Below, one piece after another: positions 1 through 64,000 of a DNA stretch of 64,000 bases (the stretch's first letter is position 1; the number at the start of each line of letters is the position of its first letter). This DNA is from Physcia stellaris. Its lineage: Eukaryota > Ascomycota > Lecanoromycetes > Caliciales > Physciaceae. A program made the position numbers and the translations under genes. Location of the stretch: assembly GCA_018902385.1 (NCBI GenBank), contig JABSSW010000029.1, forward strand, positions 124,001-188,000, read 5' to 3'. Below the pieces are notes generated by a model, which made no database searches, had not been told where the DNA came from, and saw nothing but the letters and a program-made list of their open reading frames with translations.

Positions 1-2857
1 TGTGTTCAACTCTAGCCAGATTGGTACCCTCGGCCGAGGATACGATATCGTCTTCAGTGGACTGTGCGTTACTGATGTACATGAACTGCGGCCGTTAATT
101 GCTGCTTTGTCCAGAGGTCTGTGGGGACGACTTTTGATTACCTGTTCCAGGTTGAGTCCGTGCAGAGGGGCATCTATGCCCGTTTCGCTCATGAGAAAGT
201 CATGATATATGATTGGTATATCGTCTTTCGTTAACTGAACATCTGTAACAATGAGCATACAAATGACGGGTCTTGCAGCTGATCACAATACCAAACTGTA
301 TTCTCTTTAGTGTAAATTTCATAAAAGCTCACATGTCACTTGCCTCGATATACGTCGCTCCCAGTTTCTTGGCTGATAAGAACGACTGAAATCAATTAGC
401 ATTTGAATACTGGTGAATCGCTAACGCAGTTACTGCTATAGTATTCTCTCCAATTTGTAATTGCCTGCGTCCAGGGTCGTTCTCTCCAATCCCTACATCA
501 ACTGTTAGTCATTGCAGTCTCTTTTCACTCGTAGATGAGACTCCGACTCGCCTCGATGCCCAATGATCGGAGGACCGTCCGGACTTGGGAAGGACTGTTT
601 TTGTTGGATCACTCGCTTGGGGTCAGGGTGCGGAAAAGGTGTCATTATTAGAAGATAGAACGTAACAGTGCCAATGAATTCAAGAGTTTCCTTGTGGAGG
701 ATAGGGATCGTGAAGTTTCTGATCAGGCTCTCGCGCGTAGAACCTAAGCCCTGCTTTAGACTATCCAGCAACGCAACGGCGCTACCGATGAAGGAATCGC
801 CGGTGTGCCCAGATGTCTTCGAGTGGTAAATGTCAAAGGCAAGCTTAAAATTCTTTGCATCGTCGGTCACAAAGCGGTATGGTTTATTCGCCATATCCTC
901 GAGAATGGGTAGTTGAGTGACATGGCTGGTTCGGTCTCCATTGACAGCCCGAATTCTGACTTGGTAATCTGCTTCGCACTGTGGATCGTAGGCATCAGGC
1001 CACACGTTAGAAGTCATGTCTACCCCAGTGACCGGCTTGTATGTGTCAAGAGCGCCAAGATTCACGAATATCTGACTTTGATTAGGAGAAGTCTCCGGAA
1101 CGTGGTACTCGTGGAGGTTTGCAGTGAGACCGTACTTGGCAAGAGGCAGCTCAGGTGGAAAATCAGTCAGATGCCCTTGATTTAGGTGTTCTTCAGTGAA
1201 GTTTTGGAGCTTTTTCGCGGTTGGAAGCCAACCTCTGAATGCTGCGTGGTCTTTGGCGTACCAGCCAAGATCATCCTGCGTCATCGGATTGGCCCCTGCC
1301 TGAAGTAGATACTCTACGATTGGTAGATCGCCAATGGCAGAAGCTAATATCAGAGGTGTCCATCCATAAATGGCTTCCCGAGCGTTGAGTGTGATCCCAG
1401 CCTTAGCTTCGAGGATCTCCACTACATATTCCAACTTACGTGATCGTACAGCATTGTGAAGCGGTGTGTTTCCATGGTCGTCTGCGTACATGATATCTAT
1501 GCTAGCCCTACTCAGAAGGCGGACAACGGCAATAGATTCTAAACGAAGAGCGTTGTTCAAATAATGCCCCGAAAGTACAAAGTCTTGAGCGAATTGCAGG
1601 ACTTGGCTCCTAGTTGACTCCATCTGACGACGATGATCCTCTAATAAGAGATTGACGACCGCAGCATTGCTAGTTAAGACCGCTTGATCCAAGGGAGTAA
1701 GTCCGTCTTCGTCCGGGGTAAGTGCAGGGGTAGCCGATTCCGCAGAGTGAGTGCTCTCGATACCTCCCATACACGCGAGTATTTCTTCGCAAACTTTGAG
1801 GAGATCGTATTGCACGGCGTAGTGCAGTGGGATTTTTCCAAAAGAGTCCTTAGTCTGGAGGGCCCTGCGGATCCTCGGTCCTAGGTTAGTGATGACATCT
1901 ACGAGCTGGTCAGCGGCCTTTGTAGGGGTGCAAATTGGTAATGTCGTCTTCGACTTTCCGACCTGTCGATAACCACCCCCTAGTATCTGCCTCCGTCCTA
2001 TCTTCTTTATCAACTGATGAATGTGGTCGCCAAAATCCTTTAGCGATCCGATATAGGACAGCAAGCTTGCGGTACAGGACTGCGACCCCTTAAGGACCGA
2101 GAAATGCAGTGTCTCGAAAAGATAGAGTGTCCAGCCATTTTCATTTCTTACCGAGCTACTCTGACATTGTTTGAGCTGCTTATCCATGCCAAGAGTGTCG
2201 TCTCGTTCAATCATAGCGAATGCATTCATCAAAGGCATTTGAAACAGCTTTTCGTCCATGTACTTTCGTCGGAGAAGTGCCATGTGTGTTGTTGCGGCAT
2301 TGTGACTCCTGTTCCGCAGCTTTTTCTTGTCAAGCCAGTCATTGATATGACTTAGATTTGCGACAGATGCTGTCCGGAGATCAATGTCAGCAGTGGAAAC
2401 TGCGAGATCGGCTTGAAATTTGACAAGAGCTCCAAGTATCTTATCGAAATTGACAACCCAATACCATAACAAGCGCTTTAAGAAAACGCGCAGCTCGATA
2501 AATGCTGCTTCGAGGTCTGCAGCTTCGAGCTCACCGGCAGAGTCCAGATCCGTAATACTTTCAATGCCAAAATCACCGTACAATGAGTTCAGTCTCCGGC
2601 CAAAGTTTTCATACTTAGCTTTGTAGAACGACCTCGCTTTCGACAGATTCTGCTGTAGGGATGCTTGGAATTCTGGATCGCTGTTAGACTCGAAAAGGTG
2701 GGCATTTTTCAGGCAGACCTGTCAGCTTTGCATCATGCTCTTGATCCGCGTCTTGGCTCTTTGCGACTTTATAGAGCTTTTTCAGGGTTTGATAATCTAT
2801 ATAGAATGGCGCCCACTCCAAGACCTCATACCGGTGCAGATTACGCCCGAGTTTCAT
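1..2857 (-). CDS. PHO81: NUC-2/PHO81-like phosphate sensor (SPX-ankyrin-GDPD), 3' end cut by window
   Basis: Family role: cyclin-dependent kinase inhibitor of the phosphate-starvation pathway; the SPX domain senses inositol pyrophosphates. Model: complement(<1..85, 142..242, 340..385, 434..492, 552..2718, 2768..2857). Seen: an SPX start MKLGRNLHRYEVLEW with YIDYQTLKKLYK, then FYKAKYENFGRRL, ankyrin repeats at about residues 320-535, a C2-like stretch, and the start of a glycerophosphodiesterase-like domain with GHRGIGEN, LQIGENTIASF, VQLTKDDIPIIYHDF and SETGID. The intron at 493..551 must use a GC donor (GCGAGT) to keep GHRGIGEN in frame. Introns 386..433 and 86..141 are ordinary. The 243..339 donor is weak (GTGACA). 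The first intron (2719..2767) is the least certain: without it the SPX region carries a one-base frameshift. The family is clear; the exact 5' structure is not. Confidence 0.88.
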
Positions 2858-3442
2858 GATTCACCATGTACGACCATTCAACCCTGGCGGAAACTGGTGT
2901 ACCTGAGAAAGTTCCAGTCGCCCCACAATTGCAGGTTTTGAGCAACCTAGGTTTATTCGTTCAAGATACGTGATCACGAATGCGGAAGATGAAAGGATAT
3001 TGAAAGGTGAAAGGAACTGATGATTCGCAAATCGTGCCCAGCCCAAGTCGGGAAAAGGATTTTGCCCAGACTTCTAAGCAAGGAGTCAGCTGTGGCTCAA
3101 GATCAACCGAGAGACAAATTTGCCTGAAGTGTAGTTTGATGAAGCATCAAACATGGATTGATTCTTGTCCTTGGACAAGTTTGATTAGAGCGTGCTAAGA
3201 CATTGGGAACCAATTGATCAGATCTTAAGCTGAAACCCATGTGAATGGACCACTTGTGCATTCACAGGGGTCACCGAGCTGAAGTGAATGGAGGTCGACG
3301 ATGAGGTACCTTAAGGCACAAGCCATCACGCGCCGATGCTATTCACCTCGGAAGGCTTCATCCGCGTCTCCCAGAAACCGTAATCGGCGACAGTCGACCA
3401 CGTTGGCTCCGGAATTAGCGAAGGCACGAGACACATCGAAAC
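2858..3442. other. intergenic, no gene recognised
   Basis: This stretch is upstream of the NUC-2-like gene and before the ankyrin remnant. Short open frames on both strands have no recognisable domain or convincing start. It should contain the NUC-2 promoter, but I could not pick a specific site. Confidence 0.5.
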
Positions 3443-4403
3443 ATGGATCCTCTCTCTGTCACTGCAAGCGCGATCGCCGTCGCCACTCTTGCCACTTCTA
3501 CCAGTCAACTTTTCGCAGAGAAGCCTAGCCACCTTGTGTTGGCCGGTCGAAGTTTTCTTTGTGCAAAACATTGCCTGGTCGTTTCTATGCCTTGGGCAAT
3601 GACTCCGGTAAGGGGCCCAATGGTGCAAACCGTACAAAGAAGATTCTGCACTGCACTGCACCATGGAAATTTGGTAGCAAACCGTACGGGCGAGGCCTCG
3701 CACTGCACGGTATCACGAAATTGGTAATGCACCGACAGTTTGCATAATGCACCGATAGTTGGCATAGCGTACGAGTAATGCAATTTTCACAATTTCTTGA
3801 AATCGCGTGTTTGACGCGTGTTTTGTTGCATAATCTGAGGCGCAAAATTTGTGCACAATCGAAAAAGTTTTTAATTTATATATAACCCTAATTTCTCTAG
3901 GGTTGTAAACTGAAGAAAACCTGCTCAAATCGTTACGACTCATTGCACTGTACGGCACCATCCCCCAAACTCCCTCTTGGCTTTGGGGTAGACGTGGAGA
4001 ACCAGCGGCCTAGAGATTGTAACCTCCCTAACCATGCGGCTCGAAAGGACAAGTAAGCTTCGCGGTTCTGCTTCTCAAATACGGCGCCGACATCAACGCC
4101 ACAACAACCCCTGGTCAGACTCCACCCACTACCGCTATCAGTCATAATAGCCATGAGGTCCTTCGGCTATTACTCAACCGATGGTCCGAGTACAGCGAAT
4201 GTCCTCGCCTTAAGGGGACGCAACTGCTACAATCTGCGGTAATGTATATTTACATTCGGATCACTGAAATCTAGAAAGTCACCAACCATTTCGCGCTCAG
4301 CTATGACAAAGGTTACGTCGCTGCTGATTTTGCGACACGCTTGCGCGAACGATGGGATGTCAGTGAAAAGCTAACCAGCGCCTTTGAAGAGCCCATCTCG
4401 TGA
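3443..4403 (+). pseudogene. ankyrin/STAND-type gene remnant, interrupted
   Basis: The first 20 residues, MDPLSVTASAIAVATLATST, match the usual opening of fungal STAND/ankyrin proteins. The frame then collapses at a 342 bp inverted-repeat element (3620..3961). From about 4035 a second open piece encodes VLLLKYGADINA followed by SHEVLRLLLN, a typical ankyrin unit. A possible 36 bp intron (4239..4274) joins it to a C-terminal end finishing at TGA 4401..4403. No single frame connects the parts and most repeats are missing, so I read it as a dead gene. Such proteins are often linked to non-self recognition in fungi, but this copy has no NTPase core. A short real gene using only the 3' part is possible. 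Confidence 0.6.
3620..3961. mobile_element. putative MITE-like inverted-repeat insertion
   Basis: The ends resemble each other in inverted orientation: ATGGTGCAAACCGTAC at the left, and ATGGTGCCGTACAGTGC when the right end is read on the minus strand. The interior has many GCACTGCAC-type motifs and a TA-rich centre, as in hAT-like non-autonomous elements with subterminal repeats. It sits inside the ankyrin remnant. No clear target-site duplication was found, so class and exact limits are inference. Confidence 0.4.
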
Positions 4404-6145
4404 TGAGTTTCAATGTGTACCATGGCAATGCCGAAAATGTACCAAACGAACTAGGAGCTTTAAAACTATCGAATAACTTAGGCTCACCAAGTAGCTAGAG
4501 GATTACAATGTAGGTTCCCGGTGTTCACACCTACCACTTTGGTAGACACACCTGCGGATTCGGTATATCTCTGTAGGACGAGGCATGCTGGGGTGGAGTG
4601 AAGAACGCTGGAACGATGGAAGAGACATGTGCGGGACAAGCTACATGTGCGGGACAAGCTTTAAAGAAAACCGCCAACTGATCACACCGGCATCTGTCTT
4701 CCCTGATTTCCGACATTCGTATCGTCAGAGTAAGCATTCTGGAAAAAGTCATAGCCTTAGAGATGACTAGCCTCGATGTCATAACCAAAAAGCACCAGTC
4801 AGTCGCCCAAAGTCATGACTCAGGACACATATACTGACTCTGCGGCCGCTTTAGCGCTCCATAGCTTCTTCCATATAAACCCATTAAATCTTTTTCTTCC
4901 TCGCTCAAGTTCCTCACTCCTCAAATACAACTCACAGAATCACCCGCTTAGCAATATCATCCATCATCAGCATTGAAACGAACTTGCACATACACAACTT
5001 TGCACATCAAACCCTCTTCATAATCCTCAGACCCGTAAACGTCGGACAGAGATAAGTCATTGTACACCCTATACGACATGGTATACTCATACTGGGGATG
5101 GACGTGCTGCCAAGATCCAAGTCAGCATCTTAACTTGGTCTCTGATCGCCCAAGTCGATATTGGTGCCTATTCTGCGGGCATTCAAGATGTCAGAATTGC
5201 GAGCTGGAGTTTAACTATTGATGGGCGTTGCATGCACATGTGAGAGTGTCAGGAGGGTGTTTGGACACGAAGGTCCTGAGAAGGCAGGCATAGAGGGACG
5301 CCATCCTATCTATGATTGAAATACATCTCGCAGATCTGCGAGATGTGATGAGTGGGATGAGCGTACTCGGTCATCAGCAGGCTTGCGGATTTTGCATGCT
5401 CTTTGCCTGCTATATTTCTTTCAGGGGATTATGATGCAATGATCATGTACCTGTCATAAAGGGTTGATAGTTCCTCCGGAATCCTTGACACGAAAAAATT
5501 AAAGATCCTGTGCATCTTACTTCTGCAATGTTGGACTGCTGCAGCTGGCAGCTGGTCATGTCAGGAGCTTACCTTACGTATGCTTGGCGCAGTCCCTATT
5601 TCCAGCCCTCGAGGAGTGTATGAAATTCAAGGCCTCATGGAGCAACAAAAGCAAAGTTACAAAAGCATCGTATGAGAATGTGATTACCTCATGGCTTAAT
5701 GACCTGTAAGGGGGAAAGAGGGGCGGGAAGAGTGAAGCACCCATTGAAGATCGGGATGAGTAGGATTTCGCCGCATATGGAGGTGGGCTCTCTACTGAAG
5801 ATCTGAAGAACTAGGTCGGACCGCCGCGGCTGGGGTGGGCACGCTGGGAATCTGATTGACTGTTTTTGCCGCGTATGGGGATGGGCACCTGTCGAAATAA
5901 GAATTGAGGAGGCGGACTGAGGAAGTAGATCTAAATGCCGCACATGGAAGTGTGAGCACCTGGAATCGACCAAGGAAAAACGGACCTCGAGTGCTGGAAG
6001 TCCGGGGTGCCTAACCGGTGAAAATGACGGACTGAAAATGGTATGCCAGTACGTCCGCGTACGGACATGGAGATGTGGGTCAAGATAATACGCTAAGCTT
6101 TATATGAAAGGCAAAGCGAGGCTTGGCACGTTGTCAAACCTACAT
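4404..6145. other. gene-poor stretch with one 18 bp tandem repeat
   Basis: I recognise no gene. An 18 bp unit (ACATGTGCGGGACAAGCT) occurs twice head to tail at 4625..4642 and 4643..4660. Around 5760-6070, loosely similar purine-rich phrases (variants of CGCATATGGAGGTGGGC) recur about every 60-100 bases, possibly an old tandem array. The 94-codon minus-strand open frame at 5689..5973 crosses these phrases and looks like chance. Confidence 0.4.
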
Positions 6146-6514
6146 GTAAATATCACTCCTTGCACCTCCACCTCCATAGAAAAAGCAATAATAATGATGC
6201 AGTCACGATATTCGAACGCCTGAGTGGCCAACACTCCAATCAAAAAGTCGGATTTTTCTAAACAACGCTAGCCGTGAGGCTGGGTATCTTCGCTATTCAA
6301 AATAAAGAAAAACAACGTTAAGAACCCGCATGCGAATACCACTTCTAGCACCTCCAACTTCATAGAACAAGCAATGAAAATGATCTTCTAACGCCTGGGT
6401 GGCCAACACTCCAGTCCAAAAGTCAAGTTTTTAAACAACGCTAGCCGTGAGGCTGGGTATCTTCGCTGTTCGCGTCAAAAGCATAAAAAAACCAAAACAA
6501 CGTTAAAAAACCCA
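6146..6514 (+). repeat. tandem duplication, two units of about 185 bp
   Basis: Unit 1 is about 6146..6329 and unit 2 about 6330..6514. Both contain GTGGCCAACACTCCA, then ACAACGCTAGCCGTGAGGCT followed by GGGTATCTTCGCT, and both end in ACAACGTTAA. The differences include transversions and small indels, so this is an ordinary ageing duplication rather than hypermutation. No coding role is seen. Confidence 0.75.
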
Positions 6515-6540
6515 CGCGATTGTATGGCGTATACCCCAGC

Positions 6541-6655
6541 AGACCTCCGATTACCAGACTTGGGACGGAATCAGAAGATGACGTTCTCCTCATGGCATCT
6601 TCATATGCTTTGTGCCAAAGACGGGCACGCGGCTTGTCATGAATGGCTGTATTAG
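6541..6655 (+). repeat. dispersed short repeat, copy D
   Basis: This shares ACGGAATCAGAA, TCATATGCTTTGTGCC and AAAGACGGG with copies near 10.1, 36.7, 44.6 and 50.7 kb. The flanks carry complementary ACCCG/CGGGT-type blocks in the better copies. It overlaps the tail of a weak minus-strand ORF. Confidence 0.55.
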
Positions 6656-6681
6656 AAGCGATGCATGGAGGCAGAGTCCTA

Positions 6682-8161
6682 TCAAGATGATTGTGTGATG
6701 GGTCGTGACTGCGCGTTCCGGTCCTGTGAAACCGCATTTTCTCGGCGTAGTCGCTCCTCGATCTGGTGGCGCTCTTCGAGTCTCGTATGGGCGAGAGCTT
6801 CTGCTGCTCTCTGTTTGTAGTGTGCATGGTAGGCACATAGGCAGAGACTAAGACTGAATGTGGGGAGGGAAAAGCGGAAAAGCTCGTCGAGGAGCGAAGC
6901 TTCGGCTTGCCCGGTCTGCAAAACTTGTGTGACACAGTAATTCATTATCAAACCAAGGAAGATAAGCAAGGCGAAATATCTGAGACAACTTAGCAAGCGA
7001 TCGATGAAAAATTCGAGCTGTACTGAGTATGGACGGGAAACATTGGTTGACTCACCCTTGGCCCATTTGGAACTTCCGAAATGTCACGTCGCCATAGAAG
7101 ACTATGAAGTAAAGGGCAAGGCTTTTCAGTCTTTTAAAGGATTAGCGGCTATCGATGATGGAGGATGCATCATGCTCACGTCCACAGAACCGCCGGCGGT
7201 GTCTGGGCATCTCCCGAAGCTACCAGGCTCAGGTAGTTAAACACTAGTGCCATTGCACCTGGCATCCGCGATGTGCTATGAGGTTTCGAGAAATGCGTAA
7301 CCCCAGCAGCAAAGATGAGACCCAAAAATGGCGAAGGCCATCCCGAGATTGATGGTAGCCCAGGTCCGCCTGGCCAGCCGGGATTGTTCGGGGGTTCTTC
7401 AGGGTCCATGGGTAAGGCTGATGCTACTTGGAAGAAGCTTCCCAAACAAAGCATTGGAAGGAGCTTTCCCAAACCTGCTAATCGTGCGGGTATTTTTCCA
7501 TTTAGCATCTGTCTAACACATTGATACGACAAATCGCCGGCCAGCTCTTTCAGCGTCGAGGGAGTCCAATCATAGATCCATTTGCCGAGCAAGTTGGCAT
7601 CGAAACAACTTCCGAGTAACAAGAGAGGTTTCTCCGTCGGATCCCAATTACGCAAGGAGTATCCTGCTCGGATGTCCATATTGATGTATTTCGTGGATTC
7701 GCTTGGTCCCTTAGTATCACCCTGGCGCCGAGACGCCATTGGCCCATGGCTCTTCCTACCATTACCTGGTTCTGAGGATGTAGAAAAAGGTACGTAATCG
7801 GTGTGAGAGCTCCGACGTTGTGCACGTGGCGAAGAGTTGACAGCTTTTGAATAAGGACTGGGCGATCTCACACTAGAGTAACGCTCCTGCGTGTATTTAT
7901 CGATGCTCTGATATTGTGGGGGTCGTCGTAGCCGTAGGCGTTTTGGGAAGAGGTAGAATAGTAGCTGAGTCTGTTTGCGGAGGAGAAACGAGAATGTCTG
8001 GCTGGTTTGGCATCGAGCTTTGAGTACCGAGTCGGACGGTCACTGTACGTGTAAATGGAACTGTAGCCGTACTTGGGCGGTGGGTGTTTGGCTGAATCCT
8101 TGGTCTCGTACCTGTACTCGTAGTACTTATACTCCGACGGCGGAGCGGTGTAGCTGTACAT
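6682..8161 (-). pseudogene. broken gene with NWDPTEKP domain and membrane tail
   Basis: Three minus-strand pieces look like one gene. 8161 to about 7920 encodes a Tyr/Ser-rich start (MYSYTAPPSEYKYYEYRYE). 7920-7176 encodes GYSLRNWDPTEKP, LLLLGSCFDANLLGKWIYDW and a Pro/Gly-rich hydrophobic region. 6996-6682 encodes two hydrophobic segments and an Arg/Glu-rich tail. NWDPTEKP-(I/L)LLLGS-FDAN-LGKWIYDWT is a conserved signature I know from fungal proteins of unknown function. The first two pieces are out of frame across a run of five Cs at 7918..7922: a one-base shift lets ...GYDD continue as PQYQSIDKYTQERYSS. The piece after WIYDWT departs from the family. Either a recent frameshift or a homopolymer sequencing error is possible; the 3' splicing is unresolved. 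Confidence 0.5.
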
Positions 8162-8347
8162 TATGTAATGTAAGCTCGTAGCTAGTTGGTCATAGGTACG
8201 TGTATATGGACAGTGTAGCTGGCGCAATGACTTCGGCCGCGAAGTGATGCATTCCTTTTGCGGTCGATTTGTCTGGAAAGGAAGCTGTTGCAAATTCCGG
8301 AGTCAGGATGCCAGACTGGGGTAAGCGTTGAGTTGTAAAATATCTCT

Positions 8348-8665
8348 CTATGTCTTAGGTACAGCTCCAGAAGAAATCTGGATGAGGAAATGATTGCTCC
8401 GAAAAGAGCTACAGCTGCAGCTTCTCCGAGCGGTGACGTCGTCTGAAGCTTCTTTTATGATAAGAGATGGCTTCAGATGGATTGGGTACTCGGTAAACGA
8501 TATGGTGTGATCGCAGATGGGATTTGAACAAGATTTGACGAGTTGGAAGGAGTGTTCAGGTGGTCGGAGGATGGGATGAAGAATGAAGGTCAGTGAAGGT
8601 TGAGCAGAATCAGGCTCAAGGCCAAGAACTGCGCAGCACAGCCCCTGCCAAGAAGACGGTGGCAA
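8348..8665 (-). CDS. weak hypothetical ORF, 105 codons
   Basis: An open frame without recognisable domain, signal peptide or membrane segment. It lies upstream of the broken NWDPTEKP gene and before the ORF at 8856. Codon content is unremarkable and it may be chance; listed because it is the only frame of any length in this gap. Confidence 0.12.
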   Translation of the reverse strand: MPPSSWQGLCCAVLGLEPDSAQPSLTFILHPILRPPEHSFQLVKSCSNPICDHTISFTEYPIHLKPSLIIKEASDDVTARRSCSCSSFRSNHFLIQISSGAVPKT

Positions 8666-8855
8666 TTCTTATGCGGACGACCGCTCGCATCTTCCATCTT
8701 TTGACTATCTGCTAGCCATCCTCACAAATGCTTGACTCAGTTCGGAATTATCCTCTTTCGTCCTCACGGCATAAAATGTCTGACAGCCCGCCAGCTCCAT
8801 CAAAATTGACCGTTCGACATTGACACCACAATTACCCACTCGCTGATCCTACGCC

Positions 8856-9245
8856 ATGGAAGGCATCCAAACCTTCATCCATTCGACCCCTTCATCATCC
8901 TGGTTCCAAGAAGATGTGCTGGAGAGTACCTCCGCAATCCGTACATGTCTGGCGGCTTTCGTGCAAATTGCAAGCGCCGCCGCAATCACTTGTTATAATC
9001 CAGAACACCGATCCGTTGAAAGGACCTTACATATCCCTCATATTGAAAGCGAGGTAGCTGGCATCGCTCAAAGTCAAGGATCTTTACTCATTCAGATCAC
9101 AGTTAACCCTACCGAGGAACACGACGCAACCTTCTTCCCGACGGGTCTTGCCACAACCTCCTTTACCGCTAGCTTCCGTAAGTGTTCATACAGCCTGCAA
9201 AGCGCACATGCGCAGCTACGATCAGTCTTCGTGACAACTCGCTGA
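8856..9245 (+). CDS. hypothetical protein, possibly spliced
   Basis: Starts at ATG in a good context (GCCATGG). It encodes about 107 residues up to TASF, where a strong donor GTAAGT occurs (9180). Splicing to the acceptor ending at about 9260 would end the protein soon after with LQQHVQHPQSLG. Unspliced, it stops at 9245. No domain is recognised. The next frame (9273..9653) begins just after that acceptor but is in a different phase, so I could not join them. Confidence 0.3.
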   Translation: MEGIQTFIHSTPSSSWFQEDVLESTSAIRTCLAAFVQIASAAAITCYNPEHRSVERTLHIPHIESEVAGIAQSQGSLLIQITVNPTEEHDATFFPTGLATTSFTASFRKCSYSLQSAHAQLRSVFVTTR

Positions 9246-9272
9246 TATCCGTGCTTCTAGTCCTTCAGCAAC

Positions 9273-9653
9273 ATGTCCAGCATCCACAGAGTCTGGGCTG
9301 ATCAATACTGCCGGTCCCTTCCTTCGCCTTTACAAGATCCCTCACTTATTACCTACTCCGTCAACGTCGTCTTATACCTTTTTGCGCTTCTGACCATTTA
9401 CGATCTATACACCGATAAGTGGAAGATAACGACACGTCGTACCCTGGCGGTCGGCACATCGCTAGCTGTTCTGGCCTCCATCGCTACCACAGAAAAAGTC
9501 AGTCCTCATTCAATATTATGGCTCGCCTTTCCTTTGGGAAGTCTTGTGATGTCGGCTATCGCTGTCATGAATTACATGGAAAGGGTAAGATGGCAGAGAA
9601 GAACGAGAAACCGGGACAGCCGTTGGGAGACTAAGAACGAGCTGGAAAGGTGA
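9273..9653 (+). CDS. hypothetical small membrane protein
   Basis: 126 codons with three hydrophobic stretches (around VNVVLYLFALLTIYDL, AVGTSLAVLASIA and ILWLAFPLGSLVMSAIAV) and a basic tail (ERVRWQRRTRNRDSRW). The pattern suggests an integral membrane protein with a charged C-terminal end. No family is recognised. It could be the second exon of the ORF at 8856 if an unseen splice corrects the phase. Confidence 0.35.
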   Translation: MSSIHRVWADQYCRSLPSPLQDPSLITYSVNVVLYLFALLTIYDLYTDKWKITTRRTLAVGTSLAVLASIATTEKVSPHSILWLAFPLGSLVMSAIAVMNYMERVRWQRRTRNRDSRWETKNELER

Positions 9654-10863
9654 TATATTGGCAGTCCAAAGGCAAGGCCAAGAGTCAAAATCGTCAATGC
9701 TTCACCCGGAGTTTTAGGGGGAATATGGAGTTCTCATGGACCAGGCAGTGATACCCTTATATTTGCATTCTGTACTTGGAGCGAGTTCTGGCGATCTACC
9801 CTTATCCTCGCATTAGGTTTTGATCTAGAATTGACGAGAACATCTTACAAGTCCTCGAATCGCTATTTGCTCTATTCTGGTACGATCGTTAGTGACGTCA
9901 ACACGTTACCCTTCCCAAGAGTAAGGAAACTTTCTTAATCCTATATAGCAAGCCTTTGCGTGGAGCACGAGGCGGCAAACTATCACAAGTCTATTTAGTA
10001 TATTCAATCAAGCACCAAGTGATTTCCTTTTCCAACACACAACCTAGTGGACCTACGATTACCCGACTTCGGACGGAATCAGAACACTTCTGTAATTTCT
10101 TAGGTCATAATCATATCCTCTGTGCCAAAGACGGGTACGCAAGAGAACATCACTGACTATGTATATATGAGAGACAAGATTGCATCACGGGATATACTCA
10201 GATTGGCTAGCGCACTGCACGTATACGAAATCAAATAAAGCAGACAAGACTCTCAGTCGATCACCGCAAGGACTTCCATAATCCCGAGACCATTTATTCA
10301 TAGGATAAGCAGCAAGCGAGCAAATATGAGTCTCTAACCAATGAGTTGAACGCATACCCGCGCCAAAGGAGAAGAGCTGAAAGCGTTGAGGCTGCTCCAG
10401 GCTCGAAAGTTGCTGAGATCTTTTTCGCGTTCAGGCTTTGGGCTCTCAGAACCCCCACGGCTCTGGTATTCGCGATTTTATCAAAAGACTTTTGTTTCAT
10501 CCATAGCATGAGTTGCTTGCGATCTTGCTGTTACTGGGTGTAGTGAGCAGTGGAATAGACAGTGAGGTTTCTCTTGAAGTTACAAGGAACTTTTGATGGG
10601 TTGTAGCAAGTACATCGAAGCAAGTGAAGGAGTGGAGGATCTCGGTGGCCGGCATGACCAGTAGAAGTCTTGGAAGAAAAGAGCTTGATTGCGAGTTTTC
10701 CTTGTAGTGTTCGATGTCTCGGTCTCAATCATAATGGATGTAATAAAGTCTAAAAGTTCTATTAAAGTCCCAAAAGTACACTCTGTTATTGAAATGCCAA
10801 TTCTAAGATAAAACGCAGACCCAGTACGGTAAAGTGACTTCGACTCCAGGATACCCGTCTGTA
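9654..10863. other. intergenic; one dispersed repeat copy, no gene
   Basis: No coding sequence is recognised. Copy E of the dispersed repeat lies at 10050..10145. The remaining open frames are short and featureless. The 3' end of the AAA ATPase gene abuts it at 10864. Confidence 0.45.
10050..10145 (+). repeat. dispersed short repeat, copy E
   Basis: Contains GATTACCCGACTTCGGACGG at the left and CTGTGCCAAAGACGGGTACGC-like sequence at the right. The ACCCG/CGGGT blocks form a potential inverted pair. Closest to copy D at 6.6 kb. Confidence 0.55.
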
Positions 10864-13734
10864 TCAATGCTTACCACTATCCTGGGAATATTTATATCTC
10901 TCAAATTGGGCGATGAAGTCTTTCTTGTAGCTCCGAACGTTATTCGAGATTCTCTTGAGCGTTTTCTTGTCCAACATGGTCTTCTTCTCTGCACGTGCAA
11001 GTGCCAACGCCGAGGTCACGATGTTGCGGATCTGGCGCCCGTCAAGACCTGCTTCGGACATTTCCTCCTTGACCCATTCTTCAATACCGTCGGCATCGTC
11101 GAGGCAGCCTTTGTCTTTCAATGGCTTGAGGAAACCGTTGAAAATGGCGACGATTTGATCTGGACTGAGCTGGGTGTATTTGATTGCGACGTGAATGCGG
11201 GACTGAACGGCTACATCGAATTGGGCGATTTGGTTGGTAGTGAGCATCAGAATTCCTAAATGGAGATATCAGTCGACTTCGTTAGGGGTTACGTGGTAAT
11301 AACGTTGTGAGAGGTACCTTGGTAATACTCGAGTACGCGAAGAAACACTGATATGGTGAGCCCATTGACAGGAGGATAAATGCCTAAGAAACCTTACCCG
11401 AAACCAATGCATTTCGATCTGTGCTGCTAAATTCGCTGTATCCTCGGCTTGTCAAGAAGACGTCTGCTTCATCGCTACACAGAAAGGTCTTAGCTTTCAT
11501 AGAGATTCCGGAGGATATACTTACATCAGAAGGATAGCCTGCCAGGTAGTGGCCAAGTCAAAGATCTTTGCAAGATTTGCCTCGACATATTCTGGCTTGG
11601 TGCCCACATCTGCCACACTGATGCCGAATAACGGCTTGCGTGCGGCGATTGCTACAGTCTCTGCTGTAGACGTCTTGCCCACACCGGGAGGTCCTGTTTA
11701 TACACAGTTAGTCCGAGCCATCGAGGAGAATAACTAGATCTCACCATAGAGAAGTATGACCAGGCCTTTTCCTTTCTTGCCGACTATGTCGTCTACAGTA
11801 AGACCGCCCTCATCCGACTCTGATTTTGTGGCTTTATGGCCATTGACGAGATCCAAAACCAATCTTTTGGTTGTGTTTCCATCAGGAAGCACGATTCTTT
11901 CCCATGAATGGTCGGGGTCCTCCTTAGGAATATCCTGCAGCTTCTCAACTTGTAGCTGGGCCCATTTCTTATCACGCAACAGGTAACCGAGAACCCTAGG
12001 AGGGCACAGCCAATATTGCTCTTCCTCCCAGTTCTTCTGGGCAGCATCACTATCGAATCTTTTCCGGTTCATCTTCTGTTTCCCTGGGTTATCCTGACAT
12101 TCCTGACAGTTACACTCCTCTATGAACGGAAAATGCATCAAGTTACCCACTGCTGCTACAGGTGGGCCATACTTGAAGTAAGAATCAAAGTCCACCATGA
12201 CTCGGCCTTCGACCTGAAGAGTTCTTATTAGATTGCTAAAAAGATTGCTAGCGATCACTACTCACGTTGATAGGCTTTGAGCTCGAGACCGCACTGATTT
12301 CATCCATCATTTGGATTTGGCTCGATTGGGTATTATTGTTCTTCTGCTATCAATGGTTTAGATGAAAACACGTGAGGGCATTCTTTGGATTTACCTCATC
12401 ATTGTCTGCTTTGAGCCCTGTGATTCCTTTCTTACTTACAACCACGTCGCCTTTGTACTCGAACATTCGCGATCCTTCCTTAGTGGTGCATACTCTTTTG
12501 TAGGTTGCGCCGCGATCTCTTAATTTCTTTATGAGTCTCTCACGCTCCACGTGGTAGTCGAGAGGATAGAACGGGAGTGAGGTGATTGGCACTTGACCTT
12601 CAAAACTCTGGATCTCCACACGAAGGGGAATGCGCCTGAACCGCTGCCCATCCCAGTCATAAGTCCAACATTGTAAGTACCAGGTTTTGGCACTAGGGTC
12701 GGGCCATGGTTTCCAATTATCTTGAACGATGAAAAGCTGGTCTTGTTCCAGGAAAGGTCTGCCATACACTAAAGCGCCAGGGTTAAAGAGCGTCCAGAGT
12801 GTTTCAAAGGTAATCGACTTCTGCTCGATATAGGACTTGCGCGCTTTGAAGTACTTGTCAAGTTTCGCATCGCCCGAGCCATTGGACAGAGTTGTAAGAA
12901 GCTCCTTAAGATCTGCCCGAGCTTGTGTATCGTTTCCACCCTCAGAGCTTCCTTTCGCGGCCTCTTCAAGGCTATCCCAATTCAAGATGAAAGGCTCGTA
13001 CGGAGATTCGATCGTAGCAGGGTTATTTGAGAATAAATGGTACGGGTACTGGCTCAACAACTCCTGCAGCATGCTCCAAAGGTCGGGACTCAAGATCTCG
13101 AGCTCCCCGCGTTGGCCTGGTCCCGATAAGTCCACAATCTTCCTTAAGAGGACCCCATGCTCCTCCTTCTGTGCCTTAGGTGTTTCTTCTGCTTCTTCCT
13201 TTGGAGAATGGTCTTTGCGCTCGCCTGTCTCAGGGTCAATTTTGCTTATTAGGATCCGCACACGGCTCCTTGGCTCTGTTTCCTTGTCTTCTTTTTTCTT
13301 TCAAACATTAGCCTATACGACTGGTACTAGGAGGAGTGTTGGCATTACTCACCACGTCCTCGTCGGATGTACCATTCTGTGTGCCCTTCGACCGTCAGTA
13401 TCGCCAATCATTCGCGTAATGGTAGCCTGCTTATCGAGTATCATACCGAGTCATGTGACTCCACGATCGCACTGCTTGTTGAATTCTCTGTCACTGTGAC
13501 CTCTTTCTGATGGGGAACGTCCAATCGTTTCTCCAAAAGCGCAATTCTGTCTAGCAAAATAGCTAATTCTTCCTTGGTAGCCGCCATATTCTCGTTAGCC
13601 AAAAACCCTAAAGCAGAGGTCTATCTCGGTCTAAAGTAGATTATATGCTTACTCGGTGGGGCTGAAGATCTTGTCGTCTTTTCATTCAAACTTTGTTCTT
13701 CAGCCTCATGCGAAGCTGACATAACACATGGCAT
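10864..13734 (-). CDS. AAA+ ATPase with N-terminal DUF7025-like region
   Basis: Ten exons: complement(10864..11255, 11318..11347, 11398..11474, 11525..11693, 11745..12213, 12266..12343, 12395..13297, 13353..13376, 13447..13607, 13653..13734), giving 794 residues. Introns are 45-70 bp with GT-AG ends. Seen: a short coiled-coil start (KEELAILLDRIALLEKRL), a long N-terminal region (FETLWTLFNPGALVYGRPF, CWTYDWDGQRFRR) as in fungal DUF7025-AAA proteins, Walker A GPPGVGKTST at about residue 573, Walker B AILLIDEADVFL near 625, sensor/arginine region ILMLTTNQIAQFDVAVQSRI, and a small helical C-terminus. Such proteins are BCS1/RecA-like remodelling ATPases of unknown substrate. The in-frame ATG at 13722 is an alternative start. 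The AAA core is certain; the two smallest exons are less so. Confidence 0.9.
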
Positions 13735-14837
13735 GGAGTTTGTCTACACTGCCCTCCCTCTAGGCGCAGAATGTTGTGTAACACTACCAAATGAGGTTCT
13801 TCATCGGAGAACCACACAATTTGTATCCCCCCTCACCATCACTCGCCCCGGAGAAGGCGGAGCACCAAAAGAAGATGGATAAGCGTGGAAAATCGACAAC
13901 GCTTTTTGAGGCAAGAAATGTTGTTTGTGATATGAAGGAATGCAACGCCGCGAATTTGTTCCAAAGTCGGACAACGACATATTGATGTCATTTCGGTGCT
14001 CGATTTGGCGTGGACGAGTTCATCAGCCTTGCAAGCTTTGCGTCTGATTTCCATGGAGAACCTTCACTGTTTTAGCCGAGGATGCATGGTGAGCTGTCGT
14101 CCAAATATAGGATAGACTTGTGTAACCTCGACCAGATTGGACCACAGCCATCACACTGCAGCACACCACTAATCTCACAGGAGTGCTGTCGAGGACCAGA
14201 TAATATTAGAACGCCGTTATGTGAAGTACCCACTATTTATATCTCTCTAGATTCAGATGACGAGTCTCTGAACGGGTTGTTGCTTTGCCCCGTAGTCTTC
14301 AGAATCTTGAAACCAGGTGAAGCCGATCAATGCTCCAGTCCTAGATCCCTAGGCATAATTAGACTGAGTCACAATAACCGACAAGGCTGCTGGCGTGCAC
14401 AGCCTTGCGCTTTGAAGGGCGGTGTGAGATCACCAACAGACATCGAAGGTCGAGCGCGGGCATATCAATTTCCCTGATGAAATGCCACCGGGTGATTTCT
14501 ATCTATTTTCGCTCGCCGCAGACTGACCTGAGTGGCGATTTCATCGCTTCATCGCTGCTTACTTATTGATCCCAAACCACTTGAAGGAGAATAAACAAAC
14601 AGTGGCCCCACGTGGAAGAGCATCGAGTCCAGAGCTCCATTCATATCACTGCTTGTTCCGGACTGTAGGATCGGGTAATCTTGCTCTGACAAATAGTCCA
14701 TATCTCTTATCGGCGCTCAATTGTCTCAGGGGAAAGTGATCCTAGGATCGAGCGAAGCAGCTCGCCATTCTAATACATCTTGTCTCTCGATTAAAGTATT
14801 ACCCTTACTTCCGACGCCTGCTTTTTTTCAATCCTCA
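13735..14837. other. intergenic between divergent genes, no gene recognised
   Basis: Lies between the starts of the AAA ATPase (minus) and the DUF7708 gene (plus) and should hold both promoters. The 131-codon frame at 14082..14477 has no domain and unlikely composition. Confidence 0.45.
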
Positions 14838-16794
14838 ATGTCGTCTCGAGACCAAAGTGGCGACAAGGGTCAACAGCGATTCTCTGAAAAAACATTGTGA
14901 GGGTGATCTACAAGGTTGGTCTGTCACATGTTGACTTTCAATACAGAAAGCAGCTCGAAGCCTCAGATAAAGTCCAAAATGAGTTCAAACAGTGGGTCGT
15001 GGAAAGCAAGCGTTTCTCGGAACACGAAAAGCGGGCCGTCCACGTCGAATCGAAGGCTGTGTTCGACGAGTACTGGCAGCATACCAATGATGCAAAGTCC
15101 ACATTCGAGGGAAGATCAGACAAAGGCTGCGGGCTGTGGACACGGCGCTATCAATCTTCAGCGGCTGCCGTTCAACCCTTCATGACTGACTTCTCACCGA
15201 TTATCGGGATCGTGAGAGACTTTGGAGCACCGTACGGTGGCGTAGCATTGGGGACTATTTCATTACTGTTTGCGGTAAGGATTCAGCTCCAAGTAGTTAT
15301 TTGATCGCGCTGGCTGATCATTCGAAAAGGTGGCTGCGAACAAGAACGAACTGGAGAGAACACTAGCTTCAGCTATCTCAGCGATCCACGACCGGCTGCC
15401 AGGTCTGAAATTGTATCAGCACATATACAATGAGAATGATGAGCTAGACATCAGGCTCCAAAGCGAGATCGTTGCAGCTTACCAGCACTTTATAGATTTT
15501 TGCATCAAGGCTACAAGATATTACACGAGTAGCGGGATACGTAAGCCCCTTCTCCTCTGCAATTCAAGTCGGTCACCGCGAGTACCCGGCTCCAGGTACA
15601 AGTAATATACAATGGAATGAGCTGATATGCATTGAAACAGGTCGATGGTCGCGAGCGTTTTTACCGATTAATCAATTTGCACAGGAGGCGGAAGAGGTGC
15701 AAACCCACATTGTACAGATACGACGTCTGTGTGAAGATTTGCTGCATAAGAATGTGGATAATATAAAGCAGCTGAATACTAGTAAGCACGATGAATTTCA
15801 CAAGAGATCTAGCCGTTCTGATGACAAAACTAGATCTTGAACACTCAAACCTCGGTAAGTTACTTCCTTTGCAACTGAGACTCGCCTGCTTATCACAACC
15901 GAAGACTTAAAGGAACGAATAAAGGTAAATCTGACTACCGACGCATTTCACGCAAGATACTGAAACTCATACCTAGAGTTGCAAGAGAGCCACGATCGTG
16001 ATCTCCTTCAGGAAGTGCAGCGTCTTTTGAACCTCGATGAATACTCAGAGGATGAGCATCGTAAGGATTGGGACAAACATGCCCAGATTGGAGCGAGAGA
16101 CGTTAACCTTTATCCCAAATTTCTTCAACAAATGCGTGGGCCAGAGCTCCAATTATTCATGGCCAGCGCGGAGCCTTATCGAAGATGGAAAGAGCAAGAC
16201 CAGTCCTGTCTGTTGATCCTGGCTGGCCATAACCACAGCGGTGCTCGAGGAAATTACTGCTGGCTCTCTCCAATAGCCGCAGCTACAGTGGAAAACTTTG
16301 ATCTGCAACAGAAACGTCCTTTTTACACCTACTGTTTGTTGTCAGGACGCGACAAACTGCTTTGGGATGTGATCTCTGTGATCCTACTTCAATTACTGAG
16401 ACAGTACCATGCAGCGCTCAGGAATGATACACGGCGGCACAATGAGCTCCTCGCCGAACTTGGCACATACCATCGAACAGGGCGGAACACAGTTGAAAAG
16501 GTTCTTGCTCTAGAAAAAGTCGCCATGCGCGTTATCGACTTCTTCGGTGAGTCTGAAGTAATATACATTGTGGTTGACAGGGTCGATCGCTGTCGAGACC
16601 CGATGCGCGTTGATCATCGCAAGAAACTGCTGAAATTGTTCGTCAAAATGGTTGAAGCAGCGCGATGTCAGCTGAAAATCCTCACAGTAATTGATGGAGG
16701 CAGCTGGCGTGTAGAACAATATGAAGACGAGCTTGGAGTAGGAATGAAGGAAAGGACGATTTTGCATACCGTTGAGCAGGGCACGAAATTCTAG
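14838..16794 (+). CDS. DUF7708 STAND-like protein with degenerate NTPase region
   Basis: Seven exons: join(14838..14896, 14947..15274, 15330..15540, 15641..15781, 15834..15854, 15905..15924, 15979..16794), 531 residues, all introns GT-AG. The N-terminal half matches the fungal DUF7708 pattern: RSFE-like FEGRSDKGCGLW, FAPYGGVALGTISLLFAVAANKN, LPGLKLYQHIY, AAYQHFIDFCIKATRYYTSSG. The second half has LLILAGHNHSGARGNYCWL followed by SPIA, FYTYCLLSGRD, and a Walker B-like VIYIVVDRVDRC. A standard GxxxxGKT P-loop is not visible where expected. Two very small exons (21 and 20 bp) restore the frame and are the weakest part. Relatives are discussed as non-self recognition or STAND-type proteins; the role of this one is inference. 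No ankyrin or WD tail follows before the stop. Confidence 0.75.
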
Positions 16795-18874
16795 ATACCA
16801 TCAAGGTAGCAGAGTTTCTGTACGTAAAGAGGTAATTAGTCCTTCATATGACGACGATGTTTCTGTAAATCTCAAGTTTGGGTCCATTGAAAACAATTGT
16901 CTCAGTTGAAGATCCAGGTTCGGTGGTTTCTTAGGAAGCACCACTTGTCCAGGGCACAACTGAGCACCGAGACAAGGATATTGGCCCGACATGAGTACGA
17001 AATCATTGCCAAAGATCCTTTCATAGTATCCCATACAGCTGTCTGTTGCCCCAAACCGGGCTACCATGCTTATCCACCTCCTTTTTGTTTACTTGGGTGA
17101 GTGGCACAAGGTCTCTGCATGGACAGACTCCTGTTATTAAAAGCAACTGGTATATGTGACGGGACTGTAGGTATCTGCGAAAAATCGCTCGCAACCGCAT
17201 GACAATAGGGTTCTGCCACCTGCACTGTTGTTCGAATAGCGATAGCAGGAGGCTCGGTGGTAAAGATGGGCATGGGGTTGGCGTGGACATACCAGGAAAT
17301 GCTGTCGATCGAACAAATTCTGTCTTATTAAATCCACACTGCAAGTAGATCAGCCCACAGACGGGAGCCAGTCAATGATAATAATCCTTGCATCATCTCT
17401 GTTGCCATAGGGTATTTTCCCCGGCAATCTTCTGGCTCCTCAAACAAGGTAAGCTGCTATATCAGAAGTCCATATCGACTGTAAATGGAGATGTGATCCC
17501 GATTAGGGCAAGCTGTGCTAACGATGCCTCAGAATGCGGTCCACATGACTATTCGAGCTACAATTCCCAGGCTAAGCGGTGCCGGCATCGTGTATCAGGA
17601 TGTACAACTTATCCTGGAAGCGCCCCCTTCTGCGAGGCATCCTCTAAATGGCCTTCGAAATCTCTACTGGCCAGCGTAGCATTGAATAGCTATAGGAACT
17701 TCAATGGTGCGCTGGAAGGCCTGGCACTGCTGGCAACTTGACTCGCGTGCCTCCAAGTATTACACCTTTTCATACAATAGCAAGGGAAGAGGCGGCCGAC
17801 CGGCTCGTGGAGTGTAGGAGAGCAGATTTGAAGCCTCCCACGTCCTGTGGGCGCTGTCCAGTAGCCGAGCAGAGTTTGCAGAATTATACCCGCGGGCAAC
17901 ACTAGGGGTTTCTGTCCTTGAAAAAGAATAGAAGCAGAGGAGGAAGAGCACACTATACTAATAACGACCCAATGTTAGCTCTGGCAAGGAGCTTGCAAAG
18001 AGTTTTTCCATCACTAATAACGGATTGCATATTGCGAAAATTAGCACAGACCTAGAAGATGTATTGTTGGACAATGATGAGCCTTCAGGATGTATACGGT
18101 AACGAAATCTCTATGCTCTTCCAGCTGTAGATGACACACTTCCCGGATTCCGTCTACACGCAAATGCTCGACCAGCCCAATTTGGTGGGACCGTTGGGTC
18201 TGAGCCTTTTGTTCGTTGAAGGTGGAGAGCAGAGGTTCGGGACTGCCTGAATGTTTGTTTCTTCTTCTCGCCACATCCTTTCCCCGCGCATCATTTCATC
18301 AGATTAGACTCATTTCCTGATCTAGTATTTTTTTTTTTTGCATTGAGCTGCATGCTGATCAAACTTCAGAATTCAAAGATACTGGTCTAGTCGAGCGCTT
18401 TTCTGTCTACATATGTGTCACTATATGTATCACTTCATCAATCTACAACAGGCCAGACTGAGCCGCACTCATGTTCCTAGGAGTCCCAATCCAACCCATG
18501 ATTTTGCCTCTGTACTAATACCTCATCGCTTAGGATCTCTGGTACCCCAACAGCTCATATCCTTATGGCACGGATTAAGGGCACCGAACGCCTCTTGACT
18601 TCACCTCCAAATTGCAACACAATACTGGAGTCCTTCTTTGCTATTGTATCCTTTGTCCAGTCCACAAGTTCTTTGACTCCGATTTTCTTGGCAGTCAACA
18701 CACAATCAGCAGCCCAGTGAAAGGAGAATATGGCCCACAAAGGAGCCACCTCGAACAAAGGCAGGAATATTCTATATCCATAACCCCCAATCCAACCCAC
18801 ACCCCAACCAAAAATCTCATATATCATTATTTATTATCTAATTAATTTAACGACCCTAACGACCCATCCCCAAA
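16795..18874. other. intergenic, no gene recognised
   Basis: No supported gene in about 2 kb. Open frames such as 17388..17741 (117 codons) and overlapping minus-strand frames near 17.1-17.3 kb show no domain. A run of T (18331-18340) and a TA-rich stretch just before 18875 precede secreted protein A and probably belong to its promoter. Confidence 0.45.
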
Positions 18875-19318
18875 ATGCAACTCCAAACCATCCTCTTCAC
18901 CCTCCTGAGCGCAGGCGCTCTCGCCCTCCCCACCTCCACCCCCTCTTCCTCCAACACCACGGAGTTCACCTCCACCTCCAACGCCACGGAGTCAACGCTC
19001 GAGAAACGCTCCCACTACGGCTGGGTCGGCTCCTACGGCAAAACAGACTACACCTGCAAAGGCAGCCACTTCGGCGCGCGCCCCAAGATGGACAGCGGCG
19101 GCTGCTACAAATTCCACCCCGGGAGCGACAACGTCGGCATCTACTGGGGCAGCTGGCCGCTCTCGTTCGCCGGGCTTGACACCTTTAGCGATGACAATTG
19201 TCAAAACCAGGTAGGCGGTACGATTTTGCAGCCCGGGTTTCCCAGTGCCGAAGGGCCGGGTACCTGTGTGTCTGTTAGGTTGCATGGGGGTAAGTGGAAG
19301 AGCATACGGACACACTAA
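18875..19318 (+). CDS. small secreted protein A (Kex2-processed, four cysteines)
   Basis: 147 residues. Seen: an N-terminal signal peptide (MQLQTILFTLLSAGALALP), a Ser/Thr/Asn-rich propeptide with N-glycosylation sites, a dibasic Kex2-type site LEKR at about residues 42-45, then a mature domain starting SHYGWVGSYGK with four Cys (TC, GC, NC, TC). The domain also has ARPKM, YWGSWPLSFAGLDTFSDD and a C-terminal VSVRLHGGKWKSI. Single exon. A clear paralogue lies at 57491..57856 (minus) with the same order of landmarks. The product is presumably exported and cleaved in the Golgi; effector or antimicrobial roles are possible but unproven. No known family name could be assigned. Confidence 0.85.
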   Translation: MQLQTILFTLLSAGALALPTSTPSSSNTTEFTSTSNATESTLEKRSHYGWVGSYGKTDYTCKGSHFGARPKMDSGGCYKFHPGSDNVGIYWGSWPLSFAGLDTFSDDNCQNQVGGTILQPGFPSAEGPGTCVSVRLHGGKWKSIRTH

Positions 19319-21605
19319 GAGCCACGCGATTAGTGCAGCATGAATATAATAAACAATCTTTAAAGGGGGGATTGACTTTTTTGTTCCTGTGCGCTACGAT
19401 GCGAATCATTAACTCGTAGGTCTGATGAGATGTGAAGCGTATTGAGTAATGGATTATGCTACTAATCGTGAATCAGGATCCCAGTAAAACTCGGGGCCTT
19501 TTATGATCCACGATTACTGTACATAGCGACTGAGGAGATCATGTTCGCGGCCCAAGATGAATGAATCTAGAATGAGTTTCCCCTCTCCCACCTTGTTAAA
19601 TTAATAGTCCAGGTAAGCCAAAGCCCGAGGCGGGGCCTGACTGAACTCTAGGCAATCTCCAGGCGCCAGGCCATCCAGCACCAGTCCAAAGACCCTCAAA
19701 ATACAAAATGCCTTCCAATCAAGGCCTCCTAGTCCACACCCACTCACCCTACGAAACCAAAACCCACCAGCCCAACTCTCATCACCCACCCAGGCCAAAA
19801 ACCAGAAGCATCCATAGTAGCCCCACTTCAAAACCCCCATCCTTCCCCATACCGATCCTTCCGGCATCTCTACTCACCTCCGTCCAAGCTGAACGCACAT
19901 CATCAAATCGAGCATCTCATCGAATTGATGAACACTCTTTTACACTGGATCCTCAGCGCACGTTATATCAAATAACTCATGGAAAATTGGCAAGCGTCTC
20001 ATTTCTCCTCCACTACTGTCTTCAGAAGAGCAAGGCACCGGGCCGTTGTTTGGTTTGAGTAGATTGAAACTGGGTATATCTAGGGCGTAGATTTACCATT
20101 ACGTGTCTGGCAAGAAGACCATGGGACCTACCTGCTACTTTGAGATCGATTGAAGCGGATGAGGGGATGTTTCTGACGCTTGGGGATGAGATTAATGAGG
20201 ATCTAAAGTGTGTTTGGAGCATTAGTATAGGTTGTTTCAAAGACATTGACCGCTCTGATGATAGTCTTTATGCACGCCACACTGGACTATCGTAGGATAG
20301 AAGCGATACGAAGTACAACTAACTCAGCCTACCTGTAAACCCAAATCGCCACCATAACAGCGCCAACGGGGACTCATCAACAGCGTGTAATCAACAACAA
20401 TAGCTGGCTGAGTTTCGGAACCAGCTCTCGCCTGACTCTACGTTCCAGATTCGATCTCCATTAATCTACGGCAGGCTGTCGAGAGTGCAACCTCCCTCAG
20501 ACAAAGGACCTAAGACAAATCGTCTGGAATCTCAAATGTGAGCGTTCTGAAGGAGCAGCCCAAGGTACTCGAAGACGATTCTCAGACATCAAGTGAAGAG
20601 GGTTAAGGGACCAAACCCTGAATCAGAGCGAGAGACAAAAGGGGCAGGTTAAGGGAAGTCGCGAAATGGAATAGTCGAACCTTGGCAAGTGAGTTTGAAT
20701 CTCCAGATGACGTTATAAGAATAAGGTCAAACAAAGCTATCAATAAGTCGCAGACTCGCGTATTGAGCATTGAAGCTCTACGCAAACTCGCAATGGTGTT
20801 TTAGGAAACGTCAGCACGGCATCGGAGCTTCCTGAATGAACGCATATGCCACCTCGCGTACTTCCATAACTGGAATTGAGATAACAGTATTACCCCAAGG
20901 GGTGGAGCAACATTTGGTTGACTTGATGAGGTATGCACATGCGGCTGAATACGTGTACTGTGTATACGTTTTGTGACTGCCGCAAAGCATCTTCGGCTTA
21001 GAAGCTTTAGCTACCACATGGCGACGTGCGTGTAATAATCTTAGGAGCTCAAGACTTTGTGAATGCGGTAGCTACATGATACGTGGTGTCTTCATAAGAG
21101 AAACCGGCACCAGTCTGCTAGCACTTGCTATCTTGCAAGATGAGTCAAAACCCTATTGACAACCGCTACCCTGATTACAAGGGATTCCAAGATCGGATAT
21201 GTAGTGGCGTTCAAAACATACTGTGATCTGAAGAATATCATGAGCCACGCCAGTCCAGGGATAGTGTAAGCTGAAGGAACGTCCGATAGCTCAAGCTTTG
21301 AATCTGCAAGTTCATCAAAACTTAGACAATTATTACCACAAGAACAGAAAGGCGAGAAGCTGCACTTACTGTTGTGCTAAGACTGTGGTCATTTGAATTA
21401 TCTCTAGTCCATACTTCGATACACTCTGCGCCGTAGGTTGGCCAATGTATCATACTATGCCACCAATAGCCTGACCACGTGTACGATTTATCCACCGATC
21501 TTGGGCAGACATCAAAGTGCAAGGAAGAATGCTTTGCACAAGCATATCCCGCAAATTTGATGATCATGTCCAGTCTACTTTCCTCATTGCATTCAGTGCA
21601 TATAG
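19319..21605. other. long intergenic stretch, no gene recognised
   Basis: About 2.3 kb with no supported gene. A 116-codon plus-strand frame at 19708 is Pro/His/Ser-rich without domain features. The minus-strand frames are under 82 codons. The 3' end of VIP1 lies at 21606. Confidence 0.45.
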
Positions 21606-24600
21606 TTATCCTGCGCCTGCCTGACCCTGTTCTGGATCCTTGGCATGAGCCTCGCTCACGTTCACAGCGAGGAAGCTCTTCGGTAGCTTTACGGTGTTGA
21701 ATTTGGCTCTCAGCGTCTCAATGACTTCTTTCCAGTCTTGGTGTGCTGTGAGACTTCGTCGTGGCGCACAGCCAATGGAATGCTTTGAGTCGAGCACAAC
21801 ATGGAGCGGATCAACGGTATGGCACCCTGGACTGATGCTAATGCGGATACTGTATTCAAAGGTGTCGGCGTCTTTATCCTCAGATTCATAAAGCTCAAAG
21901 CTAATTGTAGAGAGGTAATCCAGTTCGGGAATGGCGTTTCTCTCAATCTTCGTCTTGATGCCACCTTCGAGGATGCAGTTGAGTAATGTGTAGATGTGGG
22001 ATTCTTTGGTAAAATAGATGAAAGACTTCCCTTCTTCGGATGCCTGCACCTCTTCGAGATCTTTCACAACCTCTTTCAAGAGAGGCAGCGATGTCAGAAG
22101 CCCGATTTCCAATTTTTCACTATCATCAATGCCGTATTCCTGGGGACAAACAAAGTCAAAGAGAATCTTGGCCAACCTATACAGCTCACGCAGCTTCTCT
22201 AGTCGAATATCTAACTTAGCCTTGGTTTGACCGCTACCAATGAAGAGCTTGAAGTATGACTCTTGCATCTCCTCACGGGACGGTTGGGGTGATGGCGGAC
22301 TCAAGACAGACTTCCTCCTGAATCCCATCCGAGACGAAAGACTACTGCTTGGTGGCTTCTCCGTAAACTTCTCGTTACCGCTATCTTTCCTTTCATGGGC
22401 TCGGGTAGTGGTTACGTCTTGTGGAAGTGCTTTCACAGGCTGCTGCGCGGCTACCGGGCGAGTTGGCTGCTCATTGGCCGCAGCATTACCGAGCACAGAT
22501 TGTTGCGATGTGGCCGACCCATTTTCTGATGCATTTGAAGGAGTTTGATCCGAGACTGGATTGTCATCTGCCAGCATACCGGGTGGGGGCGTGAACACCC
22601 ATTCCAAGAAATTTCGATTGTGCAAGGCGTCAAACTTCATAGTATCGTAAAGCTCGGAGATTTTGCTTGGGTCAACCTTTTCGGAATCGCAGAATTCGGT
22701 AAACAGCTTCTCCCATCTCTCCTTGAATAATTCTGCATCCTCACCACAACACCATCTCGCTTGGATTTGTGCAAGGTTCTTAGCTTGAGCCATAGCTCCG
22801 CCAGAAGCTGATGCAGACTTCGTTGTGCTATCGGATCCTCCAGTACTTTTGGCTGCACTTTGACTGGCGGTAGATCCTGAAGTACTATCGCTCAAACTGG
22901 ACACTGAGGCAGCCGCAGTACCAGCAAGCGTCTTGAAGTTATGCCTCATAACTTTTCTGTGAAACACCATCAGCTCAACAACCGTACGCACGACGACCGA
23001 CGGTTCGGGCGTGTTAGGAGGCCAGGCAAATTGTGGGGGTGCTTGATGACCCTCTCTTAGCAATAGCTTTAGCTTTTTCTTGACCTTGTCCATCACGTCC
23101 TTTGCAGCGTTAGAGTCATCTAGAAGATCTTTTCTCACAGTGATAAAACTATCAGATGTATCCTTTTTATTGAGGAATGATGCTGCCCATATTTGTGCTT
23201 AAAGGATTTCAGTGCAGTTCTTCCAACGGTATCAGGCCACTTACCACTCGTGCTGACTCGCTTCTCGGAGCTTGTGAATACACGCACATTATCCAGGATT
23301 TCGGTATTCATCAGTGATAGATCACTTCGCATATTCTCCCCCAAGTCCTGCGATTGGTACCTAGCGGCATGTGTCGGCTCTCCTCCCCACTTGATGATCA
23401 ATTGCAATTTATCCAGAATGAGATCATTTTCAGCAGCCGAGAAACGAGAAAGCGTAACGTCAGTCAGAGAATCGCTTCTGTTGTGCGACCTGGTTTGATC
23501 TTTTAACCCTTCGGGCTCCAAGACAATCTCTTTAGCGATAATTGGAGAATCCGGTAATGGCTCTCCATTGTCTACGCTAGCTCGAAGCTTCCTTATCTCC
23601 TCCGGTTTCCTTTTACGAAACATTGGCTTGATTTGAACTTTCGTTCCCGTCCATGCGCCCTTCCGAGCGAGGGCGGTTCTCAATATTTGGAGTTTGCCAG
23701 GATCCTCAATCCCTTCCTCCATTGCCAACTTCACAGCATCAAGAACGCTATTCAGTGCAGCTTCCCCTTTAAGCAACACTTCTTCTTGATGGCCTTTCAG
23801 AAGTTTTACGAAGGGCTGAGTGCTAAAAGTAAATTTGAACTTCTGCTTTGGTGTTCGATCGGCATGTCTAATGACAGAGACCATTCCCTTAAGCTTCCAG
23901 GAATGCTTCGATGACGGTTGTGGCACAGGATCCAAGGGCTCTCCGGCGGGTGACGTTGGTTGAGTAGTGATTTCGCTTGGCTTTGGGATGGGTAAGCTTG
24001 GGGAAGGGAGCTTGTCGGTGGCTGGCACCTTGACAGGCAGAGACGCAATTTTATTGTCGATACTTGGTGGTGAAGATAATGGAGGGGTGGAGGTAGCTAG
24101 CTCTGGAGACGCGGTGCCATGGGTGCGATGGGCAAGGTGATGCCCTTTCAATTTGCTCATGCTTGGTGATTTGATGATGTCTTTGAGGGTAGAGCGATGA
24201 TTGGCGGTGGTGTTCTTACGTTGCGGCAAGCTTTCTATAGCCGGCTCTTCTGTTGTGCCCGGAACTTGTGCAGCTCTACCACGCTTCTGCTTCTCCTCGA
24301 CGAACATCTTCCTAAGTATTCCAGCGCATGCGTCGTAATAATTGTTGTTGTCTTTGACAAAACTCCAGCCATTCACATCGATTACGAAGCTTTGAGTACC
24401 AGACCTAAGCAGATCAAACCCGCAAATACGCTGTCCAAAGCCATTGGCGATTTTTGATGCCATCAGCGACTCCTCAGCTGTGAGATTAACGACAAATCTT
24501 ATTTCCTTTCCATGGTTATTCCTGCGCACGAGGCCGTCGACGACAGGGGATATGCGAGTCTCGGAGTGACAATAATCCGGGCCAACGGTATACGCTTTGA

Positions 24601-26314
24601 TATCCTCTGCGTTGACGACGTGAAGAAATTTCTCGTAGACGTAGCTACTATTGCCGTCAAGAACTGCTTGGGGAATAATCAGACTGGGGTCCCATTCGGA
24701 GCTTTTGTTACCAATCTTTCTAAATAGCTTGCGAGCACCGCCACCATCATGAGATCTGGGGAAATAGATGCGGATGTTGTGGTCTTCGCCACTGACAGGC
24801 TTCTCTACGAAAGGCTTTCTGATAGTCTTCCCATCTACTAATAATACATCGCCGTCTTCAAGAGCTTCAACCCTTTGAGGCTTGGGTATCCCTCCGCCAG
24901 TGCCATCATCAGGACCTTCTAGCCTGACTCCACTGAGCAGTCGCACATGGTCAGCAAGCTCGGGAGATTCAAGTTTTGGCCCACCGTCTCTGTTGACTTC
25001 TATTCTATCTGGGGTTGGAACACCCATGCTGTCGAGAACGCGTAAGCAGATTCTGCGGTCCCACAATATCTTTTGCATTGGTAGATCGTTAACGACGAAT
25101 GGCTTGCGAAGTTTGACATATGCTATTGCTTTATCCAAGGGGAAACCCTCGGAGAAGAATGAGATTAGGAAATCGCAGACAGGCCAATTCTCGACGTCTT
25201 CGTCCTGAATGACCTTGTCACCAAATATTAAAACCTCGAACTCTCCTTGGGACTGAAGGCGAGTAAGAATGTTACGGCTGGGCTTACTACGTGCTTTCGC
25301 ATCAAGAGCGCAGACACCCAACTTTCCCACATGGGGTACCTTGACACGATCACTACTGCTAGGGCTAGCAGTGCTACTAGCAACATTACTACCGCTTGGC
25401 TGTCTTTGTGTCCTGCTTCGAGATCGACGCGGTGGCTGTGGTCTTGCCAAGGCACCAGAAGACCATGACTCGGACGGTACGGCGGTATCTTTCGTGGCAC
25501 CTGATGGGACAACATGGTGCAACTGAGCATTCGCAGTCACTGATACTGGATCAGCAGCGGTGGTAGGTGCTGAAGGCACGTCACCCTTGACAAAACCTTT
25601 CGTAGGCGATACCGGGACCGTAGAGGAACCAGTCTGGGCCAACGGGGCTCCTTTGACCGATCCGGCATTCGAGCTTGCGGTACTCTGGGGTGCACTGGCT
25701 GTTGCAGTAGCCCCGCCACAGAGCGCGGAACCTAGTGAATATAAAGACGAAAAGGACAACCGGTTGCCTACACTTTCCGTATCCGGGGCAGAGGGTTTCA
25801 GAGACGCTTCTGGCAAAGTCAACTGTTCTGCGGTAGATTTGCCCTCGGATCCGCTTTGTAGCGGAGTCTTCTCGGCGTCATCAAGCACAGCTGAATCGTC
25901 TTTGGCTTTCTTCGCGTTGACATCTATATCTGCCAGTGGGCCACTCTCGATGTTGGGAAAACCCGCGGAAGGGCGGCGTGATGTTGATGGTCTGAAGGTG
26001 GAAGATGGCTTGGTGGCTGGCGGAGGCATCGATATGCTTGCTCTACCCACATTCCCACCTATTGTTCCGACATCTGCGAATCTGCTCTTTCTGTTCGTTG
26101 CCGCAGATAATGCCGAACTTGTGAGTAGCGAGTGGGAGGGAGCCCGTGGCTTTGTTCCGGATGAAGAGCGTTTCGGTAGATCCAATTGATCATTTATTGA
26201 CGGATCTGTCTGATCTGGTCCTACTTCCTGCCGTCCGACCTCTCCAGAACTGATGTGGGAGGTCTGTGAGGACGCAGCACTCTCGCGGCTTATCGTTCGA
26301 GACAACGAGGCCAT
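21606..26314 (-). CDS. asp1: Inositol hexakisphosphate/PP-InsP5 kinase (VIP1/asp1)
   Basis: Bifunctional enzyme of inositol pyrophosphate metabolism: an ATP-grasp kinase makes 1-PP-IPs and a histidine-phosphatase-like domain removes them. Two exons: complement(21606..23197, 23245..26314), 1553 residues. The intron is 47 bp; the acceptor at 23198 restores [14 protein letters not shown]. Seen: a long Ser/Pro-rich N-terminus (about residues 1-330), kinase domain from [15 protein letters not shown] through [34 protein letters not shown] and [17 protein letters not shown]-like IDVNGWSF, a linker, the phosphatase signature [12 protein letters not shown] near residue 815, [28 protein letters not shown], and a C-terminal part with [16 protein letters not shown] and [17 protein letters not shown]. 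The start is the first ATG of the open frame, divergent from UTP21 271 bp away. Confidence 0.96.
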
Positions 26315-26585
26315 GAAGATCCGTTCCTCTACCCCAAATGGTCAGCCCATGGTGAAAAGGAAAGTTGGCATAGGCACGATAAAGGTGCTGCCAGAGGAGC
26401 TAGATGAGAAAGCGGAGAGAGAGAGCATAAGGTAACGTAGGGTGCATGTGAATCCTGCCTGTCCAGAATTTCGCGTGGGGCACTCTTTCCTCTTTGGGCG
26501 ACTCGCGAAAAATTGCCCGAAACAAAAACACATCTGAGGCCTCCATGCTGCCGCTTGGCAATTACCCAGAAACACCCTTCACGAC
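26315..26585. promoter_or_regulatory. divergent promoter region VIP1 / UTP21
   Basis: 271 bp between the two start codons, so both promoters must lie here or in the leaders. CGCGAAAAATTGCCC at about 26505 resembles the RRPE-type element (GAAAAATT core) common before ribosome-biogenesis genes, which would fit UTP21. This is pattern recognition only. Confidence 0.35.
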
Positions 26586-29500
26586 ATGTCAGATGATGCA
26601 TCTAATAATGCTATCGAAGCTCGTACCTCCAAGCGACAGAGACTTTCGAACGGAGAGCCCGCACAAGAACGGGTCCCTAGACTTTTTGCGCCGTTTCGGG
26701 TAAGAATTTACTGCTCGAGGATCTGGAAGAAATGAAGCTGAATTTCTCATAGACTCTAGGCCTTGTCTCCTCGACGGCTGTTCCTTTCACCTCCCTCCCT
26801 CTTGGCAAGACTACCTTCCAAATCACCACCTCCGTCGGCCGCTGTCTGCAGACTTACGATCTTCGCAAGGGTCTCAATCTCATCTTCTTGACTCGACCGC
26901 AAACGCCAGCAATCATTACTGCAACGCTAGCATGGAAAGATCTGGTCTTCGCAGCATGGGCCGAGGCAGCAGCTGGTGGCAACGTGGGTATATGGATCTT
27001 CAAGCGGGGGAAGAAAGTGGGCGAGCTAGAGATGCCCAAAGGACGTGCTGAACCTGTTAAATCACTCGTGATACTAGGTTCCTGGGTAGTGGGATGCTGT
27101 TCCTCGAGAATTGAGGTATGGAAATCGGCTACGAATGAACACTACACAACCATCACTCCAGCCGGGGCTCATGGAGGAATGCTTACTGGAAACCTCTGCA
27201 ATATGCCTACCCTCTTGAACAAGGTGTTTGTTGGAAAGAAAGATGGTGTCGTTGAGATGTGGAATGTTAGCACTGGGAAGCTCATATACACATTTTCCCC
27301 ACCAAACGCATTCTCGGGCTCGGTCACAGCTCTACAGCCCACGCCAGCATTATCCATGCTTGCTATTGCTAGGTCGGACGGCTCCATCGTGATACACGAT
27401 ATTCGGTCCGACAAGATCATACTACAGCTAAACGCCAAGTCAAGACGAAACGCAACCATTACCTCCATATCCTTTCGTACCGATGGGCTTGGTGCGGGAG
27501 AAGATGGTCAAAAAGCGGGCATCATGGCCGCTGCAGGCCCGGGTGATGGGAACGTTACGCTGTGGGACTTAAACAACGGAGGCCGGATTAGTGGCGTTCT
27601 AAGAGGCGCCCATAACCCACCGTCATCGTCACAGGGCGAAGTCTCTGGCGGCGTCAATAAAGTGGAGTTTCTACCCGGTCAAGCTGTCATGGTCACAAGC
27701 GGACTAGACAATGCCCTCAAATCCTGGATCTTCGACGCAAAATCATTGACCACAGTACCAAGGATACTACATTCACGTAACGGTCACGCCGCGCCGGTCA
27801 CAACCTTGGGTTTCTTGCCTACCAATTCGGATGGATCTGATGCGGGTGGTAAATGGCTACTTAGTGCAGGGCGTGACCAAAGTCTATGGGGCTGGAGTCT
27901 CCGGCGGGATGGACAAAGTACTGAGCTAAGCCAAGGCAATATACGTAAAAAAGCAAAGAAGCTTGGAGTTCTCGGAAAGAACCTCGAGGTTGATCCATCG
28001 ACTACGCTGGAGGATCTCAAGGCCCCAGAGATCACTTGCTTTTCCTCCTCCCTAAACCGCGATGGTGGCATGGGTGCCTCCAGCGGCGGCGGGGGTGTGT
28101 GGACCAACGCTACTACCAAGAAGGGCACAGCAGATGCAACTGACAGCGCAGCTACTGGCTGGGAGAGCATTGTAACTGGCCATCGCGGCGACAAATACGC
28201 AAGGACATGGTTTTGGGGCAGGAAAAAAGCGGGTCGATGGGCCTTTGAGACGGGCGATAGCACTGAGGTAACCAGCGTCACAGTCACGTCATGTGGCACG
28301 TTTGCTATAGTCGGCTCTGCTGGAGGTAGCATATCAATGTTCAATCTGCAATCTGGCATACAGCGCCAGAAATTCCCCACGCCGTTGACGCCTTTACAAG
28401 CAAAAAAGCTAAAAGCAACGCAAATCAATGGCAGCCAAGCTGTCAATGGGCTCAAAGCTCGTAGCAAGTTCGGCGCAGGCGAGGGCAAGCACCGGAAGCC
28501 GGTTACAGGCCTGATGGTCGACGCGATGAATCGAACGCTCTATAGCTGTGGACTTGATGGAAAATTGAAGTTTTGGGATTTTCATTCAGGCCTTCTGCGT
28601 GACGAGATAGACTGGTCACCAATGTCTTCCATAATTGCTTCGAGGTATCACAGACAAAGCGATCTCATAGCGCTCAGTTGCGACGATCTTTCGATTCGCG
28701 TTATCGACACCGAAACCAAGAAGCTAATTCGAGAGCTCTGGGGCTGTCTTGGTCAGATTAGCGATTTCTGCTTTTCTCACGACGGTCGTTGGATTGTAGC
28801 CGCCTCGATGGACTCCATTATCCGGGTTTGGGACCTGCCAACTGGCCATCTTATCAATGCTATCAGACTCGACAGCCCATGCACAGCGCTTGCTTTCTCC
28901 GATGTTGGGGAATACTTTGCCACAGCTCATGCTGATAACGTCGGAATCAACGTTTGGAATAATCGCACGTTATTTACGCATGTTCCTACTAGACTTATTA
29001 GTAACGATGAGATCGTTGACGCAATAGCACCAACGGCGTCTGGTGAAGATGGTCAAGGGTTAATAGAAGCAGCGTTCGACGGTGATGAGGTCTCAGATTC
29101 GGCTCCATCAGCTTTTGCCGTCAATGTCTCAGACCAATTGAGCATTGAAATGGAGACACTGTCGCTGGTACCTAAGTCGCGATGGCAAACTCTACTTCAT
29201 CTCGATGCCATCCGCGCAAGGAATAAACCTAAAGAACCCCCCAAGGCCCCCGAAAAGGCACCCTTCTTCCTACCCTCGCTTGAAGGTAGCAAACCTGCTT
29301 CAGCCGTCTCACAAGATAATGAATCACAGATAACTGCTGCAGAGAGATCTAGAATCCTGAAGCTAGATCGAAGCAGTACTCAAAATCCTTTCCCAGTCAC
29401 CCTCCGTACCGGCGCTCAGATTGGCGATTATACTGCCTTCATCGATCATCTTAAGTCCCTTCCTCCCTCTGCAGCAGACATTCAAATTCGTTCGCTTAAT

Positions 29501-29749
29501 CCAACTGAATCAGTACCATTCGTTGCAGCATTAAGGTGGCGGTTAGAGCAGAGGAGAGACTATGAGCTCGTCCAAGCTTGGATGGCGGTTTTCTTAAGGG
29601 TCCATGGAGAAACTATCCTTGCTGATGGACCCTTGGCAGATTCATTGAAGGCTTGGAGAGCAGAGCAAGCCGAAGAAGGTAGAAGACTGGGTGCATTAGT
29701 GGGGTATTGTGGGGGTGTGGTGGGCTTTCTCAGGAGCGCAAGAGTCTAA
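26586..29749 (+). CDS. UTP21: U3 snoRNP protein UTP21 (WDR36 homologue)
   Basis: Component of the UTP-B part of the small-subunit processome, acting in nucleolar 18S pre-rRNA processing. Two exons: join(26586..26699, 26753..29749), 1036 residues. Splicing joins RLFAPFR to TLGLVSSTAVPFTSLPLGK, the conserved UTP21 start; the intron is 53 bp. Seen: many WD40 blades across about residues 45-700 (VFVGKKDGVVEMWNVSTGKL, DGSIVIHDIRSDK, SCGLDGKLKFWDF, VAASMDSIIRVWDLPTGHLI), then the Utp21 C-terminal domain (KSRWQTLLHLDAIRARNKPK, NPFPVTLR, LRWRLEQRRDYELVQAWMAV). Length and order match the family. Confidence 0.96.
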
Positions 29750-30148
29750 TTGATTCAAGAGAATTTATCGATCCTGTCAACGATTACGTTAGCGTGAGGT
29801 AGCGAAGGTTTGCAGATATCAAACCCGTGGAGGATACCAAAAGTCAAAGATAGCTGGATAAGGCAGAAGGTCGGCAGATGTCTCATCTTGATTGACTCTC
29901 CCCTGGCAAAATTGAGTGCCGATCTCATTCCACTTGATCACGGTTATCCACTCAAAACCGAACGAACAAAGGATAGCCCGACTTGGGAGATACCTCAAGT
30001 CTTAAACTTCATTCAATCCACGTTCTGAACTCCAAAGACGAATAACCTTGATTTGGCGAATGATATCTATCTTTCATCGGCACTCACTTTTGTCCGGGAG
30101 AAGTGATTGAACAGCGATGATTCGGATGGACAAAGTAATGAAACGTCG
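29750..30148. other. convergent 3' intergenic region
   Basis: Lies between the 3' ends of UTP21 and the lipid-kinase-like gene. No gene recognised; should contain both polyadenylation sites. Confidence 0.45.
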
Positions 30149-31726
30149 TCATTTGATGATAAGCAAGTTGAGTAGGCTTTGATCACATCTGCGAACCTCG
30201 ACCCATCCACCTTTGCCGATTCGAACGATCTTACCGTCAACGCATACGCGCCTCCAACGAGCATCATTCTCCTCAAGATCGATTCTCAATCCTTCAATCG
30301 ATTGATACAAGACCGCTCCGTCTTCGATATGAGTACCATTGTCGAATGCTCGACCTAGCAATCAAGAAGTTAGCACTTCTTGTGTTGAGCAGAACCATTC
30401 TTGCATGGAAAGGTTCCAATATGAACAATCAAACCTCCCGCAAGGAAATGCCGTCATATATATGTGCTTACCCATAATACTCATTACACGCTCTCCAGAC
30501 ATGGGACCAAAGTACAGAAGCCTCATCTGACCATCCAGGGGTCGCGAAAGCGGGGAGATGGTCAATCTTTGCTCTAGCTTTGACACCATTGTAGCCAGAA
30601 CGTACATGTGCTCTTGTCCCATCAGAGAAGCGGAAAGGCTTCGCCTGTTGAGGTGGTCATTGATGGGAGTTACTTTACCCTGGTACGCATGGGGCGAGGA
30701 ACCGTCTGGTGGGGATAACAAAGCATTCGCAGCCATCGTGAACCTATCAGAACCGTGTTTCCGATACTCTGTTGTATCGCTATCTGCGACAAGAGAAGCA
30801 TGTAGGCCCCAGCTACATACGACGGCGCCGTACATGAAACCATTCCCACTCCCGCCATCGAGCGGAAGTTGCTCTGATTTTTCTCCCTCGTCAACAAGAA
30901 GCTCGGCACCTGGAGAGAAGGTTGCTTTAAAAGTTGGAATTTCTTGCGGCGAACCACGGAGTAAGTGACGCAGACCATGAGTTGCATCACTATTGATGCC
31001 TGCGGAATTGGCCATTGCATTGCCTGTACCCATTGGTATCAGGGCTATCGTAGGCTTGACAAATGAGTCTTTCTCTTTATCATTCATATGACACGAATGG
31101 AAGACATTGATAAGATCGACTATTGCGCCATCACCAGCAAGCAGGACTATGGTTTGGGCGATACCTGATCTAGCTCGCGGTGAAAAGATAGTCTCAGCGA
31201 GCTCGCTGACAGTCTTTGCTGATGTGGTCCTGTGCGCTTCGTATCTGCCGTCTAAACCCAGCGCACTCAACAACGGACGTACGACGTCTTCAAAGAATGC
31301 CTCCGCGAGCCCGGTGCCGGAACGGGTCGATATAACAACGTGGATATTGTTCTGCTCCTCAAGGGCTGAACTCTGAAGATGTGGCGGTAGGGAATCGCAG
31401 GAGTGTTGTTCTTCGAGTGATGTGGAAAGGCCTGTAGCCTCGATTGCCTCAAAACGACATGCAGTCTTGAAGGTATCGTCCCCCTTCACCACTAAAATAG
31501 ATCGTGCCTGATCGCGATCATTGCGGGATCCTGTCAAAAGTAGTTTATCCGTGACAGCGATAATGCATTGGTCGTCGATGACCTCATGGTGATCATCATA
31601 CTTGATTAGCAAATGTCCATCATCAACAGTGACCACGGCTTGCTCTCCTCGTAATGTCCTTGAATGGCTTTGACATTGTGAGATGTCCATAAGGCTGACC
31701 GGCTTGCTAGTCCCTATGTAGCTCAA
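30149..31726 (-). CDS. Diacylglycerol/sphingoid-base kinase-like protein
   Basis: Two exons: complement(30149..30354, 30472..31726), 486 residues; the 117 bp intron restores ERVMSIMGRAFDNGTHIEDG. Seen: an N-terminal PH-like region, then a DAGK catalytic domain with IHVVISTRSGTGLAEAFFED, VLLAGDGAIVDLIN (residue ~198, in place of the usual GGDG), LIPMGTGNAMANS (~234), GFMYGAVVCSWGLHASLV and a C-terminal lobe ending GLRIDLEENDARWRRVCVDG and RIGKGGWVEV. The family phosphorylates lipid substrates such as diacylglycerol or sphingoid bases with ATP. The substrate cannot be read from the sequence. The GGDG to AGDG change may affect the nucleotide loop or be normal for this subfamily. Confidence 0.88.
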
Positions 31727-32051
31727 TATACCTTGCTACCTACGAAGGGCCAGGAGTATTCGGATTCGTGATTCTGGGAACGCCATTCTCCCACCACATC
31801 CCACCCTGTTATAGCCACGATGTGGAACACTACTGCCTTGACTAATCCTTTGTTTATGCCGAGGCATCTTCATTGACGCGACTAGCGGGATGACGCGCTT
31901 TTAGGGCAGCATCCAACGCCAAGACTTCACGAATGCCGCAATTCAGCCCTACCAAACAACTGTCTCTGTCCCCATTCCAAAGGTGCTTGAAGCCTTCATC
32001 ATGATCTCTAATGACCATACCGTGTAGTCACACATCCATTCAGCAACCACC
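31727..32051. other. divergent intergenic region
   Basis: 325 bp between the starts of the lipid-kinase-like gene (minus) and the small membrane protein gene (plus). No coding content seen; presumably carries both promoters. Confidence 0.45.
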
Positions 32052-32774
32052 ATGGCCTCAGGCGGCTGGTTCTTCCTCATCTTCCTCGCCCTCCTCATCC
32101 TCGGTGTCGTCGGCTGGATAGTGTTCACCCGCGTCCGCGCCCAGCGACAAGGCCTCCCCCCTCCCTCGCTCTCCTCCTACAATCCCTTCGCGAACCGACA
32201 CCGCTCTTCAGGGACATCCTCAACGCGATCCGGCGGCGTCATCGGCTGGGCGAAGTCGAAATTCGACTCCCTCAAGGGTGGAGGAGGGGGTGCTTACGGA
32301 CCAGCGGGCGGGCCGAGACGAGGCTTGGACCCTGACGGGGCGTGGGATACTCGAGTCGGCGATGAGGCTGATGCGTATGGCCATGGAGGCTACTACGAGG
32401 AGCAAGAGCTGGGATTGCATTCGTCGTCTGGTGGTGGGGATTCGTATGCCGGTGGGGGATACGGGCCGCAGCATTCGAGGGCGTTGCCGGAGTATGGCGC
32501 GGAGGAAATGGAGAGGGGAAGGAGTAGGAGCCGGGATGATGGGTTTATTGGGGGCGGGCAGAAGGGGTTGGATGAGAGGTATGATCAGGAGATGGGGAGG
32601 CAGGTAAAACAGGCGCAGAACCCGTTTGGGGATCAGGCGGAGAGGAGTGAGTTGAGGGGTGTCAGTCCGAGATCGGTGGAACTGGATGGTACGAGTCACG
32701 TTGGAGGAAAGGGGGGAGGGGGTCATGGTGATAGTCCGACGGAGAGGCGGAGTATGTTTAGGGAGAATATGTAG
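32052..32774 (+). CDS. small single-pass membrane protein, Gly/Arg-rich tail
   Basis: 240 residues, single exon, start in the context ACCATGG. Seen: one N-terminal transmembrane segment (WFFLIFLALLILGVVGWIVF, residues ~6-25) followed by basic RVRAQRQG, then a long disordered Gly/Ser/Asp-rich tail with SSYNPF and NPFGDQAE motifs and a C-terminal RRSMFRENM. This layout matches a conserved ascomycete family loosely labelled acid phosphatase-like, though no phosphatase motif is visible. Topology is probably a short N-terminus outside or in the lumen and the tail cytosolic. Function unknown. Confidence 0.8.
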   Translation: MASGGWFFLIFLALLILGVVGWIVFTRVRAQRQGLPPPSLSSYNPFANRHRSSGTSSTRSGGVIGWAKSKFDSLKGGGGGAYGPAGGPRRGLDPDGAWDTRVGDEADAYGHGGYYEEQELGLHSSSGGGDSYAGGGYGPQHSRALPEYGAEEMERGRSRSRDDGFIGGGQKGLDERYDQEMGRQVKQAQNPFGDQAERSELRGVSPRSVELDGTSHVGGKGGGGHGDSPTERRSMFRENM

Positions 32775-33019
32775 CATTATGCACCGTTTGGCCGGCTTGG
32801 GAAGCAGCATTTAGCGTCTGTATTGATAGGCATGGAGTATATTATAGAAAACAATCTCCCTCTTCGAATACAGTGTGATCGATGAGTATCGCAATCGTTC
32901 GTCGGGTCACTAAGGATGTCTTGGCATCGTGCTTTCTCCGGATCTTCCAAGTCCACCTACTCACTTCCTTTTCTATTCTGTTTGAATGCAACGATTGAGC
33001 GACGAAACATACTGCAACT

Positions 33020-35276
33020 ATGGGTATTCCACGTCTAACCCAGCTTCTCCAGCCATATGCTGTCTCGACAATCTTAGGTTGCAAAACATCCCGCTGCAAG
33101 ATCCACAGAAATTATCAACCATTGATCATTATTGATGGACCGGGAGTATGTTTTCCTATTATCCGTCTCTCCGTGAAACGTATTCCACAAAAATATCTTT
33201 TCCAGTCATTGTAACATGGAATTCAAAAACAATTCTTGATTTGACAGTCCTTCAATGATTGCAGGAGACTAAGTTGACATTAGCTGGCTTACCATATCTA
33301 CTACAAAATTCTTGGAATGAAGGCTGCGGAGCTAAATGCCATTGATGCCATACCTACATACGCTGAGGTTGGAGATAGTCTCATTGCTTGTTTAGATGGG
33401 CTGAGGAGCTATGGCTTGGAGATGTAGGTGTAAGCATTCCTGGAGTATCCTCCCTGTTCCTACTTTGTAGGACCTCCTATTCGTGGGAGTAGTCCACACA
33501 GACTTTTGAATCATACTGCTTATACGTGGAGACGATGCTAATGCAACTCTACCTACAGGGACCCTCTACAGGTTACAGCACCTAGTCATTGAACTTCTGA
33601 TCAGCCACCGGATTTATTTTGATGGCTATCTGCCACCGCATAAACAGGAGACACGGATGACTAGGCTGGAACGCAGTAGAAGTGACTTGCTAAAGTTCAG
33701 AGCGGTACGTTTGCTGTACTATTTTTCTAGTTCTTCTGTGTTTTTTGTGAACCGGAGATGAGTTAGTGAGCAGTCAGTGCAAGGGATGCTTCTTATGTTT
33801 TTATTCATGACAAAGACTTGCGACGTTGACTTGACTATTACCCGACAGAAACACATAGAAGGTCTACCGATAGCGCCTGGGGTAAGACATCTTGCTCAAG
33901 TGGGAGCCACAGCAGCAGAGTTGCTAGAAGGACCTTCCTGTCAATCCAAATACCGTGGCATCCCCTCAGCACCCTTTCTTGTCGCCTCTGTCATTGAGGC
34001 TCTTGCATCAAGGTGAGTTGAACTGGGTTCTCTCTCCGCCAAGATTGCTGGAAATCAGCAGGAATATGGTGCGGAGCGGTCAATCTTGTCGCACAAATAA
34101 TGGTGGCTGGATGATTGACATACTGACTCCAGCTTTATCCACAGTCACTATGCCTTGGTAACTCAGGTAATGCCCGGAGAAGCGGATTCTTTCTGCGCAG
34201 CAGCTACACGTACTGCCTACCGCCGTAATGTTATTCTGACCAACGACTCCGATCTGCTAGTCCACGATTTGGGGTTTCAAGGAGATGTGGTTTTCTTGAA
34301 CCAAACAGAACTACGTGTTGAGGGCGGCAATGGAAAGCATCTAGGAGGTTGTGGGACCATCATAGTGAACTCATTCAGCATGCATTCCATCGCTCAGCGC
34401 GTAGGTTTCACAGACATCACAAGATTGGCATTCGAGGTTCGAAATCATCCATCCACAACGCTTCATGCAGCGATTCAACGGACGACAGAGCCGGTATCCG
34501 ATGCTACAGCCTTTGAGGACTTTTTACACGAGTATCAAGAAGTCTCCTCCGGATCCTCGCGACCGTTACATTCTGCACCTCAAGAGACCCCAGTACTAGG
34601 TTACCAGAAAGAGCATTACCTGGATCCGAGGATATCTGAGCTTGTCATTCAAGTCGCTAGTGATACGACAGTGATACCGCCTCGTATATATCTGCCAGTA
34701 TTAATCGAGGACCCTATTAGGACCTCCGCGTGGACTATCTCAACTGATCATAGAACGTTCGCATACTCCTGCCTCCGGTTCTATGGATCCATCAAATCTG
34801 ATCTCAAATCTGTTCATGAAGTCTTTCGCAAAGGCGACCGGATAGGTGTCACACCGATTGATACATTGAACGAGTCTGAGACCGTAGCTTACGCCTCATT
34901 GCTGTTGCGGAAAATCCATGAAACACGGGCAATCTGTGGAAATGACATTAGTCCATACGGATTTTGGCGCTTTTACGCAGTGTCCCAGGTCTGGACTCCT
35001 GACATGTCAGAGGAAGCTCGGCTCAGCATGCTCAAAGGTTCAGAAAAGGCAATATGCTGGACCTGGCGAGATGTACAACTTGATGCCTGTGTACAAGCAG
35101 TGCTCTACTCGCTCAGGATTGTACGACAAATCTTGCAATATCTCAACTCGATGGATGCTTCTTTGCCTGCGCCATTAATCGAGCTGGATGAGGTCATGCG
35201 CACCCTACCACCTTTGAAAGTAATGATGACTACAAGACTAGAAACACTAGAACGTGGTGAAGAAGAGAAGTGGTAA
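33020..35276 (+). CDS. Asteroid/XPG-like nuclease family protein
   Basis: Five exons: join(33020..33145, 33284..33423, 33605..33704, 33849..34012, 34145..35276), 553 residues. Introns of 132-181 bp are longer than elsewhere in the window. Seen: the XPG N-terminal start MGIPRLTQLLQPYAVSTILG, IIDGPGLAYHIYYKILG, AIDAIPTYAEVGDSLIACLD, IHRIYFDGYLPPHKQETRMTR, LAPFLVASVIEAL-like APFLVASVIEALASSHYALV, then the XPG-I core MPGEADSFCA with RRNVILTNDSDLLVHDLG. The acidic residues expected for metal binding (IDGP, YFDG, GEAD, NDSDLL) are present. The rest is an Asteroid-type C-terminal region. Expected activity is structure-specific nuclease or RNA-linked, by family only. The fourth exon boundary is the least certain. 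Confidence 0.85.
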
Positions 35277-35834
35277 TCTTTGTTCAAAATCCATGATCGG
35301 GGACCACACAAGGGATAAAAAGTTTCACTTGGTTGCCTTAGTAACTCAAAATTCAACTCCAAGTCCTGTCCCGACACCATCCGAAAATATCGAGGGAGGC
35401 ATGTACAAGCTCCTCAACCCGATTCTCAACTACTTGTCTCAATTTTGATTCAGTGTATATATAAACCAGTCACCCCAGTTCGTGGGCCTGATCTTGCTGT
35501 CCAAATTTGGTATATCTCTTATAGAACCTTTCAATTGCTTGCTAGTCGAAATCTGAAATTCAGAATGTCCAAATCGGGGAGTTTTATAATGATGCCAAAC
35601 CAGAATTTCGAAATCTCCGAGGAATTGCGTCGACGGTGGCGCGAACACGTGAGAAGCTCCTTGCCCATCCCGTCGAGTACAGCTAAAAGTTCGAAGGTGT
35701 TTTATAAAAACCTTTTCCACATACCAAATATACTCCGCGGCCATTGGCGCAGACATGTGAGGGTTCATCATCCACGCATAAGGCTACATCTAATCTCGTC
35801 GCAGCTAAGCCAGAGATCAAAACCCTCGTCGAAG
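35277..35834. other. intergenic or possible 5' extension
   Basis: An open plus-strand frame from 35445 runs into the F-box-like gene at 35835 and has an in-frame ATG at 35565 (MSKSGSFIMMPNQNFEISEE). It may be a 5' extension, but nothing conserved is seen. Confidence 0.35.
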
Positions 35835-36363
35835 ATGTTGGATCTTCTTCCGAACGAGCTTAAGCTCATGATCCTCCGAGAAATCGACGACGAAGGCACA
35901 CTCGACGCTTTCGTTCTTGCTTATCCATCATACTGGCCCACGTTCAACAAATATCGCTCAAAATTCGAGATAATTCCTCCTGGATTTGCTTTTTGCCAAG
36001 CAGATCGATATCCGCAGTCGCTTACCATTCCTGAGCCTCGCTCTGAAAAGTGGAAAGCGAATTACGGACGAGGCAGCAAGGGCTGTCGCAATTTGCCATG
36101 GCCTATACCTCTCGGACGAACCCTTCGTCGTGTCCACTGAACAACGCACCGCGCTGCTCAGCGTGCGAGAGATAGTCGGATGGTATTATCTTGACACTAG
36201 CAAGGCATGCGGCTGTCAGGGGATACGTAAATACCGGAGCGCCGTATCCCACGGAGTTGTCCCCTCACGGTCGGCCGCTCCTACGATGCTGCTTTGCCAA
36301 GAGAGGGACAAACTAGCGGATACGATGCATCATGCGTATGAGGAAGTTTTTTTCCGTTTGTAG
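35835..36363 (+). pseudogene. F-box-like gene with frameshift
   Basis: The 5' part encodes MLDLLPNELKLMILREIDDE followed by GTLDAFVLAYPSYWPTFNKY, a typical fungal F-box-like opening. After about position 35970 the sensible frame changes: FLLDLLFAKQIDIRSRLPF and SLALKSGKRITDEAARAVAI continue in another frame to the stop at 36361. No GT-AG intron reconciles the two frames, so a one-base shift is likely (mutation or sequencing error). If intact it would be about 175 residues, short for this family, which suggests truncation as well. Confidence 0.55.
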
Positions 36364-36900
36364 GTTTATGCCCCGTCTTGTAGGTGATATTCACTCCACT
36401 GATAACACTTGTGTCAGGTTGACTGTACCGGGTTATGGCTCGTCCGCGGAGCGGCGTTGCGGCTGTGAGGATATTGATCGGGGGAGATAGACTAGGTTGT
36501 GAATGATGTTCTGCTTGGGCCCCCTTCTCGGCGGTTTTCTGGCTGTTGGATGGTACTGGTACTTTCTCTGGGAAACAGAGCTCTAATTCTAGGAACAGCG
36601 TTTTCAGCTCGGAAATGGAATAGAGCAATGTGGGTTGTTCCCATGGTCTGGTGTGGTGCGATCTTGCCTCCCATGCATACACCCAATATGATAAATCGAC
36701 TTACCCGTGTTTGGTACAAAGCATATGAGACGACATGAAGACAACGTCATCTTCTGATTTCGTCTCAAGCCGGATATTCGTAGATCTGTCGATGTTTCGT
36801 AAAAAAAAATTAGCATCACTTAATACCAAATCACGAGAAAATTTCGTCATAAATTCGAGTTTCTCATTCATTGTGAACTCGAAACTAATCAAACATCAAG
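36364..36900. other. gene-free flank of the transposon block
   Basis: Contains dispersed repeat copy A (36699..36785, minus) and then turns AT-rich from about 36790, just before the left terminal inverted repeat. No gene recognised. Confidence 0.5.
36699..36785 (-). repeat. dispersed short repeat, copy A
   Basis: Read on the minus strand it contains GACGAAATCAGAAGATGACG, then CTCATATGCTTTGTACC and AAACACGGGTAA, matching copies C, D and E. A CCCATGGTC motif lies about 60 bp to its left, as it does beside copy B. Confidence 0.55.
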
Positions 36901-37003
36901 TATTAACGTATGCATATCTCATCGAAAAACTCGCTTAAATGCGAATCCGCAATTTCTTTCTTCGCATCAAGTTTCGATGTGATTTTTGAAAAATTCAATT
37001 TTC
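36901..37003 (+). repeat. left terminal inverted repeat
   Basis: 103 bp. It differs from the right TIR at about seven positions. Six are C/T or G/A transitions whose mutated cytosine is followed by C or T. One is a T/G transversion. Confidence 0.85.
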
Positions 37004-37454
37004 AATTCAGCAAATCATTGCTCGAAAATTCACGCAATTTGTCAATGAGTAGTATATCGTTTTGAGTTTCTGTATATTTCGTTTAGCGTTTTCATGATGT
37101 TGCAATATTGATTCGTCACGCAATCAATTCATTTTTTTCGTCGTCGCAATGTCAATTATTATATTCGTTGCGATTCGTTCTCGTTTTGTTCGTTACATTT
37201 TGTTGAAATGAAATTTTGCAAACATCGTTGTTGAGATTCATTGCGCATTTTTCACAATATATCAAATTCGAAACAACATGTTCTTTTATGATTTTTCGTT
37301 CAAATTCATTTTTCGATCTATGAACGCGTGCAGAAAAATAATCGTTGCAACAAAAAATTCGTTAAAGAAATATTTCGAAAAACAATCGTGAATTTATCAA
37401 AAAAAAATGATGTGATTTTTGTGAAAAAAATGAAACATATTCGTTCATCAATTT

Positions 37455-37640
37455 TGTTGAGAAGTACAGCCTCCGCAAGAAGGTAACCAAGGATCCAGTT
37501 GGTATAACCTGACGAAAGAAGAACTAGTGCGTCCCTATTGAATCTAATGCCTTGGCATCGCACACATCAGAGTCTTCAATCTGCCTGTATCTTAGAAATT
37601 ACACGCAATTCATGCAGTCATTGTCCATGCCTGTTTAACA
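37455..37640 (+). repeat. 5' (left) LTR
   Basis: 186 bp, TGTTGAGAAGTACAG ... CTGTTTAACA. It is the less mutated LTR. Aligned without gaps to the right copy it differs at 23 positions, all transitions. Confidence 0.9.
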
Positions 37641-37816
37641 AATTATGAGTCCGGGTTCAGCGTATGCTGTGCTCGTGACAATGATGTTGCAACTGCCTGG
37701 CAAGCAGTCCGGCCTGGCAAGCCGTGGATGTGTGTCCTTAGGGATTTGGGCCCCTTCGTACAGCGGACTCGCACCCATTACCGCATCGCTCGACCACGAT
37801 ACGGGCCATGAGGGCC

Positions 37817-37963
37817 AACGGCTGTGAGGAAAACTCACCGTTCGACCGCGTTAAGGCAGTAGAGAGAATCTACAAAAGCTCGATCACCAGCTCTGCGAGT
37901 GAGCAAACGGCTGTGAAAAAAACTCACCGATCGACCGCGTTAAGGCAGTAGAGAGAACCTACA
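37817..37963 (+). repeat. direct repeat inside LTR element (2 x 58 bp)
   Basis: Copies at 37817..37874 and 37906..37963, both containing CGACCGCGTTAAGGCAGTAG. Differences are two G-to-A changes, one C-to-T and one transversion; the transitions again sit at CpC/CpT. Confidence 0.8.
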
Positions 37964-39010
37964 CGGCTCTGCGTTGAAGGCAGAAAGACTGGAGAATGTC
38001 AGTTCAACCTTACATCTATCGACAATCGGTCACGCTCAATCAAGTACGACAATGACTCGATATTCACATGATCACTCGTCAACTCGCCAGTTAGCTATGT
38101 ACGATATGAAACAGCTACTTTACTGGCACTCGCCAAATCGCCACACGTGACATTCTTATTCATTCTTCGACTTCGTCTTTACATCTTGTTCAGCTACACG
38201 TCAAGAAAAAACTAAAATAAGAACATAACAAGAGATAGAAGCGATGAATATACGTCAAGAAGTCGAAATCTGTTGATGCAAAAAATGCCGACTCGCTCAT
38301 TTCATCATCTATTCTCAAATTTTCAATCTGGCCAACGATGATCTACATCGCATGTTTTCTGAGAAACCGAAATCAATGAGTCTGCAACAGCATCAAGTGC
38401 GCTCGTTCTCTTCGCGCAGTTCTGACAAATGCAATCTCAAAAACAGTGATCGCTTCATACAATTTCGCATTACGTCATGTCTCAATGCGAACGACCTTAT
38501 TTGCTTTCAAAACGGTCGAATTCGAAATCTTCAAAATCTACACATGCTCGCGAAAATCTTCCGCGCCAATTCTCGATTCCGATGCACGTTTCTCGATTCT
38601 CGAAAATTTCTCACTCAACTTCAATCTGCAGACGCTGTCAAGAGCATTTCGTCATCTATTTGTCTAACGATTGATTCACATCGATCGTCTCGAAAGTCGA
38701 GAAAATCTCTATTTGAGAGTACTGATCTGAAGAAGTCACAAAAGTTATTTGTTTTCGAACTCAAAAGTTCTAAATCGTGTTAATTTGTTTTATTTGTATC
38801 CTTCTCGTCCGTTCTATCACTCATTTAGAAAGAACATCATGATTTGAGAAAGTCTAGCATGTTGTTATTTTATTGATTTGTAGAGAAATTGATTGTTCTT
38901 CTTTGTGCTTCGTCTTGATCTAGCACGATAACTCATCTACTCTCTACATCCTGCGATTCGTTATCGAACGATAAATACGAGAGAGAGAAAAATAAATAAA
39001 ACGATCAAAC

Positions 39011-39320
39011 GTGACAGTATCGCTTCGAAAAGCGTATTGTACAATCAGAAAAAGAACAAAATGCGTGACAGTACAACTTCGAAAAAGCGTGCTGTACAAT
39101 TACAGCAGTGAGCCTGTTTCAATGATGTATCTTTAGTGAGTCTGCTACAACGATGTATTTCTAGTGAATCTGCTACAATGATGTACAGCTTCGGAAAAAC
39201 GTACAGTCAATACACTAGTACAGCATGAAGTCACATAATATCGCTTCGAGAAAGCGTACTATACGATCACTAATACAGCATGAAGTCACATAGTATCGCT
39301 TCGAGAGAGCGTATTATGCA
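39011..39320. repeat. array of about five imperfect hairpins
   Basis: Units near 39015, 39066, 39180, 39228 and 39280 follow the pattern AGTATCGCTTCGARAAAGCG then TACTGTACAATC. The arms AGTA-CGCTT and AAGCG-TACT can pair. The last two units share the flank ACAGCATGAAGTCACATA. They lie in the interior of the LTR element and encode nothing recognisable. Confidence 0.6.
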
Positions 39321-39919
39321 ATCATTACATTCTCGATCTCGCAAAACAAGAACTCGATCAAAAAGAACTGAAAATATCTGATCTTTTCGCATACTAATCG
39401 ATCTGATTCTCTGGCAAATCTTAGTCAGAATCGAAAAGCTCGAATCTGCACTCTTTACATCGATGTATGCTCGCAAAAACCTGTCGCGCATTCGATGCAT
39501 TATCTTTCTTATCGATTTCTCGATCATCTCTCATCTTTTTCACTTCGTTGACATATCTTCTGAATTTCCTACAGCCAAATCACATAAATATTGAATCAAC
39601 GAGAACGCAATGTGAAATGAGAAATCCGAGACATCTGTGAAATCAATGAGTCACAGAACGAGCCGTCAATGTGTTGCGTCTTCACTCTCGCCTCAACGGC
39701 AATATTCAGACGAAAAATACTTGTTTCACGATGTGTCTTCTAGTCAAATCTAGATATCAGTTGTCGCATCGATGCATCATCTCATGAAAAAACGTAAAAC
39801 GTTTTCAATCACTCGATCGCACGTCTTACAATTCGACTTTACGTCATATCTGAAGTCAATAAATCATCGAATTTCGATTCGTTCGTTTCTGCACTCTTCG
39901 CATCGATGCATGATTTCAT

Positions 39920-40190
39920 CACGTCGAGAAAGTTTGTTCGAAAGCTTCAGACAATACGTCGCTGAAAAAGCACTAAAATGCGCATCACTGAAAAAGTTTC
40001 AGAAGTTTGCAGCAATGACAATCATTCTTATTCTTCAATAGATCGAAAATCTATCGCGTTGAAAGAGCTTGCTCGAAAACTTCAAACAACGCATCGTTGA
40101 GAAAGTTTGCACGAAAACTTCAAAATACACATCGCTGAGAAATTCTCAGAACTCGTCGCTGAGAAAGTTTGCACGAAAGCTTCAAACATC
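39920..40190. repeat. degenerate tandem repeat
   Basis: The phrase GAGAAAGTTTGCACGAAARC followed by TTCAAA recurs at least four times with spacing of about 30-60 bases. It probably expanded within the LTR element; no coding role seen. Confidence 0.5.
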
Positions 40191-40250
40191 ATGATATTTG
40201 CTTTGAGCAGAAGATGCAAACAGAAAACACAAACGAATGCTGTGAAGAAA

Positions 40251-40436
40251 TGTTGAGAAATACAGTTTTCGCAGAAAGATAATCAAGAATCCAGTTGATA
40301 TAATCTGACGAAAAAAGAACTAGTGCGTTTCTATTGAGTTTAGTGCTTTGACATCGCACACATCAGAGTCTTCAATCTGTCTGTATCTTAAAAATTACAC
40401 GCAATTCATGCAGTCATTGTTCATGTCTGTTTAACA
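40251..40436 (+). repeat. 3' (right) LTR
   Basis: 186 bp, TGTTGAGAAATACAG ... CTGTTTAACA. It carries most of the C-to-T and G-to-A changes relative to the left LTR. Confidence 0.9.
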
Positions 40437-42891
40437 AATTTACAATTTCTCGATTCATAAAAAAAATACAATGAAATAACAAAAAAAATCAACGAATTGA
40501 TCATCGACGAGACGATGATTTTCGTTTGCATTGAATCGCAAATCTTTTGCACGTTATCGTCGAACAAATGATGTGCGTGAACGAAATTTTGTTCAATGAA
40601 ATGATTGATTGACGTCATCGAACATATGTTTTCATTGAACAATTTGTTCGTTATCATGTTGATCGAAAGCGAGAAATTTTTTGAAATGTATTTTTTGTTT
40701 ACATCATTTGAAATGAGTTTCATTATTCGTTGAAATCGAAATTTTGATTGATTTCAATGAACAAACTATTTGTTTTGTACAAACATCAAAAAAAATTGAT
40801 TCAAATTCGATGATTTTTACGAATGATTACGATTCGATTTATTATCGTTATGCGACGTTTATTCTGTTCACAAAAACGTGATTATTATGAACAACGTCAA
40901 TACTCATTGTAATGCACGCATCAAAGAATTCATTGAAACACATAAATGTCAAATCAAATATTTTTTTTTCTATTTTTCAGATTATAATTCAATAGAATTG
41001 AGTTTCTCGATTTTAAAAATTTGAATCAAAACGCATTTTCACGAGATGTGATTTCGTTTTGAAAACATATTTGAAAATTTTTGAAATATGCGATGAAACA
41101 AAATCGATGCGATCGTTTTGCGATGAAACACTTCAAATATAATGTTAATAAATACATATTCGAAAAAAAATTGAAAACTTTTAATGAGCGATTAGACGCT
41201 GAGCTAGTCAATTTCGAAACTCTTGAGTGTTAGATGATTTCTAGTTTTTTGCAAATAGAATAAGAATTTTTCGAAATCATACAATGAAAATATTAAAATG
41301 TAAAACTCAAAAAATGTGACGTCAAAAATGTATAATAGAAACGATTGTATAATTAAATTAATAATTGCAAAATTAACTATTTAGCAAATTTTCAATTATA
41401 TAATTAGTCAATTTGTTCAATCGTACACACATTTCAAAACTAATTCGAAAATATAAATTTGTTGAATTCAATCAAAAATTTGATATTGACGTGATCAAAT
41501 TGATCGTCTTCATGATTTACTCGCTTCGATGATCGAATTGTTTGATATTCACATGTATGCGAATTGAATTTTTTCAAAATGCAGAAATAAAATGAAAATT
41601 TATCATACAAAATCGCTTTTTTTTTTCGAATAAACAGACGAAATCGTGTTAAAAAACTAATAAAATCGAAAATCATGTAAAATTTTTAAATGTTACGAAC
41701 TTCATCGTTTACATCATCAATATTTCGATTTCAATTTCTCTTCGCATCGATATCTAACTTGAAAAATTATGCGATGATGATGACGAAAATTGAAAATCAT
41801 ACGAGTTGTATATTGATGAATATATCATTTGAGAAAATTGATATTCAAACGATGTTTGCGAAACATAAAAAATTTGATATGCATGATGCGCATGTTGTTG
41901 TAATCATGCAAAATATGCAATAAACATTTGAAAAAGTTCAAAAATAAACATTTGAAAAAATTCAAAAACAAAAATCGAATATTGATATGCAAAAATCGAA
42001 AAAGATGCATCGAATATACTCATTGTTTTGCGATGACGTGTTTTTTGTATTTTTTTAATTTTTCGTTCGTAATTTTTTTTTTTGACGTTTTTTCTTTTCG
42101 CGATAACGTTTAGTTCAGTTGATCGTGATTTTCGTTTTTTCATGTTTTTGCTTTTTCAACGATTGTTTATTGTTCGCGATAATAGAATTTTGTTCGAAAA
42201 ATCATTCGTTTCACAATTCAGCAAATGAATTCGTGACGTTGATTTCAATTTTTGCTGTCGTCATATTTTTGATTCAACGATTCATTTGAATCGAATTCAT
42301 GCTGTAATGACGTTTTTTTGTTTGTTTAACATCAGATTTCAAAATTGCGACATCGTTCGTTTTTACATTGTCATCTATTCACGAGCTTCTTTTTTTCAAT
42401 CGAAACGAAATTAATTGCTTTTTTTCGAGTTTAAATTGATCGATACGAGTGTGTCTTTTGAACGTGAATGTATCGTCAATTGAATCGACGATAATCTCAG
42501 CAAATCGTTTCATGATTGATTTGATTGTTTTCAATTCGTCGTTTTTGATTTGTTTTTTTGCAAACATTTTGAAAAAGTCGATTTTGTAACGAATATTCAA
42601 AAATATCTCAATCTCGAAAAAGATTTCTGATTTCTTTTTCGTCTTCGTCATAGCAATTTTGATTAATTTATTAGCAATAACAATGACATCGTCTCATTCG
42701 ATTTCGAAAAAATTCTTCATTGATTGTTTAGTTCATTTTTCTTTCGAATGTGATTTTACAAAAATCAAAATGTTGCTGTTGATTCAATTCAATTCGTCAT
42801 CGTTTTGTACAATAATTTCGTAGATCAAATCGTTCTCAAAGAATTTCTGAATGCTGAATTCGTTTTTACGAATATTCGTGTATTGAGTGTT

Positions 42892-43731
42892 TCAACAGAG
42901 AAATTTGTTGTCGATTCTCAATTCGACTCGAATCGTCATCAAGAAATTTTCAACTAATTTTTCAATTTTTTTTTTCTTTTCGTCTAGATGAAGTTGCAAT
43001 AACTCATCAAAAAATAAAATATTCATGTTTTTCATGACGAGCAATTTCTTTCTACGTCGACGTTCTATTTTTTCAATTTCGAATTTAATCATTTCAGCGT
43101 TTTTTTCGACGTTACGACGAGTTTTTTTCACAATTTGTTTATGTCGAACGCGAATTGCAACATTCGTTTCTTTTTGCAAATCGACGACGTAAATTGTTTT
43201 GATTTTTTTATTTTTTTTGCTATTGATCGCAGTTTCGTGAAAATCAGCATTGACAACGACGTCGAGAATATTGTTTGAAAATCGATCAAAATAAAAAAAT
43301 AAAAAGAATTTTCGACGTCGATGTTGAGAAATTCGAAACGACAAAAATTCAGAATTGAAAAATATAAAAACTTCTTCTCGAGAGCGAAATGTAATCAATT
43401 GACGAAATGTAAAAATATTTTTTTTTTCGAGATCACGTCGTTTCTTTTCAAAATTATCAATTTTTTGTTGACGACGTGCAATCTCGTCACGTTCAACTTT
43501 TTTTTTTGTTTTTCGTATAGCAAACGCGTCAAAACTTTCATTTTTTTTTTCGCGATTCAAATCATTCACGATATCACGAGCACGATTTCGTGTTGTTCGT
43601 TTTTCACGAATTTGTTTATCACGAGCTTTTTTCGTTTTGATTGCGTTTGCAATGATTTTTTGAAAAATTTTGTTTGCGTCGATGAATGATTTGAATTTTG
43701 CAAACTTTTTGATGACGATTTTGAAAAACAT
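42892..43731 (-). CDS. long relic ORF in the hypermutated element
   Basis: 279 codons without a stop, very rich in Lys, Arg, Glu and Phe and with no Trp. It starts about 95 bp inside the right TIR. Composition is dominated by the C-to-T/G-to-A bias (AAA, TTT, GAA codons), so domain reading is unreliable; basic coiled-coil-like stretches such as RKTKKKVERDEIARRQQK are visible. It is probably the remains of the element's own gene. Survival of the frame fits a mutation process that spares CpA: CAA, CAG and CGA do not become stops, while TGG becomes TGA, consistent with the missing Trp. Confidence 0.3.
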   Translation of the reverse strand: MFFKIVIKKFAKFKSFIDANKIFQKIIANAIKTKKARDKQIREKRTTRNRARDIVNDLNREKKNESFDAFAIRKTKKKVERDEIARRQQKIDNFEKKRRDLEKKNIFTFRQLITFRSREEVFIFFNSEFLSFRISQHRRRKFFLFFYFDRFSNNILDVVVNADFHETAINSKKNKKIKTIYVVDLQKETNVAIRVRHKQIVKKTRRNVEKNAEMIKFEIEKIERRRRKKLLVMKNMNILFFDELLQLHLDEKKKKIEKLVENFLMTIRVELRIDNKFLC

Positions 43732-43825
43732 TACGAGACGACGAAACGACGAAACATCAAAAATTGATTAAACGAATTGTACAGAAATGTGATTTGAAGC
43801 ATGCAATCAAAAATTTCAAATAATC

Positions 43826-43928
43826 GAAAATTGAATTTTTCACAAATCACATCGAAATTTGATGCGGAAAAAGAAATTGCGAATTCGCATTTAAACGAGT
43901 TTTTCGATGAGATATGCATACGCTAATA
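43826..43928 (-). repeat. right terminal inverted repeat
   Basis: Inverted partner of 36901..37003. Both share GTATGCATATCTCATCGAAA and TTTCGATGTGATTT. Similarity ends sharply after CAATTTTC. Confidence 0.85.
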
Positions 43929-45930
43929 TCAAGCATCAATCATCAATTTCATCTTTCGAATCGTCATCTCCAAATTCACATTCTCGTTTTCTGAAACTAC
44001 ACGGCGCAAGATATCTCATTAACGCTTGTATTCAACGCATCATTTCATTTCATCTCATTTCACAACTAGCGTCACTTTTAACTTTCATCTCAATTCTCAG
44101 TCTCACTTTTTCAGACTCTCATCTCGTTGCTCGCTCATGACTATTCACTTTTTGTCTAGTTTTTTCTTGATGGGTCAATAGTTGTATCTTGAATTGCTAC
44201 ACTTCCGCTTTCATAGAAGTAGATAGTAGTGCTACGCATCTCCTCCAGCTTAAGGTAGATACATTGTGCCCGCTTCGGAGGTTTTGTGGGGGGCTTGGAG
44301 GTTTTTTGAGGATTATTGTAGGGTTTTGGTACGGTTTGGTTCTAGAGATTGATGATGATGGTGGAAGGAGGGGTTTATGTATGGGAGATGGGAGATGGGA
44401 GATTGGGAGGAGGAGATTGGATAGCGTGAATCTGGATAGTGGAAATTATTGGTGTGATTTGGGGATAGTGTGTAAGGATATGAGAAAGAGATAGAAGAAT
44501 GAATTATTTCATCATCGTTGATGAGACAATATAAGAGACGATGCGTGTATCCCATGGTCTGACAATAAGTCGTGCTTCTTTTTATAGATAGATATACCCA
44601 CAGACCTGCGAGTACCCGAAATCGGAAAATGGTAGTCATCTTCATATGCTTTGTGCTAAATGCGGGTACGCGTTTTGTCATGACAGATGTATCTGCTAGT
44701 AGTGGCAAGATACAGATCGTGTGATAATTCGCATGCTTGTTCTTTCTTTCTCGCTCTAGAGATGACAGCAGGCAAGGGGAAACCACCAAACAAAACCCCG
44801 CAAACGAAACCCATAACGCAAAAACCACCACTCAGCGTCCACTAGACGCAAGAAACGGATTCGCTTCTAGAGTCCAAAACCCTCTGACGTTACTTCCAGG
44901 AGGGACCATGAGCTCCCCACTAGAAACCGATATAATGATGTCCAGATCGAAAAACGTCATGGTAAAGGTAGTTTTGCAGCTCATCATCTAATGAGACTGT
45001 TTGAAAAAGACCTCTTCTCTCCTTCTCCATCCCACCCTCCTATCCCACCCCATATCCACAGCCCCTCACACAATCAAACATACCTAGCAACGAAATCGCC
45101 AACCCCTCAACCCCCAAGCCTCACCCATAACCATCCCTTGAAAATCTCAAGATCATACATTCCTCCCACCCATATCCATACCTTGACCTCCTTGCCCATC
45201 ATTCCGCGCTGAAAGCACAAGAACCTCAACCTTCGAATCTGCAGAATGAGGGATAAGATCTGCAAGGCCAGCGAGAGTGGTCAATGATTCCAAACCACCA
45301 CCCACTCCACTGTCCCATCCCTATCAGATCTCCTCTATCCCTTCCCAGGTAAGACCCACCACCTCCCATCACCTCCTCAGCCCGCGCACATCTGCGCCTC
45401 TCGCGCGAGCGACCCTTTTGGGGGAGGGATATGGTATCAGATCGCTGCTAAATACGTTTCGGGAGAGTGGGGATTTGAAGCCAAAGGCGCAGGGTGGGAA
45501 GAATGATAGAGATGGGGATGGAGATGAGGGCCCATCAATGAAGCTCGCGAGCGAATCGATGGGAAGGTGGAGAGATTCGCTGGCTGGTTAGGGATTCTGG
45601 AGGGAGGTGGGCATGAGGGGATGACGAATCGAAAATAGTTCAATTATAAAGAATCTATAATTCGAGATAAAAGGGATAAGAGATGAGAGGGTATCGAGGA
45701 ATGACTGGACTATTTTCCGGAATGAGACAGGCGTTTCAAAAATTGGGACATACGTAGGGAAACATTGCTTTGGATTTTGAATTTTTGGAAGACAGCTATA
45801 TGGGGAGTTGGTGACTGAGTTTTGCCTGTTTTAGAGCTTTGTACGAATACGAACGAACCGCGGATGGAAGAGGGATGATAGATTGTCGGATTTCGGGAGG
45901 ATTTTGTTGATTGGAGGAGGGGAAGTTTAG
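43929..45930. other. gene-free stretch right of the transposon
   Basis: Holds AT- and TC-rich flank to about 44160 and dispersed repeat copy C (44602..44690). The remaining short open frames show no domain. The 172-codon minus frame at 44313..44831 crosses copy C and is probably chance. Confidence 0.45.
44602..44690 (+). repeat. dispersed short repeat, copy C
   Basis: The best-preserved copy for the ends: GCGAGTACCCGA on the left and GCGGGTACGCG on the right form an inverted pair around TCATCTTCATATGCTTTGTG. This suggests a very short inverted-repeat element of about 70-75 bp. Confidence 0.6.
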
Positions 45931-46376
45931 TTACTTTGAAATACTACTGGTCCTGGATGCATATTGTAAGATTCCGTTATGAAGAAGTGAATGTGTGTGT
46001 ATATAATAAATGCACTATCACAAGACATTGCTGGTAGGTCGCAGCAGAGCTTAAATAAGATGGTATTTCTCCGAGCAATGTCTAGTACGATGCCGGTAAA
46101 TACCCTGTACAAATTGCAAAAAAACCCCCAATTAACATACGACTTTACTTACTTTGCAATACTTACAGCGTAAATACTGATCCTGATGCATCTTGTAAGG
46201 TTTCATTCTAAAGAAGTGCATATCTATATATAGAGAGAGTGCACTCTCCCAGTTTCCAAGACCATTACAGAGCAAATATTGTCTCGCATTGCAGGCAGGT
46301 CGCAGCGTATGTCATATAAGAATGGTATTCCTTCAAGCAATGTCTAATATGATGCCGGTAGAAACCCTATACTACT
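45931..46376 (+). repeat. tandem duplication, units of about 180 and 230 bp
   Basis: Units at about 45931..46112 and 46149..46376. Both contain TTACTTTG, CCTG(G)ATGCAT-TTGTAAG, GCAATGTCTA, GATGCCGGTA and a GGTCGCAGC block in the same order. The second has an extra insert with TATATATAGAGAGAGTGCAC. No gene content is seen. Confidence 0.65.
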
Positions 46377-46581
46377 TTACAACCAAAGTCGAAAGAACAT
46401 GCGCCGCACATGCCATACACCACGCTATGCATTCCATACTCTCATATCCGCCAAAAACATGCTTACTCCCTTCCCATCGTCATTCTCGTCATATCAGCTA
46501 AAATCCCCTGACTATCTTCATCTCCATTTCTCGACTTCGAGCCCGGACTTCCCATCTGCTCTTCCACCGTCTTCCCTAAGC

Positions 46582-49500
46582 CTACGATACTCGTCCTCCC
46601 AGGACTCTGTGCTTCCTGAGGGGGCAGTTTTTAGGCGTCGCTGGCGTGACTGCGACTTCCGGGTTCGTGCTCGACGCTGTGGTAGGGATTGGTTCTGGCT
46701 TGCGTGGGAGACCCAGTCCTTCCGGCTCCTCGGCTGGTTCGGCGTGGAGGAAATCTGCTATTTCTGCGTCCGTGGTGCCGTGTTGCTGCCCATTCTCCTT
46801 TCCAGGGTCGCGTTTGCCTCTTTCGCTGTGAGGTAGCTTTCTCGCCTCAACAGGCGTGTCATCGTCGTCTTCATCATCGGTCACTTCAAACATAGCGTCA
46901 TCCCACATTTCAGAGTCTTGCCTATTCAATTTCTGCCTTCCCCCACCGGTAGAACTACTGCTGAGGCTGCTGTCCTTCTTTTGGAGGCTTCGCATTTCCT
47001 TGACGTCGTCCTTGGCTTCCGCAATCTCACTATCTGTCCTCAATAACGGCTTCCCGGTCTTCTCCCTCAGCTCCTCACCATGTTCCCCTACAGGCTCCTG
47101 GATCGGTTTCGCTCGCTCAGCATTGTGCTCCCTCTCATCCGCTGTGGTGGCCTCGAACCCAGAGCTGAAATGGGTATCGACCAGATGCTTGACGACTGGC
47201 CAGCCGTACGCATTAGCGAACATGCGTCGCACGCAGATATTGTTATGAGCGTCTGGTTCGAGTCGCACAAGAACTTTTCGCCATGACAAGTCGCGGTGGT
47301 AAGCACGTGCGATTTTTTCTTCGACTTTCATGCCACTGGTGTCAGGATTCGGAGAGGTAGGCTGGTCGCCGTAGTCAGTGTTCGCACGGCTGAGTGCCTT
47401 CCGGCTGGCATCGGAGGAGAAAGAGCGCTTTAGACCTATCCGAGACTTGATGGGTGGTGGGGGAATGTCTTCGGGATGGTAGACTCGATCGTGGAATATG
47501 GTGCGGGGGCGAGAGGAGGGATCGATGAGGAATTCAATGTTTGGTAGAGGCGGATTGAGGATGTCACCTGCAGACTCAAAGAAGGTAGTCTTAGGGGGTG
47601 CGAAGGAATTGTTGGGGTCGTCAAGGATCGATTCGCCTCGAGCCATACCCGGTCTGCTAGGTGGCGGTGAGGGGTCAGAGGAACCGCCATCGCTTTGTTC
47701 GCCTTTGATAGTCTGACCTCGCTTGTAGATCTTGGTGTTCTTAGGAGAATGAGGGTGACTCTTGTTCTGATTTGGGCGGAGGAAGTTAAGGAAGCCGGCA
47801 AAAGGGCTCTGGGGTTGTGCCGGCGAGCTTTCTTGTGATTTCGAGGCATCAGATTCTTCGTCCTGAAATCTCTGGGGCTGTCTGTCAATGAACTGGTGAC
47901 CTTCTGGAACTTCTTGCTCCTCGATTGTGTTGTCATCCTTCGTCGCATCTTCAGCTGGCTGTGGTACCGTTGCTTGATGTTGTCGGTCTCTGGAATTGCT
48001 TCTTGAACGTTCCTCTCCACTCTCTGCACCACTAGTACCCCCACTCTCAAGGCCCTGTTGTCGCCTCCGACTTGAGTTTGTACCAGTCATTTCTGCCCAG
48101 CCCCAGCCTGCCATAGTACCAATCAGACCATTCTCGCGCCGAGCCTTTTCGACACGACCAAGCCCACTCCAATCGAGGAACAGGAGACATGAAGTCCGCA
48201 GTGGTACAATACCATCGTTGACTACATTTGAATAGACCGTCCTGTTTCTGAACAGCTTCAGGACCTGGTGAGCTGGACCTGTAGGCAAGACTCGAAGTAA
48301 AGGTTTTGCTCCCGGGTCTGGCTGCTTCTGCGCTCGCTGACCTTCGGAACCTATGCCACCAATCATAGCCCCCCAACCACTGCGAACCATTGTCGGTGCT
48401 CTCCATGTCAGACCCAGGTCCTGCCCTGTTCGCCCCACAAGCCCAAAGTCTAGTGCAAATTTAACGTACATCGGGTTTTCGTTACTAAGACCCAGAAACG
48501 GGGATGCCATGGTGACAAAATTGATAGGCTTGATCTCTTCAAAGAAATGAGGGGAATGCTTATGAATGTAGGCTATCGCGTAAGTCTGTGTCAGACCTCC
48601 TAAAGAATGAGCTATAAAGCTAATGCTAGTGATCTTGTAAGCTAGATTACTTTGTTTCTTGTTACCGTGGTGGATACTGCTATCTTTATGGGCTGGCAGC
48701 CCGGCTTGGTTATCATCTCCTTGCGACCCCGTAAAGGCTCGTGAAAGGGTCCGCGTCATGGACTTCTTTACTGGCAAGAACGGTTGATCAGGGTAGGTCA
48801 TCTTAAGAACATACTTGGCTAGACGTTTGCCAAGATATTGAATGCCTTTCTCTGTACGAACAGCGTTGCCAGAAAACCCTCGAACAATGACTTCTTCCTC
48901 ATCTTCATCGACGGTACTCTCTGGGTCGAGGTCTTCTTGACCACCAGATAGTGGGGCAGTTGATGTCTCTGGGTCTTCAGGCGAAGAAGAACGCTGCTGT
49001 GTTTGCTTCAAGTCTACATCATGTGGTTTCGGCTTTGACACCCTCCGGCTTTGCTTCCTCTTCCGTGCATCCTCGCGGGCTTCCTTAGCTGCTGCATCGA
49101 TGCTCTCTTTCAGATAAAGCATATCAGCGCCCAGATTGCTATGTAGTCCATGGGTGAGAACCACAAGGTGCACCTTCTTCTTCTTGGTTTCGGAAGGCTC
49201 GCTGAAAGGTACATTGTCCGTCTGAATCTGGCTCATGTCTCGCTTTGACGAAGGCGCTTCCGATGATCCTGGTCTTGGAACTTTTGACTTCTCTCCTCTT
49301 CCTTCACCATCATCACTCCATTCCGGCAGAGCAGGCTTATTCCACAGACTGTCCGTATCGTCCACCACCAGGTGTACTGCCTTAGAGAAGACACCCTTAG
49401 GCTGAGCATTATGCTTCTGCTTGTGTCTTCTTCCCTGTTGATGATCCTGCAATTGACCCGGTGTAGGGGCGCCGTGCGATGTCAAAGCTGAAAAGCCCAA

Positions 49501-50154
49501 CCCAATCGATTTTTCATCTCGCCCCACTAAGATCTCGAAATGTACAGCAACGGTGGTGGAGAAGAGCACTTGCGAGGATACCTCAATAATCCAGGTACAG
49601 CTGGGTACTGATCCGTCTGTTGTTCTCCTGACGTTGGCTTTGCCTGCTGTTTCGCGAATCTTCTCGGGTACTTGAAGGTGACTGGTCCAGCTCCCCCCAG
49701 CCTTCAGATTTGGCTCAAAGTCCGGGCTACCGTCTTCCTCCGACGTCTCATGCTTGCAATTTGGGTTGAAGGTAGAAGGATAGGTGGCAGCATATAGGGT
49801 ATATGGCCCATGAAGATAGGCTGCTCGGAGTGCGATAGCCGAGGTGTTCTTGACCCTGACATGTAGGCTTGATGGCGACGGGAGGATGCGATCAACAGAC
49901 GGAGTATATGTCAGAGTGTATCTGTAAGCAATGAGTACTCGACGAGGGTAATAAATGGTAACCTGGCTTTACCGTACGACCTCACCGATCTTGACGCTGC
50001 CAGTCTGGTGTACGAGAAGCATCTCTTGCCCGCGTCGTAGGTCTTGCGCGGATAGTCGCCAGCCTACAAGAGGCTGATAGTGATGGTCGCCGGCGCGTCG
50101 GGCATCTTGTTCGAGTAGTTGACGCTGGCGGTAGGTGCGAGGATTTATGAGCAT
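46582..50154 (-). CDS. DUF676 putative serine esterase/lipase
   Basis: Two exons: complement(46582..49921, 49973..50154), 1173 residues; the 51 bp intron joins VKIGEVVR to YTLTYTPSVD. Seen: an N-terminal region conserved in this family (LLVHQTGSVKIGEVVRYTLT, LPSPSSLHVRVKNTSAIALR, AAYLHGPYTLYAATYPSTFN), then the alpha/beta-hydrolase domain with VVLTHGLHSNLGADM, the nucleophile motif FIAHSLGGLTQTYA, NFVTMASPFLG and VVNDGIVPLRTS. A long charged, disordered C-terminal half follows. Fungal relatives (ROG1/Lpl1-like) act on lipids of membranes or lipid droplets; the substrate here is unknown. The start is the ATG at 50154. Confidence 0.9.
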
Positions 50155-51029
50155 TTGCGTGTCCCTTCAAAACGATGTGTTGTTGATTGCGGGCTTGGCA
50201 ACGGGGCGGAGTCTGTTCCATCTCCCCTACGAGGCTTCCGCCATCTGTATTTCATCACATGCTTGACTCATGATCCTACGTCAGCTGACATGTATCATAG
50301 GGCACTGGATCTTTCGAGCACGTGTGTCGAGTGCGACGATATCCTGATCAGCTCGATATCTCAAAACGGCAGCAATGCTATAAAGACAGAGCAATTTCCA
50401 TGGTGGGTACTTCCGAGCAACGTAATTCCCAGAAGTTGCGCCCTCCTAAAAGAGATGGTATAAGCATAAGTTGCCTCTAGCAGCGACTCGAGCCCTGGGA
50501 AGTTGCAATGATCGAGTCTATTCCCAGTCTGAATTCAGTAACCGCGAGCTCTCCGGGTACTAATAGGCGCTACTCGTACCCGGGGTAGGGACTCGCGATT
50601 ATCCCATGGTCCGATGAGCTTTGATCTCAATTTCCATGCATTGCCACATTATATTCACTGTGGTAAGACACAGATCCGTCTCTGGTACAAAGCATATGAG
50701 TATGACACGAAGCAAACCTCGGCTGTCAGGTATATGCAAAATATCGTACCACTGATATCAAGCTGTGTGCGGACCTATACAATTCCAATACACAAATCAG
50801 AGCTATACCAGCACTCATATCTAGGAACAGTCTCGCTGACTGCCATGCTCTCCGTAGAATTATATTTGGAACAAACATTGTAGTCATAACGCAGCTGTCT
50901 CGAGTGTCTACTATCCAACAAGAGTCTGCAAACCCTCCATCTAAACCACCTAACCACCGAAATTTAGATATCACGATATTGGACCACCCCACCCAAGGAC
51001 CAGCCAATCTCCTCTCCCCACCGTCCCCA
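50155..51029. other. intergenic, holds dispersed repeat copy B
   Basis: Upstream of the esterase gene and beyond the 3' end of the F-box-like gene. Copy B of the dispersed repeat is at 50668..50732. Open frames here are short and cross the repeat. Confidence 0.45.
50668..50732 (-). repeat. dispersed short repeat, copy B
   Basis: On the minus strand: ACTCATATGCTTTGTACCAG then AGACGGATCTG. It lacks a good match to the ATCAGAA block seen in copies A, D and E. CCCATGGTCCGATGAG lies about 70 bp to its left, similar to the left flank of copy A. Confidence 0.5.
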
Positions 51030-51701
51030 CTAACATCTCTCCAACCCATGCTCCCCAGCACACCCCATCGCACTCTCAAAAGTCATCAGCTTCTCCACAA
51101 CATACAGCGTCACATTATCCGTCCACATCCGCCTCCACAGCCGCCCCTCCCGCTCCCAATCCTCCCACTCGCGGCCCCTCAAATGACGCTTCCGTTCCGC
51201 GACCGCGTTCATCAGCACCTTCTTCACGATCACTTTCTTGTTCTCCTTGTAGATGTAGTGGATCTCCGGCGAGGCCTGCAGCAGGCTGCGGAGATCGAAT
51301 AGGGAAGTTAGGTTTTGGAGAATGAGGATTATGAGCTCGGTTGGGAGGCCGGGGAGGGAGTCTCGGCGGGGAGGGAGCGCGAGTCGTTTGTTTGGGATAT
51401 TGGTTGGGGCTGTCGAGGGGTTGCAGAGAGATTGTAGTGGTATCGAGGTCTCGTCTTCGGAAATTGGGGTTGTGTTGTCCATGTCTTGGTCGTGGGCTTT
51501 TATGGTGTTGGTGTTGTGCTCTGGTTTGAAGCTCAGGATCGAGTCAGCGAAGGAGCCGGGTTCGAAGCTTGGAGCTGGGAGCCCGGAGGAGCGCGGCTTC
51601 GGTGCTGTTTGGCCCGCGGGTTGAGAGCGTGAGCGTGGTCGGAAATTGTGGGTTGAGCGACCTGGTTTTCTGACTGCGCCGTGGAACTTGGGTCTTGTCA
51701 T
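51030..51701 (-). CDS. F-box-like hypothetical protein
   Basis: 223 residues, single exon, ATG at 51701. Residues ~1-110 are basic and Ser/Pro-rich (MTRPKFHGAVRKPGRS). Then LPGLPTELIILILQNLTSLF followed by DLRSLLQASPEIHYIYKENK has the shape of a fungal F-box, followed by a charged region (RKRHLRGREWEDWEREGRLW). F-box proteins normally link substrates to SCF ubiquitin ligases. It is short, so it may be a truncated member or continue through an undetected 3' intron. Confidence 0.6.
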   Translation of the reverse strand: MTRPKFHGAVRKPGRSTHNFRPRSRSQPAGQTAPKPRSSGLPAPSFEPGSFADSILSFKPEHNTNTIKAHDQDMDNTTPISEDETSIPLQSLCNPSTAPTNIPNKRLALPPRRDSLPGLPTELIILILQNLTSLFDLRSLLQASPEIHYIYKENKKVIVKKVLMNAVAERKRHLRGREWEDWEREGRLWRRMWTDNVTLYVVEKLMTFESAMGCAGEHGLERC

Positions 51702-53271
51702 TTTAGACGAGTAGAGGTGCTTATTTTAGGTTGAGTGTAGGTGTTGGATGATGAAGGAGAGTTTTTGATATCAATGAGTTTCGACTATCCAAAGATCTAA
51801 TCAAAATTATTAACAAATATCCGGACAGAAGTCGCAATTCACGATAATTTTGACTAACACAAGCGAAGAATATATGTGATGGGTTGAGAAGTACCCACAA
51901 TAAGCATGTGATGGGTTGACAAATATACCCCAATAAGTTTTATTAGCGGGATTGCCACGTGGGAGATGTGATATGGAAGTTTAATTTCACTTTCTGTGTG
52001 TTTGTCCGCTTCAACAACAGATCCTTCTACGAAAGGAAATTTCAAAAAGTCAGAGATAGTCATTATTTCAGAGAATACTAATACGACATGTACATGTATA
52101 GAAAGCTTGAACAGAGTTGAATTTGTGAGAACTGATTAAATTGCTGACCGTGCATTGATCAACAGATCAATAGCCACGAATACATTCATCAGTAGACACC
52201 CAAATTTGAGATGAGACTTTTTGCAAGGTGCGTATGTATAGAGCGAGATCAATGGAAATCCCTGCCAGTACATTTTCGAATTACTTGCAAAACAGCTGAT
52301 TTGCTTGAGCGGCCTGCCTGATGATGTGAAGTCTTGAGATGGCAATCAGGGCAAATTTTGCGTAAGGAATTTAATGACATTCAAAGCAGACGGGTAGTTT
52401 GAAGAATAGGAAGAGGTACAAGCGAAAATATTTTGTCTTGTTTCCTTCTAGTCGGTCTAAGCAACATCCAGAAAGCTTACATAAGCATCACAGATGCTCC
52501 TAATACGCACCATTACCCTACATTATTATTGCAAATCCAATATGACATAACTTTATTCACTCAACGCTTTAGAGGCATGGGCCTGGAACGATTACAAGAG
52601 GAGCATCATTCCAAATGCTGCTCAGCAACTTTTACGCTTTCCCAGTCCTTCGACCCTCTTGGCTTCTCGGAATTCATCACACTAATATTGATTGCTACCC
52701 ATAGTCCATCAAAGTCCAAATGGGTATGGGGAATCAACTCTAGATGTGTGTATTGAAAGAGAACAAGTTAAACAGAGTCTTTGGCGTGATTGTATAGAAA
52801 TAGTGGACTCACTTTGGCGCCGTGAATAAGGCATATTGAGGTAAAGTAATGGCCATCTTTGTGATCAAAGATGGTCTGCTATTTGATGCTAGATTCGGAG
52901 GTCGAGAATTCTCTATGGAGAGCTATTGCTAGTTGTGTGGAAGAGTTGTAGGTGCAGTGGCTGTTCCAAACCCAAGCAGCGTCAAGGGGCAGGCGTGATA
53001 TAACGAAGAATAGGTGTGGTAGGAGATCCCGCTAATCGTAAAGTAGATCGAATTTGTCAAAAAGCGCTATCAATGTCAGCTCACTGACTCATTGACTTAT
53101 ATTTCGGTCACAAGAAACAACGACCGCCTTACTTGGTCAAGAAGGATAGAGATTTCGGTCAGCACGGCGATCCTTGCTTATAGTTGTTATGTCAAATCTG
53201 CCACTTAGCACGACCAAGTATAAGGACATAGCGCTCCTTCGAAAGCACCATATCAGAAAACCATGACGACA
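51702..53271. other. intergenic, no gene recognised
   Basis: About 1.6 kb without a supported gene. The phrase TGTGATGGGTTGA...AAGTAYCC occurs twice (about 51875 and 51907), a tiny direct repeat. Otherwise only short frames. Confidence 0.4.
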
Positions 53272-54737
53272 AATTTGATGTACATTGACAGCATGAATAC
53301 CGTTGCAAGTCTTGAGGGTCTCTATCGCTCATTGTCCGAACCATCGTTTCCCACAATCCAACAAAGCGAAAAGTCAACTGCGCACTATGAAAGACAAAGC
53401 CTTTCAAATCAGAGAACAAAGAGGAGTTTATCACTTACCGATCTCACATCGCGAACTAATATCTCTTCTCAGAATAACAGCTCCAAGCTTTTTATCCACA
53501 CAAAATCCAAAAAAGACGACACTTCCCCACAGACCTACTCTTGAAATCCCTAATGTTCACCCCAAGTCACCAGTCCAGACTTCCCAAGCTCAAAGCCGGT
53601 ACTGGATTATCGCTCGAAAGCTCTAAAAGTTCTTCGCTGCCACAAGCAAAGACCCTGCCTGCGTCCAAAATCCCCACCCAGCCAAAGTCAGGCCAGATGG
53701 GCCAGCAAAGTCGCGCGGGGTGGAAAACACCATGGAAAACTCAAGCCAAGGTAGATAACCCATCAAAACAACCCAAGTATAAAAGCCCGGTACCAGAGTC
53801 GTCTTCGAGTGGCAAATACGAGGGTTTGCCATCCTCAGCGCAACCGAAGAGCGACTTTTATGAGAATGAGCTGCCGGCGGGAGCTTCTTCAAGCACGCCC
53901 CCAGTACGGCAGCCAGAGCCCCTCCAGCAAGTCATGGAGTCATTCTGGTGGCCCGAAAGCGGTATTCCGCTCGCCGACATCATGCGCTATCAGAATTGTA
54001 ACATCGACAGATCGCCAGCCGAAGTCGGTGAACCATGTAGCTCGAAGCTCGTCATCACACTATACGGTCCTCGCGGCCGAACAATTCGACCCGCCAATCC
54101 CATCCACGACCCAAAAGACGGGGAGCCACTCCGATACCCCATCAAAATGAGCACAGCCGACTGGTCTGATAAAGATCGTATCCGGAAACTCAATAGATGG
54201 AGAAACGCGATCTTCGAGCATTATCTGGGGCCGTACGCGAAAGCGGAAGAGATACAGCCACACCCGTTGGAAGCTGCCTTCGTGGTAGGAAAGTATGAGG
54301 CGCTGGAGAAGGCGGTTGATGGGAAGCGATTCGAGGTCGAGAGGGAGTTGCCTTCGTTGGCGAGGATCGCGCGCGATTACAATGCTACATTCGAGGGTCT
54401 GAGCTTGGATGGCGATAGGCAGCCAAGACCAAGAATGACGAGAGAGATGTTGCGTAGGCGATACCTGGTTCCTAGAACTGACAGTGGGATAGCGACCGCG
54501 CCTGGACTGACTAATGGAGAAGCTGCAGTTGGTGCCTCGACCATCAGTAGGGTATCAATGGCCACATCGCGTCCAGCGGCACATACTAGTCAAAGGCCAG
54601 GCACCCGCGTCTTAAAGCCCTTGAGGCTTTCAAGCGTAGTGCAGCCAGCTAAACAGGAGTCATTATCACTGGTGCCAAAGCCAGTAATCCGCATCTCGAG
54701 CATCCCGAGGCTATCAAGACTGACTCCGCTGAAGTAG
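53272..54737 (+). CDS. unknown Ser/Pro-rich protein; 5' structure unresolved
   Basis: The main frame runs from ATG 53553 to 54737, 394 codons. The first ~100 residues are Ser/Pro/Lys-rich and disordered. A more ordered part follows: ESFWWPESGIPLADIMRYQN, SKLVITLYGPRGRTIRP, LNRWRNAIFEHYLGPYAK and PSLARIARDYNATFEGL, then a basic tail (MTREMLRRRYLVPRTD). No family is recognised. A separate frame at about 53263..53541 has the same Ser-rich flavour (MTTNLMYIDSMNTVASLEGL) and stops just before. It may be the true 5' part joined by a frameshift or an intron I could not find. The region 53553..54737 is the better supported part. Confidence 0.55.
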
Positions 54738-55355
54738 ATGCCCGTCGGCAGAGCGAGGCATCAGAGCTCTATATCAACGTCAGATCTCCTTGGTGTATGG
54801 ACTCCGAGGCGTTTGATTAGCAACTTTACGAGTCCTTGTCAGCAAGGACGGCTCATGGTAGATTCGATCTAGACTGTAATGCTTGAAATCGACGCCAGCG
54901 TAAAAGTTATTCAATATGTAGTAATAAAAGCTTATCAAGCAAATAAAACCGTCTTCTCCATTCCTGGGACAGTCTTCATTAGGCCACATGTATCGATAGT
55001 CAGTGCTGGTGATTTGAGCAAAGGAATGCCCGTAAAAGGAGCCATTGGTACCGGGAACAAGGGTAAGCCTTCACATTGAATTAAGCATGCCTGATAGTCT
55101 ACCATCATTTCAGCTCAGAGGCATAGGGGTTGGTGTCGGTATCTAGATATGAAGCCTGAACATCTCAAGAACGGTTATAGTATGTTCTATCACCGAAATG
55201 TTGGTTCCATTGAATATCGTCACTGTAACATATTCGGTACCTAGGATCACAGTCCACGATGTTTCGGCAAAACCAGAAAATCTGCTGTAAACCCGGGGAG
55301 CATGCCGCAATAACCCAAGATAAATGTTACTATGTCTGGTGGTTAACTATGACTG
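54738..55355. other. convergent intergenic region
   Basis: Between the 3' ends of the Ser/Pro-rich gene and the secreted cysteine protein. No gene recognised. Confidence 0.45.
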
Positions 55356-56572
55356 CTATATTTGCAAGCTCATTGAAATCTGCACGGCCGCGTATATCCA
55401 GATGGGATTGAACGCTTCTGCTTGAAACAGCGGTGAGAAATGTGGAGCAATCCTGTCCAACATGTCTTTCCCAAAGTTGACCACAAAGGTCCAATCGATC
55501 GGCTCCGCAGAAGACATTTCAAGATAGAAGGGCCCTGATTTAAACGCCAGGTTCTTACTGGGCATCGCCCCGACGCTTAATTGCTCCGCAGCATTGTCGG
55601 CCACACCGTCATAGAATGCTTTCAGAGGGCCGGCGGCGCTCACGGGCGGTAGAAGCTCTGTGACCGAATCATACTTCAGTTGCCACCCATTGTCCAAACT
55701 AGCAACTCGTGGCCGAGTGGATTGAGCGCTATCTGCGGTTTCCTCCCCTGAATCCCCGTCAGGCCTTGGCCGTTTCTTCCGGTAATCCGGTACCTTGTAA
55801 TCCGGTATTGAGACTGGACTTTTTGCGATGATAGGCTTTGACTCCCTATACCTTGTCATAGTTTGGTTATCGAAAGCTGACAGTGGCGCGTAAAGAAATA
55901 GACGTAGTCGATCGTTGTCGCCTTGAGCTCCATGTCAGCTTGCAGTCAAGCATATCTTTGATCTGAAAACACATTACCAGCTATTTCCATCCCTCCTGTA
56001 CCGACTACGCCAGGAATCCCGGCACCTAGAACGCAGTGGTGTTTGATAGCGTCCGCAGTTGCGCCAATCGACTGAAAACGACCTGTATCCCACGAAATAT
56101 CGCCACTGGGTTCCATGACAGCAAGCAAGACCGCTCGGCAATGAGGTAGGTTCGCTAGAAGGGGGTATAGTCATTAATCATTCGCAGAAGACAATGGAGG
56201 CCACGGATCAACTCACGGTTCGCCCAAAACTTTGGAAGTATTTCATGTCTGTCGTGGAACTGGACACACTATCAATGGACCTAGAATGAGACTAGGAGTC
56301 AAGACACTTACCTGACTATTTGATATCTCTGCCGGTCGAGCCACGCCGACAATCGCAAAGAAATTATGTGCCTGGTTGATGTTACGTATTCCGCGCCTGA
56401 GAAATGCGGGCCCGTGATTAGGTGGATGTTGAAACGGGCCATGTATCAATTGGTGACAGTGTCTCTCATTCGGCCTGCCGAAAAAGGGATTGCAGTTAGG
56501 AGGATAAGCCGAAGTGATTGATGCGAGAAGCAATACAGCAAGCTTAAGTATCGACGAGAGTGGGCCCATCAT
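55356..56572 (-). CDS. secreted cysteine-containing protein with basic tail
   Basis: Four exons: complement(55356..55927, 55978..56154, 56217..56268, 56312..56572), 353 residues; introns 43-62 bp, all GT-AG. Seen: a signal peptide (SILKLAVLLLASITSA), Cys at YPPNCNPF and ERHCHQ, then a core with NSQCVQFHDRHEIL, NPNLPHCRAVLLAVMEPSGD, FQSIGATADAIKHHC, GTGGMEIA and DRLRLFLYAPLSAF. The Cys-spacing plus GG-GD-RL(R/T) layout is common in small secreted proteins of plant-associated fungi. After this comes a hydrophilic tail with DYRKKRPRPDG that resembles a nuclear localisation signal, and a further ordered segment near the end. The exon 2 acceptor was chosen because it alone keeps the frame. Function unknown. 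Confidence 0.72.
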
Positions 56573-57490
56573 CTCTTTGGCCGACACGTTTGAATGATGT
56601 AAAAGCACATGGTATTTCGCACGAGAAATAAAGGTTTCGGTTTTGAACAACCTGAAATAAACTCTTATAACCGACCCGTGAGGATTTGATCCGAAAAGGC
56701 GCCATAGCCGTAGTCGCATAAACCTCAACCGATTTACGCTCGCAAAATGTTTGATTAGAGACGGCACTGCGCTTAGTTCTATCGTCTTGTCTGCTGAGGG
56801 AAGGAACAAGAAAACTGCAGGTGGTGATTGATCAACAAACGATACGTCACGTGATTCACCTTAATTACTTGACATTAGGGCTACTAAAATCCGCCGAAGG
56901 CCCTACACCAGGCACCGAACATACTGCAAAGAGATCCTTCGTGCCTCGAGATCGGCCTCCTGCCCATTTGCTAAGAACCCTATATTCTTTGTCATTACAG
57001 CATTCAAAAAAATTAGAACTTAAGAGATCCAATCATGAATCATATCTTGAAGCCAAAAACGTGATATTTCATTCTCCTCACTGCGAAACTAATTCTCCAT
57101 GGGTGTTGAATTTGCTTTTATTCGCCGCTTCTACCACACACATGCCCTCTTGTCGGAACGAAGCTGGGAAGAACCCAAACAGATCAACAAAAGTACAAAT
57201 CAAATCGAAAAGATATCCTCTCTTAATACGGTCAGAAGTGGATGATAGCCGTGCGTCAGTGTTTGAGTTACAGAGTGAGGTTTTCACAAGGAGCACATGA
57301 GAATACCATGGGACAAGTCAGGATCAAATCCGTAATGACCTCTGTTAAGCAGAAATCCACTATGAGCCTTCAAGGATCTTCGCTCCGAGGCTCAGTGTTG
57401 TCTATACATATAGGTATACCCGCTTCTCTACATTCACCCTCCCTCCCTCCCATTCCCCAATCCCCATTCCCCTCCCCCTACCCCCTTCTC
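56573..57490. other. intergenic, no gene recognised
   Basis: Upstream of the secreted cysteine protein and downstream of secreted protein B. The 159-codon plus frame at 56821 has no domain. A strongly pyrimidine-rich tract at about 57427-57545 lies in the 3' region of secreted protein B. Confidence 0.4.
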
Positions 57491-57856
57491 CTAATCCGCA
57501 TTCCTCATACTCCTCATCCCCCCAACCCCCCTCTCCCGAACATCAACACACCCCTCCGGCGCCCTAATAGTATCAATCCTCACCGTACACCCCTCATCGG
57601 AAAACACATCCAGGGCGCCGAAGCCGAGCGGCCAGGAGCCGAAGCTGATGGCCAGGGTGTTGGTCGCGGGGACGAAGGGGTGGCAGGCTACGTCGTTGAG
57701 TTTGGGACGCGGGCCGACGAGATAGGCGTCCGAGGAGCAGGTGGTTGAGTTCGAGGAGCCGACCCAGCCGTAGTGGGCGCGCTTGGTGAGGGGGGTTGTG
57801 GGGGCTGAGAGCGTGAGGGGGAGGAGGAGGATGATGGTGAGAATGGTGAGTTGCAT
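57491..57856 (-). CDS. small secreted protein B, paralogue of A
   Basis: 121 residues, single exon. Seen: a signal peptide (MQLTILTIILLLPLTLSAP), a very short propeptide ending LTKR (Kex2-type), and mature AHYGWVGSSNSTTC. Then GPRPKLNDVAC, FGSWPLGFGALDVFSDEGC and EGCVDV: four Cys in the same order as protein A. Compared with A, the long glycosylated propeptide is almost gone and the C-terminal end differs (REPG-like ERGVGGMRSM). Shared landmarks: HYGWVGS, RPK, GSWPL, FSD. Probably exported and processed in the same way; role unknown. Confidence 0.82.
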   Translation of the reverse strand: MQLTILTIILLLPLTLSAPTTPLTKRAHYGWVGSSNSTTCSSDAYLVGPRPKLNDVACHPFVPATNTLAISFGSWPLGFGALDVFSDEGCTVRIDTIRAPEGCVDVRERGVGGMRSMRNAD

Positions 57857-58887
57857 TTTGAGAGGGGATTCTGGTTGGCGTTGGTGGGTATATTTCGACT
57901 TGAATCGTGTTTCGATTTCGGTGTTGATGGGTTCCGAAGTAGTCTGTGGGGGGGATGACCGATGATTGTGAGAGCATGTATATGTAGTGGTTGAGGGATT
58001 ATATGTAAGTATCCGTGTGTCTTTGTGAAGCTAAAGCATGGGACAAAGGTATTGTGGTTCCCAGAGACTTGTCTTCAGACAATGGGATTGTGTTGGAGAA
58101 TATTCTTTACAGGGTTCGCTTTGTTGGAGACAAGTGGATCTAGACACGGCATGTAGGCCTTGTCTGAACAAAGGGAAAGATTCAGTGCACGAATCATATT
58201 AGTCTTCGACGATCGTGTAAGCTTCATGCCATCAAAGATATAGCGGCGCTTAGGCACCAGGGACCATGAGCGATCCATACGAAACAGAGTTTTTCACGTT
58301 GATGATTGTTATTGACGCGATAAATTTCTAGATGAAAAATTAAATTTGAACCGAATCTTCTTGATGAACGACGAGAGTATTATTCGAATTAAGTCTTTTT
58401 TTGATAATTTGTGATATAGAGATCTAAGAGTTTTGTTATCTGATGAAAATGAAAGCTTAGGCGTCTTTGTATCAGATTTAATACGTTCATAGCTTTTAAG
58501 TCTGAAAGAGTGCGAAGACTAATGCAAAAAGCAGTACGTATACTGAACATATCTTCGCTTACTAAGGCTATCGGAATTAGGATAACTGAGGAAATCGAGA
58601 CGGTGAAAGGAATCCTACCTTCTGATGTTATGAAGGATAGGATGATTCACGTCAAGAATGAGGCAGCTGGAAACCATCCCCATCGCTTGGTAGCATCTAG
58701 GTGTCCTGTGTGTTCTCCGAGAAATGGTTCAACGTATGGGGCTAAATTGATGATCGAAATTAAGCCAATTCAATCCTCGAATTTTTCATCAAAGAAACCA
58801 AGGAAGTCTGAAAGCAAGAAGCGTTCGTTTCCTTTATGATATATATCAATCAATATGTACTGGCCCGCTGAAAAGCTACTTCGCCAT
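57857..58887. other. intergenic; AT-richer middle, one doubtful ORF
   Basis: Upstream of secreted protein B and beyond the 3' end of the carboxypeptidase. From about 58290 to 58510 the sequence is AT-rich. A 109-codon plus frame (58510..58839) with RCPVCSPRNGSTYG and a Lys/Ser-rich end could be a transposon relic, but I cannot support it. Confidence 0.4.
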
Positions 58888-60652
58888 TTACAACTCTTGC
58901 GACAGGGGCTTGAACAGCCTTGCAGAATGGTTCGGGGCCTTTCGCTTGCTCATCATCGATGGTGGATTGGGCGCATTTGTCGTGGTGTTGTATGTTGCTG
59001 TCGAGTTGACCACCTGAAACTGAATGGTCGAATTACCTTCCACAAAATTACTCTTTGCCGATCCTTCAGTTTTGTAGCTGCTTGAGACAGCAGTCTTACC
59101 GGTAGCAACGTCGAAGCCAGAGATGACCCGCTCAAACATCTCTAGGGAGACAAGTGGTTGATACTACCAATCTCTTAGCTTTGCTCAGTGATTCTGGAAC
59201 GAAAAGACTTACGAAAGGTACCTCGTGCCCGCTTTGGTAGATCCGGAGAAAGCTGAAAGCGCCAGCTTGCTTGACTTGGCCATGGACAATGTTGTCCGAA
59301 GTCAATATGTCTGTATATCCGGCTGTACTATATCCAGGTTGGCCAACTTCGTCTGCAACTACCTCTCCACCAAGCCAGTTGCAGTTGTAGTCTGCATCAC
59401 CGAAATAAAGGGAAACAGTAACACCCTGCTGCAAAAGTTTGAGCACGTCTTCAACAGTTCCTGACTTTCTGTCATCATCACCAGTGGTGCCAAAATTTGT
59501 GCCTACAGCATTGGAGGATTCGGAGAAATTTTGGTAGGCACCAATTGCAGCCTGAACGGCTGGAGTGTTGAGGTAATCGACGTAGAAGGAGTATGGGAAT
59601 GGATCGGGGGTGAGCTCGCGGACGTCATACTCATCTCTGCCCAACACGTTGTCGTAGACTCCTTCTACCAGATTCGCACAAAACGTGTCAGCCGCACTGC
59701 AGACGGCATTCTGCCCCGTACGATAACAGTCTTTGGTCTGGTCTACACAGTTCCCAGTCCCATAAAGATTGTTGAACACTTGTGCCTGGACTGAAGCATT
59801 GTACGGAGAATAATTGTAAGTATTGCCGGGAAACACGGTGTAATTGTAATAAGCCTGGTATTGTATAAGAGGATCGAACCAGCCATTACCAATGAGTACT
59901 GCATCCAGGTTTATCTTATGTGCGCCCGAGATGTTCTTTGCATTCTGAGTCTCGATGTACTCGTTGAAGACTGGGCCATAATGTCCGCCGTAGCTTTCAG
60001 TCGCGAAATTGTAGGTTGTTCGCGAGTACTGAGGAAAAGCGCCCATGAATCCTTGAAGGGTCCTCCAGAAATTCGGGGCTGCAGCTTGCGTTGAGTTTGC
60101 TGTGAGAGTTTCATTCGGATACGAGTATGTCCCGCAGCTAAGGCCCTCCGCATAATCAGGGCAGGTATTGTTAGGTAACGTTATGATGTAGCTCTGGCTT
60201 TCGTCTAGATAGCCAGGCACTGGCACCGAATACGAGAATCCGACCTGTGTTGGTTGATCAATGAAAAGCATGTTGCTGACATTGGACCAAGAATAAGGGT
60301 TGTTGTAAACATTCCCATCAGAGTCAACACCGCAAGGTCCAAGCTCTTGAAATAAACCGATCATGGACGAGGATCCGGGACCGCCGTTTATCCATGTAGT
60401 CAGAGGGGCGGTTGAAGGGTCTTGGTTCCTAGCTTCGAAAAACCACCAGAAGATGTGCTGATCTTCAGCTACATCGACATAACCAGAGTAGCTCTTGACA
60501 TTAGCATCTGTCTCGCAGATACCATTGGGCACTTGCTTGTAGCGCACCGGTATGTCAAGATAACCTTTGGTGGAGATGAGGTCGGTAGGTGCGGGAACGA
60601 ACTGAGCGATGGTAGACAAAGCAAAAAAAGCTACAACAATAAGAACCGACAT
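58888..60652 (-). CDS. Secreted serine carboxypeptidase (S10 family)
   Basis: Two exons: complement(58888..59139, 59213..60652), 563 residues. Start chosen at ATG 60652 because a signal peptide follows at once (SVLIVVAFFALSTIAQF); the open frame extends further upstream without one. Seen: WINGGPGSSSMIGLFQELGP, LFIDQPTQVGFSYS, the catalytic Ser in ATESYGGHYGP, Asp in YFGDADYNCNWLGGE, and His in YQSGHEVPF. Many N-glycosylation sites and paired Cys are present, as usual. The 73 bp intron (59140..59212) falls directly after HEVPF and joins to MFERVISGFDVATG, shortening the loop that usually reads YQP-AS-L. The tail ends with a Ser/Thr/Asn-rich segment. Removes C-terminal residues from peptides, normally in the vacuole or outside the cell at acid pH. 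Confidence 0.92.
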
Positions 60653-61480
60653 GGTGACTCGAGATGGGGTGGGGAAGAGGACGAAGCTCCATCTTCTTGG
60701 GGAGCTCGTAGCTTTAAGAGATGTTCGGTACCGGCCAAATGGCTGGTAAGCTTTGCTCAAGAAAGCAACTCAGGACGCATACTGATGTAAGAGGGCCGAT
60801 AGGATCCTTCGAAGGCAAGCACAAAGAGATTGGTACCTACGGTAGTGTGAGGAGTACGATACTCTAATAGGCAGGTCCAAAAAGCTTCTCAAAGGAAACT
60901 CCAGGCCGCAGAAAGAGGCAACAACAGGCGAGATAGCTTGGAGCTTACCCAAACATCGGTGACGATGCGGCCGACTACTTTGTCTCTTATATGGCTCTTA
61001 ACTGTCTCGATTGAAGCGCTGCTGGATACATACTGTAGTGCGGATAGAGGATGAGCTGAATATGAGCAGTGATGGATCCCGGTGGGGGAAGGCGGATGTC
61101 GTGAAGGCCTTCTAATACCGTACTTCATCCGGGGCATCTCTAAGCGACATGAGCGGAATTAGGTCCGATCTATCATTATCGATGATGCTAGTGGAGCGCC
61201 TCTTATGGGATGGGAGGCAATTGGACTGAACGCTCATCACTCCTTGCGTCCCCGAATATCACCAAGTACACCGTCGTGAGTATGCGAATCCTGTTCCTGA
61301 ATCACATTGACTAACCTAGCCGGAGTACATAGGTTTCAGCCTTATTCCGACGACTCCGCAGCAACCTGGGCTCGTTATCTCTTGGAATAGACCGGGCTTC
61401 GAACTTCCTCGAAGAATCGCTGTTCCAAGTTGAAAGCACGGTTCATTTCTTGGAAAGTTTCCTTGCCAGGCTCCCACAAG
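60653..61480. other. divergent intergenic region
   Basis: About 830 bp between the starts of the carboxypeptidase (minus) and the inositol monophosphatase (plus). Short frames only; should contain both promoters. Confidence 0.45.
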
Positions 61481-62604
61481 ATGGAGGAACCCAATCTCCA
61501 AGAAATCCACGACTTCCTATTGGGTGTGGCCAAGAAAGCTGGACAGATGATTACATCTGCCAACCCTTCGACCGTGGACACCAAGAAGAATTGTACGTTC
61601 TCGGCACACTCAAATGTGGAATGAATTTTGGACAGGATCCCCCGTTTCTGGAGACGGTCGGCAGCAGCTGACGACACTCGAGGGTGGTAGCGTCTGACCT
61701 CGTGACCGAAACCGACAAAGCAGTAGAGGACATGGTCTCGTCCTCTATGAAGTCCAAGTATCCCGATTACAAGTGATTTTCTCCGTCCCACAGATCATCT
61801 TTGAGGCCACCTGGAGCTAACCCGAGGTCCATCCGCAGGTTTCTCGGCGAAGAGTCATCCCCAACACCATCCTCATCTCTTCTTACCCCCGCCCCTACCT
61901 TCATCTGCGATCCTATCGACGGCACTACAAATTTCGTCCACGCTTTCCCTTACATATCCATCTCCCTCGCCTTCGCGCACAAACTGGTGCCACTCGTTGG
62001 AGTAGTCTACAACCCATTCACGCAGCATCTGTATCATGCCATCAAAGGCCAGGGCGCTTTCCTTTCCGGCCCTGACATCCCTTCCTCGTTTCCCGGTGAC
62101 GGTGGTGCGGTACAGACACAATACGTGACGCGGAAGCTACCGCTGAGATCGCCAGCGCCGCCACTGCAGGAGCTGAACAAAGCCCTCGTAGCGGTTGAGT
62201 GGGGTAATGAGCGGAGTGGTTCGAATTGGGAGGCGAAAACCAAGACTTTCAGCGCGCTAGCTGGAGAGGATGGTGGCATGGTACATTCGCTGCGGTCGCT
62301 CGGTTCGGCGGCTCTGAATTGCTGTGGCGTGGCGGCGGGCTTCCTAGACGCGTATTGGGAGGGTGGCTGTTGGGCGTGGGACGTTGCAGCGGGATGGGTT
62401 GTTGTGACGGAGGCTGGCGGAAGAGTAGTCGGTGGTAATTCTGGTGAAGAGGAAGTCCGGGTAGATGCCAGGAGATACCTAGTCGTCCGAGGTGGTGAAG
62501 GACAAGACAAATTCATCGATGAATTCTGGGGAAGGTTAGGCGGCAAATTGACGTATGAAGGTAGTGGAGAGATGGATTTGAATGAGCGGCAATTGAAAGG
62601 GTAA
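61481..62604 (+). CDS. Inositol monophosphatase
   Basis: Dephosphorylates inositol monophosphates to free inositol, Mg-dependent and lithium-sensitive by family. Three exons: join(61481..61592, 61691..61772, 61839..62604), 319 residues. Seen: an N-terminal helix EIHDFLLGVAKKAGQMI, then KNSSDLVTETDKAVEDM, FLGEESS, the metal-binding signature ICDPIDGTTNFVHAFP, PLVGVVYNPFTQHLYHAIKG, SLRSLGSAALNCCGVAAG and the second signature WEGGCWAWDVAAGWVVVTEAGG. The usual Glu and Asp metal ligands are in place. Length is close to family norm (about 290-320). Introns are 98 and 66 bp. Confidence 0.94.
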
Positions 62605-62854
62605 AGCTGGCAGGCCCCTGGCTCGAAACTCGGTAATGAGGGCTACGATAGACAATAGAATACTCGATTAGATCTAATCAATAGATGATAACCTCAGCCG
62701 TGTCGGTTTCCGATTTGTCTCTATATCAAGTATCCACATATACCTGAGGGTGACCTTCGCGTGATCTGGCGTTAAATCAGTGAGCTTGGTGGGTCATCAA
62801 TGTGCCGAGTTGGCTGAGCCAACATGACCTCTTCGACTCGAGAGATCGACAACA

Positions 62855-63953
62855 TCATTCTGGGATCTTCTCTTCCTGAACCCTCTTCGCCTCTTCAGCC
62901 TGTTTCTTCGTCCACCATTCGCGCAGGTGTGCGACATCACAGCCCGGAATACCGACAGGATCCGGCAAGAACCATTGCTTACCCTCGCACTGTTTCGGAT
63001 ACACATTAATCATACCACCGTCCCACTCATGCGTGGTTACACTGCGTATCAGTGCAATGGTTCCAACAGCGGGCTTGAATTTGTCTGGATCGACAAAAAT
63101 GCTAAGGAGCACCTTCTTCTCCGTGCTTGGATCTATGACCCGAAGATCCCGTTTCGCTGGCATTCGAGATCGTTTGATGACTTCGCTGCCAACGGAGTAG
63201 ATTACGACAAAAACGTCATAGACGTCGTTGCGGCGAGTGTAGCCTCGCAGCTTAGCTAGAGGTATTATGCTCAGAGTTCGCTCTATCGGCGCCAGGCGGT
63301 TGCTTGGTACACGGAGAGCAGGATTTATAGCTGACATCACCTTCGTCTGATTGATCTTGCGCGTAGTAACTACTGGCTTTGTGAGTGAAGAAGTTGCAGT
63401 ATTCGTTGCATTAGGTCGTTTTCTATCGTCGGGCTCCTTTGTAGTATTAGGATGGGACTTTGGACCGGGCGACACACGCTCCAGCGAGGAAATCTTTTCA
63501 TGATTGTGCGAGGAAACCTTTTTGCCCGGTTCGTCATTTGTTTTTGCAATTTTCTTTGGAGGAGAGCTCAAATTTGGGTCGATCTCGCCAAGTGCTATCT
63601 CAAGCTTTCGTTTCCTCGCACGATCTTGGCTGGAAACTGAACAAGACGGCACTTTTGGCATGCCTTCAGCTGCAGCACTAAGTGGCTCTACATTGCTCAA
63701 CTTCTCATCGGTTCTTGCAGATAAGCCTGAAGAACATGAAGGGCGTTCGTCGACGAGTCGTCTTCGTGGTCGAGACGAGGAACTAGAGTAGGTGATGGGA
63801 AAGATAGGTTCATCAGTCACATCATCGATTGGACTAGGCACCTTTGATTGTTCAGCACCCATCGCTTCATCTACAACTTGGAAGAAGTCGGGGATCTCTG
63901 GCTTTTCTCTGTCATCTTCGCCAATGGCGTAGAAGTCTTTGAGCACAAAGTAT
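62855..63953 (-). CDS. probable OB-fold protein, 5' end outside window
   Basis: The last exon (62855..63953) encodes about 365 residues; an acceptor at 63954-63955 (CTATAG) shows that coding continues upstream beyond the window. Seen: YFVLKDFYAIGEDDREKPEI and PDFFQVVDEAMG, a long Ser/Pro/Lys-rich disordered middle with RKRKLE and PPKKIAK basic patches, then an ordered C-terminal part. That part (VYDVFVVIYSVGSEVIKRSR, DLRVIDPSTEKKVLLSIFVD, VGTIALIRSVTTHEWDGGM, CDVAHLREWWTKKQ) has the strand pattern of an OB fold, as in single-strand DNA-binding proteins. A nuclear DNA-binding role is inference. Confidence 0.6.
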
Positions 63954-64000
63954 CTATAGTATGTCAGAAAGGATGCTCAGCCGAGGTTTGAGACGACTGA

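What the first reader, a model, noticed from the sequence alone, without database searches (positions are those of the whole stretch)
36901..43928. Transposon hypermutation at CpC/CpT, sparing CpA and CpG
Seen: the two 186 bp LTRs align without gaps and differ at about 23 sites, all C/T or G/A transitions. Reading each from the strand where C changed, I count roughly 14 at CpC and 9 at CpT, none at CpA or CpG, although CpA sites are abundant in both copies. The six transitions between the terminal inverted repeats and the three between the 58 bp direct repeats obey the same rule. From about 41.4 to 43.9 kb CC and GG are almost absent while CG and CA stay common. Known: classical RIP in Pezizomycotina favours CpA and raises TpA. 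Inference: a genome-defence cytosine mutator with CpY, mainly CpC, preference, either a variant RIP or another deaminase-like process acting on both strands.
Basis: partly seen in the sequence, partly recalled or inferred. Interest (0 to 1): 0.88.

Follow-up and report, generated by a model that had tools for sequence, protein, structure and literature searches.

The report
Lichen RIP that mutates CpC, CpT
In a lichen fungus, repeated DNA has been mutated from C to T almost only where the next base is C or T, the reverse of the usual rule of the fungal repeat-mutation defence and a pattern that the usual detection indices miss.

Summary
The two 186-bp LTRs (37455-37640, 40251-40436) differ at 23 sites: 13 CpC, 10 CpT, none at CpA or CpG, no transversions. 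A protein search places the genome in the lichen fungus Physcia stellaris. Unmutated against mutated copies: C to T at CpC 87%, CpT 68%, CpA 9.5%, CpG 7.3%, with little effect of the 5' base. An rRNA pseudogene, whose ancestral letters are known, gives CpC 26/33, CpT 19/35, CpA 0/40, CpG 2/44. Both strands are hit; 72 of 80 sampled windows and several insertions are not. Standard CpA-based RIP indices flag 0 of 215 AT-rich windows. In N. crassa and T. reesei CpC ranks last (PMC5496416); a 1,239-genome survey calls CpA the shared preference (PMC12543289). Best reading: repeat-induced point mutation with an inverted next-base rule. The genome encodes a DIM-2-like enzyme and two RID-family methyltransferases. 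One (A) belongs to a divergent clade with changes at catalytic-loop residues conserved in the rest of the family: the candidate enzyme, untested. APOBEC-type editing, UV and slow 5mC decay fit worse. Old copies also show some CpA change (about 8-10%).

The parts
36901..43928 (.). AT-rich terminal-inverted-repeat element, heavily CpY-mutated outside the nested LTR element
   Evidence: 107-bp inverted repeats at the ends; flanking TCAAG on both sides; CC 0.00-0.07, CT 0.39-0.41 observed/expected in 36781-37460, 40441-41400 and 41400-43930
36901..37007 (+). left terminal inverted repeat
43822..43928 (-). right terminal inverted repeat; 6 of 7 transitions against the left one are CpY
37455..40436 (.). 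nested non-autonomous-looking LTR element (2,982 bp), target duplication AATTT at 37450-37454 and 40437-40441
   Evidence: many relatives in the genome
37455..37640 (+). 5' LTR, unmutated type (15 CC+GG)
   Evidence: (192-bp version)
40251..40436 (+). 3' LTR, CpC-depleted type (1 CC+GG), 23 transitions from the 5' LTR
   Evidence: (192-bp version)
37455..38000 (.). stretch left unmutated between mutated parts (37461-38000: CC 0.84)
38001..40260 (.). intermediate stage: CpC largely gone (0.17), CpT still at 0.98
37814..37874 (+). direct repeat copy 1 (partner 37903-37963)
37903..37963 (+). direct repeat copy 2
43929..44160 (.). flank outside the TIR element, CpC-poor (0.13) with normal CpT (1.08); 43929-44200 is single-copy

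Best explanation
A repeat-induced point mutation (RIP) process whose next-base rule is inverted. In duplicated DNA, cytosines of either strand become thymine when followed by C (first) or T (later), seldom when followed by A or G. Shown here: the context rule, its reach over the genome samples, both strands, the direction C to T (rRNA pseudogene), graded stages, and that CpA-based indices miss it. Supported but indirect: dependence on repeats and on high identity, and short spread into a single-copy flank. Inferred: that it happens before meiosis, and that a RID-family C5-cytosine methyltransferase carries it out. The divergent paralogue A (L009, contig C6) is my preferred enzyme (about 40%); paralogue B (L011, contig C5) and the DIM-2-like gene (L010, contig C3) are alternatives.
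For: LTR pair 13 CpC + 10 CpT of 23. 112 alignments, 51 kb: CpC 86.8%, CpT 67.7%, CpA 9.5%, CpG 7.3%, T to C 2.8%. rRNA pseudogene: CpC 26/33, CpT 19/35, CpA 0/40, CpG 2/44, T to C 1/174. Fixed-position sample: 2 of 20 spots AT-rich with CC 0.0, CT 0.15, CG 3.59, CA 1.26; the other 72 of 80 windows normal. Unmutated elements lie between CC-free flanks in L022, L023 and L037. Twelve unmutated copies or pieces are at most 89.4% identical to each other over 400 bp or more. RID-family and DIM-2-like genes present; A departs at Q300, F307 and K310 where 46, 50 and 50 of 50 other rows agree.
Against: CpA preference, the usual RIP signature, is absent. No cross, timing or methylation data. Searches sorted copies by CC content, which raises CpC by construction. 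Old copies carry some CpA and CpG change (31 of 378 and 3 of 161 over 12 LTR pairs; 9 CpA and 10 CpG in one distant TIR copy). Unmutated copies up to 89% identical exist, so the process is not complete, and 37455-38000 escaped without explanation. Nothing links A to the mutations directly.
Confidence: 0.8

Rival explanations
1. Variant RIP as above, but carried out by the conserved paralogue B or by the DIM-2-like enzyme, or shared (RID for CpC, DIM-2 for CpT), not by A. This is a rival to the enzyme assignment only and overlaps the best explanation.
For: B has close relatives across Lecanoromycetes and Leotiomycetes. DIM-2 of Neurospora is reported to prefer CpT (PMC13297926, passages). CpC loss precedes CpT loss.
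Against: B keeps the family residues at the loop positions where A departs. Botrytis RIDs branch near B's side of the tree, and Botrytis has CpA/CpT signatures (PMC4352252, passages). One enzyme with a several-fold CpC preference explains the stages without a second one.
Confidence: 0.45
2. Long-term cytosine methylation of heterochromatin at CpC/CpT followed by ordinary deamination of 5-methylcytosine, without a RIP burst.
For: A DIM-2-like gene is present; non-CG methylation with CpT preference is known for DIM-2 (PMC13297926, passages).
Against: 23 transitions with no other change in 186 bp and near-complete CpC loss beside intact CpA point to a strong, quick process; CpC, not CpT, leads.
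Confidence: 0.1
3. A cytosine deaminase of APOBEC/AID type acting on single-stranded DNA of transposons.
For: Strong dinucleotide rule and C to T only; the genome has 9 deaminase-like (PF00383) matches over the cut-off out of 11, which were not examined further.
Against: The 3' base decides and the 5' base hardly matters, whereas APOBEC enzymes read the 5' side (recalled). Both strands (12 C/T, 11 G/A), a TIR element and rRNA genes are hit, which reverse-transcript editing does not predict.
Confidence: 0.08
4. Ultraviolet damage at dipyrimidines in a sun-exposed lichen.
For: CC and CT are dipyrimidines; lichens are exposed.
Against: TCA, TCG, CCA and CCG (5.4-12.6% changed) are spared while ACC, GCC, ACT and GCT (64-88%) are hit; 72 of 80 sampled windows are untouched.
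Confidence: 0.01

Closest known systems
RIP of Neurospora crassa (RID and DIM-2 dependent)
   Same: C to T on both strands in repeats, AT-rich relics, rRNA pseudogenes affected in other ascomycetes (PMC5555474, passages), RID-family and DIM-2-like genes in the genome
   Different: N. crassa order CpA>CpT>CpG>CpC (PMC5496416, passage); here CpC>CpT>>CpA, CpG. TpA is depleted, not raised. Premeiotic timing unknown.
CpT-type RIP of Botrytis, Sclerotinia, Magnaporthe, some Colletotrichum truncatum families
   Same: CpT is a target, RID/Masc1 gene present (PMC4352252; PMC6180176; passages)
   Different: In Botrytis, Sclerotinia and Magnaporthe CpA is a target beside CpT; in the CpT-labelled C. truncatum families TpA/ApT is 1.61-1.67 and the substrate index about 0.1, unlike the 0.4 and 1.3 found here. 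CpC is not named as a signature in those passages.
RIP of Trichoderma reesei
   Same: Demonstrated RIP with a preference other than that of N. crassa
   Different: CpC ranks last there too (PMC5496416, passage)
Strong RIP in the lichen fungus Cladonia rangiformis
   Same: Lecanoromycete with bimodal G+C, RID and DIM-2 homologues (PMC12542154, passages)
   Different: Dinucleotide context not given: the words dinucleotide, CpA and CpT do not occur in its main text
TpCpG-type mutation in Microbotryum
   Same: Repeat-linked C to T with a non-CpA context (cited in PMC4352252, passages)
   Different: CpG is the target there, and no RID/Masc1 gene was found; here CpG is spared

Membership tests
RIP (repeat-induced point mutation) | C:G to T:A transitions on both strands of repeated DNA | tested here: met
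RIP (repeat-induced point mutation) | Confined to duplicated DNA, single-copy DNA spared apart from near flanks | tested here: inconclusive
   72 of 80 fixed-position windows normal; transposon relatives and an rRNA copy mutated; single-copy right flank CpC-poor for about 230 bp. Copy number was not tested for every mutated block.
RIP (repeat-induced point mutation) | Triggered by high sequence identity between copies | tested here: inconclusive
   No unmutated pair above 89.4% over 400 bp or more among 12 copies or pieces; two genome searches with capped scoring show no non-self match above 81% over 1 kb or more
RIP (repeat-induced point mutation) | Occurs before meiosis, in the sexual cycle | not testable with these tools
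   The species fruits abundantly (PMC7513301, passages); no crosses
RIP (repeat-induced point mutation) | Requires a RID-family (or DIM-2) methyltransferase | not testable with these tools
   Genes present; requirement needs knock-outs
RIP (repeat-induced point mutation) | CpA as main target with raised TpA (usual, not universal, signature) | tested here: not met
   CpA 9.5% against CpC 86.8%; CpA 0/40 in rRNA; 0 of 215 AT-rich windows positive by RIP indices
RID/Masc1 methyltransferase subfamily (paralogues A and B) | C5-methyltransferase motifs and place in the tree with named members | tested here: met
   PF00145 in relatives P0002 and P0122 and at the loci; PPCQ, QxRxR and QIGNAVPP motifs; tree with A. 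flavus DmtA and lichen RIDs
RID/Masc1 methyltransferase subfamily (paralogues A and B) | Family-conserved catalytic-loop residues (His, Asp, Asn) | tested here: not met
   Met by B; not by A, which has Q300, F307, K310. A is filed as a divergent member on tree and motifs.
MIP (methylation induced premeiotically) | Repeats methylated but not mutated | tested here: not met
   The repeats are mutated; methylation state unknown
APOBEC/AID-type editing | Specificity set by the bases 5' of the cytosine (recalled) | tested here: not met
   5' base changes CpC conversion only from 85.7 to 87.9% and CpT from 63.9 to 70.0%

The most novel reading that the evidence does not exclude
A second RID-family enzyme, seen here in Physciaceae (Physcia, Heterodermia) and unnamed environmental relatives, has rewired its catalytic loop (His to Gln, Asp to Phe, Asn to Lys at family-conserved sites) and thereby swapped the next-base rule from purine to pyrimidine: a natural specificity switch in the enzyme of RIP, giving a CpC-first genome defence that CpA-based surveys cannot see.
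Probability: 0.35. Interest if true: 0.87.

Novelty: new variant of a known kind. Interest (0 to 1): 0.76.

Why it matters
In the papers I saw, RIP is tied to CpA with CpT or CpG beside it, CpC is the least favoured context in N. crassa and T. reesei, and a 2025 survey of 1,239 genomes concludes that RIP-like defences share a CpA preference. Here the order is turned round. A natural variant of this kind makes the open question of how the RIP enzyme picks its cytosine testable by gene and loop swaps in a laboratory fungus. It also exposes a blind spot: the standard indices score these relics as free of RIP, so genomes called RIP-negative need rechecking for CC and CT loss. By the genetic code, CpY mutation can make a stop from only one sense codon (TGG to TGA), so relics may keep long open frames: 13 of at least 150 codons in 57.5 kb, none in mononucleotide shuffles; gene finders may call such frames genes.

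Tried and rejected
UV damage and APOBEC-type editing were set aside on trinucleotide and strand data. A two-enzyme reading (RID for CpC, DIM-2 for CpT) stays open: CpC loss leads, but one enzyme with a several-fold CpC preference explains the stages too. Two weak 5.8S matches on C32 and C39 were dropped: one shares only a 23-base match with the rRNA locus, the other none. The 279-aa frame 42892-43731 matched no Pfam family. The 9 deaminase-like genes over the cut-off were not examined. Other lichen genomes could not be examined; no positive control of the RIP indices on a known RIP genome was run here. An earlier attempt to file this report was malformed and was returned; this version was checked against the calls. 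In that check the enzyme rival went from 0.35 to 0.45, because it overlaps the best reading and A has about 40%, and the CpA changes in old LTR pairs were added.

Selection that bears on the counts: and 33 copies were sorted into unmutated and mutated by CC content, which favours a high CpC figure by construction; the gap between CpT and CpA is not affected that way. One search used 30 LTR copies (hits of at least 140 bp in 20 fetched loci and the window): 10 unmutated, 20 mutated, none in between. Against a single reference even the 9 other unmutated copies differ at CpC 28/135, CpT 30/225, CpA 12/275, CpG 0/90. One search used 112 of 1473 alignment lines. The six intermediate bins were picked by CpC above 50% and CpT below 50%. 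For the rRNA comparison seven stretches of the Rfam alignments printed were used, gapped and variable parts left out; only positions in upper case in the consensus were counted, neighbours in either case, and the consensus is for all eukaryotes. The tree (quick method) used 71 of the 232 proteins held, chosen by hand, plus A and the DIM-2-like protein; the residue comparison used 19 A-type and 50 other rows, with Physcia B in twice (own model and P0122). Genome searches score only the best candidates, so their counts are lower bounds.
Full report
WHAT WAS CLAIMED.

The LTR element is 37455-40436, with 186-bp LTRs, TG...CA ends and an AATTT target duplication; it sits inside a TIR element 36901-43928 flanked by TCAAG. 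The LTRs differ at 23 sites, all transitions: 13 CpC, 10 CpT, none at CpA or CpG, while 31 CpA and 10 CpG sites are kept; 12 changes read C/T and 11 G/A. The chance of missing CpA and CpG altogether is 4.7e-9 (on 37461-37644). The 61-bp direct repeats give 2 CpC, 1 CpT and 2 transversions. From 41400 to 43930 CC is at 0.01 of expectation, CT 0.41, CG 2.94, CA 1.21 and TA 0.34, against CC 0.95 and 1.01 in the two large flanking stretches of the window.

WHOSE GENOME. The window lies in contig C29 of a 43.97-Mb, 147-contig assembly. A protein of Physcia stellaris (G7Y79_00005g016670) is 100% identical to one of its methyltransferases over the searched region and lies on a contig of 1,184,035 bases, the length of contig C5. 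P. stellaris is a lichen-forming fungus (Lecanoromycetes, Caliciales, Physciaceae). Its genome paper (PMC7513301, passages) gives 46.57 Mb in 184 scaffolds, so the held assembly is not the whole of it; it reports 43.32% G+C and cultures from ascospores, and its main text does not contain the word RIP.

THE PATTERN REACHES BEYOND THE WINDOW. In 20 loci fetched for LTR relatives plus the window, 500-bp windows below 32% G+C show CC 0.00-0.07, CT 0.12-0.40, CG 2.8-4.1 and CA 1.24-1.39. Because those loci were chosen for repeats, I took 2-kb spots at one fixed position on contigs C1 to C20: 2 of 20 are AT-rich, with CC 0.0, CT 0.15, CG 3.59 and CA 1.26, and the other 72 of 80 windows are normal. 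Of 30 LTR copies, 10 hold 12-27 CC+GG and 20 hold 0-1, while CA+TG (28-35) and CG (5-9) stay the same. Left window LTR against the 20: CpC 278/300 to T, CpT 383/500, CpA 43/617, CpG 2/200; T to C 81 of 2175. Longer comparisons (112 alignments, 51 kb): CpC 86.8%, CpT 67.7%, CpA 9.5%, CpG 7.3%, T to C 2.8%; across the four 5' bases CpC varies only from 85.7 to 87.9% and CpT from 63.9 to 70.0%. Sorting by CC raises the CpC value by construction, but not the gap between CpT and CpA. One search gives the same picture per segment.

RESULTS AGAINST A PERFECT RULE. One TIR-element copy differs from the window at 8 CpC, 24 CpT and 4 CpA; a more distant one at 1 CpC, 27 CpT, 10 CpG and 9 CpA with 6 transversions. 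A slow CpA change or ordinary divergence is thus present.

POLARITY IS SETTLED BY AN rRNA PSEUDOGENE. The only 5.8S match above cut-off among those scored (C41:45899-46052) lies in DNA of 31% G+C with LSU and partial SSU matches beside it. At positions that Rfam marks as conserved, CpC is T in 26 of 33, CpT in 19 of 35, CpA in 0 of 40, CpG in 2 of 44, and T became C in 1 of 174. The copy is not a transposon, and its ancestral letters are known. RIP-mutated rRNA copies are known from other ascomycetes, mainly at CpA, with CpT raised in N. crassa (PMC5555474, passages).

STAGES AND BORDERS. CpC goes first: 38001-40260 has CC 0.17 but CT 0.98, and six intermediate bins pool to CpC 63.2%, CpT 25.5%, CpA 6.7%, CpG 5.7%. 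Unmutated elements lie between CC-free flanks in L022, L023 and L037. The right flank 43930-44160 is CpC-poor (0.13) with normal CpT (1.08), and 43929-44200 is single-copy, which looks like spread beyond the repeat; the left flank was not tested for copy number. Seven unmutated elements (L038 is mutated at one end) and five 800-bp pieces are 67-89% identical to one another over at least 400 bp, the highest pair 89.4%. This fits an identity threshold but does not prove one. Why 37455-38000 stayed unmutated I cannot say.

WHY CpA-BASED INDICES MISS IT. With The RIPper's thresholds (product TpA/ApT above 1.1, substrate below 0.75, composite above 0; PMC6714961, passages), 0 of 215 overlapping one-kilobase windows below 36% G+C are positive; in the bins below 30% and 30-36% median TpA/ApT is 0.45 and 0.42, and the median substrate index 1.36 and 1.32.

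CANDIDATE MACHINERY. PF00145 gives four matches at three genes: a DIM-2-like one (L010; named from memory by its make-up) and two RID-family genes. Paralogue A (L009) has, in my model, two introns and 513 aa; paralogue B (L011) is 932 aa in P0122; they share 39% over the methyltransferase part. In a 73-row tree A lies in an 18-row clade (SH-aLRT 100) with Heterodermia aff. obscurata and unnamed proteins, in a larger group with Eurotiomycete DmtA proteins; B lies with other lichen RIDs. Heterodermia, also Physciaceae, has both types. At six columns the A clade carries its own residue where the rest of the family agrees. Three of them follow the catalytic PPCQ closely: Q300 for H (46 of 50 others), F307 for D (50 of 50), K310 for N (50 of 50). 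A sequence alignment puts the Heterodermia loop opposite the DNMT1 loop GMNRF. From memory, that loop enters the DNA beside the flipped base, which is why I prefer A as the source of the new rule; nothing here tests it, and no structure was predicted.

RIVALS. Slow 5mC decay fits the CpT part (DIM-2 CpT preference, PMC13297926, passages) but not CpC leading, nor 23 transitions without other change. APOBEC-type deaminases are disfavoured because the 3' base alone matters and both strands are hit. UV is set aside because TCA, TCG, CCA and CCG are spared (5.4-12.6%).

WHAT IS KNOWN. N. crassa: CpA>CpT>CpG>CpC; T. reesei has CpC last too (PMC5496416, passage). Ten genomes: CpA, CpT and CpG signatures; every genome with CpA or CpT had a RID/Masc1 gene; the word CpC does not occur in the main text (PMC4352252, passages). 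CpT-dominated RIP is reported elsewhere (PMC7882544; PMC6180176; CpA with CpT in PMC10998396; passages), so CpT as such is not new. [quoted passage not shown] the 130 species with strong recent signatures are Dothideo-, Eurotio-, Sordario- and Leotiomycetes (PMC12543289, sections 9 and 10 read); CpC, lichen and Physcia do not occur in its main text. Cladonia rangiformis: strong RIP judged by G+C (PMC12542154, passages). My literature searches showed me no report of a CpC- or CpY-preferring RIP; I saw most of the listed papers only as titles and abstract openings, and the library lacks most subscription papers and bioRxiv.

VERDICT. Confirmed and extended: an RIP-like process with an inverted next-base rule in a lichen fungus; a new variant of a known kind. 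The specificity is shown, RIP as the mechanism is likely, and the enzyme is a lead.

Noticed in passing
L009 (contig C6) and L011 (contig C5): Two RID-family methyltransferase genes of separate tree branches in one genome; Heterodermia has both types as well.
   Followed up: partly
L042 and L065 (contig C41:42001-49000): A CpY-mutated rRNA gene copy; no intact 5.8S was found among the scored matches, so the working rRNA array seems to be missing from the held assembly.
   Followed up: partly
37455-38000: The first 546 bases of the LTR element are unmutated while DNA on both sides is CpC-depleted, with a border near 38000 inside the element.
   Followed up: no
43929-44160: A single-copy flank lacks CpC but keeps CpT, as if a light first round had spread about 230 bp beyond the repeat.
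   Followed up: partly
42892-43731 (-) and AT-rich blocks in L025-L036: Long open frames persist in mutated blocks: 13 of 150 codons or more in 57.5 kb against none in shuffles; no Pfam family in the window's 279-aa frame.
   Followed up: partly
36677-36788, 6540-6652 and 50676-50720: Short interspersed repeats of about 45-114 bp, 79-82% alike, in normal-G+C DNA; their CpC content was not counted.
   Followed up: no
23135-26314 (-): A 1,059-aa open frame that looks like part of a VIP1/Asp1-type inositol polyphosphate kinase (named from memory, not searched).
   Followed up: no
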